From Tupaia tana (lineage: Eukaryota; Chordata; Mammalia; Scandentia; Tupaiidae), in assembly GCA_026018925.1 (NCBI GenBank), contig JAKSZU010000012.1:47110858-47174857 (forward strand): a stretch of 64,000 nucleotides of DNA. Direction: 5' to 3'. The position numbers and the translations under genes are program-made. Numbering within the stretch: the stretch's first letter is position 1; each line of letters opens with the position of its first letter. A model generated the notes under the pieces. It saw only the letters and a list, made by a program, of their open reading frames with translations, was not told where the DNA came from and did no database searches. Positions 1-64,000 of this stretch are shown here, piece after piece.

Positions 1-34
1 GAAAGAGAATGTACTCTTACAAGTACTAGTTTCT

Positions 35-305
35 GGGACCAGCAGTTAGCATAAAGGCTATGTTGCTGGACTCCCATGTAGTCGACCGCGGTTCAAGTCC
101 TGGACCCGGTGGCTAAACTCACGCTGGGCGCGTGTGCGTGCGTGCCCAAAGATCCCAGGAGGAGAATGGAGGAGAAAGGATTGCAGTGTGGCCATCCCCC
201 CGGGGGGTGATTTCTCGCTTTCTATCTCTCTGTCTCTCTCTGTCTGTCTGGCGAGCGCACGCGCCCTATAGCAAAAACCTCTCCAAAAAAAGAAAAAAAA
301 AAAAA
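35..305 (+). mobile_element. tRNA-derived SINE (long family A)
   Basis: The head starts gggaccagcagttagc. A B-box-like ggttcaagtcc follows, then the CT-rich body and the ccctatagcaaaaacctctcc motif before an A-rich tail. The 16-bp duplication acaagtactagtttct flanks it at 19-34 and 306-321, which shows a target-primed insertion. Confidence 0.93.
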
Positions 306-332
306 ACAAGTACTAGTTTCTAAACATTTAAA

Positions 333-890
333 TTGCACATCGATGTTTATTGCGGCATTATTCATGATTGCTAAGACATGGAACCAACTCAAATGCCCAC
401 AAACAGATGAATGGATTGAAAAACTGTGGCACATATACTCTATGGAATACTACTCAGCCGTAAAAAAACAACAAGATCCTGGCTTTTGATAGAAAGTGGA
501 TGAATTTGGAAGATTTACTGCTGAGTAAATCAAGCCAGGCTATGGAGAAGAGACATTGTATGTCTCCACTTAATATATACTGAGTGTCTGCACTCTATAA
601 CCAAAACTCAATGACTAAAGGATATAGAAACACAGTAAATGGTTGTGATATAGTGTGGAAAGATGGTGGGTGAAGGAGTAGTGTCTGAGGAAGGACATAA
701 GGAGAAAAATAGAGAGGCTTAGCATTAATGGGACAAAGAAATGGGGTATCATCTGTTGAAGATAACTTTATAGTATTTTCAATTGGACTGGGGAGAAATG
801 TACATATGTTGGAATATTCACTTTGCAAGCTAAATAACATAATTGAATGTATAAAAGAACTTAAAAATAACATAAATGAATGAATAAATA
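333..890 (+). mobile_element. L1 3'-end fragment (end of ORF2 plus 3' UTR)
   Basis: The sequence from ttgcacatcgatgtttattgc onward parallels the end of the L1 ORF2 at 14773-15029, then a diverged 3' UTR and an A-rich end. Frame is lost (for example in a taa-rich stretch near 460-490), so it is a dead 5'-truncated copy. No convincing target duplication was found. Confidence 0.85.
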
Positions 891-1474
891 ACAAGATGAT
901 ATGTGGGATTCACATAATTATAGAAGTGTTATGAAGATGAGCATAAGTATGGTGAATGTAGCTCACAATTGAATATTATTCTAACAATGCCAAGGGAGTA
1001 TGATACTAATGTTTTCATCACAGAAAATATGAAATATGTCATGTGATATACATGTGAACTACCTTAGTACAAATGCTCCATGTTACATTTAAAAATTCTA
1101 AAATTATTTTGTATTATATATATGTAATTTGTTTATATATTATTTTTAATGTATATAAAGTGGTGAATGAATGTGTATACTCTTATTCACATCCATAAAA
1201 AGTTGTCTTCTCCATAAATAAATAAATAAATAAATAAATACTACTTTTTACCAATGAGAAAATACCCTTGCTGTTTTTCTATGTATTTGCAGCAGGATTA
1301 CAAGTATTCTCATGCAAATTCCAAAAATTATATTTAGATTTTGGTCAACTCAAAGTACTCTCTCATTCAATATCTTCTAAAAGTAGACAGTGTTGCACCC
1401 AATTTTGTTTGAGTCACTATCACAAGTAAATAGCCTACCTTACTGGCTCTATTATGTCACTGAATTCTCACTTT
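891..1474. other. AT-rich intergenic sequence with (TAAA)n
   Basis: I see no gene. A clean (TAAA)n microsatellite lies at about 1214-1240. The rest is unassigned AT-rich DNA. Confidence 0.6.
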
Positions 1475-1491
1475 AGAAGTTTATTAATCCA

Positions 1492-1751
1492 GGACCAGCA
1501 GTTAGCATAATGGCTATGTTGCTAGACTCCCACGTAGTTGACGGCGGTTCGAGTCCCGGACCCGGTGGCTTAAACTCTGCCAGGCGCATGTGCATGCGTG
1601 CCCAAGATCCCAAGAGGAGAATGGAGGAGAAGGGATTGCCGCATGGCCATCCCCCCTGGTGGGTGATTTCTCGCTTTCTGTCTCTCTGTCTCTGTCTGTC
1701 TGGCAAGCACACATGCCCTATAGCAAAAACTCTCCAGAAAAAAAAAAAAAA
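1492..1751 (+). mobile_element. tRNA-derived SINE (family A)
   Basis: Full-length copy with a standard head, B box ggttcgagtcc, CT body and A tail. The 17-bp target duplication agaagtttattaatcca is at 1475-1491 and 1752-1768. Confidence 0.95.
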
Positions 1752-1768
1752 AGAAGTTTATTAATCCA

Positions 1769-2640
1769 TGCCTACTGAGTTTTCAAAAACTGGAATAATC
1801 AATTTCTCAAAAACTGGCCCTTAGGAGATAATACTGTGGAAAATCACAAGTGTGCTCTTTTTCTTACATACTATCTGAAGAATGCAGGATAGCTGCCACA
1901 GTGACTGTATTGCAAAGTAGTTAGCTGTTTTATGTTTCCCTCTATTTATTGCTGCATAAAGATTGCTTGTCATGTGTTAAATAAATTCTTGGTCTATTTA
2001 TTAAAATGCCTACTATGTTCCAATTTTCTAGGTTTTGCATATAAATAACCAGTGAATTTATATGGGGAAACATGGAAGTAAAGGATTTATTCTTTCAGGC
2101 ATGGAATCTTTTTGTACATATATTATTATTAATACTCTGTTGTATAACCACCGTATCTCTTATTATAGAGTAAACACAATGAAAATACTTTTCTAGTTAC
2201 ATTTTCTGATAAATATTTTAAAAACTTTCAAGTCTGGGGAAATTTGGTTAATTATGAATCTATTCTCCTGAGACTATAGGTAAACATGAGCTAACCAGGA
2301 AGGGTACAGTGAGGCAGAGAGAGTACACTCATGGATGAATGCATGGGACTTCCTAGAGGTGGCTTTTCACAAGTTTTTGTGTGGCATCTGAGTCATGGTT
2401 GTGGCTTCAAGTGACTAGCATGGTACAGAGAAATATTTGTGACATGGTGACAGATTTTACCACCAAAGATGGATTAATCTTTGCTTTTTTCTCCAGACAG
2501 TCATAATTTTATTCTTCTTTTTCTGAGATATCAGAGGTTACCTTGAAACCTGTGAGGGTCAACAATATGTGTCCTTCTAGCTCTGACACTACAGAATTTG
2601 AGAAAATAACAAATTATTAAAATTGAGGACATAATTCTGA
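1769..2640. other. unassigned AT-rich sequence
   Basis: No coding region, RNA gene or recognisable repeat could be supported. Only short open frames occur. Confidence 0.5.
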
Positions 2641-2850
2641 CTGCTGTTCCTGTTCCAAAGTTGTTTCCAGGGGAGTCTGGGAGAGTCATGCCTACAAACA
2701 TTAACAGAGGCCTACAAATATTAAGAGACCCCTTTGGTTCATTGATAGAGGGATGCTACATCCTGACCTAGGCATAGCATTTTTTTTTAATGATGGATAG
2801 CCTTCATATCTCTTAGAGTAAAACATATTCTTTTGCTGATTTCTTTCTGA
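2641..2850 (+). repeat. LTR fragment, family gamma
   Basis: The stretch around gagtcatgcctacaaacattaacag and the following catcctgacctaggcatagca align by eye with 30985-31090 and 42060-42145 in this window. Those copies include an attaaagt-type signal, so this is probably part of an ERV LTR. Confidence 0.6.
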
Positions 2851-2879
2851 AATAGAGACTTTTGCTTTTCTTTTTTTTT

Positions 2880-3036
2880 TTAAATGATTGCTTTATTTAA
2901 CTTTATTTATTTATGTGTTTATTTTGACCAAAGAGGGACAGAGAGAAGGAGAAAGAAAGTGAGAAAGCAAGCTGCTAGGTCTGGGGCTAGAACTGCGGTC
3001 AACCATGTGGGAGTCCACTAGCCATCTTCTGGCCCC
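2880..3036 (-). mobile_element. tRNA-derived SINE (short family B)
   Basis: Reverse orientation: A-rich tail as ttatttaactttatttattt, then gaccaaagagggacagagag, and a tRNA-like head ending ccatcttctggcccc. The family lacks the ctatagcaaaaacc segment of family A. Confidence 0.85.
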
Positions 3037-3074
3037 AGACTTGTGCTTTTCTTTAACCAATTAGAAATCTAAGA

Positions 3075-3180
3075 ATTAATTTTTTTAATTATTTAATTTT
3101 ATTTATTATTATTTTTTTAAAATTTGCTACAGGGCACGTGCATTCACGAGAGAGAGAGAAAGAGAGAGAGAGAGAACAAG
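3075..3180 (-). mobile_element. SINE 3' fragment
   Basis: The tail and CT-rich end of a SINE in reverse (ctacagggcacgtgcattc then a GA run) without a tRNA head. Truncated. Confidence 0.6.
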
Positions 3181-3309
3181 TTAACCAATCTAAGAATTTC
3201 AAACTCACCTATAAGCTACAAGGCTCCAGTTTCGTATGTCCTACCTTTTGGAGACAAGTCAATGTAAAGGACTCCCTATGCTGACTGATAACACTCCTGC
3301 TCTCAGAAT

Positions 3310-3905
3310 GTTCCAAAACTCACATCAGGTTCACTCGCTCAAGTGCTATAAAGCCAAACCATAGGTCCATGGTGTGATAAAGGAAAGTACATATTTATTG
3401 CAAAGCACTAAGCAAGGAGAGTGAGCAGCTCGTGCTGAAAAGACCTTGTCTCCCTGAGGTATTCCTCACATGTGTTTTTAAGGTCCAAATTAGGGGCAGA
3501 GGTTCCAGGCATATGATCAGCTCAATATTGGTTCAAGAAGGCTTGATCCTTTCCTGGGCATTCTTGATTGGTGAGGCCTTATATCATTAAATTTCTGTTC
3601 AGGTTTCTGGAGATATTTAGCCTGGGGTCTTTGAGCTTACAGCCAGCAGTTTCCATCTTAAAAAACACTTTGCATATTGAAATAAAAACCTTGTCTTTCC
3701 TTTAAGTGAGAGTTTTTCATTCATAGCCCATGCTGTTTCATTATCATATCCAAAATCTGAAGTCTTACCCTTACTCTGGGCCATTACAAGTAAATGGTCC
3801 TTGTATTCTAAGCAAATTCTAAGTAAATTCAGTTTACTTTTAGTTCAGCCCCTAGTAATTTTAAGTTTAGGAAATTATTTTGTTCCTTAACAGTAGGGAA
3901 AACTA
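3310..3905 (-). repeat. ERV LTR, family alpha, reverse
   Basis: The reverse complement matches the LTRs at 18.9-20.1, 20.9-21.5 and 43.8-44.4 kb. Shared parts include the aataaa-type region before gtactttcc, the ccaatattgagctgatcat region and the upstream cttgtctttcctttaagtgagag block. Confidence 0.75.
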
Positions 3906-4390
3906 AGGACTCATCCCTCTTAAGGTGTCCCTCCTTGGTGTCAAGAACAAAATAAAAGAAACTACTGTATCTCAGCACTCTGAGAAACACACTTGTCTTT
4001 CTCTGGGTTGTGCTTAGTAATAAACCTCATTAATTATTATTTCTAGAGAGTTGCTTATTTCTTTAGACAATAATGGTGATGTGATGAAGGGACCAGAAAG
4101 GAACCAGAGATCTTCTGAGGAGCCATTCAAACCCAGTGCCTGGTACTAGCACAGGGTTTGGCTGTGGCTCTAAGCTTCTTCTTGCGGGAGATTCCCTAAT
4201 TTCTCTGGCCTTGGACCTTTGATAATTTGGTGGATGATCTGGTTTATTTCTAAGCAGTCTGTCTCCCTTTACGAAGTGAATACTAGACTGAATTCTTTCT
4301 CTTCTAGGTGAGGGCTAGTGGTTTGCTCCCCTTCAAGTGAGTGGCAGTGGAATTAGAGAAATCTAATGTTTGAGGGTGCATTTTTTAAAA
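3906..4390. other. unassigned sequence
   Basis: Nothing coding is supported. It may include internal ERV sequence next to the LTR, but I cannot align it to a gene. Confidence 0.4.
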
Positions 4391-4465
4391 GCATGATTTA
4401 TTTAATTTTATTTACAACTATCATAATTTTTAAATTTTCTACAAGGCACATGTGCTCAGTAGACA

Positions 4466-4509
<44 letters not shown>

Positions 4510-4614
4510 GAGTGAGAGAAAATGAGAAAGCAAGCCACTAGATCTGAAACTCATACCATGGTGTTGCCCATGTGGGAGTCCAGCACCTGAACCGCCATGC
4601 CACTTGCTGGTCCC
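4391..4614 (-). mobile_element. SINE with internal (CA)n expansion
   Basis: Reverse SINE: A-rich tail, ctacaaggcacatgtgctc, a (CA)n tract at about 4468-4507, then a head ending gccacttgctggtccct. The CA run has replaced part of the CT-rich body. Confidence 0.75.
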
Positions 4615-5356
4615 TAGGATGCATTCTCAAGGGTCTCTCTCCTCCTATTTTCTAAAATTGCTTCAATGGCTGCTGTTCATTTGCAAGGGGAAATTGAACT
4701 ATCCTATTGACAGGCAAATAAGACTGAGCCTCTCAGCTCTGAAGTTAAAGGGCACTTGCTTCTCCCTGCAGGAAGGCACCCCAGGTAACTGAAAGGCATA
4801 TGGGGAGTACCCAAAAAAGGGGTGGGGGACTTACCTTCCATTAGGACAAGTAGCAATCCTATATAAAATCCCAAGCACAATAATTAAAAACAGGCCCATC
4901 TAGTAGATGAGAAATGAGTTGACCACTCAAGCATTTTGGGCCCACTTCAAGGGTGCTAGCTTCTTGAAGGGAACTGAGACATGTAAGATGAGTGATCTCA
5001 ATATGAGAGTGACAGTTAGTGGAGAGACACTCAAAAAGCAGCACACTGGTCCACCACATTATAATCCTTAGATTTGACAGGCTGGTTTCTCTTCTTCAAA
5101 GGTATAAAACATGGGAAATGAAGCATCTATAGTTGGAAAGAAACACGGTGAACAACTCCCTTTGGGCCCCAAAGCTAAATTTATGTATGATAGCTATGGC
5201 CCCTTGACTTGCAAGTATTTAGATAAATGAAAAAAACTTAAAAAGGTTATCTTGATTTAAATTTTCAGGTGAGAGCTATAAGATTTCCAAATTTGTCTTT
5301 CTGTGCTCTAAATTAGAAAATTAGGATCTCATATCAAGAATTGAGGATGACGTTCC
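4615..5356. other. unassigned sequence before ERV-A
   Basis: Only short open frames occur. No motif is recognisable. Confidence 0.4.
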
Positions 5357-5686
5357 TGTTAGATTGGCCCCTGAATAACCTTTAGGTAATTTCCCATCAG
5401 AAAATAAGAAGATGGTTGCAGATGCAGTGACCTTAGCCAGAACCCTCTCTTACTGATGGCCAACATACATAGGTGGGCCAATGAGGTCACAGTGGCAAGT
5501 AAGCTAATCAAAGTACTTGCATTCACCACCCCACCTCTCCCTATAAATACATCACATCACCTCAGTAGGGTGAGCTGAAGCACCTCTGTGTTCAGACCCC
5601 CAGGCTCTTTCTTTCAATTAACTTTCCTTTTTTTCCTTTTTCTCTTGAGATGGTGGCCTCCTGAATCTCACTTCAAACCCTGATAT
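5357..5686 (+). repeat. 5' LTR of ERV-A (family beta)
   Basis: Starts tgttagattggcccctgaa and contains a tataaata-type box at about 5541, followed by a ctctttctttcaattaactttcc region. A second member is at 47347-47612. The downstream primer-binding-like site supports this as a 5' LTR. The exact right boundary is uncertain. Confidence 0.7.
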
Positions 5687-5687
5687 C

Positions 5688-5706
5688 TGGTGCCAAAACC
5701 TATGAG
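5688..5706 (+). promoter_or_regulatory. retroviral primer-binding-like site (tRNA-Phe type)
   Basis: tggtgccaaaacc directly follows the LTR. The first bases fit a primer site complementary to the 3' end of tRNA-Phe, with one mismatch early on and a decayed 3' part. This is inference from recalled tRNA sequence. Confidence 0.5.
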
Positions 5707-5824
5707 ACTCATCGGAGGCAATCATCTCAAGCAAGACTCATACCCTTGCTGAAACTCTCTAGACCTTCTTTCAGGTGAGTGACTAGATTTTAGACCCCAT
5801 GACTTGGAGGTGTAGTCCATGAAA

Positions 5825-7680
5825 TGGGCTCCCTCACTGGGAAAAATCCTAGTGCTATGTCAGCACTCTCCTCTGCCTATTGGGCCTAGGTCCTTCCCTG
5901 ACCCTCTTGACCTGGATGCAGTCCACTGCTTACTGTTCGAAAGAATTTTTTTTCAAGGTTATAGTCCTTTCCTTTATTAGACTTCTGAATTTTAAAAAGT
6001 GGAAGTAAAGCAATCATTCAGATAAAAGAAAAGCATCTTTACCTTGGTTACCCATCAGGTCTAGTCTGACCTGCCCTAGTGCTGGAGAGAATTTTTGGAC
6101 TAGGGGATGCTCTGTCTGATAAATTCTCCTTTGGGTTTCTTGACCTGTCACTTCTTCCACCAGGGACGACACCCAATCACATATTCCAAAGGCTATCTCT
6201 TGGCCTGTCTCCTGAAAAATTTCCACATGCTGTATCCTGGAGGTAAAGTCTTACCTCCTGGGATGCCTCTTCTTTTTTTTTTTTTCCCTTTTTTTATAAA
6301 CTCAGTCTGGCCTCAATATAAACTTGGCAATGGTTCAAGGTGCTCAAAAGATGGCACTTTCAATTTCTAAATTCTTTACAATCTTAATAATTTCCTCCAA
6401 TGTGATGCCAAGGGGTCTGAGTTTTCTTCCTACAGGCCTTTTACTTTCTCTGTGCCTGCCCCTCTCTCTGCTGATCTTGTACCACTTTTCAGATCCTCCT
6501 CTGAAACACCACTCTGTCCCTGCAGATTCAGTGACTTTTGACCAGAACCCTTTTACTGGAGGCTGTCACACTATGAACGAATCTTTTTCTCATTTTAACC
6601 TTTCAGACCATACACTTCCCCCCAATATGTCTTCTACACCTACCTTCTTCCTTCTTAAATGCCTCTTAGCCATTTCCTAAGACTTAAACCTTCCAGCTGG
6701 CCCCCTCCCTTTTTTTTTTCTCCCCAAAGATCTTGAGCCTAATATATTCCCCCTACCCATCAACCTTCTACCCCTCCCACGCCTCTCTTACCACTCTGTA
6801 AAGTTGCAGGAGCTGAAGGTATTATCTGAGTCTATGTACTTTTTCAGTGTTTGATCTCTCACAAATTGAGGTTATACTCAGCAGTTTCTCTTTCAACTTA
6901 AATAAATTTACTAAAAAATCCAAACATCTCTCTCTTTCTTATGATCTATTCTGGTGAGACCTTCACATCATTTTATTTACTTACACTTTTTTAAATAGTG
7001 TGGTTACATTTGGGATAAAATAAGAGAATATAGAGATGATCTTGATCTCAGGTAGCCTCATGCTTATCCCTCTAGATCCACAGCTATCTCTAGCCAAGAT
7101 CCTCATTGAGATGATCAGCACAGGTCTGCAGACTGCAGATGGCAAAACCACATATTCTCTTGCTTTATTGAAGGGATGAAAAGGGCCACGTTAAGTCCAT
7201 CAATTACAATACGGTTAAATGAATTTAGCCAGAGCTCAGATGAAGACCCTGCTCTCTTCCTCTCTAGGCTTTCATAGTCCTTTTGCCTCTGTCTTTGGAA
7301 TGCATTTCATCTCCGAATCAGTCCCTGATATTTGGCATCCGATACAAAAATTGAAAAAGGACCCTAAGACCCTACAATCTAAATTCACAGATCTAGCCTT
7401 CGAGGGCTTTAATAATTGTGATGAGGACAGGAAATTAGATAAAAAGAAAGAAGATTGGCAATAGTCCTGAAAGCAAATGGAAGATTTCCAAATGGTGTCC
7501 TCTACAATTGAAGGAGTATTTCAGGCTCAAGAGGGACTTAACCGAGGCTCCTAACCATCCACAACAAAGACCCTGGTCTTTTTCAGACCTTGGGCTTACA
7601 GGCACTGACTTTGAGTCTGGCTCCACTGAATGGGTTGAGCCTTCAGTAACTCACCCCATCACCTGTAAGTAACTGATTTC
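5825..7680 (+). pseudogene. ERV-A gag and gag-pro boundary remnant
   Basis: A Met-Gly start (atgggctccctcactggg, 5825) opens a 21-codon frame ended by tag, typical of a decayed gag start. At 7219-7464 an 81-codon frame holds PDIWHPIQKLKKDPKTLQS and FEGFNN. These resemble the end of a gammaretroviral capsid around the major homology region. At about 7560-7680 the translation SDLGLTGTDFES then EPSVTHPIT looks like the gag-pro junction leading into protease. Frames are broken throughout, and a SINE follows after an anonymous stretch. No functional product is expected. Confidence 0.6.
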
Positions 7681-7974
7681 ATAATTGATTAGGTAGCCAC
7701 TTCTTTTTTATATTCTTGAGTTTTCGGGCCCTTTGATTCCTTTGTTTTTTCCATCACAGAGGTCAAAAGGAGGCCACAATCTGCTTTAAAGACTCCAAGC
7801 TTATTTTATGCTTGGGAGATCATCTTTGCTTACTCTTTTCTAATAATTCCCAAGTACCCTAACCCTGTTTTAGGATGAGATCTTTTGTTTGCCTATATGT
7901 GTGTATATATATGTATCTGTACTTGTAGTATGCTATATGTTATTTGGTAAAAGTACTTAAGAAATTCTTTTTTT

Positions 7975-8198
7975 ACAGGGTTTTGCCATAGAGCACATAG
8001 GTTTGCTGGAGAGAGAGACAGAGATAGTGAGAGTGAAAGTGAGTAATCACTCTGAAATCCCTTCTCCATTCTCCTCCTGGGATCTTGGCATGCCCACACA
8101 TGCAACTGGCATGATTTTCAAGCCACCAGGACTCAAAACTGTGGTCGGCCATTTGGGAGTACAATGATGTAACCATTAAACTATTTGTTGGCCCCCCA
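7975..8198 (-). mobile_element. tRNA-derived SINE, old copy
   Basis: Reverse family A copy from ttttacagggttttgccatag to the head taaactatttgttggcccc. It is well diverged from the young copies. Confidence 0.8.
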
Positions 8199-8575
8199 AA
8201 ATATTTTCAATTTAGTTTATGAGTAAATAAGAGTACTCATATAAATTCATCTAAATGATTTTCAAGTTCACATGATAAATAAATCTTTAATAAATAAGTT
8301 GTCTTCAAATATGTTAAATAGAAAAATTTCATAGTTAAAGAGCTTCACAATTTCCCGCGTATGTTTTTGTCTTGGGTTTTATTGCTCAGATAACATCATT
8401 TGTCTTTAACGTTTGTTTAATAAGACAGTTGACATTTATATGTTACATGTTATATGTGGTATGATAAATATCTGACATGCCATCAAAATAATTAATAGAG
8501 AGAGATTAATGGCTAGTTTTTCCAGTATCTTAGTTTTCACTAGTAGTCATAGTGGCGAAAGAAAAAATTAAGTGG
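8199..8575. other. unassigned AT-rich sequence
   Basis: No gene or repeat recognised. Confidence 0.45.
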
Positions 8576-8850
8576 GGACCAGCAGTTGGCGTGATGGCTA
8601 TGTCACTGAACTCCCATGTAGCCAACTGCGGTTCGAGTCCTGGACCCGGTGGCTTAAACTCATGCCGGGCATGTGTGTGTGCATGCCCAAGATCCCAAGA
8701 GGAGAATGGAGAAGGGATTGCAGCATGGCCAACCCCCACCCCCTGGGGAGGTAATTTCTTGCTTCCTGTCTCTTTGTCTCTCTCTCTGTGTCTTTTTGGC
8801 CAGCAGGCACCCTGTGGTAAAAACCTCTCAAAAAATAATAAAAATAAAAA
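8576..8850 (+). mobile_element. tRNA-derived SINE (family A)
   Basis: Head ggggaccagcagttggcgtg, B box ggttcgagtcc, CT body, and an A-rich tail with aaaataaaaataa. Target duplication is unclear. Confidence 0.9.
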
Positions 8851-8984
8851 TAAGTGATTGTCAATGGGATAGGTCAGATAACCTAAGATCTTAAAGTTGA
8901 GATTAATTGAGATGATATTTACAAAATATATATTCATCTATAAACATACTCTGAGTAACTTAAAATTAAAAAACCAAAACAAAA

Positions 8985-9229
8985 CTGTTTTTTGAGAGAT
9001 TTCTGCTGTAAGGCATGTGTGCTCCCCAGACGGACAGTAAGCAAGAAATCATTCTCCCACAAGGGGGCATGGCCACGCTGCAATCCCTTCTTTTCCATTC
9101 TCCTTTCTGGATTTTGGGCATGCACGCACATGCGCCTGGTGTGAGTTTTAAGCCACTGGGTCTGAGACTTGAACCAAAGTCGAATATGTGGGAGTCCATT
9201 GATGTAACCATTATGTCATCTGCTGGTCC
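8985..9229 (-). mobile_element. tRNA-derived SINE (family A)
   Basis: Reverse copy from gttttttgagagatttctgc to catctgctggtccc. Confidence 0.88.
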
Positions 9230-9259
9230 CAACATAAAAACATTTTAATAAACTTTTTA

Positions 9260-9508
9260 TTAAAGCTTTTTTGCTTTAGGTAGTGTGTACTCACTACAGA
9301 AGAGAGAGAGAGTGAGAAGGAAAGTGAGAAATCATCTCTTGGGGGATAACCTCACTGCAATCCCTTCTCCTCCATTCTTCTCCTGGGATTTTGGGCATGC
9401 ATGCATGTTTGTCAAGCATGGTTTTCAAGGCATCAGGTCCAGGACTCAAACAATGGCCCACCATGTTAGAGTCCAGTGCCTCACCTAGTACACCACATGC
9501 TGGCCCAT
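9260..9508 (-). mobile_element. tRNA-derived SINE (family A), diverged
   Basis: Second reverse copy immediately after the previous one, ending caccacatgctggccc. A separate degree of divergence suggests an independent insertion. Confidence 0.82.
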
Positions 9509-9589
9509 GATTAACATAAAATTTGGACTAATCTATTATTTGGCTTTTTAAATTTTATAAGAGTAAATCAATTAATAAGATCATTCTGA

Positions 9590-9790
9590 TGTGGGAATGT
9601 TGAGTGATCAGACCTAATACCTGTGATTGTTCTAGTTCTACACTCATAAAGAATTAGCAGGCACAGAGAGGAGAGTAAAGTGGTTATGTGAGTCCCAGTG
9701 CAACCAGATTTTGGCTGTGAAAACTTAACCACTCTGACTTCATCATGGCTTTACCTTGTCTCCTGCCTTATTGACAAGAAGTCATAAATC
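9590..9790. repeat. dispersed repeat shared with 46700-46880
   Basis: The block acctgtgattgttctagttc and gcaggcacagagaggagagtaaagt recur at about 46736-46805. It is probably part of an LTR, but no boundary was seen. Confidence 0.5.
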
Positions 9791-9794
9791 CTTT

Positions 9795-9824
9795 TTTTGG
9801 GTTATACAATTAATAATTTACTTT

Positions 9825-9855
<31 letters not shown>

Positions 9856-9987
9856 TAACTGACCAGAGAGAGACAGAGAGAGAGAGAATGGGAGAGTGAG
9901 AAAGCAAGCTGTCAGGTCCAGGACTCAAACTGCAGTTGGCCATGAAGGAATTCAGCATTCTAAACATCAAGCATCCTGCTGGCCCTG
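9795..9987 (-). mobile_element. tRNA-derived SINE (family B)
   Basis: Reverse copy with an (ATT)n tail at about 9831-9855, then gaccagagagagacagagag, and a head ending gcatcctgctggccct. Confidence 0.8.
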
Positions 9988-10712
9988 GAATCATAAATCA
10001 TTTGGAGACATGTAGAAGGGTTGTATATTGTACATTAACCACACCATGGGGGAAAAACACAGAGACTACATTAAAAAAGAAAAACATAGTGACTTCTTTT
10101 TGGTACCCACATCCTATCTACGTGTAAGCAGATCTTACTCTTATCTCATTTCCTTCTCTGAAGTACCCATAACTACCATTAGGGGATAAAAAGCAAGGAC
10201 TGCTGTGGATACTTTGTGGTAGGAGGAGATGGGATGTTGACAGGGATGGCAGTCAGGGAACTTTAACCAGAAGTTTTTCTAGGGATCCTTGATGGAAATT
10301 TACAACTGATATAGCTGGAAAAGTTTGAAGAGACATCTGAAGTCTGAGAGCATGTAGGTGAGAAGAAACAAATTAAATGAACAGATTCAATATACAAAAT
10401 CTGAAAAGGCAAACAAGTAAAATTGTTGTTGTAGGTCTCAAAAGAGCTGAAATACAGGTTGGCTATTCTCATTTCCATGAGAGAATGAAGTGAATTTTAT
10501 GAGTTTGTCCTAGTTTTGGAGTATGTATGTGTAATTTTATAATAATTTTCAGTGATATTGAAACAACACATATGGTGAAATTTTTGACATTTTAAATTAT
10601 ATAATTAAAGCAAATAATTGATAACAGCCCTATTATCTGAAATATTTGAATGGACATCACTTATAACTTTTAAGGCATTGAAAGTTAAAACAGTGTTATT
10701 TAAAACTTTCAT
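9988..10712. other. unassigned sequence left of the L1
   Basis: Anonymous AT-rich DNA forming the left flank of the L1 insertion. No gene is supported. Confidence 0.5.
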
Positions 10713-10725
10713 AAAAGCTTGGGGA

Positions 10726-11142
10726 AGCCTAGAGAGGCACCGAACCATCCGGACCCAAGAAATACAAAGGACCCCAAATACAATCAACCCCAGAAGATCT
10801 TCCCCAAGGCACATCTTAGTCAGGCTGTCTAACGTCACAGAAAAAGACATGATACTAAAACTGGCAAGAGAGAAACGAGAAGTAACTTACAAAGGCCATC
10901 CCATAAGACTAACACCAGACCTCTCATCAGAAACAATGCAAGCAAGAAAAGAATGGGAAGACATACTGAAAGTGTTAAGAGAGAAACAATTTCAGCCAAG
11001 ACTATTATACCCTGCAAGATTATCCTTCATTTGGGAAAAAAAGATTAAAATCTTCTCAGACAAACAAAACCTGAAAGAATTTGCCAACACCAGACCAGCT
11101 CTTCAAGAAATCCTGAAGAAAGTACTGTTCCAGGAAAACTAA
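10726..11142 (+). pseudogene. L1 ORF1p C-terminal remnant
   Basis: About 138 codons of the RNA-binding half of the L1 nucleic-acid chaperone. The RRM end contains RRSSPRHILVRLSNVTEKD, and the C-terminal domain shows VTYKGHPIRLTPDLSSET and RPALQEILKKVLF. The open frame runs upstream to 10618 only through flanking DNA. The N-terminus and coiled coil are lost by 5' truncation, so no chaperone is made here. It ends with taa at 11140, 44 bp before ORF2. Confidence 0.93.
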
Positions 11143-11186
11143 AGACGCAACAGCCAGAAACAAAGAAATAACAGGCAACTAAGACA

Positions 11187-14100
11187 ATGGCTAACTTAAA
11201 TGTCGGTACAGATCCTGTAACATCGATAATAACATTGAATGTTAATGGGTTAAATTCTCCAATCAAGAGACACAGACTGGCTGAATGGATAAAAAAACAG
11301 AAACCCTCTATCTGTTGCCTACAAGAAACCCACCTCATGGAAAAAGACATACATAGACTGAAAGTGAAGGGTTGGAAAAAGGTTTTCCATGCAGTTGGGA
11401 ACCAAAAAAGAGCTGGAGTTGCGATACTAATTTCTGACAAAATAGGCTTTAAAACAAAAAGTGTCCAAAGAGACAAAGAAGGGCACTACATCATAGTAAA
11501 AGGCTCTATAGATCGAGAAGATATAACGCTTATTAATATCTATGCTCCTAACACAGGAGCACCCAAATATGTGAAGGAAAGATTGTTAGATCTGAAAGGG
11601 GAGATAGTCTGCAACACACTAATTGTTGGAGATCTCAACACCGCATTATCCCCTCTGGACAGATCATCTAGGCAAAAAATAGGTAGAGAGATCAAGGATC
11701 TAAATGATACCATAAATCAATTGGACTTAACAGACATCTATAGAACTTTCCACCCAAAAACCACAAGATATAGTTTTTTCTCACCCCGACATGGAACTTT
11801 CTTGAAGATTGACCACATCATAGGACACAAAGCAAGCCTCTGCAGATTCAGAGGCATAGAAACTATTTCCAGCATCTTCTCTGACCATGATGGAATTAAA
11901 CTCGAATTTAATTTCAAGAGAAACCCTCAAAAATACCTAAAAACATGGAAACTAAATAACCTACTCCTGAATGACTCCACTATTACCGAAGAAATAAAGT
12001 CCGAAATCAAAAGATTCATGGAAGCCAATGACAATGAAGATACAAGTTTCCATAATCTTTGGGACACTGCCAAAGCAGTCATAAGAGGGAAGTTCATAGC
12101 AATTAGTGCACATAAGAGGAAGACAGAGAAAAGGCTAATGGATCACCTAACATCAAGCCTTAGAGAACTGGAAAAGCAACAGCAAAAAAATCCAAAAAAT
12201 TACAGGAGAAAGGAAATAATAAAGATCCGAGCAGAAATAAATGAAATAGAAAATAAACGTACTATACAGAAAGTAAGTGAAAGCAAAAGCTGGTTCTTTG
12301 AAAGGATAAACAAAATTGATACCCCACTAGCGAGACTTATTAAGAAGAAGAGAGAAAGGAACCAGATGAATCAAATCTGCAATGAGGCTGGTAACATAAC
12401 AACAGACATAGTAGAAATTCAAAACATCATTAGAGGATACTTTGAACATCTATACGCTAAGAAACAAGATAATCTGGATGAGATGGACAAATTCCTGGAC
12501 AAATATAATCTACCAAGAATGAGCCAGGAAGAAATAGAAAGTCTGACTAGGCCCATAACAAGCCAGGAGATTGAATCAGTAATAAGTAACCTCCCAACAA
12601 AGAAAAGCCCTGGCCCCGATGGATTCACCTCTGAATTCTACAAAACTTTCAAAGAAGAGTTAACTCCCATTCTGCTCAAATTATTTCTAAAGATCCAAAA
12701 GGGCGAATCTCTCCCTAATTTATTCTATGAAGCCTCTGTCACCCTCATCCTCAAAACAGATAAGGACAGGACAAGGAAGGAAAACTATAGACGAATATCT
12801 CTGATGAACATAGACTCAAAGATTCTCAACAAGATACTAGCAAATCGTATTCAACAACTTATAAAGAAGATCATACACCATGATCAGGTAGGCTTTATTC
12901 CAGGAATTCAAGGTTGGTTCAACATACGCAAAACCAGATGTGTAATACATCATATTAATAGGAAGAAAGACAAAAACCATATGGTCATATCGATTGACAC
13001 AGAAAAAGCATTTGATAAGATACAATATCCATTCATGATCAAGACTCTTAGCAAAATCGGCATAGAAGGGCCATTTCTCAATACCATAAAAGCCATCTAT
13101 GAAAAACCCATAGCGAACATCATCCTGAATGGAGAAAAGCTGAAAGCTTTCCCACTAAACACAGGAACAAGACAAGGATGCCCACTTTCTCCTCTCCTTT
13201 TCAATATAGTTCTGGAAGTCCTCGTCAACGCAATCAGAAAAGAGGAAAAAATAAAGGGCATTCAAATAGGAAAAGAAGAGGTGAAACTCTCTCTATTTGC
13301 AGATGACATGATTGTATACATAGAAGACCCAATGGTCTCCATGGAAAAACTACTGGAAGTAATACATGAATTCAGTAAAGTTGCAGCATATAAAATCAAT
13401 ATACAGAAATCGATAGCATTTCTATATACGAATAACAGGCAGACTGAGATAGAACTGAAAAAACTTATTCCGTTTACCATAGCCACTAAAAGTATAAGAT
13501 ATTTAGGAATAAATCTAACCAAAGAAGTTAAAGACCTCCACAAGGAAAACTATGAGAAGGTAAAAAAAGAAATTGAAAATGACACAAAAAAATGGAAGGA
13601 CATCCCATGTTCATGGATTGGAAGAGTTAATATAATCAAAATGGCAATTCTACCCAAATTAATCTACCTATTTAATGCAATGCCAATCAAAGTACCAGAC
13701 ACATTCTTCACAGATCTAGAAAAGACAATCTTAAAATTTGTCTGGAATCATAAAAGACCCCGTATTGCCAAAGCACTTCTACACAAGAAGAATGGAGTGG
13801 GTGGCGTCTCAATCCCCGATCCAAAAATATATTACAAAGCTGTGGTAATAAAGACAGCATGGTATTGGCACAGAAACAGACATGTGGACCAATGGAACAG
13901 AATAGAGTCCCCAGAAATAAGTGCCCAAACATACAGTCAACTGATCTTTGACAAGGGGTACCAGTCAATCCAGTGGGAAAATGAAAGCCTCTTCAGCAAG
14001 TGGTGCTGGAGAAACTGGACTTCCACTTGCAGAAAGATGAATCTGAACCCCTACCTCTCTCCTTTGACAAGAATCAAGTCAAGGTGGATCAAGGATCTAA

Positions 14101-15029
14101 ATCTAAGACCTCAAACTATAAAGCTGCTCCTGGAGAATGCTGGGGAAACTCTGGGAGACATTGGTGTAGGGAAAGACTTCCTAAAGAAGACCCTCAAAGC
14201 AGAGTCCATCGTCCACAAAATAGACAAGTGGGATTACATCAGACTAAGAAGTTTCTGCATGGCCAAAGACACAGTAGTTAGTGTGAATCGACAGCCCTCA
14301 GAATGGGAAAATATTTTTGTAAATGTTGCATCAGATAAGGGACTGATAACCAGAATACACAAGGAACTAAAAAAGGTGTTTGGAAAAAAGATGAGCAACC
14401 CTATTAAAAGATGGGAGAAGGAGATGAAGAAAACACTCTCTAAAGATGACATACGAATGGCCAAAAGGCATATGAAAAAATGTTCAACCTCCCTCATCGT
14501 AAGGGAAATGCAGATAAAAACAACAATGAGGTACCACCTAACCCCAGTCAGATTGTCTAATATTAAAAAAACAAAAAATGATAAGTGTTGGCGGGGGTGT
14601 GGTGAAAGGGGAACTCTTTTACACTGCTGGTGGGAATGTAGATTAGTCCAACCACTGTGGAGAATAATTTGGAGATTCCTCAAAAATCTACAGATAGATC
14701 TGCCATATGATCCAGAGATCCCACTCCTCGGTATCTACCCAAAGGACAGAAGAATTCTGCATTGGAAAAGTGCTTGCACATCGATGTTTATTGCGGCACT
14801 ATTCACAATTGCTAAGTCATGGAACCAACCCAGATGTCCCCGTATGGAGGAATGGATTGAAAAACTGTGGCACATATACTCAGCCATAAAAACCAACAGA
14901 GCCCTGGCTTTTGACAGAAAGTGGAAGAATATGGAAGATGTACTGCTGAGTGAGGCAAGCCAGGCTATGAAGGAGAGACATTGTATGTCCCCACTTAACA
15001 TATACCGTTTGTCTGCATTCTATGTCTGA
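11187..15029 (+). CDS. L1 ORF2p: endonuclease and reverse transcriptase, apparently complete
   Basis: 1280 codons without a stop, against about 1275 in human L1 ORF2p. The N-terminal APE-type endonuclease (about 1-243) keeps N18, E47, Y119, D149, N151, D209, D233 and H234, which are the usual catalytic set shifted by four residues. The reverse transcriptase has [11 protein letters not shown] (motif A), [13 protein letters not shown], and FADD at 704-707 with both catalytic aspartates. The C-terminal Cys-rich motif [18 protein letters not shown] is present near residues 1148-1165. The protein nicks target DNA and primes reverse transcription of L1, and in trans of SINE RNAs. The start ATG is just before TLNVNGLN, as in other L1s. 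With ORF1 and the 5' UTR missing, expression would need a flanking promoter. Intactness of every residue was checked by motif only. Confidence 0.93.
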
Positions 15030-15308
15030 AACTGATTGACTAACAGTTGAACAAACACAAGAGATGGGTGTGAATGTCAGATGAGGTGTATGTGGAGGAG
15101 TGGGGCCCAACGAAAGACATTTAGAGAAGGGATACAGAGGTAGAGCATTGACGGGATGGGGAGGTGTGGTGTTATCTGTTGAAGATATTTCGATCAACGG
15201 GTCTGGGGAGAAATGTTCACATATCGAAATGGTCTCATTGTAAGCCAAACAATATGATTGAAAGTATATACAAAAATAAATAAATTAAATAAAAAAAAAG
15301 CTTGGGGA

Positions 15309-15599
15309 TGTGTTCATTTTTTACAGATAAATATATAGCCCTTAAGTGTACATCATGCCATAACTTTTTATTTAGAGATAAGTAGAAGTTGGGACTCAGA
15401 TGCTAAGGGTTTTTAGAAAAGGCATCCTTAATCTCATGACTTTATCTTAAAGAGCAGAAGGAGGGACAGAAGCTTTACCCACAAGAAACTTAGCATAGAG
15501 GGGTCTGAAAGTGATATTTTTTTCAACATAACCTAACCATGGTGTCAATTTTTACAATAGCTCAGCTTAATACAGAGCAAAGACAGTCTGGTGTAACAA
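15309..15599. other. right flank of the L1, possible ERV-B pol debris
   Basis: Lies between the L1 and the protease remnant of ERV-B. Probably decayed minus-strand pol or pro sequence, but no motif is readable. Confidence 0.35.
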
Positions 15600-15800
15600 G
15601 GAAACTATGAGGCAAAGCAGGGGTTTTGTGAAGTGACAGTAGAAGGATTTCCTTGCAGCTCTAACCACTAGGCTAGTCTGAGGAGAAATAGGTCTAGAGT
15701 AGGAGATAAGGACAGAGTAGGTGGCCCTGTATCCAAAAGCAACTCAGCTTATCTGCCCGTCATGATCAAAATGACTCTGGGCTCTAGTCCCATGATGACA
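15600..15800 (-). pseudogene. ERV-B protease remnant
   Basis: The minus-strand translation gives EPRVILIMTG, then LLLDTGPPTLS. The catalytic D-T-G lies at 15733-15725. It then loses frame. This is the aspartic protease part of a class I ERV. A homopolymer T/G run at 15803-15823 lies just upstream. Confidence 0.65.
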
Positions 15801-15849
15801 GCTTTTTTTTGGGGGGGGGGGGGTGGCTGGCTGGGGTGGGACTCATTAG

Positions 15850-16664
15850 TCCTGTTTTTATTGTAGGGTCATAAGGGAGCTTGTCCTCGACCCCTGTGTT
15901 CTTCAACTCAGGGGGACATAGAGCAGCCCAATGATCTATTTGCTGGCAATGAGGACATGATGTCTATGGTAGGTTATCCCAAATTGGACACTGGTCCAAC
16001 GTTCCTTTTGTTCATAAATGGAACGTTTGCCATCTTTGTTATGTTGGGAACCCTGAGCCACTGGATGGGAGGAATTGTGTGATATAGTCAATAATTGGGC
16101 TCGTCTTGATTCTTTTCTTTTTTTCTTTTTTTTTTTTTTTTTTTTTAACCCTTGCTTTTTCCTTCTGGTCTGGATTCTATGAGGTTGTTAGTGGCAAACT
16201 GAAGGAGGTCATCTAAGGTCACTCCTGACCCCTGTATAAGCCCTTGGGTTTTTTTTTTTAATTTTTTCTTGTTTATTTTCTTTTAATATTGGGAGTCTAT
16301 TTGGACAAGAACTTGTCTTTTGAAACAACATTGAACTGAATCATCTAAGAATTTTCTTAGATTTGTTTTGAGCTGTGAGGAACCTGGAATTGTGAAGACC
16401 TAAATTTGAATGGATCCTGTAAAGAGCTATATATAACAAGTTTGTAAGTTTTATAAAGTGTCTGCCTTGTCAGCTATAGAAAAGTTCTACTTGGAGAATA
16501 GATTTGTCATATTTGCCCCAGTTTTTGAGAATGCAGCCAACAGGAGAGTCCTGAGGGGTAGAAGTTTGATTTCCTATTTGAAAGAGAAAACAGGGGGAAC
16601 ACCAGAAGATAGGAAGAAGGGAGACAGCTAGGAGCTCTGGCAAAAACCTGTCGCTTTTCAGCAT
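15850..16664 (-). pseudogene. ERV-B gag remnant (matrix, capsid end, nucleocapsid)
   Basis: Read on the minus strand. A matrix-like PVGCILKNWGKYD is at about 16560-16515. A capsid-end stretch VTLDDLLQFATNN is near 16240-16195. A single CX2CX4HX4C zinc knuckle (CPHCQQIDHWAALC) is at about 15960-15915. This order matches gag of class I ERVs and continues into the protease at 15800. A T-rich insertion near 16115-16145 and several stops break the frame. Confidence 0.65.
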
Positions 16665-16928
16665 TAACCTGTCCTACTTCCTGCCTTGATTTTTGCCTTA
16701 GTAGGTCCCCAGACAAGAGTTTTCTAATCTCCATTTTCCATATCAAGACACACCCAAAGCCAGTTCTGGGAACCTCATTACACGGCTGTCTAAATGTACA
16801 TCTTATATAGACATAGCTGGCCAGTTTAAATTGTTCTTTTGTTTGGTAAGCAAACATGTCAAGGGAAAATTGGAGTCCATAATGATCACCTGCCCACTGG
16901 ATTATAATACTCCAATTTTTAAAGTTTT

Positions 16929-16930
16929 TC

Positions 16931-16978
<48 letters not shown>
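16929..16978. repeat. (CT)n microsatellite
   Basis: Pure CT dinucleotide tract of about 44 bp starting after gtttctctc. Confidence 0.95.
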
Positions 16979-16980
<2 letters not shown>

Positions 16981-17168
16981 GCTTGTAGCCTGTATGCAGA
17001 GCTAGAACTTTTAACTCTTAGCAAGTTTAGTTTTTGGCATATATACACCAGCAGCTCCTAACATATATTTTATAAACAGACAAAAACTGTTTAATAAGTT
17101 TTTCTAATATAGAACAGAGCGATCTGATTAATAGATCTAATCCAATATCTTTTGTTTTTGTAAAATTT

Positions 17169-17447
17169 TTTTTTCTATTTTTTTGGAGGGGTTTATTTTT
17201 GTAGGGCGTGTTTGCTCACCAGAAAGACAGAGAGAGACAGAGAGATCGAAAGTGAGAAATCACCCCCCAGGGAGGATGGCCTCACCGCAATCCCTTCTCC
17301 TCTATTCTGCTCTCGGGCTCTTGGGCACACATGCACACACGCCCGGCATGAGTTTAAACCACCAGGTCCGGGACTCAAACCACAGTTGACTACATGGGAG
17401 TCCAGCAACATAGCCACTACACCAACCGCTACACCAACTGCTGGTCC
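17169..17447 (-). mobile_element. tRNA-derived SINE (family A)
   Basis: Reverse copy with the 17-bp target duplication ttgtttttgtaaaattt at 17152-17168 and 17448-17464. A small duplication (ctacaccaac..ctacaccaact) sits inside the tRNA-like head. Confidence 0.94.
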
Positions 17448-17689
17448 TTGTTTTTGTAAAATTTAAAGGCTCACAATAGAACTACTTAAACTTCATGTTA
17501 ATCAAGGCATATTAACTTATTTAAAGATGACTCTGACATTTTATGAGCCCTTATTTTAATTAAGCGCAACTTTAAAATCCTACAATATCTGAAAACTTTA
17601 CTTGTAACTACCCCTTTCATAAGCCTTTAAATTTCCTTAAACCATTATGTCTTGATTACCTATGAAAAACAAGAAAAGGTATTCATTAA

Positions 17690-17900
17690 TCCATTTTCCC
17701 TGTTAGATATCCACCACATAACATACAACACATAGCATGTAAATTCCAGTTGTTTTGTTGTGGAAAAACAGATGCTGAGAAATGAAAAGCAGCAATCCAG
17801 AGAGAAAAAGGAGAACTCTTTATTACACCAGTGGGAATGGAGGAGTTCACACTCTGAAGCTCTAGCCCCAGCTGAGAGAGTGAGAAATCACCCTTTAAAT
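17690..17900 (-). repeat. LTR fragment, family epsilon
   Basis: The reverse complement (taataaagagttctcc, then gctgcttttcatttctc and ccacaacaaaacaactgg) matches 45750-45840. It has an aataaa signal followed by a U5-like region. Confidence 0.65.
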
Positions 17901-18936
17901 AAATCATCTTTAAATAAGTTAATATGCCTTGATTAACATGAGCACAGTCTTTTATGGGTGAATTTGGGAGGGGTGTTTCAGCATGTTTGGAGTGTCTTAT
18001 CAGGGAAAAGGCTCAGTGTCTGGCCTAATACAGAGCTAGCAGCCTGATCAAGGCCTCCAGATACTCAACAGTTCAGGGAAAGGGCAGCTAACTCATGGGT
18101 AACAGAAAGCCCAGCCACCTATCAACTCTAGGTTCCTTCAAGGTTATTTATAAGTTCTGGGTTGCTCCACATCAGTTTCATTAAACCAATCATATTAAGA
18201 TAAATGAGATGATGCCTGGCCAATAAAACCTTGGACAAAATATATGTTAGAAACTGTAAAGATTTTCATTTACTAAACTTTTTTTAAAAAATCACATTTG
18301 AAGCTGGGTATTTGTCAAAGATTTATTCCAGTGACCTTGAAAAGCATTTAGATTAATTTGTATGTACACTCTTATTTATCAGGCAAATTGAGTGGAATTC
18401 CTTAAGGCCTTTTATCACATAGATGCATGGCATACAGCATATAACATATATGCACCTACATCAACAAAAGGCTTCATAATCCTTTTGGAATGTTTTTTAT
18501 ACTTTTTTTGGTATCTCCTTTTAAAGAAGTTTTAGAACTTAACCTTTAGATGTTTACTTTTTACCTCAGGCTTTGTTAGAAAGAAAATACAGTTTTTAAA
18601 TAACCTTGAACTTTTAGTAAACAGAGAGGATCTATAGAACTGAGAAAACTATGAATTTTAACCCTATACTTGAAAGAATTGAATTATCCTTGTTCAGTAT
18701 CTGTTCAAAAAACAAAGAAACATGCTTAAGTTCAGCTATCAATATTTATTTGGACTGTCAAAAAATTTATCCAGATCAGTTTTAATTTGTTTAAAATCAC
18801 TAAGAGAAAAAGGGCTTGTGAACTTGTAAAAGGCTGAATTTTCTTTCTCTAAACTCAACTGAGAGACCTATAGGAGAAGTTGTCTCTAGGGCCTATGGAT
18901 AGATGTGGAGAATGCAATTCAGAGTGAACTGAGCAG
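17901..18936. other. unassigned, AT-rich, probably ERV internal or LTR flank
   Basis: No coding motif could be recognised. A mixture of AT-rich sequence and fragments leads up to the tandem LTRs. Confidence 0.4.
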
Positions 18937-19503
18937 GGACCCCCTAATGTATTTTCTAAGGTTCTTGAAATATAAGCTCCATTTCCATTGCAATGGCCCA
19001 GAGTAAGGGATGAGTCTTCAGACTTTGGTTACGATAATGAAAGAACTTTGACCATGAATAAAGGCCATTCAACCTGGACCTCTAAAACTTTCACTTAAAG
19101 GAAAGAAAAGGTTTTAATTTCAATATGTAAAATGTTTTGTAGGATGGAACCTGCTAGCTGTGAGCTCAAAGACCCCAGGCTAAATGACTCCAGAAACCTG
19201 AACAGAAATTTGATTATTTAAGGCCTTAATAATCAAGAATGCCCATGAGATGATCATGTCCTCTTGAACCAATCACTGAACTGATAATGCACCTGGGACC
19301 TCTGCCCCTAATTTTGCCCTTAAAAATGCATGTGGGGAACATCTCAGGGATACTGGGTCTTTTCAGCATGAGCTGCCCGCTCTCCCTGCTTTGCACTTTG
19401 CATTAAAGCTGTACTTTCCTTCATCACACCATGTGCCTGTGGTTTGGTTTTATAGTGCTTGGGTGAATGAACCTGATTTGAGTTTGGTAATGAAACAGAG
19501 CAA
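18937..19503 (+). repeat. LTR alpha, first unit of a tandem pair
   Basis: Runs from ggaccccctaatgtatttt through cccctaattttgcccttaaa and the gcattaaagctgtactttcc signal region to gaacctgatttgag. The next unit begins 567 bp later with the same landmark. Confidence 0.8.
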
Positions 19504-20056
19504 GAACCCCCTAATGTATTTTCTTGGGTTCCTGAAATATAAAGTCCATTTGCATTGTAATGGTCCAGAGTAAGGAGTAAGTCTTCAGACTTTGGTTATG
19601 ATAATGACCAACATGGACCATGAGTGAGGGCCATTTGACCTCTAAAACTCTCACTTAAAGGAAAGAAAGTTTTCATTTCAATATGTAATATGTTTTGTAG
19701 ACTGGAAACTGCTGGTTGTGAGCTCAGAGACTCCAGGCTGAAGGGTTCCAGACACCTGAAGAGGAATTTGATTATCTAAGGCCTCACCAATAAAGAATGC
19801 CCACAAGCTGATCACGCCCTCTTAAACCAATCACTGAACTGATCATGCGCCTGGGACCTCTGCCCCTAATTTTGCCCTTAAAAAACGCTTGTGGGGAACA
19901 TCTCGGGGAGACCGGGTCTTTTCAGCATGAGCTGCCCACTCTCCTTGCTTTACACTTTGCAATAAAGCTGTACTTTCCTTCATCACACCATGTACCTATA
20001 GCTTGGTTTTATAGCGCTTGGGGGAGCGAACCTGATTTGAGTTCGGTAACAGTAAC
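19504..20056 (+). repeat. LTR alpha, second unit of a tandem pair
   Basis: Direct repeat of the preceding unit with gcaataaagctgtactttcc and the end gagttcggtaaca. There is no internal retroviral sequence between the units. Confidence 0.8.
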
Positions 20057-20889
20057 AGGAGGACTAGATAAAGCAGTTTCCGAGGAGCTAGCAGGATGAA
20101 AGTCCTTATGTCTTATCACATATGAGCCTGGGGAGCCTTGTAGACTTTGAGCCAGTGGAAGAGAAGCGTGAGTTAAGAGGAAATAAAGAGTACTTACATC
20201 TCTCAACATATAAAGGCACTGTATGTATGAAATTTTCCTCATTTCCCTAGGTGTCTATAAAGAGATCTAATCACATAATAGTATTATAGTTAATATTTCT
20301 CTCTGATTGGCAGGTTTACCATCTTCCAACTTGTATTGTGGCCATGACTGAGTGTAAAAGAAAATTAAGCATTTTTTTGTTTTCAAGTTTTGAGTCAAAG
20401 GAATTTTAATGTTTTAGAGCACAGTTCAAGGGAATCAGTCCACTGCAGGAGGTGGTAGAGTGGGTATTTTTCATCTGTAAAAATAAAGGGAGAACAAAAG
20501 TGTCCTTCTTATTTCACCTCTGTACAGGAGACAGTAAATATAGTCAAGCCTAATCTACTGCCTGGGAGTAGTAGCCATCAATAACCAGAATCTGCCACCA
20601 GTCTTATCCATACCTGGCCAACAGTCCTAATGGAAAGATAGGAAATAAAAACCTCCAATGACCATGAAGGGGAGAGGGGGAGGGTATGTGCCACTTTCTA
20701 GCCTCCTCCCCCCTTTCGCTTTAATCCTCCCACAAATTGCCCCAGGCTCACACCAGAAAATGGCCATCAGTGTGCCTCTAAGCAAAATCATTTGCAGTTT
20801 CAGTGTCACTGTTGAAATTGAGGGACCCCCTAAGAGGGTGGGATCCTCGGTTCCCTTTTCTGTTAAATAAAAAGTAAGAATTTCTCAAA
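20057..20889. other. unassigned sequence between LTR alpha copies
   Basis: The last part (agaatttctcaaactg) also precedes the LTR at 43.8 kb, where it reads agaatttcccatgctg, so it may be the 3' end of the ERV interior. No gene motif is seen. Confidence 0.45.
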
Positions 20890-21475
20890 CTGAAAATTAA
20901 TAAGGGCTGAACTAAATGTGAAGTGTATTTTCTAAGGTTCTTAGAATACAAAGTCCATTTCCATTGTAATGGAACTAATCACTGAACTGATAATATGCTT
21001 GCGACTTCTGCCCCTAATTTTGCCCTTAAAAATGCATGTGGGGGGACCAGCAGTTAGCATAATGGGTACGTCGCAGGAATCCCATGTAGTCAACCACGGT
21101 TCACATCCCGGACCCGGTGGCTTGAGACTCACACTGGGTGCATACGTGTGCGTGCTCAAGATCCCGAGAGGAGAACAGAGGAGAAGGGATTGCGGTGTGG
21201 CTATCCCCCCTGGGTGGTGATTTCTCGCTTTCTATCTCTCCGTCTCTCTCTGTCTGGCTGGCAAGCACACACGCCCTATAGCAAAAACCTCTCCAAAAAA
21301 AAAAAATGCATGTGGGGAGCATCTCAGGGATGCTGGGTCTTTTCAGCATGAGCTTTCCACCCTCCATGTTTTGCTCTTTGTAATAAAGCTGCATTTCTCT
21401 TCATCACACCAGGTGCCTATGATTTGGTTTTATAGTGCTTGCGTGAGTGAATCTAATCTGAGTTCAGTAACAGTT
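20890..21475 (+). repeat. LTR alpha followed by a primer site
   Basis: Starts near tgaaaattaataagggctg and ends gagttcagtaaca. An internal deletion is seen after ccattgtaatgg. It is split by a SINE at 21044-21301. The primer-like site three bases after the end indicates a 5' LTR. Confidence 0.78.
21044..21301 (+). mobile_element. tRNA-derived SINE inside LTR alpha
   Basis: Full family A copy. The target duplication aaaaatgcatgtgggg (21028-21043 and 21302-21317) is LTR sequence seen uninterrupted at 19322-19337. Confidence 0.95.
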
Positions 21476-21478
21476 TAA

Positions 21479-21497
21479 TGGTGACCCAGATTGGACT
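21479..21497 (+). promoter_or_regulatory. retroviral primer-binding site, tRNA-Arg-like
   Basis: tggtgacccagattggact follows the LTR end. It fits the complement of the 3' end of a tRNA-Arg isoacceptor with about two mismatches, by my recall of mammalian tRNA sequence. It would prime minus-strand DNA synthesis. Confidence 0.55.
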
Positions 21498-22795
21498 AAG
21501 GTCCTGCGTGGGCATCTAGCTCAAGGTACAGTAGTCCTTGACTGATAGCTGCCCTCAGAACTTGTCCTGCAGCTGCCTGAGCATCTTATCTCAGGGATAG
21601 TCCTGAGTGATTGGCCGCCAACCAGGCGCCATTGACACCTGGCAATTTCAGTTTTGTGGTAAAGGAAACACAGCATTGGATTGGATTTGGTAGATGTGTG
21701 GTAAGTTATGAGACTAGAGTGTGACACCACCAAGGCCTGTCTTTCCCTTTAGATATTTGGTTCGTACTGACAGAACGTTAGTTTCATGTGATCTTCCCCT
21801 TTGGATACAGGGTTAAGAAGCCTTGAGAGACCTTCTGGAAATTTGGTAACCTGTAAATTTGATTTTATAAGTTTTGCTTGAACTGGCCATGACTAGGACA
21901 GTATGGGCAACTGAGGGAGAGAGCTCTATTTCACCTTGTAGCCCTTCAGGTAAATTTTGTGGAATTGGGAACTTTTAGCTATGATTCTAAGGAAAGGACA
22001 AAAGATAACTCTTATGTAACATTTTCTGGCTCCAATGTTCCCTAGGATCCAGGGAACAGGGGCCAAAAAAAAAAATGGGTGTCAAAATTAGGTAACTAAG
22101 TTCCAGCTAGAATTGTTTTTGAGGAAAAATAAAAGTAACATGCTTAGAATTTTAGTTAGATGGTCTGCTTGCTAACCTACTCTGTGAAAATAAATGTGCA
22201 TTCATTTATATCAGTAAAGTCAACAGCAGATATAAATAATCTTCTCTGATGGTACCCCTCTTCCTTTTCTTGGAAGAGGGAAAAAGGGATTAGAAGTGTG
22301 ACCTCTGGTCTAGAAAGGCAAAGTTCTTAGCATTCTTTCCTCCACCCTTTCTTAGCATAACTCTGGACCTCTTTCACCCTTCAGAGTGCACAGCTTCCAG
22401 TAGTTTAGCCTGTCTTAAAGGAGCAATTTGTGTGGTTGCCATGTGCACAGGTGTATGTTAAATGTCTGTGTGCCTTTTTCTTTACTGATATGCCTCTGTG
22501 TCAGTAGTTTTTTAATGACTCTTGGGCAATTTCCTTAGCCCTTATAGATTTGGCATGGTCAACAGGGTAAACCAAAGCTTCTCTGCTCTTCCAGAAGTCA
22601 CAGCCAAAAAATCTCAGGACCTGACAGGTCAGCAAAAATGGGCAAAAACTTCTTACCATTCAAACTCCTGCTCTCTGTGGAATTCAGTTCAGTAGATGGT
22701 GAAAATAATTTAGTTTCTTTTCTAAATTAATATTAATGGAAGAAAGGGATTTGTATGAAATAGTTAGTCCCATCTGGTATAATGGCTAAAGTGTT
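21498..22795 (+). other. ERV leader and decayed interior after LTR alpha
   Basis: A good splice-donor-like gtggtaagtt lies at about 21697-21706. No gag frame survives. Several possible retroviral fragments are too decayed to name. Confidence 0.45.
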
Positions 22796-22799
22796 TTTT

Positions 22800-23085
22800 T
22801 TTTTTCTTTGTTTGCTTTTTCAAGAGGTTTTTATTTTGGAATGCATGAGCTTGCTAGAGAGAGAGAAGAGATGGTGAGAGGGAAAGTGAGAGATTACCCC
22901 CTGGGGGGGGGGGCGGTGGGTAGTCAGAGTGCAATCCCTTCTCTTCCATTCTTTTCTCAGGATCTTGGGCATGCATACACACAAGCCCAGTGTAATTTTG
23001 AAGCCACCAGGTCTGGGACTTGAACCATGATCTGCCATATGAGAATTCAGTGACATAACCACTGTGCCATCTGTTGGTCCCCATA
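22800..23085 (-). mobile_element. tRNA-derived SINE (family A)
   Basis: Reverse copy from tttttcaagaggtttttatt to gccatctgttggtcccc, with a G-run at about 22904-22914. A flanking agtgttttttt appears on both sides. Confidence 0.85.
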
Positions 23086-23089
23086 GTGT

Positions 23090-23884
23090 TTTTTTTGCTG
23101 TGAGTACTCATTGCCTGTTTTTTACCTGCTTGGAAATGGTCTCTATTTCTATGTCTTATGTCCTAAGGAGGGCAGAACACAAGCCTAGAACTCATGAAAC
23201 CCATTCCTCAAGTTAGACCCAACCAGCTGGAAGATTTTGCAATTCTCATCAGACCAGCACCTATCTGGACTAACTTTGCTGTGGGTCCTCTACAAAGATT
23301 GAATGAGGTTTTTCTGTCTTATATCTTTAAGAGTTTGATCTGTGACCTGCTGGGAGTTCTCTCTTGGTTCCTGCTATCTCAAGAGTGTGATTTACAGGTG
23401 GGCCAGCCTGACAAGATTGGGAACACACTATATAAGATTTTACAGAGCATGCTTTTTGTACCAAATGTGTCAAACTTTCAATAATTGGTCTTAATAAGGA
23501 ATCCTAAGGGGTTTTGTTGTTGGTTCTTCGTTAACTGGTTAGTGGTAAGAACTATTTGTGTCAACAATAGTTTTATACTTCCTTAGTCCTTTTGTGGGAG
23601 TGAATTTAGGGGGATCATTGGGAAGGATGTTCCATATTCTATGTATCCTTTAAAAAGTCTTTGCTCTTCATGAAGAAGCTTTTGGAATTATGTCATTACT
23701 GTTACTAAAATAAGTAAATATTTGAATATTGTTCAGGGTACACTCTTTTAACAATCCTCTTCCTATTTTCTCCCATAAGCAACCTGTTATTTACAGAAGA
23801 TGCATAGGGTCTTGGACCTTATGTGGAAATGACCAATTAAGTTTGGGACCTTGAAGTAAGCTGGTCTAAAATTGGGTTTTTGGA
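23090..23884. other. unassigned sequence, possible ERV interior
   Basis: A 96-codon open frame (23194-23484) has no recognisable motif and is probably chance or ERV debris. Confidence 0.35.
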
Positions 23885-24867
23885 CATGTGTGACTGAATG
23901 AAGCAAGAGCACCTCCATTTTGAATATGATTCCATTGTCATTTCCCTTTCCCTGTAATCTGAACTGTATGTGTCTCCTAAAATTCCTTACTGAATGCTTA
24001 TCACCAGTAGATGAACACTGCCATCTATCTCTGTCTTCCTAACTGAATATTTATCACCAACAGATATGCCATTTATCACCAGCAGATGCAGCCAATGATA
24101 ACTGTCCAGCCAATTACAACTGTCCTTCCTGATAACTTGCTTTTTTGGCTTTTTGTTAACTGCTTTCACATTACTCAAGGCCTGTACTCTCTTAGATGTG
24201 TAGTTGTTTCCTTTGTGGTTTCTGCCTTTTTAAACATCCTTACCACCCCCTGCTTCAGAGCTGAAAAGTTTTGGGGTGACACGAGTTCTCTGCATCTGCA
24301 GTGCTCTTAGAGAGGCACCCCCTGATTGAACTCAGGGTCCTGGAGATCCCGTTCAGGTCATTTGACCACTGCTCAAGAGATGCCACCACTCCCACAAAAG
24401 TTTTGGAATCTGAAAAGTCCTCCAGAGTCACCTTTCTACCTGTCTTGACTGTGTGTGACTTTTCTTTTGGACCAGTCATTTGTTTGTGGTGAGTACGTGG
24501 TCAACACTGGAGGCACCCCTTGTATGTTTGTTCTCTAGGCAGATAGAACCCTAGTGGTGGGTCCAGAATACACTGGAAGCTGTGGTACAAGCCCTATTTG
24601 GATTACACTAAGACATTGCTGGAATTGAGCTCACTCAGTCTCAAATATGTTTCCTGGGACTGACTGAGGCTGTTCTGCCCCCCCACCCACCCACTCGCAT
24701 TTCAGCATCTGCTGGGGGGACCCTGGGCCCATCATATTTTTTTTTTTTTTTTTGAGATCTCTCTTCTGGGTCCTCTTTTGTGTTTCTATGAAATCTCTCT
24801 GCTGGATCCTCTTCTGTCCTATCTCTATGAGTTCTTTTTCTTCATTCTTCTATTGTTGTAAACAGAG
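23885..24867 (+). repeat. LTR-like and leader-like sequence
   Basis: Contains small repeats of tatcaccagcagat type (about 24000-24090) and a ggcaccccctgattgaactc region with a gtgagt-type donor at 24489. This resembles U3 repeats followed by a leader, but LTR ends were not identified. Confidence 0.4.
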
Positions 24868-25700
24868 TTCACTCGAGGGGAGGGAATGTTAGTCTCTGAA
24901 ATTAATAATAAGTGATTGAATGACTATGTTTGTGGCTCCACAGCCTTGGCTATGGAGTCTGAGTGGGTTCTAACCTGAGGTTCTCTGGAACTGCATACAG
25001 CCAGAAGGTAAAACTGATGCTGGGGGTCGCTGGCCCTCCCTGCAGATTTGATCCAACAGCAGGTTTATAGCTGGTTACCAAAGCTAAGAGGCTTCTAAGG
25101 TCCTCATGAGGGACATGGCCAGGCAGACACCTGAATGGCCTTCTTTTCAGAGGGGGTACTTACCCTTTGTCTGTCCCACAACCATTCAAGAGGACAAAAA
25201 GAAGAAAAAATATAAAAATTTAAAAATAAGAAAAAAAAGGGGAAAAGAGAAGGCTCTTCTCATGACTAATAGGCCCCTCTGTCCTAGAAGGCTAGGTCCT
25301 TTATTTTTGGAGAGACTTGTGGAAACCATCTGGGGCCAGGAGGTTTTGGAGGGGGCACCCATGTTTGTCTTATGTCACCATCTTGAGAGGAAACTGGGGA
25401 AGGGCCACTTCTCCTTCATGATGGGCAGGCCTTTCTGTCCTCAGAAGCTGGGTCCTTTGTTTCTCAAGAGGGTTATAGAGAAAGTCCCAGAAAAGTACTC
25501 TGTAGGTTCTTTGCTGTCTTGTACTGCACCTAAGGACTGTATTTTTTTGTTAGCAGGCAATTTGGGTAGACATGCCTGCTGGATTCTTGACAGGACTTTA
25601 CCAAGCTTTTGTCCTAATCCATTTTCTCCACCATCAAGAGGAGTTTGGCAGGGCCCCAGTCCACCTTCTTCTAGTTTACCTCCATCTGGCTAAGAACCCC
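24868..25700 (+). repeat. polypurine-tract-like junction, LTR and leader with tandem repeats
   Basis: ggggagggaatgttag at about 24880 looks like a polypurine tract followed by the TG of an LTR. A related junction is at about 32685. Downstream, the phrase gggggtacttaccctttgtctg is repeated in diverged form at 25345 and again at about 32960. A block around ggcctttctgtcctcagaag repeats at 162-bp spacing. A 195-codon open frame (25106-25693) spans these repeats and is probably non-coding. Confidence 0.45.
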
Positions 25701-26059
25701 ATCCTCCCCTGTGCTCTCTTGGGCTCACCTCAGATGCCTCCTCAGTGTTCCTGATTTAGAGATTTTTCTGCTACTTCAGCTCTCTGGCATTTTACCTGCA
25801 TTCTAAGGGAAGCAAAAGTTTCCCTTACACAGAGAAACCCCAACTTACTTTTACATTTGAGTCTTGCTAGTCTTGCTATTCCTGTTACAAATTGGGCTAG
25901 CTGGGAAATCAAGGCATTGGAGAACGGGTGATCCCTACAGTCACAGAACTATTGCTTGGAATTGTCTGTGACCATAGGAGGTACTGGTGGAGACAAGACA
26001 GTCCCAGAGTGCCCCATGGTACATCCTGACCAAAGAGCATTCTTGATTTTTAGAAATTA
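25701..26059. other. unassigned ERV-flanking sequence
   Basis: No motif recognised. Lies between the repeat-bearing leader and a gag matrix remnant. Confidence 0.35.
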
Positions 26060-26152
26060 TAGAAGGCCAGAATAACTCCTTTAAAACTCCATTAGAATGC
26101 AAGCTTAAGCATTTCAGTGAAGCATTTGTGGAAAGTTGTGATTATGGCATCA
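26060..26152 (+). pseudogene. gag matrix remnant 1
   Basis: Translation around 26085-26150 reads TPLECKLKHFSEAF and then DYG. This matches the layout of the better preserved matrix piece at 33.65 kb. The flanks are frame-broken. Confidence 0.5.
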
Positions 26153-27460
26153 AAAAAGCCATCACATTTAGAAGGGGTGGAAATATCAGAAATATTTGTA
26201 CTGTAAAAACAAGAAGTTAAAATCCATGGTCCTTAAGTGTATAATTAAAAATTTCAAAAGAGGGGGTTAGTGTTACAAAAGAGTATTAGTGTCAAAATAA
26301 CCCCAGAGAAATTGGCTCTTATAATTCTGATGTGTGTTGCATTTTACTTAGTGGGTATCTAACAGGGAAACAAATTCATAACTAGCTTTTTCTGGCTTTA
26401 GTTTTAGTGCTAACAGAGGCTCTTTGACTTCAATGTAATTCTTGGATATTTATAGAAGGCCCCTGAGACATCCAAAAGGGAGATGTTAAACTGATCAGGC
26501 TTATTCTTTGTATATTAAATAAAAATAAAAAACATTGTCAAATTAAGTAATTCTAATTGCCTTGGCATTATATTTGGGTTATATGCATAAAAATGTTATG
26601 TACTTGTATTTGTATCTGTATATATGTATTGTGTTCCAAAATAATTTGAGATTCCCAGGAATTTATGGCAGGTTATTATGTTAGATTAGTAATATAGCCA
26701 AATTTCTTTGTCAGTTATACATTTTTGTCAGAGCACAAACTATGGATAAAATCTTAACATTATGTCCCTAAGGAAATTCACCAAAATAAAATGGAAAAAA
26801 TGTATTCTTACAAGTATAGGTTTCTAAAATTCTAATCATTTAACTGGTTTCTATAAAAAAATGAATTGGTTTTCTAAACTGTTAAGCCAAAATTGACCAA
26901 AAAAGTAAGAAAATGTTTGACAAAATTACATGCTAAGTTGCCAATACCATATACCTAAGTTAAAGAGGTAAAACTGGTATAAAGGAATATAAATTCAATG
27001 TTAAACATGAACTCATGGTAACATAATTGCCTGGTTCTCTAAGTCCTCCTTATAATTATTGTTGTTAAATTAACATGCTTTAGTTATTCCTATTATTGAT
27101 TTTTAAATTTTATAAAAAATTTTGGGAGGGTCTATTAATATGATTGTTCAGTTTTATATTGAAAAAGTTGTTAAATTTTGTTTTTATTGTTATTTGTTTG
27201 TACATGTTCATAAGCTACTAATGTATGCTAAAAGTTAGGTTTGCTAAAAATAAAAAATTCTGATCAGACAAACTCCCTGAGGATCTTCGAAGTCACACCC
27301 ATGTTCCCTAAGGCTGCATGCTCCTAACTTCTTGTCATTCTGCTTCCCATTATGTTAGCCCTTTTTTTGGCTCTGGGACTGATATCAGTGGCCCCTAGTG
27401 ACTGGAGTTGATTCCAGTGATTGCTCTTAAATGTAGTTTACTTGGGAAACAATGGGATTT
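26153..27460. other. AT-rich unassigned sequence
   Basis: No coding region. Base composition and phrases resemble 29.7-30.6 kb and 40.3-41.3 kb, so it may be one dispersed ERV interior segment. Confidence 0.4.
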
Positions 27461-27471
27461 TCATTGCATTG

Positions 27472-27491
<20 letters not shown>

Positions 27492-27502
<11 letters not shown>

Positions 27503-27748
27503 TTTTTTTTTTGAGAGGTTTTTCTATAGGAAGTGTGCTCTCACCAGAAAGACAAAGAGAGACAGAGAGATAGAAAGTGAGAAATAACCCCCCAGGGGGG
27601 ATGGCCACACCACAATCCCTTCTTCTCCATTCTCCTCTCAGGATTTGGGGCATGCATGCACACGTGCCCAGTGTGAATTTAAGCCACCAGGTTCAGTCAA
27701 CTACATGGGAGTCCAGCGACATAGTCATTGCACCATATGCAGGTCCTT
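27492..27748 (-). mobile_element. tRNA-derived SINE (family A)
   Basis: Reverse copy preceded by (GT)n at 27472-27486 and a long T run. Head end catatgcaggtcc. Part of the tRNA-like head is deleted. Confidence 0.88.
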
Positions 27749-27765
27749 CATTGTGGTGATTTTTT

Positions 27766-28021
27766 TTTTGAGAGAGGTTTTTGGTATAGGGCATATGTGC
27801 TCACCAGAAAGACAGAGAGAGACAGAGAGACAGAAAGCAAGAAATCATCCTTTGGGGGGATGGCCATGCTGCAATCCCTTCTCCTCCATTCTCCTCTTGG
27901 GATCTTGGGCACACACGCACATGCACCCAGCGTGAGTTTAAGCCACTGGGTCCTGGACTCAAACTGTGGTTGGCTACATGAGAGTTCAGTGAGATAGCCA
28001 TTATGCTAGCTGCTGGTCCCC
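27766..28021 (-). mobile_element. tRNA-derived SINE (family A)
   Basis: Reverse copy directly after the previous one. The flanking duplication cattgtggtg (27750 and 28023 regions) separates the two insertions. Confidence 0.9.
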
Positions 28022-28299
28022 TGCATTGTGGTGTTTTTAACTTGCAAAAAGCCCAACATAACTTGCCTGGAGTGTACAGGGTGAGGCTGGTGGAGCACAC
28101 TGTGATTCATAGGGGCACACAGTCAAGCACTGAAGGTACACAGCCACAGACTTGTGCTGTGTGGTCTCTCTCAGCTCTAGGCTGCAGCAGAAGCTCAGGC
28201 AGGGTTAAATGAATCTCTGGACTGGAATAGTGGCAGGGAGCAGGCACACGATCAGAAGCCAAACCTGTCTTTCTGAACTCCAGAGCTGTTTTTACTATG

Positions 28300-29045
28300 G
28301 GTGTTCAAACTTGTTCCATCAAAACCCCATTGGAATGTATGCTTAAACATCTCAGAGGACTTTGAGGGAGAAGAGGACTATGGAACAACATTATGGAAGA
28401 GTAAAAGTAAAGACACTTTATGAAGAATTGCCCTCCTTTGGAGTAGGATGGCCAGCCACTGGGTCATTCGACCCTGGGCAAGTATAGGCACTTTGAAAGG
28501 TTGTCATGGTCATCTCAAGTGGCACCCTGGGGCACCCAGGTCAGTTTCCATATATCAATGAATGGCTGGCTCTTGTGAAAAACCCTCCACCCTGATTACA
28601 AAACTGTTCCTTAAAGATGGAAAACCACTCCTAATAGTGAGTCCTACAGCATCATGCCAAACAAGGAGTCAAAGGTCTATGTTTTTTTTCAGTTAGCTTT
28701 AGAAGAGTCTCACTTTCCTCATCCCCAGAACCCAGATAGACAATGCCAGGAAAGGAAGATGAAGGTCAGGGTGAAGCTGAATCTGCTCCCTTGGCCCCCT
28801 TCTCACCACCACATAACCAAAGCAGATCTTGGGACGTAGAGAATGTGAGGGAAGTGTACTCCAACACCCCAGGACCCCCCCTGCCCCCAAGGGCAGTCCC
28901 CACAACAGAAAGACATCCTGAAGGTCATCCTTTCTCAGTTTATATCCCTTTCTCAATGAGTGATCTTTCCCAGCAGCTCCTGGTTACTCTCTTCACATCT
29001 GAGGAGAGGGACAAAATAAAAAAGAGACTAAAAAAGCTGCATTAG
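28300..29045 (+). pseudogene. gag remnant 2 (matrix, linker, capsid start)
   Basis: At about 28330 the phrase PLECMLKHLRG is followed by a stop. At 28743-29045 a 100-codon frame is proline-rich, then reads VYIPFSMSDLSQQLL (a capsid start) and LFTSEERDKI. The order fits gag of a class I ERV. An A-rich run at 29096-29150 ends it. Confidence 0.6.
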
Positions 29046-29177
29046 GACCAAGAGAAGGAGCAACAGAAAAAAAACTAAAACAATGTAAAGATACAAAAAA
29101 AAAGCTAGGAGATAAAAAAAAATAAATAAAAAAAAAAAAAAAAAAAAAAAGGGCTCATAACCCCCATTAGCTAAGGA

Positions 29178-29235
29178 CCAATGCAAACATTGTGGTAAAA
29201 AGGAGACTGGTCAAGGGATTGTCCAGAAGCAAAAA
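29178..29235 (+). pseudogene. nucleocapsid zinc-knuckle remnant
   Basis: CKHCGKK then, after a one-base frame shift, GDWSRDCPEAKR. This is a CX2CX4HX4C knuckle in which the histidine position reads Asp. It packages RNA in an intact virus. Here it is broken. Confidence 0.6.
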
Positions 29236-29295
29236 GGAAACAAAGAAGAAAGAAAAAGGTAAGGAAGGAGGAAGACTGATGAAGCTGGGGTTCTT

Positions 29296-29400
29296 TCTCA
29301 GTGAGGAGCCCACAGTCACTATAAAGATGGGGGCAAGCATGTTAATACTGATACATCTTACTCTGTTTAAACTGAACCCATGGGTTCCATAAAAAAAAAG
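29296..29400 (+). pseudogene. protease remnant
   Basis: EEPTVTIKMG, then after a frame change a TDTSYSV stretch where D-T-G would be expected. This is the protease start of the same ERV. Catalytic glycine appears replaced. Confidence 0.5.
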
Positions 29401-30754
29401 TTTTACTAGTGTTTGCATTTCTTCTGTGGATAGGATGCTTTATTACTATTGGGAACTTTTAATCTGGGCCTGCCATTTAAGTGCAGGTACTCCATCCTGT
29501 GACCCATGTAGCCACACCACCCAACAGGGCCGAGATATCACCAAGAACTTACTTTACCATACCCATTTCTCGTCAGGGAAACATCTCAGGGACCAATGAG
29601 ATCAGCGTTTTTAATATGTGTACAGTTATAAGTTATAATCCTATTCCTGTCATACATTGTAAAAATCTCTCAAGAGGATAAAAATAAATAACAGACATGC
29701 TTAGAACTTAAAAACACATGTATACTCTGTGGTGTTTTTGTAGCCCTGTCCCCATAGCAACTTAGCAACTCTCAATAGACTTGTAGTCCTGATAACAACC
29801 TAATAACTCTGTTTAGTGCTGACAGACACTGAATTAACCTTTTTTCATCTCTAGGGTGCTCAGAAGTTTTTTTGTTCATGGTTAATTTCTTTGTTTAATG
29901 CCTTTCTAAAAAGTTTTGCAAATGACTAAAATCTTAAACTATTATCAATAAGATTGTTTTCTTATATATTGGAAAATTTGTTAAACATGATTATATTTGT
30001 TTGTAAAATACCCATAAGCTGATATAAAGTCCTACGTACAAAGTTACAAGATAGATGGCCTTTCCAGAGGCATCAGACTTCCCAGACTCGGCAAAAGAAC
30101 CAGAGATGGGCTTTGACAACCCTGAGGTACAAATAAAATGTGTTTCTTAAAATAATAATTTTTTTATTTAATTGATTGGAGGTAACAATTATTTCCAAAG
30201 ATAAATTTATAAAGGAAAGAAAAGCAAGGTAAAAAGAAAACAGTAAGTAGGAAAAATTGTGAAAAGAAAGATACAGGATATAAAGATGTACTTGTGGTAA
30301 AAAAAAAATAGCTTAAAAGGAAAAAGAACATTTCAATATAGAAAGAGTGTTGTATAGTAAAATTTTTATCCTAAGGTAAATTGGCTGGATTACTCCAAAA
30401 TAAAAAAAAAAATTAAAAGAGGAAAAATAATCAAGGACAAATAATCAAGGTATAAAGCATGTCACAGAAGGTTTGAATTATATCATGGGCCACACTACTC
30501 GGTGCTGAAGCACAGTCTAACTATAGTAACTATTAATAAATAAGGTGAACATATTGTAAATCTAATTAAAAATATAATAATACATATAAAGATTTCTTTG
30601 GTTGGTTAGGCTGCTTAAGGCCCTCTGACTCAGTTTACAATATAATACTTGTTCTACATTTTTATTATATACTACCCTACCTATAAATGCTATGCTAGAC
30701 ACAGGAAGAGAAAAAATGGAAAGATAGCCCATGACATACATCTACTGCAAACTT
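29401..30754. other. AT-rich decayed ERV interior
   Basis: No reverse transcriptase motif was found where it would be expected. The segment is AT-rich with long A runs. Confidence 0.4.
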
Positions 30755-31110
30755 TAAGGCCTGACTCTTTCCCTTGCCCAGAGACAATTGAACAAGTCAG
30801 ACATGTCCTCCCCCAGGACTCTACTACCTATAGCAATGGATAATTGATTTTCTAATCCTAGGAAGAATGAGCCTTCCCAGTTCTGTGGGACTTGACTTTT
30901 AGAAATGAGCCTTCCTAGCTCCATGGGATATTTGGCCAACAGGGGAAGCTGAGGAGAGAAGTCTGACTGCTCTTCCCTATTTCCAAAATCTCTTCCATAG
31001 AGTCTGGGTTGAGTCACACCCACAAACATTGACAGGTTATTTTGGCCCATTTGATGATAGGCCTCTTCCTACATCCTGTCCCTGGCATAGTATCTTTGTA
31101 ATAAGTAAAT
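30755..31110 (+). repeat. LTR gamma
   Basis: The phrases ctgactctttcccttgccc, atgagccttcctagctcc and catcctgtccctggcatag recur at 41765-42150. Confidence 0.65.
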
Positions 31111-31855
31111 CATAACCATTTTCACTCATTGTTAGCAGGACACTCTTGTAACTGTCTAGCCTTTCTGGGTCAGCCAGCCTTTACCTTACAATCTAGACTT
31201 GACTATCTGGGGAAAGCAAGCCATGATCCCAGAGGCCTGAGAGGCCAAGCCCAGTGGCTTGGTCACTCTGGAAGCTGACCAATCTACACTCAGCAGAAGA
31301 CTGAAGATACATCTCCCCGGAAAAACACACATGGACTGTCCTGAATGCTCCCAGACCATTTGTAATAACCCCTTAATTATAACCCTCCTTGTGATTACTT
31401 TCGTTTTTGCTGTAAATCTGGCTGTCACAGTTCTAACTGCTTAAGGATGGTACAAAGAGCTCTGCTAGAATTCTCTTACCTGTTATGTATGAGAAGTCTC
31501 ACTACAGTTTGGTGCCTTCGGCACAGGAGTAGTCCCTTAGCCATGTAAAATCTTGCCTCTCAAACAGCTGAAAAGAGACTCAACAACTAAATAGGAAAAG
31601 ACAGGCTGCTGCTGAGTTATGGAAAGATTAGATTGGCTATAGACTCCTTAACTCTTGCCCTTAAGTCCTCAATCAACTGTGCTTCTAATTTTGACTTTCA
31701 GTCCTGGTTGCTGTTTTGTGGGAAATTTTGTTATTTCCACAAGTACCCAACCAAATGCTGTTTGGCTTCTGTAAACTGCTAACATTACCTCAAAAAGTGC
31801 TGTATCATGATCTCCCTGAAAGCGACTGAGACCAGAAGCTCTATACCAGACAACT
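31111..31855. other. unassigned sequence before integrase
   Basis: No motif could be named. It may hold decayed RNase H or connection sequence. Confidence 0.35.
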
Positions 31856-32571
31856 CACCTAGGACAGACAAAACTAACAAAATTAATAAGGAGTAAACAC
31901 TGTGCTCCAGGCCTAATTAGTTTACTGAATAGTATCACTTCTAGGTGCACTAGTTGTGCCCGAGTAAATGCCAAGCCTTCGGGAGAGGCACTCATGGAAA
32001 TCAGGGCTCAAGGCACCTCCCCAGGGAAACATTGGGAAGTAAATTTTACCACAAACAAAATAAAATCCTCTACAAATGGGTATAGATATCTCCTAGTCTA
32101 TGTAGATACTTTTTTAGGGTGGATTGAAGCCTTCTCCACTAAATCAAAAACTGCTGCTACAGTTACAAAAACTACTCCCAGGCCAGCAGTGGGAATAATG
32201 GCTAGGTCACTGGATTCCCATGTAGTCGACCGCGGTTCACATCCTGGACTCGGTGGCTTAAAACTCACGCCGGGTGCGTGTGCATGCGTGCCCAAGATCC
32301 TGGGAGGAGAACGGAGGAGAAGGGATTGTGGTGTGGCCATCCCCCCTGGGGGGTGATTTCTCGCTTTCTATCTCTCTGTCTCTCTCTGTCTTTCTGGTGA
32401 GTGCACATGCCCTATAGCAAAAACCTCTAAAAAACACACACACACACAAAAAAAAAAACCCAAAAAAAAAACAAAAACAAAAACTACTCCCAAAAATTAT
32501 TCCTAGGTTTGGGTTGCCTATGACAATTGGATCACATAATGGGCCCACATTTGTGGCCAAGATGGTAAGCC
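31856..32571 (+). pseudogene. ERV integrase remnant, split by a SINE
   Basis: One open frame from 31856 reads HLGQTKLTKLIRS and, 29 residues after the His, CTSC. This is the zinc-binding HHCC end. Next come HWEVNFT, where the first catalytic Asp reads Asn, and YLLVYVDTFLGWIEAF. A SINE interrupts at 32181-32477. The frame resumes IIPRFGLPMTIGSHNGPTF, where the second catalytic Asp reads His, and stops at about 32600. Integrase inserts viral DNA into the host genome. Both visible catalytic changes and the insertion make this dead. Confidence 0.85.
32181..32477 (+). mobile_element. tRNA-derived SINE inside integrase
   Basis: Full family A copy with an expanded A/CA-rich tail. The 15-bp duplication caaaaactactccca is at 32166-32180 and 32478-32492. 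Confidence 0.95.
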
Positions 32572-32679
32572 CCTGGGATTCTGTAGAGGCCTACTCATAT
32601 TGAATAGAAGAGGAGACCCTATCACTCTCCTTCAGTCTCAGGACTGACAGTTAGGGTTCATTTGGTAATTGGCTGGTGT

Positions 32680-33630
32680 GGGGAGGGAATATATAACCTC
32701 TGAATGAATGTGAGTGTGTTTGTGACAAGCCAATGTGTTTGTAGCTCCACTGCTCCTTGCTACAGAGCATGATTTGGTCTGTTTAACTGCATTCCCATGG
32801 TAGTTTTGTGAAGACTACACAGCAAAATTGTTGCTAAGGGACTCCTTCCCTCTCTATGCATTCAATCTGGTGGACGTTCTATATCTGATTGCTTATTGCC
32901 AAGGAACTACACAAAACCCATGTAGGTCACAGCCAGAGAGATGTCTGGTTGGTCTTCTCTGGGGAGCACCCACCCTTTGTCTGTTGCAACACCATTCACA
33001 GGAGGGGGTACACAGAGATCGATGGGAGGATTTTCCCTGTAGAGGCAGAAAGGCAGAGTAGCAAAGTCAGGTCACCAATTCTGTCCTTGGAGACTAGGAC
33101 ACAAGTTCCTCTCGACTGTGACAAAAAAGTCCTCCTGGAGCCCATCCTTACGCTCCTACAAAGGCTCCCACTGTGAAGTGGAACCTGCCCACTCTGTCTG
33201 GGAAAGGAGAGGTCAGACATCACCCTCTAACTCGACAACCTTTCTTCATCAATTAGCTCAACAGATTTCCATTCCCTTGTCCTCCTCCATTCCACCTGCC
33301 ACTCACCACAGAAATACCCCCCTCCAGCACTGGGGATTCCTCTATTAGAATATCAAGAAGACGGACACGAGAGAGAGACAGAGAGACAACTAAGGTCCTT
33401 TTGATTGCAGTCCTTGGCCAAGGCCCTCCTAAAAACTTGAACAAACTTATTGCCTGTGTTTTCAGCAGAGCCCCCAGGAGGCTGAGCAGCTTCTGAACCT
33501 CTGGGCTAAGGCCCACCCCAAGGAGTTGTCATCTCTCCAGAATCTCCTCATTGATCACTTCCTCCAAACATGATCTCCCAAGCCTTCTGGAAAGTGCAGG
33601 CTTTTGATAACTAGAGAGGTAAGAGTTATT
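32680..33630 (+). repeat. polypurine-like junction, LTR and leader of the next ERV unit
   Basis: ggggagggaatatataacc resembles the junction at 24880. Then tttgtagctccactgctcc and caccctttgtctgttgcaac parallel 24935 and 25160. No clear polyadenylation signal. This is the shared LTR between two tandem internal regions. Confidence 0.45.
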
Positions 33631-33633
33631 CAA

Positions 33634-34200
33634 GATACGATAGGAAAACCTCAGTCCAAGTCATCCAAGCCCATTGTGCTGGACTGTATGCAGACTAATT
33701 TTAAAAAGGGCTTCTCTGGAAATTATGGAGTTAAAATGAAACTGGAGAAGTTGAGAGCCCTTTGTGAGGTTGAATGTCCCTCTTTAAGGTTGGATGTCTG
33801 CCACAGGGAACCTTACTCTCCCTACCATATGAGCTATATATGATGTTGTTACTGGCACCCCTGGCCACCCCAAGCAGTTTCCCTATGCTGACTCCTGGCT
33901 ACAGATAGCCCAAGTCATTTCTCTCTGGATGCAAATCTGCATAAGAGGAAAGAATAAATGTACTATTTCGGTCACCTGTGTTATACTCCCAGTGCCAAAC
34001 TCTGACCAAAAGAAACCCACAGCTCTAATCCTTTAGGGCCCCCCAGAAGATGAGCTATTAGCAGCTCAACAACTATATGTCCATGCCGAGCCAGTAATCA
34101 AAACCCCATTCCCATCTTTTTCCCCGGGGCCTGAAGAACAGCCCAAGGAGCCAGTGCCAGCTCCACCAGCACAGGGGGGAAGCCATCAGTGTCCCAAATC
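33634..34200 (+). pseudogene. gag remnant 3 (matrix and proline-rich linker)
   Basis: A frame at 33604-33843 contains LDCMQTNFKKGFSGNYGVKM and LEKLRALCEVECPS. Then TPGHPKQFPYADSWLQIAQ follows near 33860, and a proline-rich PSFSPGPEEQPKEPVPAPP near 34110. These are matrix and p12-like parts of class I ERV gag. Capsid, nucleocapsid and pol do not follow. Confidence 0.65.
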
Positions 34201-36510
34201 CAGTGCCAAGATTCTGCCTCACCTGCTGTCACCCGGTGAGCCACTGCAGCCTGGGGATACCTTACTCTTCAGATGCCCCTTGGGCAGACCCGAGGACCCA
34301 CCCAAATAGGCACAAATGGTGCTATATTACTGAAGGCAGAAAAGTCTTTACTACGAGCCCTTCTTGCAGGCAAAAAGCTGTCAATTAGGGGGACACCTAG
34401 TTACCCATGAGATCTTCCTGATTGCCCAGTTTGTTGCTGGGAAGGGACCTACTGACTAAACATAGAGTGCAAATCAGTTTTGACTCATCAAGCTCAGCTG
34501 CTTAAACCATCAGTCCTGCCAAAATTCTAACTGTGACAATACCCTGGAAGGAGGAATGGTAAATGTTCACCCCTGAGGCACTCAGCAGAAATGATGAGTT
34601 AAGGTTGCAGGGCTAGCCCCGTGGATCTACCATTTGTGGGTGAAGCAATCCACAGCACCAGAGGTCCCCAGGACCTGGATGGTGAAAAACCACCCTGAGA
34701 AACCAACTAAGATAACCTTTCAGATGACCAAGACCTGTCATCCAGACTATAACCCTACTGCATCCACTCCGGTGCTGGCTGTTCTACACATAGTGGAAGC
34801 TTGAGGAATCTACAGCCCTGCTTTGGTCACTCTGAACGCTGACCAATCTATGCATGGAAGAAGCTTGAGGACAGTGACAGATGACAATCCCACCATACCC
34901 TTACAATTTCTCACTGCTAGCCCTTCCCATAGTACAGGCTGTGCTTCTCTCCAGTGGTCTGCAGAGGTGGCCCATAGGGACTGAAAGTTATGGGAAAGGC
35001 TTTTGCTAGCAATAGTGTATCTCCTGGTAATAGGGAACTTGATAGGCCTAAAATGCCTGGGTTAACTCACCGAAGGCATTTTAGCTGGGGCTTTGTTCCT
35101 AATACTGATTTTCACTTAATGATACTTCTGACCCTGAGCCTTGCTCTTTCATTGAGGCTGACAGGCACCTTCCCCCCTTGCTTCAAATGGTACTATTAAA
35201 CTATCCAGCAAGCCCCTATTCGGCTGCCACTGGGTGCCTACCTACCAATGTTTTACCACCTGCCCAGGATTTACGATTCCATAGTCATTCCGGGATTCCT
35301 GTGCCAGCTGGCATTTGTGCACCAAGGGCAAGGCTACAAGTTCTGCCTCAATTTGGTCACTCTCTAAAAGTACCAGGATGATGGAACACTCTATTTTGTA
35401 GGAAAGAGCAGAGGGAGCCATGATTGTTACAATTGCCCTCCATATACAGGGAAATGGGTCTGCTACACAAGTCTCAGACAATATGGGCACCCAGATGGAG
35501 AAAGTAAATGTCCTATGCAGACTCGGGTCAGGACTCCCAGCTCAATCCAAGGGTAATTATGCTTATTAATGTGACCCATACTCTTCTATATCAGGCACAA
35601 CCTCAGTTAGCATCCAGCTGTTGACTCTGCATCCCAACAGCCCTTCCCTACATATATGCTACTCCAACCTATCCTACAAATGACACCCCAATTGTTAATC
35701 TGACTTCTGTACATGAGGGACCAATCTCTCAAGTGCATGTCTCCTCCAAGCCCCAGAGCTGTTTTTCAAATCAAAATTCCATTGAAGTAAGTAATATGAC
35801 CTGCCACAACACATATCCAGAAAACAGGACCACAATCTGCACCCAATACCTGGGTTCCACCTCATATGAGGGCCCTGTGCTTACCAGTACCTTCCAGAAA
35901 AGTTGCCCGGGACCTGCATCTGGCAATTCTTACCCCTCAAGTAGACATTCTACAGGGAAAATGAGACTGTTGGTGTCCCCCTGGTAGTACATGCTAGTGT
36001 TCAGAAGGTAATAGAATTCATTCCCCTCTTAGTGGGAATGAGGATTGCTGCTAGTGTTGAAACTGGCATTGGAGGGATGGCATCCTCCACTGCTTATTAC
36101 CAGCAGCTGTTCACTGCCTTGGCAGGTGGATTCCAATAGGTAGTGAATATTACTAAGACCCTACAAGTACAGAAAGACTCTTTAGCTGATGTGGTCCTAC
36201 AGAACTGATGTGGTTCTACAGAACTGGAGAGAATTAGATCTCCTGACTGCTGAAAATGGTAGACTCTGTTTATTTCTGGGAGAAGAATGTTGCTTCTATG
36301 TGAACAAATTGGGTGTGGTCAGAGACATGGCCAAACAGCTTAAATATGTAGTCTCCAAACAGAAACAAGCAACAGCTTACTTCTGGGCAGGTTGGAATGA
36401 GCTCTAGACATGGGCCCCATAGTTACTACCTCTCCTGTTGCCCTGGTGGCTATTTTAGTACTGACAGTTGAACCATGTGTCCTTAATCTGATGAAGCAAT
36501 TCAAGGTAGG
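34201..36510 (+). pseudogene. class I ERV env remnant
   Basis: The surface part (34.4-35.9 kb) is frame-broken, with potential N-glycosylation sites NMT and NRT near 35.8 kb. The transmembrane part is clearer. A fusion-peptide-like IPLLVGMRIAASVETGIGGM is near 36020. LQNWRELDLLTAENGRL then CLFLGEECC (CX6CC) is near 36215-36295. A hydrophobic anchor VALVAILVLTVEP is near 36445. A 19-bp tandem duplication at 36188-36225 disrupts the heptad region. No functional envelope is possible. Confidence 0.75.
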
Positions 36511-36617
36511 AGGTTTCCTACCTTGAAACTATCAAATATCAACTCTTTGTCACCACTCCTGAAAGCTATGTTTATTGCCTTCCTGTTTACTGATCCTCTT
36601 TGAGTATAGTTGAGAGG

Positions 36618-36637
36618 GGCTCAAGAGGGGGAATGCC
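36618..36637 (+). promoter_or_regulatory. polypurine-tract-like site
   Basis: aagagggggaa precedes TG at 36638, as at the start of a retroviral 3' LTR. It follows env by about 110 bp. Confidence 0.45.
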
Positions 36638-37210
36638 GGGGACCTGCCTCGGCAGGGGGGTGGGTTGACTCCTTGAAGGCGGCGAAGGAAAGGAAGACAA
36701 AGGCCTCGTGCCTTTTCATGCAGTCCTCAGCCGGACACTCCTCTGGGATATCTCTCTGAGGAGTGACAACTGCTAGGAATCATTGTGCCTTTTTATTGAA
36801 AATGTGATACATGCAAGTGAACGGGAGAGGGGCTACGTGTTCTAATTATCAATTCATAAAGTTTTAACAATAGGATCAAAGATTGTATTCAGGGTTTGAT
36901 TAAGGGCAGGACTATTACTCATCAATACAATTCAACAATTGTTTGATTGATGTAAGCAAGCTTTTGAGAACTTCTGTTCTGGGAGTGTGGTTTTGGAGAA
37001 CAGCTCCAGCAGGCAGAGTTAATTATCAGCCAGTCCTTGGCGGCAGCCATCTTGCAGTTACTGGTTGTGATTCTAAAAAGGAAAATCTCAAGTACAGATA
37101 TTAGTTCTTATGGATCTCAGTAAAGAATGATATTTTTATAATTTTATAGAGATCTAAAGTTTATTTAAAGGAATCCTAATATATTTACCTATCCTGGAAG
37201 GGTGAAGTTA
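36638..37210 (-). repeat. LTR-like sequence, probably reverse class II type
   Basis: On the minus strand it contains ttttcaataaaaaggc followed by a T/C-rich region and ends ggcaggtccccggca. That suggests a polyadenylation signal and a CA end. The top strand begins tgccggggacc right at the polypurine tract, so a plus-strand 3' LTR is the alternative. A 67-bp part resembles 50644-50712. Confidence 0.4.
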
Positions 37211-38448
37211 GTGTTCACTTGATGAGGGCGGTGACAGCCTTTTCAACTGGTGGCGAAGTGACTAATGAGTTAATGAAAAACTTTGCGGCACACCTAGGCA
37301 TTGTATTGTGCTTGTGGTGCCACCGTCATGTACCTTGTCAGAACATTAGCTACAGTGAGGCGGGGGTGTCCTGGGTCAGCTTCTGCCTAAGAGGTTATTT
37401 TTAAGTTTATGTTAAATGTGTTTTGAAAGGAAGGCCTTCCAAAGATCAAGAAGAACTTTAGCACACCCTTTACTGTGTCCAATGAAGCGCTGTAATTAAC
37501 AGTAAGTGACCAGAGTAAAGGGAGCGGTCGGGGGGATTTTGGGGAAATCTTACTACAAAGATGTATGAGAAAACTATATTAATTCTTTTATAATAATATA
37601 TTGGGGAGTCAGAGGGGGGTCACTTCCCAGCAAGCCTACTACAGTCCCGGAGCAGATAGCAAACAGCCTTGCCAACATGCTAATTGATCCTAGCTTGTTC
37701 CAAGGTCAGGGGGTGTACAGTAGCAACCTTGCCAACGTACTGAACCAACCGGAAGCAATGCTCAAAGATCAAAGGGCTCAGACGGGTCCTGGAGCCCCAC
37801 TGGGCCCCTTCAATGGATGAACACCTCCAAGACAAGTGGGGAATGAAACAGGAATAACTCCATCTTAAAGAAACACCTCTATCATAAACTCCTAGATTCC
37901 TATAACTAGAAACTTGGCTTTCTGTGCCTAATAGTAAACACAGTAATTAACATTCCTATTTTCTTTAAACCCCACTCGTCTTGACTGCCCTATTCATATT
38001 GGGATGGTGATGAAATAATTATAATTACTAATCATTCTAAACTAATGGGGTAAGATCCTCTTGTACATGAACAGCCTCAAGTCTCAACTCTTTTTAACTT
38101 TTCAGCTTCCACAGAGTCACTCCCCCTTTGCTTTTCAGCTTATGGTGTTAAACCTCTTCCATTTTATGTTGCTCTTTTAACCTATAATTCAAGTTATAGG
38201 TTCTCCTTTAGCCACAGGACAGCTACTTCCCTCCAGTTATGATGACCACACTTGTGATGCTTGGACCCTAACTTTCCTTTCTCTTACAGGATATAATAAT
38301 TCAATTTTAGCCACTGCACTTTCTATTCACCCACCTAAGTTACTTTCAACAGAATAGTCCTGGAATGACATTTCCTCATAGTCCAGTTTTCCAAACTGGA
38401 CCCCCTGTGTTTTTCCTAAATACATGGTTTGTTATTTCTTAAATAATT
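37211..38448 (+). other. decayed sequence upstream of the class II env segment
   Basis: The last 370 bp (38080-38448) may be surface-glycoprotein remnant of the class II ERV, with broken frames. The rest is unassigned. Confidence 0.4.
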
Positions 38449-39063
38449 TTGCCTTCTCTTTGTTTGACAGCTTCCCATGTTAACAAATTAACTCTCAATG
38501 TCTCCACTGCCTTGTTTAAACAGAAACAAATTAACCAACAACTGGCTGACAGAGTCAATGCCCTAGAAGAAGCAGCTTTATACTTAGGACAAGAAATTCA
38601 AAATATTAAAGTCCGGTTAACTACTGCCTGTCATGCTGATTATAAATGGATTTGTGTTACTCCTTTACCTTACAATCACACACAAATTACCTGGGAACAA
38701 ATCCAATCTCACCTCAGAGGAGCCTTTAACCACTCTCTCACCATAGACTTACAGAAATTACAGGCTGACATTACAAAAATTTCCAAATCCCATTTGGACT
38801 CCATAACACCCTCTGATGTGGCCAATGGTATTGTGTCCTCCTTATTTGGTGCATTCACCAATTCCAAACACTCATTCTCTATGTTACTTTACTCGGTTGG
38901 AGGTCTTTTTGGGCTTATCTTCCTATGTTTGTTTTGCTTTCCAGTTATCATCAAACAATTCCGTTCTGCCATTACATCAATGCAAACTGAAATTCACCTC
39001 TTCAAACTTCAAAATAAAAAAGGGGGAGATGGAGGAGTCCAAACCAGTGGGACTTACTCATAA
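38449..39063 (+). pseudogene. class II (betaretrovirus-like) env transmembrane segment, long open frame
   Basis: 204 residues remain open. A coiled-coil heptad stretch has LADRVNALEEAALYLGQEI. A CHADYKWICVT disulfide region and an NHT glycosylation site follow, then DVANGIVSSLFGAF. The anchor is LLYSVGGLFGLIFLCLFC with a cytoplasmic tail to the stop. It corresponds to the TM subunit ectodomain, anchor and tail of a betaretrovirus-type envelope. A stop just upstream (38440) and no surface subunit in frame mean no complete Env. The intact frame could be chance or retained. Confidence 0.75.
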
Positions 39064-39079
39064 AAATTAAGCTTACAAG

Positions 39080-39157
39080 GGTTGGTAGGTGTCTTGGTGG
39101 TTAAGATGCTGGATTCCCATGTAGCTGACCTGGAGGCTTACTTTCTCACTTTCCCCT

Positions 39158-39198
<41 letters not shown>

Positions 39199-39245
39199 GG
39201 TCAAATTAAAAATAATAATAATAACAAAATAAAATAAATAATACT
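39080..39245 (+). mobile_element. tRNA-derived SINE (family B)
   Basis: ggttggtaggtgtcttggtgg head, a (CT)n tract, then ggtcaaattaaaaataataa tail. Part of the B-box region is missing. Confidence 0.8.
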
Positions 39246-39409
39246 TTAAAAAAAAGTAAGGTTACAAAAGCATAAAAATTAAGGTGAACATACGTAATTC
39301 TACGTACAAAGTTACAAAACATAATGTGTTTTGGCAAAATTCTATAAGCAAGGCATAAAATCTATAAGCAAGATGGAAAAAATAACCAACTGCAAAATTA
39401 ATAATTAAT

Positions 39410-40260
39410 AATTAATGTGGTTTATTTCCAAGCCAACTGTGAATAACCTAGGCCCAGAGAAGAGGCATACATGCCTTTTCTTGGGGTGATCATGTACAGG
39501 GGTCCCTTCTATTTGTTTTTGAGATTGACAGACAACATTTAGTGAAGAGATTTTCCATTGGTCTGGCCCAAAAAGGCGGGACATGTAGAAGGGAGGGGGC
39601 TTGTAGGTTATAGGTGGATTCCACAATTCTTAGGTGGTGATTGGAAGGGAAGATCTGTGTCCTGGGAAGAGATTAGTTAAAGAAAGGCTTAATCTACATC
39701 TCAAGGAAAAGAGAAGTTCTGTGTCTTGGGAAGAGATAAGCACAAGAATAGGGACCAGCAGTTAGCGTAATGGCTATGTCGCTGGACTCCCACGTAGTCG
39801 ACTGCGGTTCCAGTCCCGGACCCGGCGGCTTAGACTCACGCCGGGCGCGTGTGCGTGCGTGCCCAAGATCCTGAGAGGAGAATGGAGGAGAAGGGATTGC
39901 GGCGTGGCCATCCCCCCTGGGGGGTGATTTTCTGCTTTCTATCTCTCTGTCTCTCTCTGTCTGTCTGGCGAGCGCACGCACCCTATAGCAAAAACCTCTC
40001 CAAAAAAAAAAAAAAAAAAAAGAATATACTGTAATGGGTTGAAATATACATCTCAAAGATCCTATGCCAGGGACAGGAGGTAGGAAAAATCCTGTTAATA
40101 GAAAATAAATGGTCTGTTAATGTTTGTGGGCATGACTTCCCCAGTCCCCTTTTGAAAAGATTTTGGAAAAATAGGAAAAGTAGTCAGATTTCTGTCCACA
40201 AATGTATTATTTTAAGATAATTATTTTGAAGGGTAGTCTGAATAAAAAGTTATTTAAGGT
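39410..40260 (-). repeat. LTR gamma plus adjoining interior, reverse copy
   Basis: The reverse complement matches 41765-42450, for example the ccttgaaaagattttgg and gtttgtgggcatgac phrases and the ggcccagaccaatgg region. It is split by the SINE at 39751-40021 and forms an inverted pair with the plus copy. Confidence 0.6.
39751..40021 (+). mobile_element. tRNA-derived SINE (young family A)
   Basis: Near-consensus copy with full head, B box ggttccagtcc and a 20-base A tail. A short agaata occurs on both sides. Confidence 0.95.
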
Positions 40261-41375
40261 TTTTTCCAAATATATATAAAGTTCATTACATAAAACCCCA
40301 GGAGCCAAGAAGTGTTTCAGCCCATTCTACCTAGAAGACTTGCTGTTTTAGTATGGGAAGAGTAAAAGGATAGCAGCACACAAAGGCTTGACACTTTGAT
40401 TAGAATACATACCACTGTGACCTTCTGAGCCCATCAGTGGGCCTTGGTTGGAACAGTTCTGTGGTCTTGTTTGACAGTAATGGAAGGGTCTGGCCAGAGT
40501 TTGTTATAACTGTCTCCTATTTTTACTTTTCCCTGGGGGGAAGTCCCCTAAAGGCTATTCAGAGGTTGATCTAACTCAAGATAGAAAACAGTGAGAAGGA
40601 AAAATTTTTGTATGGTAGAGTATTTGTGCCAAAGTAAGAAAAAGGGACAAATACTAGGTGTATGACATACTAGGTTAAGGCTTGAGTTCAAAGTTATTTA
40701 AAAATAGTTATTAAGACTGATAAAATAATTTTATAAAAGGAATTATTATGTTAAAAGTTGGCTATAATTGAGGAAAGTACTGTAAGTTTTCCTAAAATTC
40801 ATAAAGTTATTTTTTGTCCCGCTTTTAAAACCAAGGTTTTTGAAGCGTTGATCTGCTCTCAGTACTATGAACATGCTGCAGGAGATTTCTTTACAGCTTG
40901 ATAACCTGCTTAAGAAAACAGATTTTTATACTTTATGTTTGTATTTAGTGGGATTTTTGATTACTTGAAAAATAAAACTTTAAAGGGTTAAACTTTTTCA
41001 CTATGTAACTTTGTATAATTAACAGCTTAGTTAAATATCATACTTAGTGACTTATGATCCTTCTGTAATCAGATATCGTATTGAGTTTTCTGACACACCT
41101 TTGACATGTTTCTTAAAGATCAAATTGTAAATTGAACATTTTTCCAGACTTAAGCTTTGACTTTTGGATTTTCCAGTTGGACCCCTGGAAAACCTCAAAG
41201 GGTGCATGTCATTTTTAAAGATATATCAATTTATATACAGATCATTGTCAACTGATTACTAAGTCTTTTCCAATGTTATTTGCATACACATTATTGGTAC
41301 AAATATATTTCAAATAATGGACTTAAAAGTTTAATGATCTTGAAACGACACTGTTAGTCATACATTTGTTGTCTT
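40261..41375. other. AT-rich spacer between inverted LTR gamma copies
   Basis: No gene. AT-rich sequence similar in style to 26.2-27.3 kb. Confidence 0.4.
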
Positions 41376-41390
41376 AAAATGCTGTGCAAA

Positions 41391-41627
41391 GGGACCAGCA
41401 GTTGGTGTAATGGCTATGTCGCTGGACTCCCATGTAGTCAATCGCGGTTCACGTCCCGGACCTGGTGGCTTAAAACTCACGCTGGGTGCGTGTGCGTGCA
41501 TGCTCAAGGTCCTGAGAGGAGAAGGGATTGCGGCATGGCCAACCCCCTGGGGGGTGATTTCTTGCTTTCTGTCTCTCTGTCTGTCTGGCGAGCGCACGTG
41601 CCCTATAGCAAAAACCTCTCCAAAAAA
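41391..41627 (+). mobile_element. tRNA-derived SINE (family A, internal deletion)
   Basis: The duplication aaaatgctgtgcaaa (41376-41390) is matched by aaaatgctgtccaaa (41628-41642). The segment around gaatggagga is missing. Confidence 0.93.
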
Positions 41628-41764
41628 AAAATGCTGTCCAAAAATACAAAACGTGTCTGGTCATTTACTTCTACTTTAATAAACTTCTGTCAAGCCATTA
41701 TAGGTATTTTTCATTTTGCCATTCATAGCTCTAAAAATATTGCTCTCACCCGCACCACTAAATT

Positions 41765-42450
41765 TTGAGGCTTGACTCTTTCCTTTGCCCAGAGATAATT
41801 GGCTACTGAGTCAGTCAGATATGTCCTTCCCTCAGGACTCCATTGTATATAACAATGGACAACTTTGGGACCTTACTCTTAAAAATGAGCCTTCCTAGCA
41901 CCATGGGGCCTGACTGTTAGGAATGAGCCTTTCTAGCACCACGGGACCTATCAATTATGTGACCTACAAAAGCATTCAGAGGACTAATTTTGGCCAACAG
42001 GAGGGACTGAGGATAGAAGTCAGCTACTTTTTCCTATTTTCCAAAATTTTTCCAGAGGGACTGGAGGGAGTCATGCCCACAAACATTAACAGACCATTTG
42101 ACTCATTGGTAACAGGATTCTTTGTACATCCTGCCCCTGGCATAATATCTTTGTGATGTATATTAAGTTTCCTTATCTCTATTAAAGTACCTTCTTTTCT
42201 GATTTCAGCAACCTTTCTTTTCCAGTAATCAACCTAAAAACTGTAAACCCAAATATAACCTACAAGCCCCCACTTCCATTATTTCCAACCTTTTTGGGCC
42301 AGACCAGAGGAAAAACCCTTCACTAAATTTCAAACTCTGCCTTTCACTCTCAAAATCAAATAAAAGGAACCTCTGTACTTGATCATCCTGGAAAAGGCAG
42401 GTTTGCCTCCTTTCTGAGCCTAGGTGACTCATATTCTGCTTAGGAATAAA
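41765..42450 (+). repeat. LTR gamma plus adjoining interior
   Basis: An attaaagtaccttc signal at about 42182 is followed by ttctgatttcagcaacc. The downstream part (ggccagaccagaggaaaaacc) pairs with the reverse copy near 39560. Confidence 0.6.
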
Positions 42451-43009
42451 TCACATTAATTATATTTTTTTCAGAGTTGGCTATTTCAGTCAACATTAGT
42501 TTTACTATGTTTTTCTATGGTAAAAGGGGGAATGAAGAGAGGAAAAAATGTTTCAAAAAAAATGTAATGCAACTTATTACTAGATTTTAGCTCTGTCATA
42601 TTTGTTTTTTGAGTTTTTAGTATCTACTTACTGTTTGGACAGAATGCTAACTTTTTTTTTCTAGCTTTATATTGTAAGCAAATTGTTCTTAACATTTTAA
42701 AATTTTGACTCATTAAAGCTACAACTTCTTTTCTTAAAATTTTACACATTAAGGATGGTCAATTTGATAGACTCCCCAAATTACCACAATAGGTGGGGTA
42801 TAGATAATCACTGTAAATGCAGGCCAGGAAATTCAATCAGATCACCTCAGTCTATTTTCACTGGTAAAATTTGTTGTAGACTGTGAAGTAGCTTTGAATT
42901 CTGTCTTGGCTTATTAGAGAGGAGTTTACATGATGGCAACATGTTATGTTGCACTTACAAATCTTGGATAAAATAAAATAAAAATAAAGTACTAAGCTAC
43001 TTGTCTACT
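42451..43009. other. unassigned AT-rich sequence
   Basis: No feature supported. Confidence 0.4.
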
Positions 43010-43455
43010 AATGAGGCAGGACATGGTCAGCTAGGCCTACTTGGCCACCTGCAAGATAAGGAACACAGTTTGGCAAATAAAGACTGGCTAATCAAGGGAG
43101 ATGCCCACAGCTGAAACCTAGCTAAAGAGGGGAGGTTGTCACACTTTAAAGATAAGGGAATAGCTAAGTTGTAAATTACTTAAGGTCTGTGACTGTTACA
43201 ACTTTCCCTCCTGCATCTTCCTTATGATCTGTGACTGTTGCAGTCTTCCTCCTGCACCATCCATCACCTATGCCTACATGCAAGTCATGCTAGACATGCT
43301 AGCCCTCCCTGTTAGAAACCAATATAACCCCTTACCCTTCCCCAAATTGGGGCCCAGAGCTTGGAGTCTGAACTCTTCTGGGACTGCCAGCATAATAAAC
43401 CGGAGTTCTACTCTCCAAGTGGGGTTTGGTTTCTTGGCAGTCTGTTTCTACACTT
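43010..43455 (+). repeat. LTR delta, solo
   Basis: Has a taatataacc-like promoter region (aaccaatataacccctta), then cataataaaccggagttc as the polyadenylation signal and a ggtttggtttcttggcagtc U5. Reads like a class I ERV LTR. Confidence 0.65.
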
Positions 43456-43789
43456 GTGAAAATAGGCTAGCAACTTTGCTGTTTTCTTTGTTGTATATCA
43501 TAATTAAATGTGCTTTGATTTTGGAACAAACAGTGGAACTTAGTGCTGGCAAAACAGTATTGAAAAACTATAGACAAAGTTCTGAATACTCTGAAATGAA
43601 ATTATGCCATTTCCTCCAACCATGATCTCTAAAACTACATCTCCATTCAGCAAGAAGAAGTGAGATGAGTCGTCGCCCATTCCCACTCAGAATTGAGTTT
43701 TTTCCACATGGAATAGGTGGGGACTGAAACCAAGCAGGGACTCCCTAAGAGAGTGGGGTCCTCAGTTTCCCCTTTTATTAAAGAAAAAG
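43456..43789. other. ERV 3' flank
   Basis: Unassigned. The end (43725-43789) matches 20820-20885 and precedes LTR alpha. Confidence 0.4.
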
Positions 43790-44375
43790 TAAGAATTTCC
43801 CATGCTGACAATTATTAAGGGTTGAACTGAAAGTAAAGTGTATTTTCTAAGATTCTTGCAGTATAAAGTCCATTTACATTTAATGGCCCAGAGTAGAGAG
43901 TAAGACTTTGTACTTTGGTTATGATAATAAAAGAACACTGACCATAAATAAGGGCTATTTGACCTCTAAAACTCTCACTTAAAGAAAAGATAAGGTTTTC
44001 ATTTCAATATGTAGGATTTTTATAGGCTAGAAACTGCTGCCTGTGAGCTTAGAAGACCCAAGGAAAATGGCTTCAGAAACCTGAACAGAAATTTGATTAC
44101 CTAAGGCCTCACCAATCAAGAATGCCCACAAGATGATCATGTCCGCTTGAAACGATCACAGAATTGATCATGTGCCTAGGACCTCTGCCTCTAATTTTGC
44201 CTTTAAAAAAGCATGTTGGGTACATCTCAGGGAGATGGGGTCTTTTCAGCATGAGCTGCCCGCTCTCCTTGCTTTGTGCTTTGCAATAAAGTTATACTTT
44301 CCTTCATCACACCAGGTGCCGATGGTTTGGTTTTATAGCGCTTCAGTTGAGTTAACCTGATTGAATTCAGTAACA
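43790..44375 (+). repeat. LTR alpha
   Basis: Complete-looking copy from tgctgacaattattaaggg to gaattcagtaaca, with gcaataaagttatactttcc. Confidence 0.8.
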
Positions 44376-44731
44376 CGTTGCTGGAGACTACTGTTTCACA
44401 TAGACTGCAAGCTTTATTTGGATATAAATTCTAATTTAGACTGAACCCTTGTCCTCTCAGATCCTCTTGAGCAAATAAAAATCTATATACATAGCCATCC
44501 ATTCTTCTATTTCTGCCAAAGGGACAGGACCATGACCTATTATAATGTGTTCTCTGTAAGGTGCTCTAAATAAAAAATGTTTTTATTCTTCCCCAATTTG
44601 TCCCTTCTCTGAAGAGCTCACTGAATATCTGCATAAAATAATGCTGGATTGTATCATGGAATATTTAAAGTGAGGTTTTAGGCCCTGGAGAAAATATGAA
44701 AAGTGGGTTTCAAATATATCCTTGATAGTAT
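44376..44731. other. unassigned sequence
   Basis: Nothing recognised. Confidence 0.45.
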
Positions 44732-44998
44732 TTTTTTTTTTTTTTTTGAGATGTTTTTGCTATCAGGTGCATGAACTTGCCAGAAAGACAGAGAGAGACA
44801 GAGAGACAGAGAGCAAGAAATCACCCCCCAGGGTGGATGGCCATGCCACAATCCCTTCTCTTCCATTCTCCTCTTGGGATCTTGGGCATGTACGCACATG
44901 TGCCCAGTGTGAGTTTAAGCCACTGGGTCCAGGACTCAAACCTTGGTTGACTACATGGGAGTCCAGCGACATAGTCATTACGCCAATTTCTGGTTCCT
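44732..44998 (-). mobile_element. tRNA-derived SINE (family A)
   Basis: Reverse copy with a T run then gagatgtttttgctatcagg and a head ending ccaatttctggttcc. ttgatag occurs on both sides. Confidence 0.92.
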
Positions 44999-45559
44999 TT
45001 GATAGATCCTAAAGCATGGTATACAGGATTTATTGTGGAGGGGGCTGTGGCATAAACACAAGCCTTCTGGTTCAATTTTTAATTTGAAAACTCCACCATC
45101 AAGGCTTGGGTATTTGGAACCATTCTATGAATACCTGGGAGAATTTTCTGCTTTGAGTAGGTTAAAATTACTCCTATATTTTTTAAGAGAAAAAGTGATA
45201 AGTCACTAATTTGTCCCAAGACCAGAGAGGGCTGCATTTTAATAAATAACTCCACATACTAGCATATATTATTGGGCTTTTGAACAAAACACTAAGACTG
45301 GGGGGAAAAGGGAAGGGGAGGGGGATTGGGAGATCTTTTGTGCATTCCTGTTAGGTTAAGTTAAAGCAATTACATGTACAGGATGAGTGAGTTTCTGTAG
45401 GTCTTTTAAAAACAGAGAGTGAGACTAGTATCTGAGAGCAAATTAGAAATGATATGGAGAGGCTCAGAACTCACAAATAGCCCAAGGCTGGTAATTGCTA
45501 AAACTTCCCATTCCTCTGCGAACTCACTGTCCTGCTCTTGAGCAATAGAAGTAAACTGA
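44999..45559. other. unassigned sequence
   Basis: No coding or repeat assignment. Confidence 0.4.
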
Positions 45560-45850
45560 GACCATGAGAAGTTAGACTCCCTGCTTTTCTGCCACTTTTT
45601 TTTTTTTAGGACAAATCCTGAGCCTCTTTCCCCATAGGATACCTCTAGCATCCTGAGACTCCCCCTTCCCCACCTCCCTCATAAAAGACTCTGTCCAACT
45701 CTCCATGGATCTGAGAGAGCTCAGTGTTAACTCCTCCATGCCTGCCAACATAATAAAAAGTTCTCCCTTCTCTCCTGAGTGCCACTTTTCATTCTGTGGC
45801 GTCTGTTTTTCTACAACAGAAACAAACTGGAAATCTACTGGAGGGATTTT
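45560..45850 (+). repeat. LTR epsilon
   Basis: acataataaaaagttctcc and the downstream gtctgtttttctacaacag match the reverse copy at 17.7-17.9 kb. Confidence 0.6.
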
Positions 45851-45958
45851 GTTTCTCAAGTGATAGAAAAGAGCCATGGTAAATTTATGGAAATGTCCTG
45901 GTCTAGAGTCATTAGTCACAGAAACCAATTGCTGGCTTGTGGAGGAACACTTCTTTAT

Positions 45959-46230
45959 TTATTTATTTATTTTTTTTTTGGAGAGGTTTTTGCTATAGGG
46001 CGCGTGCGCTCGCCAGACAGACAGAGAGAGACAGAGAGATAGAAAGCAGGAAATCACCCCCCAGGGGGGATGGCCACGCCACAATCCCTTCTCCTCCATT
46101 CTCCTCTCGGGATCTTGGGCACGCACGCATACGCGCCCGGCATGAGTTTAAGCCGCCGGGTCCGGGACTCGAACCGCGGTCGACTACGTGGGAGTCCAGC
46201 AACATAGCCATTATGCTAACTGCTGGTCCC
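45959..46230 (-). mobile_element. tRNA-derived SINE (young family A)
   Basis: Near-consensus reverse copy. The 19-bp duplication tggaggaacacttctttat is at 45940-45958 and 46231-46249. Confidence 0.96.
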
Positions 46231-46249
46231 TGGAGGAACACTTCTTTAT

Positions 46250-47346
46250 CAGAGGGTGAGAGAAAATCAGAAGGCAGAAAAGAGAGGAATCTTCTCTGAC
46301 ACCTACATGGACTATAGGGGATAGCTTCAGATTCTTAGAACTTTCAGAATGTACCAGAGAGTAGGCTTGGCTATGCACCATCAATTGTCCCATGAACATT
46401 CACCTTTTCACATAACAGTTAAGATTTCAGGAAAGACACCAAGTCATGAAACAGCCAACATTCCAAACACCTTTGATAGCCCTAAGGGATCAACTGAATT
46501 CTTCACAAGTCACCTGAGATTTTGAGACAGGCAACCACAATATAACTGCATTTAAATGGTCAACAAATGCCTGTTTTTATTTTTATTTACTTATTTTTTG
46601 ATCAAATCAATTTCTAGGGATGAGAAAGTCCCAGAAACAAAGATAGAGTTTGCTTTTCTTACCTCTCCAGTGAATTGGAAGATATCTGGGTCACGGCACA
46701 AAATTTGACGTGGGAGTGCTGGGTAATGAGACCCAACACCTGTGCTGGTTCTTGTTCTAAGCTCACAAATAATTAAAGATGCAGGCACAGAGAGGAGAGT
46801 AAAGTGAAGTTAATTAGGGAAGGAGAAAAAGTTTCCAGTGTAGTGGAAGGGGACCTTAATGAGTTGCCAAAGAGGAGCCAGAAGCGAGGTGTTTTTCTCT
46901 AGCAGTCCCAGCAATGGGCTGGGTTTCTGATAAGGAGGTGGACTTTAGAAGATGGTTACAGGTTAAAGTTTTTTATTACCATATTTTTTGTGGAGTTTCG
47001 GTTTCTTTCTAAAAGAAGAGTCCTTTTTTGATTCTTCCCCTGGCTGTCCCTACTATAGCTGTTCTCTTAGTTTCTGCAGGACCTCCACTCCTCAGAATCC
47101 TAAATTGCTTCATTTGAAACACCATCCAGCAATCAGTCCCAAAACAAGCTGAAAACATTTTGCTGTTCCAGAGAGTACAATATTCACAACTGCCTCCAGA
47201 GGAACCATAGCTCTCCCCATAATGCTATAGGACAACACTACTTCTCAACATGACACAACTCCAGAAGACTGACTATTGCCCATAATGCCTTGTCCCACCC
47301 TCTCCCCATTATTTTTTTTAATCAAAGATAAAAGCTGGAAATGTTA
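46250..47346. repeat. unassigned sequence with the repeat shared with 9.6 kb
   Basis: 46700-46880 pairs with 9590-9790 (gcaggcacagagaggagagtaaagt). The remainder is anonymous. Confidence 0.4.
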
Positions 47347-47612
47347 GACAAGCCCCTGAATGTCCTTTAGGTAATTTCCCATCAGAAAGTAAGGAGATGG
47401 TTGCACAGCCCGTTGGCCAGAAGCCAACACCCATTGATGGACTGATAAGGTCACAGTGGCATGTAAACTAATAATGTGACATTACCTCTTCACCCCTTCC
47501 ATTGTCTCCTCAGTATGGTAGGCTGAAGCACTTCTGGCTTTAGGTCCCCAGATGCTTTTTCTCTCAATAAACTTGCCTTTGTCTCTTGAGACGGTGCCTA
47601 CTGAATCTGGAG
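47347..47612 (+). repeat. LTR beta, solo
   Basis: tgttagacaagcccctgaatg start and a ctctcaataaacttgcc polyadenylation signal. It parallels the LTR at 5357-5686 but lacks a primer site. Confidence 0.75.
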
Positions 47613-48130
47613 GGGTGCCCTTAGATACATTTATTTTACCTTTTAAGGGCTCCCACTTTGTGATAACCCATCCCATGTTTACTGTCCATCCCTTCTATTG
47701 GGTGGTCCATCATAGAATCTCAGCTGGAGCAAGGACTGGCCTCTCTGTAGCCACCATCTGGTTTTGGACAGATGTATTTATTTATCTGCCTGTGACAGTT
47801 GCCTCAGATTCTCCAAATTACCACAGGAGAGAAACTGGAATGCATCAAATTAGATGGTTTAGAGTGTTGATGCCTTTGTTATATTTATCATCAATTCGAT
47901 AAGATATCTGAGTGTCCCTGGGTAGGATTCTTGACTGTCTCTTGTCTTATTTATAATCATCTATGTTAGAGCCCAAATTTGGATCCACCACATATTTCCT
48001 ATGGTACTTTCCTTAAAGTTACTCTTAAAAAAAATCTCTCAGAGGCCTGTACACTTCTTACCCATTTTCAATTTTTGCTTGTGAGGTCACTAGTCCCTTA
48101 ACCCTGGTATAGCAAGTCCACCTTTCTTGA
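47613..48130 (-). pseudogene. ERV-G integrase C-terminal or env debris
   Basis: Lies directly downstream (minus strand) of the integrase core across a SINE. No clear motif, so the assignment rests on position. Confidence 0.35.
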
Positions 48131-48358
48131 AGTTCATACAGTTGTCTTGGTAGTGAGACAGAGACAAATAGCAAGAAATCATTCCCCCATCCCCCTCAGT
48201 AGTATGACCACACTCCTATCCCTTCTCCTCTATTCTCCTCTCAGGATTTTGGGCACACACTCATACATGCCTGGTGTGAGTTTCATGTTGCTGGGTCTGG
48301 GACTCAAATCACCGTTCAACAATGTGAGAGTCCAATGCCTTAACCACCTGCTGGCCCT
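48131..48358 (-). mobile_element. tRNA-derived SINE, 3'-truncated old copy
   Basis: Reverse copy ending taaccacctgctggccc. It interrupts the integrase remnant just after GKLER. Confidence 0.8.
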
Positions 48359-48369
48359 TCTGATTTATT

Positions 48370-48860
48370 CTTTCTAGTTTTCCCAATGTAGGAGGTTGCC
48401 AAAGAATATGAAATATCTATTAAGAGTGTAAGTTTCTCACTATTCTCTGTAGCATCTGAGAGAGAAAATGACTCCCATTATCTGGATCTACATTTCCACT
48501 AAACCAACTCTGGGTACAATCTGTTCTAGAACTACCTTGAAAACAGAGCTTGCCATAGTCACTGTGAGTGAAAATTCTTCTATACACCTAGTGAGTATGT
48601 TCTAATTTTCCTGTTTTAGGTATTTCAGTAAGGTTTACTTGGATACTTTGGAATGGTCTTGACCCTAGGAGTCTCCCTCCTGGTATCGATTTTTGAATCA
48701 TCTTTCTTTTTATTTTTTTAAATTTTTACTTCTGGCAAGTTACACAGCTTTTGTAGATTTGCTTAGCAATGGCATAGATACTTATCCATCCATAGGTTTT
48801 CAAAAAGGGCATCACACATAGCTTGTAGACCCCCAATGACTTCCCTTATGCAATATTATC
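48370..48860 (-). pseudogene. ERV-G integrase remnant
   Basis: Minus strand. HKGSH (an HX3H pair) is near 48855, then CVTC near 48745. The core reads PFQSIQVNLTEIPKTGKLE, with Asn at the first catalytic position. DNGSHFLSQMLQ keeps the second Asp, and GKLER near 48373 carries the third acidic residue. Stops and frame shifts interrupt. This is the integrase of a class I ERV. Confidence 0.75.
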
Positions 48861-48879
48861 ATTAATTCTTTCATTAGAG

Positions 48880-49480
48880 GTCTGCCATCAATTTATCTCT
48901 CATTTGTGGGATTTTCCCATTTAAAGGCAGAGGTTTCTACTCTCAGGATCTAATTGCCCAGAATGCATACTTTGAGTCTACCACATTAAACCATTTATGT
49001 TCATAAGGAATTTTACTGAGAAAGGTGTAAGGATTAGAGACCACAGGATGCAAGTTTTAGACAACTGGTAAATAGCCTGCACGTGTTGCAGTAATCTGTA
49101 GGAGCCATCTGATTTCCTTACCAGGAGGATATGGGGGTATTATATGATAATCTACAAGGTTCCAGCAAGCCATCCCTAATGAGGATCTCAGTTGAAGGTC
49201 TTTCTTGCCCTTGATTGGACTGGGATACTGACCTGTACAGATTATCTCAGCTAGTTACTTTAACTTTTTATCATTTGGAGTTATTTTTTAGTCCCCCTCT
49301 GTTACCCACTTTGGCCCATACAAGAATGTCAGTTTTTCTCTCTTTGCTCTATTAGGAAGGCCATTACTATTCTAATTTGTTCCTCCTTTATCCTTAGTCC
49401 TAGACAGAGTTTTATGAATAAGTCTGTCCTAGGAGATTAATTTCTGCCTCAGTTACATATACAAATGACCCCTTCACAGT
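48880..49480 (-). pseudogene. ERV-G protease end and reverse transcriptase N-terminal remnant
   Basis: Minus strand. LFIKLCLGLRIKEEQI is the protease end near 49415. QYPVSNQGQERP is near 49235. NPYTFLSKIPYEHKWFNV, followed by VDSKYAFWAI near 48990-48960, is the motif A region of a gammaretroviral RT. The rest of RT and RNase H are deleted, since the integrase follows within 100 bp. Confidence 0.75.
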
Positions 49481-49539
49481 TTTTTATTCAGATTTAATAT
49501 TTAAAAAATTTTATTTTCCTATTATCATCATAATTTTTT

Positions 49540-49682
49540 TTTGTTAATTTGTGAGGGGGAATGTGCATTCATGAGAGAGAGATAGCGAAAGAGAGAGAGA
49601 GAGAAAGTGAGAGAACAAGCCACCAGGTTTAGGACTCAAACCACAGTCGGCCATGTACCACCACACCATCTTTTGGTTGCCA
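49540..49682 (-). mobile_element. SINE (family B-like)
   Basis: Reverse copy: gaatgtgcattcatgagag, GA-rich body, then a head ending catcttttggttgcc. It splits the protease remnant. Confidence 0.75.
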
Positions 49683-49689
49683 GATTTAA

Positions 49690-49880
49690 TCTTCATAGTC
49701 TTAAAAATAGAACTTGGAATCTCTCCCAGTTAACTCCTGATACTAACAATTTTTCTTTGGGTAATTTTATGCCCTGAAGCTGGAAAATTAGGGAGGAGCA
49801 AGCTGTTCCTGTGGCAATTATAAATGTCATCACTTCTTTCTTGGGCTCCACCCTTAAGTTTTTCAAGGGTTCCTGATGAG
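49690..49880 (-). pseudogene. ERV-G protease N-terminal remnant
   Basis: Minus-strand frame EPKKEVMTFIIATGTACSSL. The ATG triplet sits where the protease D-T-G is expected, so the catalytic Asp reads Ala. Confidence 0.6.
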
Positions 49881-49956
49881 ACCTTGCCACAGGAAGCCCC
49901 TATCCCAATTAATCCGTGCCAAAAGTCATGAGGGGAATTGTTTTTCTTCCTTCTTC

Positions 49957-50270
49957 TGTTTAGAGCATTCTCTTTTAAAATGGCCAGCGACATAGCTGGA
50001 CTCCCACATAGTTGACTGAGTTTCAAGTCCCAGACCCAGTGGCTTAAATTCACGCAGGGCGTGTGTGCTTGCATGCCCAAGATCCCGAGAGGAGAATGGA
50101 GGAGAAGGGATTGCAGCGTGGCCACCCCCCCAGGGAGTGACTTCTTGCTTTCTGTCTCTCTGTCTCTCTCTCTGTCTTTCTGGTGAATGCATGCGCCCTA
50201 TAGTGAAAACCTCTCCAGAAAATAAATAAATAAATAAATAATGGCCAGACTTTCCACACTTATGGCATCC
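49957..50270 (-). pseudogene. ERV-G nucleocapsid zinc knuckle, split by a SINE
   Basis: Minus strand. CHKCGKSGH (50267-50241) is continued after the SINE by FKREC (to about 49964). Together they form a CX2CX4HX4C knuckle. A basic KQKKEEK tail follows. Confidence 0.8.
49988..50239 (+). mobile_element. tRNA-derived SINE, 5'-truncated
   Basis: Begins inside the tRNA head (cgacatagctggactccc) and ends with a (TAAA)n tail. The 9-bp duplication aatggccag is at 49979-49987 and 50240-50248. Confidence 0.92.
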
Positions 50271-50782
50271 ATTGGTAGCCTGAGATTTTTCTCCAAGGGG
50301 GCTCTTCTGGTCCCTTCACTGGAATAAGGTTCTTTTGTCTCCATTGAGGAGAGCTTGAATCCAGTCTTTTCTAACAGCTTTTTGTACTGCGACTATTATA
50401 ACCTTTGCTTTTTTTATTTTTTTATTTTTTATTATCTATTTTTTATTACATTGAATTACATAAAACTTTACAGTGTATTACATTGCTTTTTCAAAAGGGA
50501 ATGCCATGCATGTCAGTCAGTACAGAGACATTAATCTTCCCGTTTCAACATTCAGTATCTTTCCTATGTTTCCCCCAATCATTATTATTATTATTCTAAT
50601 TATTTTTTATGATAAACATGATTTTTTTTTTCCAATTATCAGATCATAAAGTTCCCAACAATAGGAAACGTAGACTGCACTCAGGGCTGGACCAAGGGTG
50701 GGTCTCGTGCAGCCCCGCAAATGTAGGTGAATCTCCATGGAACACAGTTTCAGGAACGTGGCTCAGGAAAGCAGAGACGGCC

Positions 50783-51543
50783 ATCAGCGGTTGCGGCACG
50801 CGGGGCAGATCCCGGCCACGGCCCACGGGGCAGAGCCCCGGCCACGGCCCGCGGGGCAGACCCCGGCCACGGCACGCGGGGCAGAGCCCCGGTCATGGCA
50901 CGTGGGGCAGAACCCCGGCCACGGCACACGGGGGCAGACCCTGGCCACGGCACGCGGGGCAGACCCCGGCCACAGCACGCAGGGCAGGGCCCCGGCCACG
51001 GCACGCGGGGCAGAGCCCCGGTCGAGCCAGACCTCCGGATAGAGCATGCGGAGCAGAGCCCCGGCCACGGCACGCGGGGCAGACCCCGGCCACGGCACGC
51101 GGGGACAGACCCCGGCCACGGCACGCGGGGGCAGACCCTGGCCACGGAACGTGGGGCAGAGCCCCGGCCACGGCACGCGGGACAGAGCCCCGGCCAGGGC
51201 ACGCGGGGCACGCGGGGCAGAGCCCCGGTCGGGCCAGACCTCCGGATAGGGCATGTGGAGCAGAGCCCCGGCCACGGCACGCGGGGCAGACCCCGGCCAC
51301 GGCACGTGGGGGCAGACCCTGGCCACAGCACGCAGGACAGAGCCCCGGCCACAGCACGCGGGGCAGACCCCGGCCACGGCACGCGGGGCAGAGCCCGTCG
51401 GGCCGGACCTCCAGACAGGGCACGTGGAGCGGAGCCCCCGCGCCCTGACCCCGCACCCCAGCACGTGGAGTGGAGCCCCCGCGCCCGCCTCCCCACCACC
51501 GCGCGCTGGCACGCAGAGCGGAGCCCCCGCCTGCTGCCCCTGG
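50783..51543. repeat. GC-rich VNTR with higher-order structure
   Basis: About 22-24 units of 25-27 bp with the core ggcacgcggggcagaccccg, each carrying a short ggggc-aga-gcccc hairpin. A variant unit starting gtcgagccagacctccgg recurs at 51021, 51228 and 51397, giving 207- and 169-bp superunits. The right part (51420-51543) has diverged 41-48-bp units with gcacgtggagcggagcccc. Extremely CpG-rich in an AT-rich locus. Open frames on both strands reflect composition. Confidence 0.95.
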
Positions 51544-51545
51544 AC

Positions 51546-52035
51546 GTTTAATTGTATCTAGTACTTCTTGCATATTATTCTCAAAGTTTTGGGCCATTTT
51601 CTCAGTCTTTATGGTGGACCTTTCTAGGCCAGCCATTTTCTCTTCTACATTAGAGATTCTATTTTCTGAATGATCTAGTCTGCTTTTAATACTTTCAAGG
51701 GAGATTTTGACTTCTTGTATTATATCCTTCATCTCTAACAGCTCCATCTGATTCTTTTGTAAAGTGTGAAACTCCTCTTTTAGATCTTGCATGAATTTCC
51801 TCACCTCCTAGAACTCTTCAACTCCTTTCTCCTTCCCCTTCAGCAGTTCCTTGTCTCTCTTCTCTTCGATCTCTGTTCGCTTTGCCATTATGAATGATCT
51901 GAATTGTTTATCAGACATTTCCATGAATTCCCTTGAACTGTGTGTGGATGAAGAGGAGCTATCCGTTTCAATTGGAGGAGAGGCATTTTCCTGCTTCTCC
52001 ATATTTCTTGTGGTCCTGCAGCGATTTCTAGTCAT
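51546..52035 (-). pseudogene. L1 ORF1p N-terminal half fused to the VNTR
   Basis: ATG at 52035. The first 75 codons run to KGVEEF, then an in-frame TAG (51810-51808). The same frame continues VRKFMQDLKEEFHTLQKNQM, SRLDHSENRISNVEEKMAGL and VLDTIKRP, then passes into the repeats. This covers the N-terminus and the trimerising coiled coil of ORF1p. The RRM and C-terminal RNA-binding domains are absent. Apart from the TAG, the frame is clean and continues through the VNTR to 50893. Confidence 0.85.
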
Positions 52036-52256
52036 CTGGTAGATGGTCGGTTTCTTTCCAAACTTTTGAAGTTTAATATGAGGGTTGGGAAGTGTGCAGA
52101 AAAGGAAGCAGAGAGAGGGAAACAATACCAACAACAACAACAAAAAAAAACCAGACAAGAAACAGAGAAAAAGAAGAGAAAAGCTTTGGAATTCATCTAA
52201 AAAAGAAAAATTAATATTAAAAAAATTTCAATAAAAATCAAAAATTAGAAAACCGC

Positions 52257-52276
52257 GCGGCGCGCTAGCGCGCCGC
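52257..52276. other. 20-bp perfect GC palindrome
   Basis: gcggcgcgctagcgcgccgc is its own reverse complement. It sits in the leader of the composite element, 222 bp before the ORF1 start, within AT-rich sequence. Confidence 0.95.
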
Positions 52277-52449
52277 ACGAAATGTCTAGAGAGAGACAAA
52301 GATTGATTCAGAGACAGGAGATATGAAAGGGGTCTTCCTACCACGTGGGTTTTGTATGCTGGAGGCCCAGTTAGGAGTGGGACATCTTCCTTTCTCCCAG
52401 CATGTCTAGATCTCAGGAGCCATTGAGCAGACTCTAACCTTTGCTTTTT

Positions 52450-53250
52450 GTTTTTGTTTCTGTTTCTCTTATTCTCTCCTCTAAAACACTTTTTAGGCCT
52501 CTCTGAGTACTTTTTCAATTGGTTTTTCATTCCAACCATCTAAATTCTCTAACTTTGTAGTAATATCAGGCCACCTTTTAGTTACAAAAGTAATTTTTAA
52601 GAAATCCCATCCTGGAACCAGCAGATAGCATAAAGGTTATGTCACTGGATTCCCATATAGTCAACCATAATTCAAGTCCTTGAAACAGTTGCTTAGAACT
52701 CATGCTGGGGCCATGTACATGCTTGTCCCAAATCCTGAGAGAACAGATGAGAAGGAATTGTGACCAGGCCACCCCCACGGTGGGGGGAGAGTGTGTGTGT
52801 GGGGGTGTGGGAGGATGGTGATTTCTTGGGTTCTGTCTCTTTGTTTCTCTTTGACTCTCCAGTGAACACATATGCTCTATAGGAAAAACTCTCTCTAAAA
52901 AAGAATAAAAGAAGCCCTCTTCTATTGGGTCTTCCCAGAGTATTTCTTATTTGGTCCTTGAGCCTATATTACAGGGCAGTGGAAGTTTCCTGTTTTTCTT
53001 ATTGAATCTCAAAGGCCTTGGAAATATTTCTTAATTGCTTTGATTATTAACTCTCTGAGGTCTTGCATTAGGCTCTGTTTCTGTGATCATAATTTTCCCT
53101 TTGGGGATCCAAATTCCGGAACTTTTGTTCTGCAGGCAGGACCTCCTGTCTGGGAGGGTGTTGTTCCTCTCAGATGAACATAGCTTCCCTCCTACATGCC
53201 TCTTTCTTCCCCTGTAAAGGGGATGTTCATTATAGACATCATCTCGACCC
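52450..53250 (-). pseudogene. ERV-G gag capsid remnant
   Basis: Minus strand. FTGEERGM is near 53225-53205, and LMQDLRELIIKA near 53070-53035. The lysine/arginine-rich YSERPKKCFRGENKRNRNK near 52505-52450 is the capsid-nucleocapsid junction. The composite element splits it. A SINE at 52613-52910 interrupts it too. Confidence 0.6.
52613..52910 (+). mobile_element. tRNA-derived SINE, diverged
   Basis: ctggaaccagcagatagc head, then body with a g/t-rich insertion near 52782-52815 and an A-rich tail. Confidence 0.85.
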
Positions 53251-53811
53251 AAATGTAATAGCTGGGTCCTAAGAATTGGTTGAGTTGGAGCAAAATGATA
53301 AATAGTGATTGAATGTCTAAAAAAATGAGAATAATAATAATCTGGAAAAATTGATGAACAGCTATTTGATGATGATGATTTTGATAGTAATGTTTTTTGT
53401 CTTGACTGATATGTGTGGTATTCCTTCTGGAAAAAGAAATATAATACACTGTGAAGTTATACGTGATTCAATATAAACAAACAAGATTATGTTAATAATA
53501 AAGAAAAAAAAGAATTGGTCAAATCGGTCTGCCAAAATGATGGGAAAATCTTATAATGATTTAATTTCTTTCTTAACGTTTCTAACTTTGGTACTCCTGA
53601 GGAGACCATTCACAAATACAACCTCTCCTTGCCCCATGGGGACTTCCCTAAGGGGAAACATTTAGGATGTTTCCTTAGAAGCCCCAAGGGTTTGGACTCT
53701 ATGTGGGATATGAACATTCAGGCTGCCTAGGGCCCTCTTTTCTCCCATTCTGTGGGTCATAAGGAGGAGGAGGGCAAGATAGAGGATCCCAGGATTCTTA
53801 TTAACTTTCTT
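53251..53811 (-). other. decayed ERV-G gag or unassigned sequence
   Basis: Position fits minus-strand gag between linker and capsid. No motif is readable. Confidence 0.35.
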
Positions 53812-53826
53812 TTTCCCCTTGGTTTT

Positions 53827-54097
53827 TTTTTTTTTTTTTTTTGTTTGGAGAGGTTTTTGCTATAGGGCGCGTGCGCTCGCCAGACAGACAGAGAGAGACA
53901 GGGAGACAGAAAGCAGGAAATCACCCCCCAGGGGGGATGGCCATGCCGCAATCCCTTCTCCTCCATTCTCCTCTCGGGATCTTGGGCACGCACGCACACG
54001 CGCCCGGCGTGAGTTTAAGCCACCGGGTCCGGGACTCGAACCGCGGTCGACTACGTGGGAGTCCAGCGACATAGACATTACGCTAACTGCTGGTCCC
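53827..54097 (-). mobile_element. tRNA-derived SINE (young family A)
   Basis: Near-consensus reverse copy. The duplication tttccccttggtttt is at 53812-53826 and 54098-54112. Confidence 0.96.
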
Positions 54098-54112
54098 TTT
54101 CCCCTTGGTTTT

Positions 54113-54950
54113 AAGAGGAAACATGGGAGTTGCTCTCGGTAACCACCATAGAGCATAATCTGTTTCCTCCTGGGAGGATGAGGATTTATCATTAACATAG
54201 AGGATGAAGGCCAGACAGTCCCAGTTCTCATCTGAGCCAAACTGGGGGCAAAGATTGAAGATTTACAAATTAGTTCTGTGGCCCAAATAAAACAACAGTT
54301 TTAATCACTTTCTGTTCTTCTTTACTCTTTGTTTAGGAATTACTTTATCAGTATTTTAGCTTTCCCTCCATGGGACTATCTGAGGGAATGTGTAGAGGAA
54401 TCTCTTTTGTTTCCTCCCTTCTTTTTCTGAGGCCTAGAATTCCTGTTTCCTATTTTCATTTTAGGTCAGTGATCTCTGTGTCGGAGTCTCCCTTGTGTAC
54501 TCAACCTCCATACTGGAGGTTTCTTGCAGATATCAGGATCTGCTTCACCTGTCTTCATCTGCCTTCTTTGTGGGACGGCATACCCATAGATTACCCTTCC
54601 CCAGCAATGCTTCCACTGTCTTCAGAGTAAGTCTTTCATGTATCTGCATTACCACTGAAGCCCAGGATTATAGACAGAGCAAGTCATCCTGAATGGGGTG
54701 GAATGTATCTCCTCCTATATTGGGGGATCCATCCCAGAGTCACAGAGATTCTAGATGCATGCCCATATTGTGAAAAATGCACTCACCTGTTCAATGACAA
54801 AGAATGGACATGGAAATGCGAGGTATAGAGAAACGACTTTAATGGTTGTCTTGCAAGATCAGGTATCTGGTAGGCAGGCATATCCAAATCAGTTACAGCA
54901 AGCAATTTATTCCATGTTCTTGAAAATAAATCACTTAAGACTATTTTTTT
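54113..54950 (-). other. ERV-G leader and gag start region
   Basis: Minus strand. SQEETDYALWWLPRATPM-like linker sequence is near 54180-54120. A strong splice-donor-like caggtgagtgc is near 54792. An attaaagtcgtttctc signal-like stretch lies near 54842. Order fits LTR end, leader, then gag. Confidence 0.45.
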
Positions 54951-54954
54951 AAGA

Positions 54955-55131
54955 ATTATTTTATTTAACTTTATTTATTTATTTATTTTTAATTTTGGCC
55001 AGAGAGGGACAGAGGAAGAGAGATGGAGAGAAAGAGGTAAAATGAGAAAGCAAGCCGCCATGTCCAGGACTTGAACTATTGTCTGCCATGTGGGAGTCCA
55101 GTTCCCTTAACCACCACGCCACCTGCTGGCC
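54955..55131 (-). mobile_element. tRNA-derived SINE (family B)
   Basis: Reverse copy with a (TTTA)n tail, ggccagagagggacagagg and a head ending ccacctgctggcccc. Confidence 0.92.
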
Positions 55132-55269
55132 CCAAGGCTATTTTTAAAAAGGAAGGAAAGTATAGTTTTGTTGCAATGTGTGGGGCAGAAAGCACAGGCA
55201 GCTCTCAGGGTTGTTTTTTTTTTTTGTTTTTTTTGTTTGTTTGTTTGTTTTTCTACATATGTGGTTTAG

Positions 55270-55486
55270 TTTTTGTTTAGGAGCAGAATTCCCAGGCACA
55301 TGATCAATTCAATGATTGGTTTAAAAGGGTATGATCATCTGGTAGGCCTTCTTGATTGGCCAAGCCTGAGGTAATAATTTACTATTCTAAAAAGAAATAA
55401 TCAAGTTTCTGGCACTATTCAGCCTGGGATCTTTTGTGCTGATGGTCTATGGTTTCAATCTTTCAAAATATTTTGAATATGTGTGT

Positions 55487-55519
<33 letters not shown>

Positions 55520-55710
55520 AGTTGAAGCCTTATTCCTTTGAGAAGGAGTGTGACCTTCTTTCTGGGCCCTTGTTGCTTGATAATCGTACCATAAGTCTAA
55601 AGTTTCACTTTGGCTCCTTATGATAGAAATGAACCGTGGATTCCAAGCCCTTTAGAAAAGATACTTTAACTTTCAGTTCAACCCTTATTAATTTTCAGAT
55701 TGGAAAATTA
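55270..55710 (-). repeat. LTR alpha, reverse, with (AC)n
   Basis: The reverse complement shares blocks with LTR alpha (ccaatcattgaattgatcatg, ggcctaccagatgatc). An (AC)n tract at 55489-55518 is inserted. Confidence 0.65.
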
Positions 55711-55719
55711 TTTCTCTTT

Positions 55720-55912
55720 TTTTAGAGAGAGAGATTTTTGTTATGGCATTTGTGCTTGCCAGATAGACAGAAAGTGAAAAATCACCCTGCAGGTGGTATG
55801 GTCATGGGGAACTCCCTCCTCCTCCCTTTTATTCTCAGGATTTTAAACATGCAGGCACACGTGCATGGTGTGAGTTTCAAGCCATCAGGTCAGACTTAGA
55901 GCCAGTGTTAGA
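55720..55912 (-). mobile_element. tRNA-derived SINE, truncated
   Basis: Reverse copy from ttttttagagagagagatttttg to gtgtgagtttcaagccatcagg. The tRNA head is mostly missing. Confidence 0.75.
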
Positions 55913-56152
55913 ACTAACATACCAGATTAAATATCGTTAAAGTCATTGTGGAGGATCATTACAAGAATCCTGTTGACTTTAAGTCCTGATAAATATTTTG
56001 TCCAAACTGCTATAAGAAATTTCATTTTACTTATACACAGGAAGAAACAGGTATTTCCTCTGTGTAAATACCATAAAGTTCTAATAAGAAAAGTGGAAAT
56101 AAATTTATGTAAACTGGGGAAACTAAGCAGTTGAGTTTATTTTAGGATAACA

Positions 56153-56196
<44 letters not shown>

Positions 56197-56242
56197 GTAA
56201 AGTATAATATATGTATACATTTATGCACATACAGACACACAT
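55913..56242. repeat. unassigned, with (AT)n
   Basis: (AT)n at about 56154-56192. No other feature. Confidence 0.6.
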
Positions 56243-56300
56243 ATATTGGGTCATCAGAAAAGTCATGATATATTTTTGCATGAGAAGCATAAAAAGTACG
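56243..56300. mobile_element. half of a mariner-like MITE
   Basis: tattgggtcatcagaaaagtc, then atgatatatttttgcat matches one end of the element at 57504-57588. The other inverted end is not seen. Confidence 0.5.
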
Positions 56301-56539
56301 TCAGGATATACCTATGCAGTAGCTTTCAGTTTTCATATGGTTACCATATCACTTAAATTTGATTCTTCAATAAAAATGTTAGTTAATAGTTTAAAAACCA
56401 GTATAGTTTTACATTTAGTCCAACAAGGCAATGTGTTAAGTGCTTTCCATTGCTTATTTAATTTAAATTTTTGACTTCCCTATGGTATGTATGTCATTGC
56501 TATTTTATTTTTCTCTCCCCACTCTATTTTATTTAAATT

Positions 56540-56800
56540 TTTTGCCTTTATTCATGATAGAACACACATAACAGAGAGAGATAGAGACAGAGAGAAAGAG
56601 AGAACAGATCCTCCACTAGACTCTGGGTCTGGTCATGCTGCAATCTTTTTCCCCAGTCCACCAGCCTGTCAGATCCTGGGTACTTGCCCACGTGTCCCGT
56701 GTATTTCAGACTGGCCAGGCCAGGGATTAGAACCGTGACAGCCCTGTGGGATCCAGCTTCTTTTGAGCAGTGCATTACTGCTGTACTATGGAGCATTTCC
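56540..56800 (-). mobile_element. SINE-like repeat of another type
   Basis: A GA-rich stretch, then tggtcatgctgcaatc and gattagaaccgtgacagcc (reverse B-box-like). It differs from families A and B, so the identity is uncertain. Confidence 0.45.
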
Positions 56801-57503
56801 CCTTCATTTATTCAATTGTGTATATTGTATGAATTTATGTATATTTATTTTATACTTTGGATTATAATCCAATATTATATAATTTTTATTTCCATTTTAA
56901 CAGATGAAAATACTGAGATTTGTGGAAGTTGAAGTCTGGTTCGTGGTCACGAAGTTTACAGTTAGAGCTGAGGTTCTAATTCCAGCTATCTAAATCTAGT
57001 TGCAGAATCTGTACCTGTAACATTTCTTTCCTCTAAACCACCTTCAGAAAGAACTCTGCTTTGTGACTGTCACATAATTGCACAAAAAATACTGTTGAAA
57101 TAAAAAAGTCTAGAATTGTGTATGACACATAGAGGAGGCTTATTATTTGCTACTATCATTACTGCTATTATTAAAGCAAAGTGAAAATAAAATATTTTCA
57201 TTTGTTAATTTAAAAAGTCACCTTTGCTGAAAATGCTTTTTTCCCAAAAGCAAGTGCCATGTTTATATTTGTTTATTTTTACATGTGTATAATTTCCCTC
57301 TCTTTCAGATATTTTGAGGACACCATTTGGTTCCTTGACCCTCAGACCATGACTCACGTCTTCACTTTTGCTGAACTGCTTAGTTCATGGTGAAGGAACC
57401 AGCATTTCTAATCCCAAAAGTGGATAAGCAGTGGGACCAAGGCAGGCTAAGAACCTTGAAATGATTTCACTTTCATCTGACATAATGCTCTCATCTGACA
57501 TAA
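56801..57503. other. unassigned AT-rich sequence
   Basis: No gene. A 14-bp tandem duplication of tcatctgacataat (57475 and 57491) lies just before the MITE. Confidence 0.45.
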
Positions 57504-57588
57504 TATATTGGGTTATCAGAAAAGTCAAGACATATTTTTCTGTTTTTCTATGCAACAATGTGTCATGACTTTTCCAATGACCTAATAT
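57504..57588. mobile_element. mariner-like MITE, about 85 bp
   Basis: Inverted ends: tattgggttatcagaaaagtc on the left and, reversed, tattaggtcattggaaaagtc on the right, with TA at the edges. There is no transposase. Size and ends fit a Tc1/mariner-derived MITE. Confidence 0.7.
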
Positions 57589-58685
57589 TTGCTTTCTCAG
57601 ATGCAAAAACTCTATTCTTCTTTGACTCATCCATGATTTCCATTTCTCTGCCTATTCTATCCTTATATCATCCCCACAAGCTTTTTAAATAACTCTAAAC
57701 CTTCAACAATGAGCAATACTTTGCTATTTTCAAATAACATTATCTCATTTTCATTTCACAAAAATTTCACTGAGGAAGGCAGATATTTCACTTCTTTTTA
57801 TCAATCTGTCTTTCAAACATTTTTCCACTTCTCTCCTTATCCAGTTTAAAATCCACAGTCCTTTCTTTTGATAATACTTTGAGAATGTTCTAAGCTTTTT
57901 TGTCCCTTGCTATTTTTAATATCCTCTTTTAAAAAACTCTTAATTCCAAATGAAATTAACTTGGTGTTTTCTCTGGGTCCATATCTGAGCAGCCACACCT
58001 TTCTGAAGCAATTGTTTGTATTGTAAAATTGTGATCGTCTCTGCAAACATGCCCTTAGTACAGGCAGGAATTTCTCCTTTGTTTCTCTTATCAGTTTATT
58101 TGCCATGTTCATGATTTGCTCACATTGCTTATTCTGTTCAATATTGTGACTCTACTATGGCTACCACCTTAGACATGACCTCGCCTCTACTGTGACAGGG
58201 ATGACATGAGCCATCATCTTGGAGCTTCCTTATATACTCTCTACCACTATTGCAAACTAGTGAATATTTGCAACAATTACACCTCCCTTTCTTCTGTCAT
58301 GTAGAGAATCTACCCTTCTTATGACAGGGAGTTCTCCATCTGTGTTTTTGATCTCTGTATGATTACCTGCCATTCATCCCTAGATTATCCCCACAGGCTT
58401 TTAAACTTGCCTATATTTCTCCCATCTGAAAACAAAAATCTGAAACCAAAGTGGAAAACCCTCAATGCACCATCCTTGTTCTGCAATTGCCTCATTGCAA
58501 ATGAGTTTAAAGTACATGAAAATGCTCTGTACATAGCAAAGCTTTTCAGATATCCAAAAGACAACATGTTTGATAGCATCAATGTACAAAATAATGCAAC
58601 CCTTAACCAGGGCAGTTAGGCATTTGGTTTCTGTACAGAAAGGGGAGGAGGGAAGGAGTAAAGGAACTCCAGGAATTTGGACATT
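57589..58685. other. unassigned unique-looking sequence
   Basis: Open frames of 86-120 codons occur on both strands without motifs. Low repeat content suggests unique sequence. Confidence 0.4.
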
Positions 58686-59096
58686 GCTGTGGTTCGAATA
58701 TTTTGTCCCCTGAAACCTCATGATGTGAGGATACCCAGTGGGGCAGTGCTGGGATGTGGCCAAGTAGGAAGTACCTGGGACATGGGAGAGTGGGTCCCTC
58801 AGGAGTAATCAGTGCCAGTTCATGGGAGGGCACAGGTTTTCTTTAATTAGTTCTCCTAAGACTGGGTTGTAAAAGCAAACTGGCTGCACACAGGTCTCAC
58901 TCTCTCCCTCTTTGCACATGTCTGCCTCCCTCTCTGCTGCTTTCTACCATGCTGTGACAGCACCAGATTCCAGCCCCATGCCTTCAGACTTTCTGACCAC
59001 CAGAATCATGAACCAAATTAATCAACTTTCTTTGTAAATCTCTGTCTCACTCAGGTGTTTCTGTTAGAGCAACACGATGGACTAAACAGACCCTGA
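58686..59096 (+). repeat. MaLR-type LTR, solo
   Basis: tgctgtggttcgaatattttg start, caccagaatcatgaacc and gttagagcaacacgatggact end. This is the typical layout of mammalian MaLR (class III) LTRs. Confidence 0.75.
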
Positions 59097-59504
59097 TGTT
59101 ACCATCTAGGCACTGTCTCAGTCTGCTGGGAAGTTTTGTCTGATCTCCTGCTCTACGATTATCAAGCCAAAATGAATTGTAAAGAAATACTCTCCCCCTA
59201 AAAAAGGCTTTTGTTTCTAATAGTATTTTACTGAAGAAAAGGTAATATGAACAGGGAAATTTCTCACTTTAAGAGAATTATAGAGTCATTTCCAGGCCCC
59301 TTGACGTTCATTTTTGCCAGTGTGCCATAGTGGTGTGCAGGAAGAAACTGTGACAGGGAGATACAGTTACCATTAGTGACGAACCTAAAAGCAACTCTCA
59401 GTCCTTAAAGTTCAGTGATCATCATGGACAGTATAAACCAGCTTCTTCGGTAGTTTCTACAGAGTAGTTTTATCCCGTGACATTGGACCGATGCCTCTCT
59501 TTCT

Positions 59505-59551
59505 TTAAATTCGTAAGGGTATAACTGGGAGACCTTCATTTCTGGGAGGAG
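59505..59551 (-). pseudogene. candidate last coding exon of an MS4A-like gene
   Basis: A good acceptor (atttattcttcag) ends at 59552. Joined in phase to the preceding exon, it would read APPRNEGLPVIPLRI and stop at 59505. The intron to the previous exon is 247 bp. The tail itself is not diagnostic, so this exon rests mainly on phase, acceptor and distance. An alternative frame is open longer. Confidence 0.35.
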
Positions 59552-59798
59552 CTGAAGAATAAATAGTTTGGTGCTGAGGAGGTGTTTGTATTCTCAGCTG
59601 AAATAACCAGGACAGACTGGAAAGAATGAGTGAACACAAGCAATCATGTCATTGCAGTCCAATTCAGTCTCCCCTGGCCCAATCAGAATCAAGAATATAG
59701 TGGGCTTTAATAAGCCTCCACTGACATCTAGCAGACAGGTAAATCTGTACTTCTCCAGCACATACGTAGATTATTTGATAAGGAGAGGCTGAACTCAC

Positions 59799-59913
59799 CC
59801 TGTTAGCCTCCTGAATAGATTCTTTTCTTGGCAAAATAAACTGTGGTACAGGCTATGCAGAGCTCCAAGAGGGAGAAGATCAGCAGCATGGCTGAAATTC
59901 CATTCCCAGACAC
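59799..59913 (-). pseudogene. MS4A-like exon encoding transmembrane helix 4
   Basis: A pyrimidine-rich acceptor (tttatttctgatttcag) and a strong donor (gtgagttc) frame 115 bp. The first 36 codons read VSGNGISAMLLIFSLLELC then IACTTVYFAKKRIYSGG. This fits the fourth membrane helix of MS4A proteins (CD20/FceRI-beta-like), which form four-helix plasma-membrane signalling adaptors. An in-frame TAA (59805-59803) lies just before the donor, so it either ends the protein early or marks a pseudogene. Assignment is by recalled family pattern, not search. Confidence 0.5.
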
Positions 59914-59934
59914 CTGAAATCAGAAATAAATACC

Positions 59935-60330
59935 TAGCGATCAGCAGATGGCGGAATAGTTACGTCACTGGACTTCCACATGGCCAACTGTATAATCCTA
60001 TTTAAAATTTGCTTTCCTGGGGCCAACAGATGGCATAGCAATTATGCTGCTGGACTCGTGCATGGCTGATTGCAGTTTTAGTCCCTGACCCCATGACTTG
60101 AAACATGTGCATTCATGCCCAAGATCAGAGTCCCCAACCCAGAGGCTGGACCTCATGCCTGATGTATGTGCATGTGTACCCACAATCTTGAGAGGAGAAT
60201 GGAGGAGAAGAGACTGTGGCATGGCCGTCTCTCTTGGGGGTGACTTTTTGCTTTCTATCTCTCTGTCTCTGTCCCTCCAGGGAACACACAAGTGACCTAT
60301 TGCAAAAATCTCTCAAACAAAAACAAACGT
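59935..60330 (+). mobile_element. dimer-like tRNA-derived SINE
   Basis: A short SINE head (gcgatcagcagatggcgg, to about 60000) is followed by an AT-rich linker, then a second full SINE from ggggccaacagatggcatag (60018). aaataaatacct flanks the whole at about 59923-59934 and 60330-60341. Confidence 0.75.
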
Positions 60331-60341
60331 AAATAAATACC

Positions 60342-60844
60342 TGAAATTTGGGCTTATCAAGAGGGTCACACAGGGGACTTCACAATGTTATTAATTCATT
60401 GATAATTCACTACATAATTATTTCTCCAATTATCATCAAATGTTTTCTTTAGGGACATGTGTATTTATTTTGGATTTTTTTTTTTAAATGTCAGAAGATA
60501 TTTCTTTTGCCAAGTGGCTATTTTCTTTAGATGTATCAAAGAGTAAGGTATTAGAGTAGGGTATTCTTCCTTTGAAATGGCCTCTTTGTTTTAATTAATA
60601 TTACAATGTTACCTACTCATTAAAAATAAATCAAGCAATATAGAAACCAAGCAATTATCTAAAATGTCTAGAAATAATCAAATTTATCATCAGTGGCTCT
60701 TCTTGATCTCTATGTAGAGACAAAAGGCAAAGAGGAGAATGGATGAAGAGATAGCAAGACACAAGACAAAAAGAGTGAACAAGAGACAGAATGAGAGCAA
60801 GCAAGAGAGAGAATCATTCTCTTAAGAGTAGAATCATATATATT
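60342..60844. other. unassigned AT-rich sequence
   Basis: Intron-like. A GA-rich tract lies at 60720-60810. Confidence 0.45.
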
Positions 60845-61080
60845 TTTTGTTTGCCAGAATGTGTGTGCGCATGCCAGGGAGAGGCAGAGAAAAAGAACAG
60901 CCCACTCCCAAGTGAAGCATGGCCACTCACGATCTCTTTGCAATTTCTGCAATCTGTTGGGAATTTGGGCACGCCCATACATGTGCCCAGTATACTTCTT
61001 AAGCCTCCAGATTTGGGATTTGAACTGTGGTTGACCATGTGGGATGCAGCTGCCCCAACCACCAGGCCATGGGGATGACC
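60845..61080 (-). mobile_element. SINE, diverged
   Basis: Reverse copy from tttttgtttgccagaatgtg to caaccaccaggccatgggg. Confidence 0.65.
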
Positions 61081-61177
61081 AAGAATGAAATCATGTTATA
61101 CTTCTTGTTTTGAAATAAAAGATTTATGTTTACCTAGTTTTAAAAGATGAAAAGAACTGAAGTCAAATTCAGTCTGC

Positions 61178-61405
61178 AAGGCCAGCCCATGGCATGTTGG
61201 TTAAGATGGCTGGATGCCACAAGGCCAACCACAGTGATCAAGTCATGGTCCCAGTGTCTTAAAAATATACCAGATGTGTTTACATGCATGCCCAAAAGGA
61301 GGGAGAAATGGAAAAGGGATTTCAGTGTGATAATTCCCCATGAGTGTGCTTTCTTACCGCATCCCTCTTTCTCTCTGTCATAGGCCCTTTGGCAAAAATC
61401 TTTTT
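61178..61405 (+). mobile_element. tRNA-derived SINE, diverged
   Basis: aaggccagcccatggcatgttgg head and an end at ggccctttggcaaaaatc. Confidence 0.78.
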
Positions 61406-61665
61406 TTTTCCATAGAGCATATGCGCTCACTAGAAAGACAGAAAGTGAAAAATTATACAACCCCCACCCACACACACACACACACACAGTTCCCGGGGAC
61501 ATGGTCATGCTACACTCCCTTCTCAATTCTCTCCTGGGACTTTGGGCACACATGTATACACACAGGCCTCGCTTGATTTTCAAGCCACCGGTTTGGGGAC
61601 TTGAACCATGATTGGCCTTGTGAGAATCCAGTGCTTTAATAAACATGCCACTGCTAGCCCCAGCT
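61406..61665 (-). mobile_element. tRNA-derived SINE with (CA)n
   Basis: Reverse copy from catagagcatatgcgctc to catgccactgctagcccc, with (CA)n at about 61470-61488. It sits head to tail against the previous SINE. Confidence 0.82.
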
Positions 61666-62235
61666 CTGGAAAAATTTTTAAAATCAAAAGAAAAATAATT
61701 AAATCTGCTAAATTAAAGAAAAATGTTTATGAAACTCATGAAGTAGTTGAAGTCATTTTAAACCTAAAGTTTTTATTTAATGTTTGATAAGATTTAATAA
61801 TTGTTTGTTATGAAAAATGATGGGGTTAGCATTCTTCTATCTCTCTCATTTTACTTCTGCTCTTTTTGTCGCTCTCATTTTACTTCTGCTCTTTTTACCT
61901 CCCAGTTTTTAGTGACTATTTCATTTTTCACTTTTTTAGAGTTAAACATACTATATTCAATTCATACTGTATGAATCATACAGTATTCATAAAAACTATC
62001 ATTTCCTCAGTTATTCAGTCTTAGTCAACTAAGTGTATTACTCTCCACTCATCTTTTACACAATTACTTGACACCTGTTTCTCCTAGTATAGATTATTCT
62101 CTTTTAGCGTTCAAATTCAGTTACTCCCTTTTACAGGGAATTTATTTTTTCCAAGTATGCCTGAGTACTTTTATTTTCCTGAATCACTTGTTGGTTTCTT
62201 TAATTCAGAAACACAAATTATCATTAGGTTGGATC
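61666..62235. other. unassigned AT-rich sequence
   Basis: A short tandem duplication (ctctcattttacttctgctctttt) is at 61845-61898. No gene. Confidence 0.45.
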
Positions 62236-62725
62236 CAATATACCTATGGTTTTGGGTTTCTGTTTCGGAACTTGGTCCCCAATCAAGCTGTGTTAGGATG
62301 TGGTGAAACCTAATGAGTGAATCGTGGTGAATGGATCATGGAAACACGAGCTTCATGAATAGATTAATGCACTCTCCTGGGAGACTGAGTTCCAGCCCTT
62401 GTGAAGAGGCTTAATTTTCATTCTCAGGTTGTCATAAAAATGGCTTTCCTAGGTTGCTGTCTTTCTGCATGTGCCCATTATCCCTACTGCCTTTGTCAGC
62501 TATGTTGTAGATAGCCTGATACAAGCAAGTCACATGCTGTTGGACATTCCAGCCACTGGGATCATGAATCAAATAAATCCATCCTTCCTTCCTTCCTTCC
62601 TTCCTTCCTTCCTTCCTTCCTTCCTTCCTTCCTTCCTTTCTCTCTCTCTCTCTCTCTCTTTCTTTCTATAAATCATCCAGTCTCAGGTATTTTTGTAAGC
62701 AACACAACAGCAGACTAAGACACTT
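62236..62725 (+). repeat. MaLR-type LTR with CTTC microsatellite
   Basis: Reads like the copy at 58.7 kb, with catgaatcaaataaatcc, an agtctcaggtatttttg end region and aacagcagactaagaca. A (CTTC)n then (CT)n run at 62581-62660 expands the signal region. Confidence 0.7.
62581..62660. repeat. (CTTC)n and (CT)n microsatellite
   Basis: About 14 pure CCTT units followed by a CT run. Confidence 0.95.
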
Positions 62726-63087
62726 ATCTTCCATATATATTATATCTACAATTACTTTTTGCCTTTTTCTTCTACAATGCCATGACTACACTTTTTCTCT
62801 TTAACATTTTTTTTTTTTTAATTTTTAGAGGCTTTTACCTTAGGATGTGTACTTGGCAGAGAGAAAGATTTTTAAGATTTTTCATAGCACAACATCTTTA
62901 TAAAGAATTTTGTATTGATAATATGATAAAGTTGCTTCATTCTTTTAATGTCTCTAGTAAAAATTGATTGTCTTTGTCACTACCATATTCTTGCTCTAAA
63001 ATAAAAATCCATTCAGTAAGTTGACTATTTAATTTCTATAGAATTTCAAATCTTTAGAAAATAACTTCTGGGTGTTTTTAATAGTTT
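62726..63087. other. unassigned AT-rich, intron-like
   Basis: A possible fragment of a SINE tail (gaggcttttaccttagg) near 62828. Otherwise nothing. Confidence 0.4.
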
Positions 63088-63222
63088 TAGAGGTCACGGT
63101 GGTTGAGGTGCTGGACTCCCACATGGTTAACAGTGGTTTGAGTCCCAGATCTGGTAGCTTGCTTTCTTACTCCCCCCCCACTTTCTCTCTCTCATGAGCA
63201 TATGTGCTCTATAGCAAATTAT
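63088..63222 (+). mobile_element. tRNA-derived SINE (family B)
   Basis: tagaggtcacggtggttgagg, B box ggtttgagtcc and a short body. Its tail is cut by the next SINE. Confidence 0.8.
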
Positions 63223-63223
63223 T

Positions 63224-63485
63224 ATTTTTTTTTTGAGAGGTTTTTGCTATAGGGCGCGTGCGCTCACCAGACAGACAGAGAGAGACAGAGAGACAGAAAA
63301 CGAGAAATCATCCCTCAGGGGGGATGGTCACGCCGCAATCCCTTCTCCTCCATTCTCCTCTCAGGATCTTGGGCATGCACACACATGCGCCCGGCGTGAG
63401 TTTTAAGCCACTGGGTCCGGGACTTGAACCGCGGTCGACTACGTGGGAGTCCAGCGACATAGCCATTACACTAACTGCTGGTTCC
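63224..63485 (-). mobile_element. tRNA-derived SINE (young family A)
   Basis: Near-consensus reverse copy. gcaaatta at about 63215-63222 and 63486-63493 is the target duplication, inside the tail of the family B SINE. Confidence 0.93.
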
Positions 63486-63610
63486 CGCAAATTAAAAAAT
63501 GATAATAATAAATAAACTTTTTTTTTTCTTAAAAAAAAGGTAAAAATAAATAGATTCACTCATTTAGAGTGAACAGAGGATAGGCATGCAGTAGATTATG
63601 TGACACTTAC
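63486..63610. other. intron-like spacer
   Basis: A-rich tail remainder and anonymous sequence. Confidence 0.4.
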
Positions 63611-63713
63611 CACCGCCCAGCTTTCCTGGGCAAATTCACCATTGATGATCATATCCAGTCTCTCCAAGAGACGAGAGAGAACTAACAATATTCATTACTA
63701 GGACACTTTTTAT
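63611..63713 (-). pseudogene. MS4A-like exon encoding transmembrane helix 3, frame-shifted
   Basis: A strong acceptor (ccctctcatctctattag) and donor (gtaagtg) bound 103 bp. From phase 0 it reads IKSVLVMNIVSSLSSLG. LVMNIVSS is typical of MS4A helix 3. The frame then hits TGA. In the next frame the remainder reads RLDMIINGEFAQESWAV and would join phase 0 to the helix 4 exon. One base too many (103 against a multiple of three) thus breaks the frame. Upstream exons would lie beyond the window. Confidence 0.5.
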
Positions 63714-63810
63714 CTAATAGAGATGAGAGGGAAAGTAAATTTTACGTTGGATAAATGAAGCGATCAAAGAATATTCTAAATGAATGGTTTTAAATTTTTG
63801 AAATCTAGAA

Positions 63811-64000
63811 ATAGTTTTTGTTGTTGCTGTTTTTAAACAGGATCTCACTATGGCATCATCCTCCCGAGCAGCTGGGACTTCCGGCTCAAACTACAGTGCC
63901 TGTCTTTTCTAAAGGTGGGCCAGGAGTCAAACCTAGGCCTCCTATGTAAACTCAGCCTGCCGAGTATCAACCATTATATACTACCATGACTGGACCTGGT
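63811..64000 (-). mobile_element. 7SL/Alu-like monomer fossil, reaches window edge
   Basis: A T-rich start, then aggatctcactatgg and cctcccgagcagctgggac recall reverse 7SL-derived SINE sequence. The order is somewhat scrambled and the element is incomplete at the edge, so the call is tentative. Confidence 0.45.

Follow-up and report, generated by a model that had tools for sequence, protein, structure and literature searches.

The segment at positions 50414-52434 of the window (the whole 64-kb stretch of DNA that was analysed) is very probably a copy of a young, non-autonomous composite retrotransposon family in a non-hominoid mammal, with the origin and replication cycle that we propose below. 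The family itself is real and young and bears the marks of mobilisation by L1, and the segment is not a one-off. An exact 15-bp target site duplication (TSD), TAACCTTTGCTTTTT on the plus strand, lies at 50399-50413 and 52435-52449 and bounds the element. Poly-T at 50414-50447 corresponds to an A-rich tail of the opposite strand; the element's sense strand is therefore the minus strand, and it reads from 52434 to 50414. The preliminary description had regarded the segment as one RNA-mediated insertion; the exact TSD and the A-rich tail that it named were found again, its end points are exact, and the segment is a single L1-type insertion. From 5' to 3' it consists of an L1 5'UTR, the N-terminal half of ORF1, a GC-rich VNTR, a 342-bp 3' domain and poly-A. 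These parts, and two separate but related repeats of the window, are as follows.

52435-52449, no strand: TSD at the 5' end of the element, with exact 15-bp identity to 50399-50413
52036-52434, minus strand: L1-type 5'UTR (leader); monomer spacing 113; 61% identity to L050 and 94% to L052
52254-52279, minus strand: GC-rich palindrome within the leader, 92% self-complementary; one arm also in the 5'UTR of the young L1 L050
51540-52035, minus strand: N-terminal half of L1 ORF1, ending with KRP before the RRM domain; junction position the same in 14 of 14 copies
51808-51810, minus strand: in-frame TAG of the ORF1 half, found in 14 of 14 copies
50790-51539, minus strand: GC-rich VNTR with 25-26 bp units and a 207-bp higher-order unit, from TRF and comparison with other copies
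50448-50789, minus strand: 3' domain, 342 bp; among 1463 genome candidates the best 40 are 98-100% identical
50630-50705, minus strand: LTR-like stretch of the 3' domain, 74% identical to 36840-36913
50450-50609, minus strand: terminal part of the 3' domain, 69% identical to an older short poly-A family
50414-50447, minus strand: A-rich tail after AATAAA, read from the sequence
50399-50413, no strand: TSD at the 3' end of the element, with exact 15-bp identity to 52435-52449
53281-53509, plus strand: separate but related, a member of the older short poly-A retroposon family; 2502 candidates; AAGAATTGGT at either side (by eye)
36700-37060, minus strand: separate but related, an abundant LTR-like repeat; 1853 candidates; 76 bp in common with the 3' domain

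The search covered the window's own genome (2.948 Gb in 1198 contigs). Among the 1463 candidates for the 3' domain, the best 40, window included, are 98-100% identical. The junction between the ORF1 half and the VNTR occurs 547 times (30-base pattern, at most two mismatches) and that between the VNTR and the 3' domain 1063 times (32-base pattern, at most two mismatches), and the reversed control patterns gave zero matches in both cases. An exact VNTR/3' junction lies less than 6 kb from at least 25 of the 34 ORF1/VNTR junctions listed on C111, C220, C231, C242 and C253, and nine are without one; nearness was judged against exact 3' matches only, so the 25 are a lower bound. Fourteen of the 18 leader loci on C111, C220, C231, C264, C275 and C297 have a listed ORF1/VNTR junction downstream. 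Among the other four, whose junctions may fall below the matches listed, C231:20713448 has a VNTR/3' junction, and C220:28595261, C275:32275852 and C275:1637064 have no ORF1/VNTR junction among the matches listed. A leader match on C375, at 87%, also belongs to a composite (L051).

We read 38 of the 39 other best matches of the 3' domain (C264:3012952 was left out); being drawn from the 40 best matches, this sample leans towards young copies of the window's own kind. Thirteen of the 38 (L011, L012, L015, L018, L019, L020, L023, L027, L028, L029, L037, L038 and L039) contain the ORF1 half, the VNTR and the 3' domain with identical joints, apart from single nearby substitutions. The base at which ORF1 gives way to the VNTR is the same throughout the 13, and the leader is present in every one of them except L012. 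The preliminary description held that several copies sharing the junctions, each with its own TSD, would establish a family, and that a single genomic copy would speak against one. The 547 and 1063 junction matches, the TSDs of 26 of the 38 copies and the 13 copies with all three parts establish the family and leave no room for the single-copy case.

The family may already have a name in Repbase or Dfam or a published description, although we consider this somewhat improbable. It has more than 1000 copies, and any de novo repeat screen of the species would catch pieces of it. Against this, the titles and opening lines of abstracts among the literature matches listed show no mammalian VNTR composite outside Old World primates, and the composites named in the available parts of two papers are SVA, SVA2, LAVA, PVA and FVA (PMC4432496, PMC5753468). 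The same kind of partial text calls VNTR composites hominoid-specific (PMC4432496, PMC7353768, PMC5753468) and names SVA2, in macaque, as the common ancestor (PMC4432496). VNTRs are also frequent in the accessible text of a paper on fungal telomere retrotransposons (PMC12857005).

The copies bear the marks of L1-type insertion, namely a TSD, a poly-A tail, a TT/AAAA target and 5' truncation. Of the 38 copies, 26 have an accepted TSD, 10-18 bp long, and the remaining 12 have none that was accepted; nine of the accepted TSDs are in copies with an ORF1 half and 17 in the other 25. Fifteen of these 17 copies start inside the VNTR or the 3' domain, and the other two start with a SINE (L017) and with inverted VNTR (L045). 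As a control, shared strings of at least 13 bp between the 3' flank and the upstream sequence were found in 22 of 38 copies versus 12 of 152 mismatched flank pairs. The nick consensus at the 27 accepted sites (26 copies and the window; the 12 copies without an accepted TSD are left out) is TT/AAAA. T occupies position -2 in 22 of the 27 sites and position -1 in 18, and A occupies +1 in 27, +2 in 24, +3 in 20 and +4 in 27, the A positions being partly forced by the boundary of the poly-A tail and the T positions not. The window's own site, AAAC/AAAA, is without the TT. Taken together, the insertion sites fit the L1 endonuclease.

Two of the copies read have unusual 5' ends. In L017 (oriented positions 5096-6342) a single 18-bp TSD encloses a SINE and a 5'-truncated composite, as would result from a template switch, during reverse transcription, from composite to SINE RNA. 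In L045 (oriented positions 5674-6365) the TSD is followed by a 5' end that consists of reversed VNTR, like the 5' inversions of L1.

Over the 342 bp of the 3' domain, 39 copies differ from their consensus by a mean of 1.13 substitutions, or 0.33%, and 106 pairs are identical; this set was picked by similarity to the window, so the value holds for the family's young part. With neutral substitution at about 2.2e-9 per site and year, 0.33% corresponds to one to two million years for that young part. The window copy has five substitutions and belongs to one of two subfamilies, which differ in the leader (GACAGTCTGCTC versus GAAAGCCTGCTC).

The preliminary description had read the 5' part as an L1 leader followed by half of an L1 ORF1, and comparison with L1s of the same genome confirms both. 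Two young L1s were compared (L049 and L050, from the window's genome). L050 matches the leader at 61% over 658 bp (E 2e-29), and its 5'UTR is arranged in the same way: monomers of about 120 bp in tandem are accompanied by a T-rich stretch and a partial monomer, and one palindrome arm is present; the 5'UTR of L049 differs from the leader. The parent-like L1 is L052, a copy of another lineage, which is 93.6% identical over a 708-bp alignment that begins in the leader and continues through ORF1, with a further 84-bp block at 94%. It is without 88 nt of leader between the two aligned blocks (the partial monomer and the palindrome) and without the TAG. The parent lineage has 1299 L1-type continuations.

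The in-frame translation of the ORF1 half is identical to an L1 ORF1 protein at 104 of 134 positions (78%), and its DNA is 85% identical to the two young L1s and 94% to the L1 copy of the other lineage in the same genome, the likeness ending at CGTCCA. Past this point, at KRP, the L1s go on with AATATC or AACATC, and the composite goes on with GGGGCAGCAGG. Splicing is unlikely as the source of the ORF1/VNTR junction, as the L1s examined are without a GT after CGTCCA. The composite's frame has no L1 RRM or dsRBD domain by Pfam, which recognises both in the C-terminal piece of ORF1 in the window's own L1; the half that was kept is presumably the coiled-coil part, by comparison with L1 ORF1p. This L1 of the window (10726-15295, plus strand) is 5'-truncated, has AAAAGCTTGGGGA at either side (by eye), and contains an ORF2 frame of 1285 aa, open from stop to stop, with reverse transcriptase and endonuclease domains by Pfam.

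A protein search with parts of the element gave no match in viral contigs or GTDB contigs. The sole match in protein databases, P0003, is deposited as Streptomyces narbonensis. The best ORF1s of this mammal's genome are 98% identical to it, and it is apparently a contaminant of a bacterial record, namely an L1 ORF1 from this mammal or a near relative.

In the 12 other copies that have it, the leader includes one to five monomer heads, spaced by 113 bp inside arrays and by about 320 bp where a longer unit repeats; the 113-bp monomer is tandemly repeated in several other copies, including L015 and L018. The window copy begins within a monomer at GAGTCTGCTC, and L015 and L018 begin there or one base away. 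These near-identical starts suggest that the composite has a preferred start site inside the monomer. The full-length 5' ends (the window, L015, L018, L023 and L027) all begin in L1 monomers. The window's leader is also without about 200 nt between two TCTA microhomologies; splicing was rejected as the reason for this gap, which has TCTA/TCTA borders and no GT-AG.

All 14 ORF1 halves (the 13 copies and the window) have a TAG at codon 76, at which the L1s L049 and L052 read CAG, and the ORF1 half of L015 is frameshifted as well. Because the TAG is common to all 14, the common ancestor of the copies read made no complete ORF1p. ORF2 is absent, in the window by its sequence and in the 13 other copies by an interval of 404-2263 bp, with VNTR matches, between ORF1 and the 3' domain. 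On these sequence grounds the element is taken to be non-coding and dependent on L1 proteins. It is highly improbable that it is instead a coding, HAL1-like element, in which the reading frame of the ORF1 coiled coil would extend into the VNTR and yield a chimeric member of L1 ORF1p trimers. Apart from the one TAG, the frame does stay open from the coiled coil until well into the VNTR, and the minus-strand VNTR frame in line with ORF1 has CPACRGRG-like units that score as the DnaJ CXXCXGXG motif (Pfam, E 5e-11). We take this match as chance. Four other frames are open over most of the VNTR, on both strands, so open frames are no evidence of coding, and the VNTR differs in length among copies, so that the frame leaving it differs too. 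Together with the L015 frameshift, the TAG at codon 76 of every copy largely refutes the coding hypothesis, which we reject in favour of a non-coding element.

The VNTR itself, which the preliminary description had called GC-rich, is substantiated by TRF, with scores of 652-803 over 50794-51397 and periods of 26, 51, 77 and 207. Its length ranges from 404 to 2263 bp in the 13 other copies with an ORF1 half. The VNTR is long and GC-rich and some of the fetched loci contain N runs, but fragments brought together by chance, segmental duplication and misassembly of the VNTR can all be dismissed as explanations: the junctions recur by the hundred across many contigs, the control patterns have no matches, and 26 of the 38 fetched copies sit in their own flanks with their own TSD.

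The 3' domain is itself composite. No source was recognised for its positions 1-84. Positions 85-160 (50705-50630) are 74% identical over 76 bp to the LTR-like repeat at 36840-36913, with an alignment score of 32 versus a maximum of 15 in 60 dinucleotide shuffles. Positions 181-340 (50609-50450) are 69% identical to the older short poly-A family, of which 53281-53509 is a copy, and the alignment of these last 160 bp scores 53 versus a maximum of 22 in 60 dinucleotide shuffles. The LTR-like 3' end of the preliminary description therefore stands for the 76 bp that resemble the LTR-like repeat, and does not stand for the last 160 bp, which match the older short poly-A family. When the element was searched against the window, the 342-bp domain did not match the 3' untranslated region of the L1 there, the only L1 3'UTR compared.

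Both relatives of the 3' domain are abundant repeats. The best 40 of the 2502 genome candidates for the older short poly-A family start at query positions 8-11 in 36 cases, at position 1 in three (the query and two further copies from its contig) and at position 22 in one; the 36 starts at positions 8-11 suggest that this family has a fixed 5' end. The LTR-like repeat has 1853 candidates, the best 40 of which are at 94-100%, and two of its copies lie 4.6 kb apart on one strand of C642, which would be the spacing expected of a provirus. Both stretches (53281-53509 and 36700-37060) recur at 96-97% on C231, near 47.06-47.08 and 46.84-46.85 Mb, and the occurrence of these copies within about 0.3 Mb suggests a local segmental duplication. 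Elsewhere in the window are a 206-aa open frame that matches retroviral transmembrane envelope protein (38443-39063, plus strand; GP41, E 7e-34, Pfam) and an integrase piece at 31820-32356.

Two copies have additional sequence at their 5' ends. L028 begins with 345 nt of GC-rich sequence, then a 34-nt flank (ACTTAACTTCTTCAGTAGTTAAAAAGTCATTATA), then the composite, and L019 begins with 544 nt of different sequence, followed by the same 34-nt flank. The L028 exon matches C642 at 92313528 (plus strand, 99%) and 90463128 (minus strand, 98%). The 5' pieces of L019 lie on C642 at 92312721 and 92320071 (plus strand) and, mirrored, at 90464181 and 90456828 (minus strand), at 97-99%, and the flank lies at 92325700 (plus strand) and 90450180 (minus strand), with one mismatch each. 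The pieces are in the same order at both C642 loci, and weaker or partial relatives occur elsewhere on C642. The exact 34-nt flank occurs only at C275 (L019), C309:61551320 and C331 (L028), each time directly before the composite start; by match positions, the C309 copy has part of the L028 exon, then an L019 exon, then the flank. At the C642 loci of this assembly the flank is not followed by the composite start within three mismatches, so the source element is not seen in this assembly.

The spliced host exons at the 5' ends of L028 and L019 imply a processed RNA intermediate. L019 was rejected as the source of L028, because it starts further upstream, with other exons, and has its own TSD (AAAAGTCATG); for the same reasons both copies must derive from a third element. 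We infer that a composite once inserted at TT/AAAAAGTCATTATA in the duplicated host locus, and that transcripts from a host promoter underwent splicing and gave rise to three or more retrotransposition events. The capture of spliced host exons by the 5' end is on record for SVA_F1 (MAST2) and pt_SVA_D6 (STK40) (PMC6139936). One further 5' piece of L019 is identical to C531:4702415-4702528 (100% over 114 bp) and ends where the C642-derived piece begins; it is unexplained.

These observations are consistent with the following origin and cycle. The 5' half of an L1, comprising a monomer-type 5'UTR and ORF1 up to the start of the RRM, would have fused with a GC-rich VNTR, and a 3' domain from another source, part LTR-like and part related to the older short poly-A family, would have been added. 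Transcription may start in the monomers of the L1 5'UTR or at a host promoter further upstream, and polyadenylation would occur at the element's own AATAAA, as read from the sequence. L1 ORF1p and ORF2p would then capture the RNA in trans. A nick at TT/AAAA followed by target-primed reverse transcription would give the variable 5' truncation, the poly-A and the TSD of 10-18 bp seen in the insertion anatomy.

By the features tested, the family works like SVA but lies outside the SVA lineage. The parallel with SVA and LAVA drawn in the preliminary description, as a composite retrotransposon spread through RNA, is supported by the common junctions and the individual TSDs. Like SVA of hominoids (and SVA2 of macaque and gibbon), the element has a 5' part, a GC-rich VNTR, an ERV-related 3' part and poly-A, in that order, together with L1-type insertion, variable VNTR length and captured spliced host exons at the 5' end. 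In contrast, the SVA 5' end consists of CT-hexamers and an Alu-like domain, and here it consists of an L1 5'UTR and an ORF1 half; a CT-hexamer and Alu-like (7SL) 5' domain was not found, the full-length 5' ends beginning in L1 monomers. The 3' domain is only partly LTR-like, and the host is not a hominoid. The 3' ends of the SVA/LAVA/PVA/FVA lineage are HERV-K (SINE-R), AluSz/L1ME, PTGR2 or FRAM. The VNTR units are 25-26 bp, and SVA units are given as 30-50 bp in the accessible text of one source (PMC4432496). The likeness of the VNTR to those of SVA, LAVA, PVA and FVA is one of kind only. The gibbon elements LAVA, PVA and FVA are, in the same partial source, also VNTR composites with differing 3' ends that L1 mobilises in trans (PMC4432496); unlike the present family they share an Alu-like 5' part, of which none was found here, and the L1 piece of LAVA is an L1ME fragment at its 3' end.

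That the host is not a hominoid follows from the absence of Alu/7SL and the presence of another SINE-like repeat. Rfam, at its gathering threshold, gave no match in the 64-kb window, and hence no Alu/7SL, whereas a window of hominoid DNA would show Alus. A SINE-like repeat about 270 bp long occupies 16 places in the listed self-comparison of the window; it is tRNA-like by eye, and ARAGORN calls no tRNA.

Two kinds of L1 derivative are also similar in part. HAL1 (half-L1), whose 3' end is an L1 3'UTR, encodes ORF1p, whereas here ORF1 stops before the RRM and has the common stop codon, and a VNTR and a foreign 3' domain come after the ORF1 half. Like the present element, HAL1 is a non-autonomous L1 derivative, according to the part of the source available (PMC5753468), and has no ORF2. 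Tandem monomers of 113 bp precede the composite's ORF1, and those of a young L1 in the same genome are about 120 bp; here, unlike in monomer-type L1s, the monomers precede an element without ORF2. Monomer-type L1 5'UTRs are as in mouse L1.

We consider it reasonably probable, all parts taken together, that VNTR composites arose independently in another mammalian lineage with the same design, that the VNTR is a selected module, and that the family is very young and probably still jumping. If so, the convergence would take in a 5' part that bears a promoter, a VNTR rich in GC, a 3' end derived in part from an ERV, and the capture of spliced host exons. The GC-rich VNTR would then be a module selected for trans-mobilisation by L1, and not an accident of primate history. 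Since these composites are called hominoid-specific in the papers examined, it has been hard to tell which of their odd parts matter, and a second, apparently independent family of more than 1000 copies would serve as a natural replicate. The features common to both (the GC-rich VNTR, the partly ERV-like 3' part and exon capture) would be candidate needs of an L1 trans substrate, and those not in common (the Alu-like domain and the CT-hexamers) would be candidates for dispensable parts. With a matching L1 lineage and near-identical copies in the same genome, these proposals would be directly testable.
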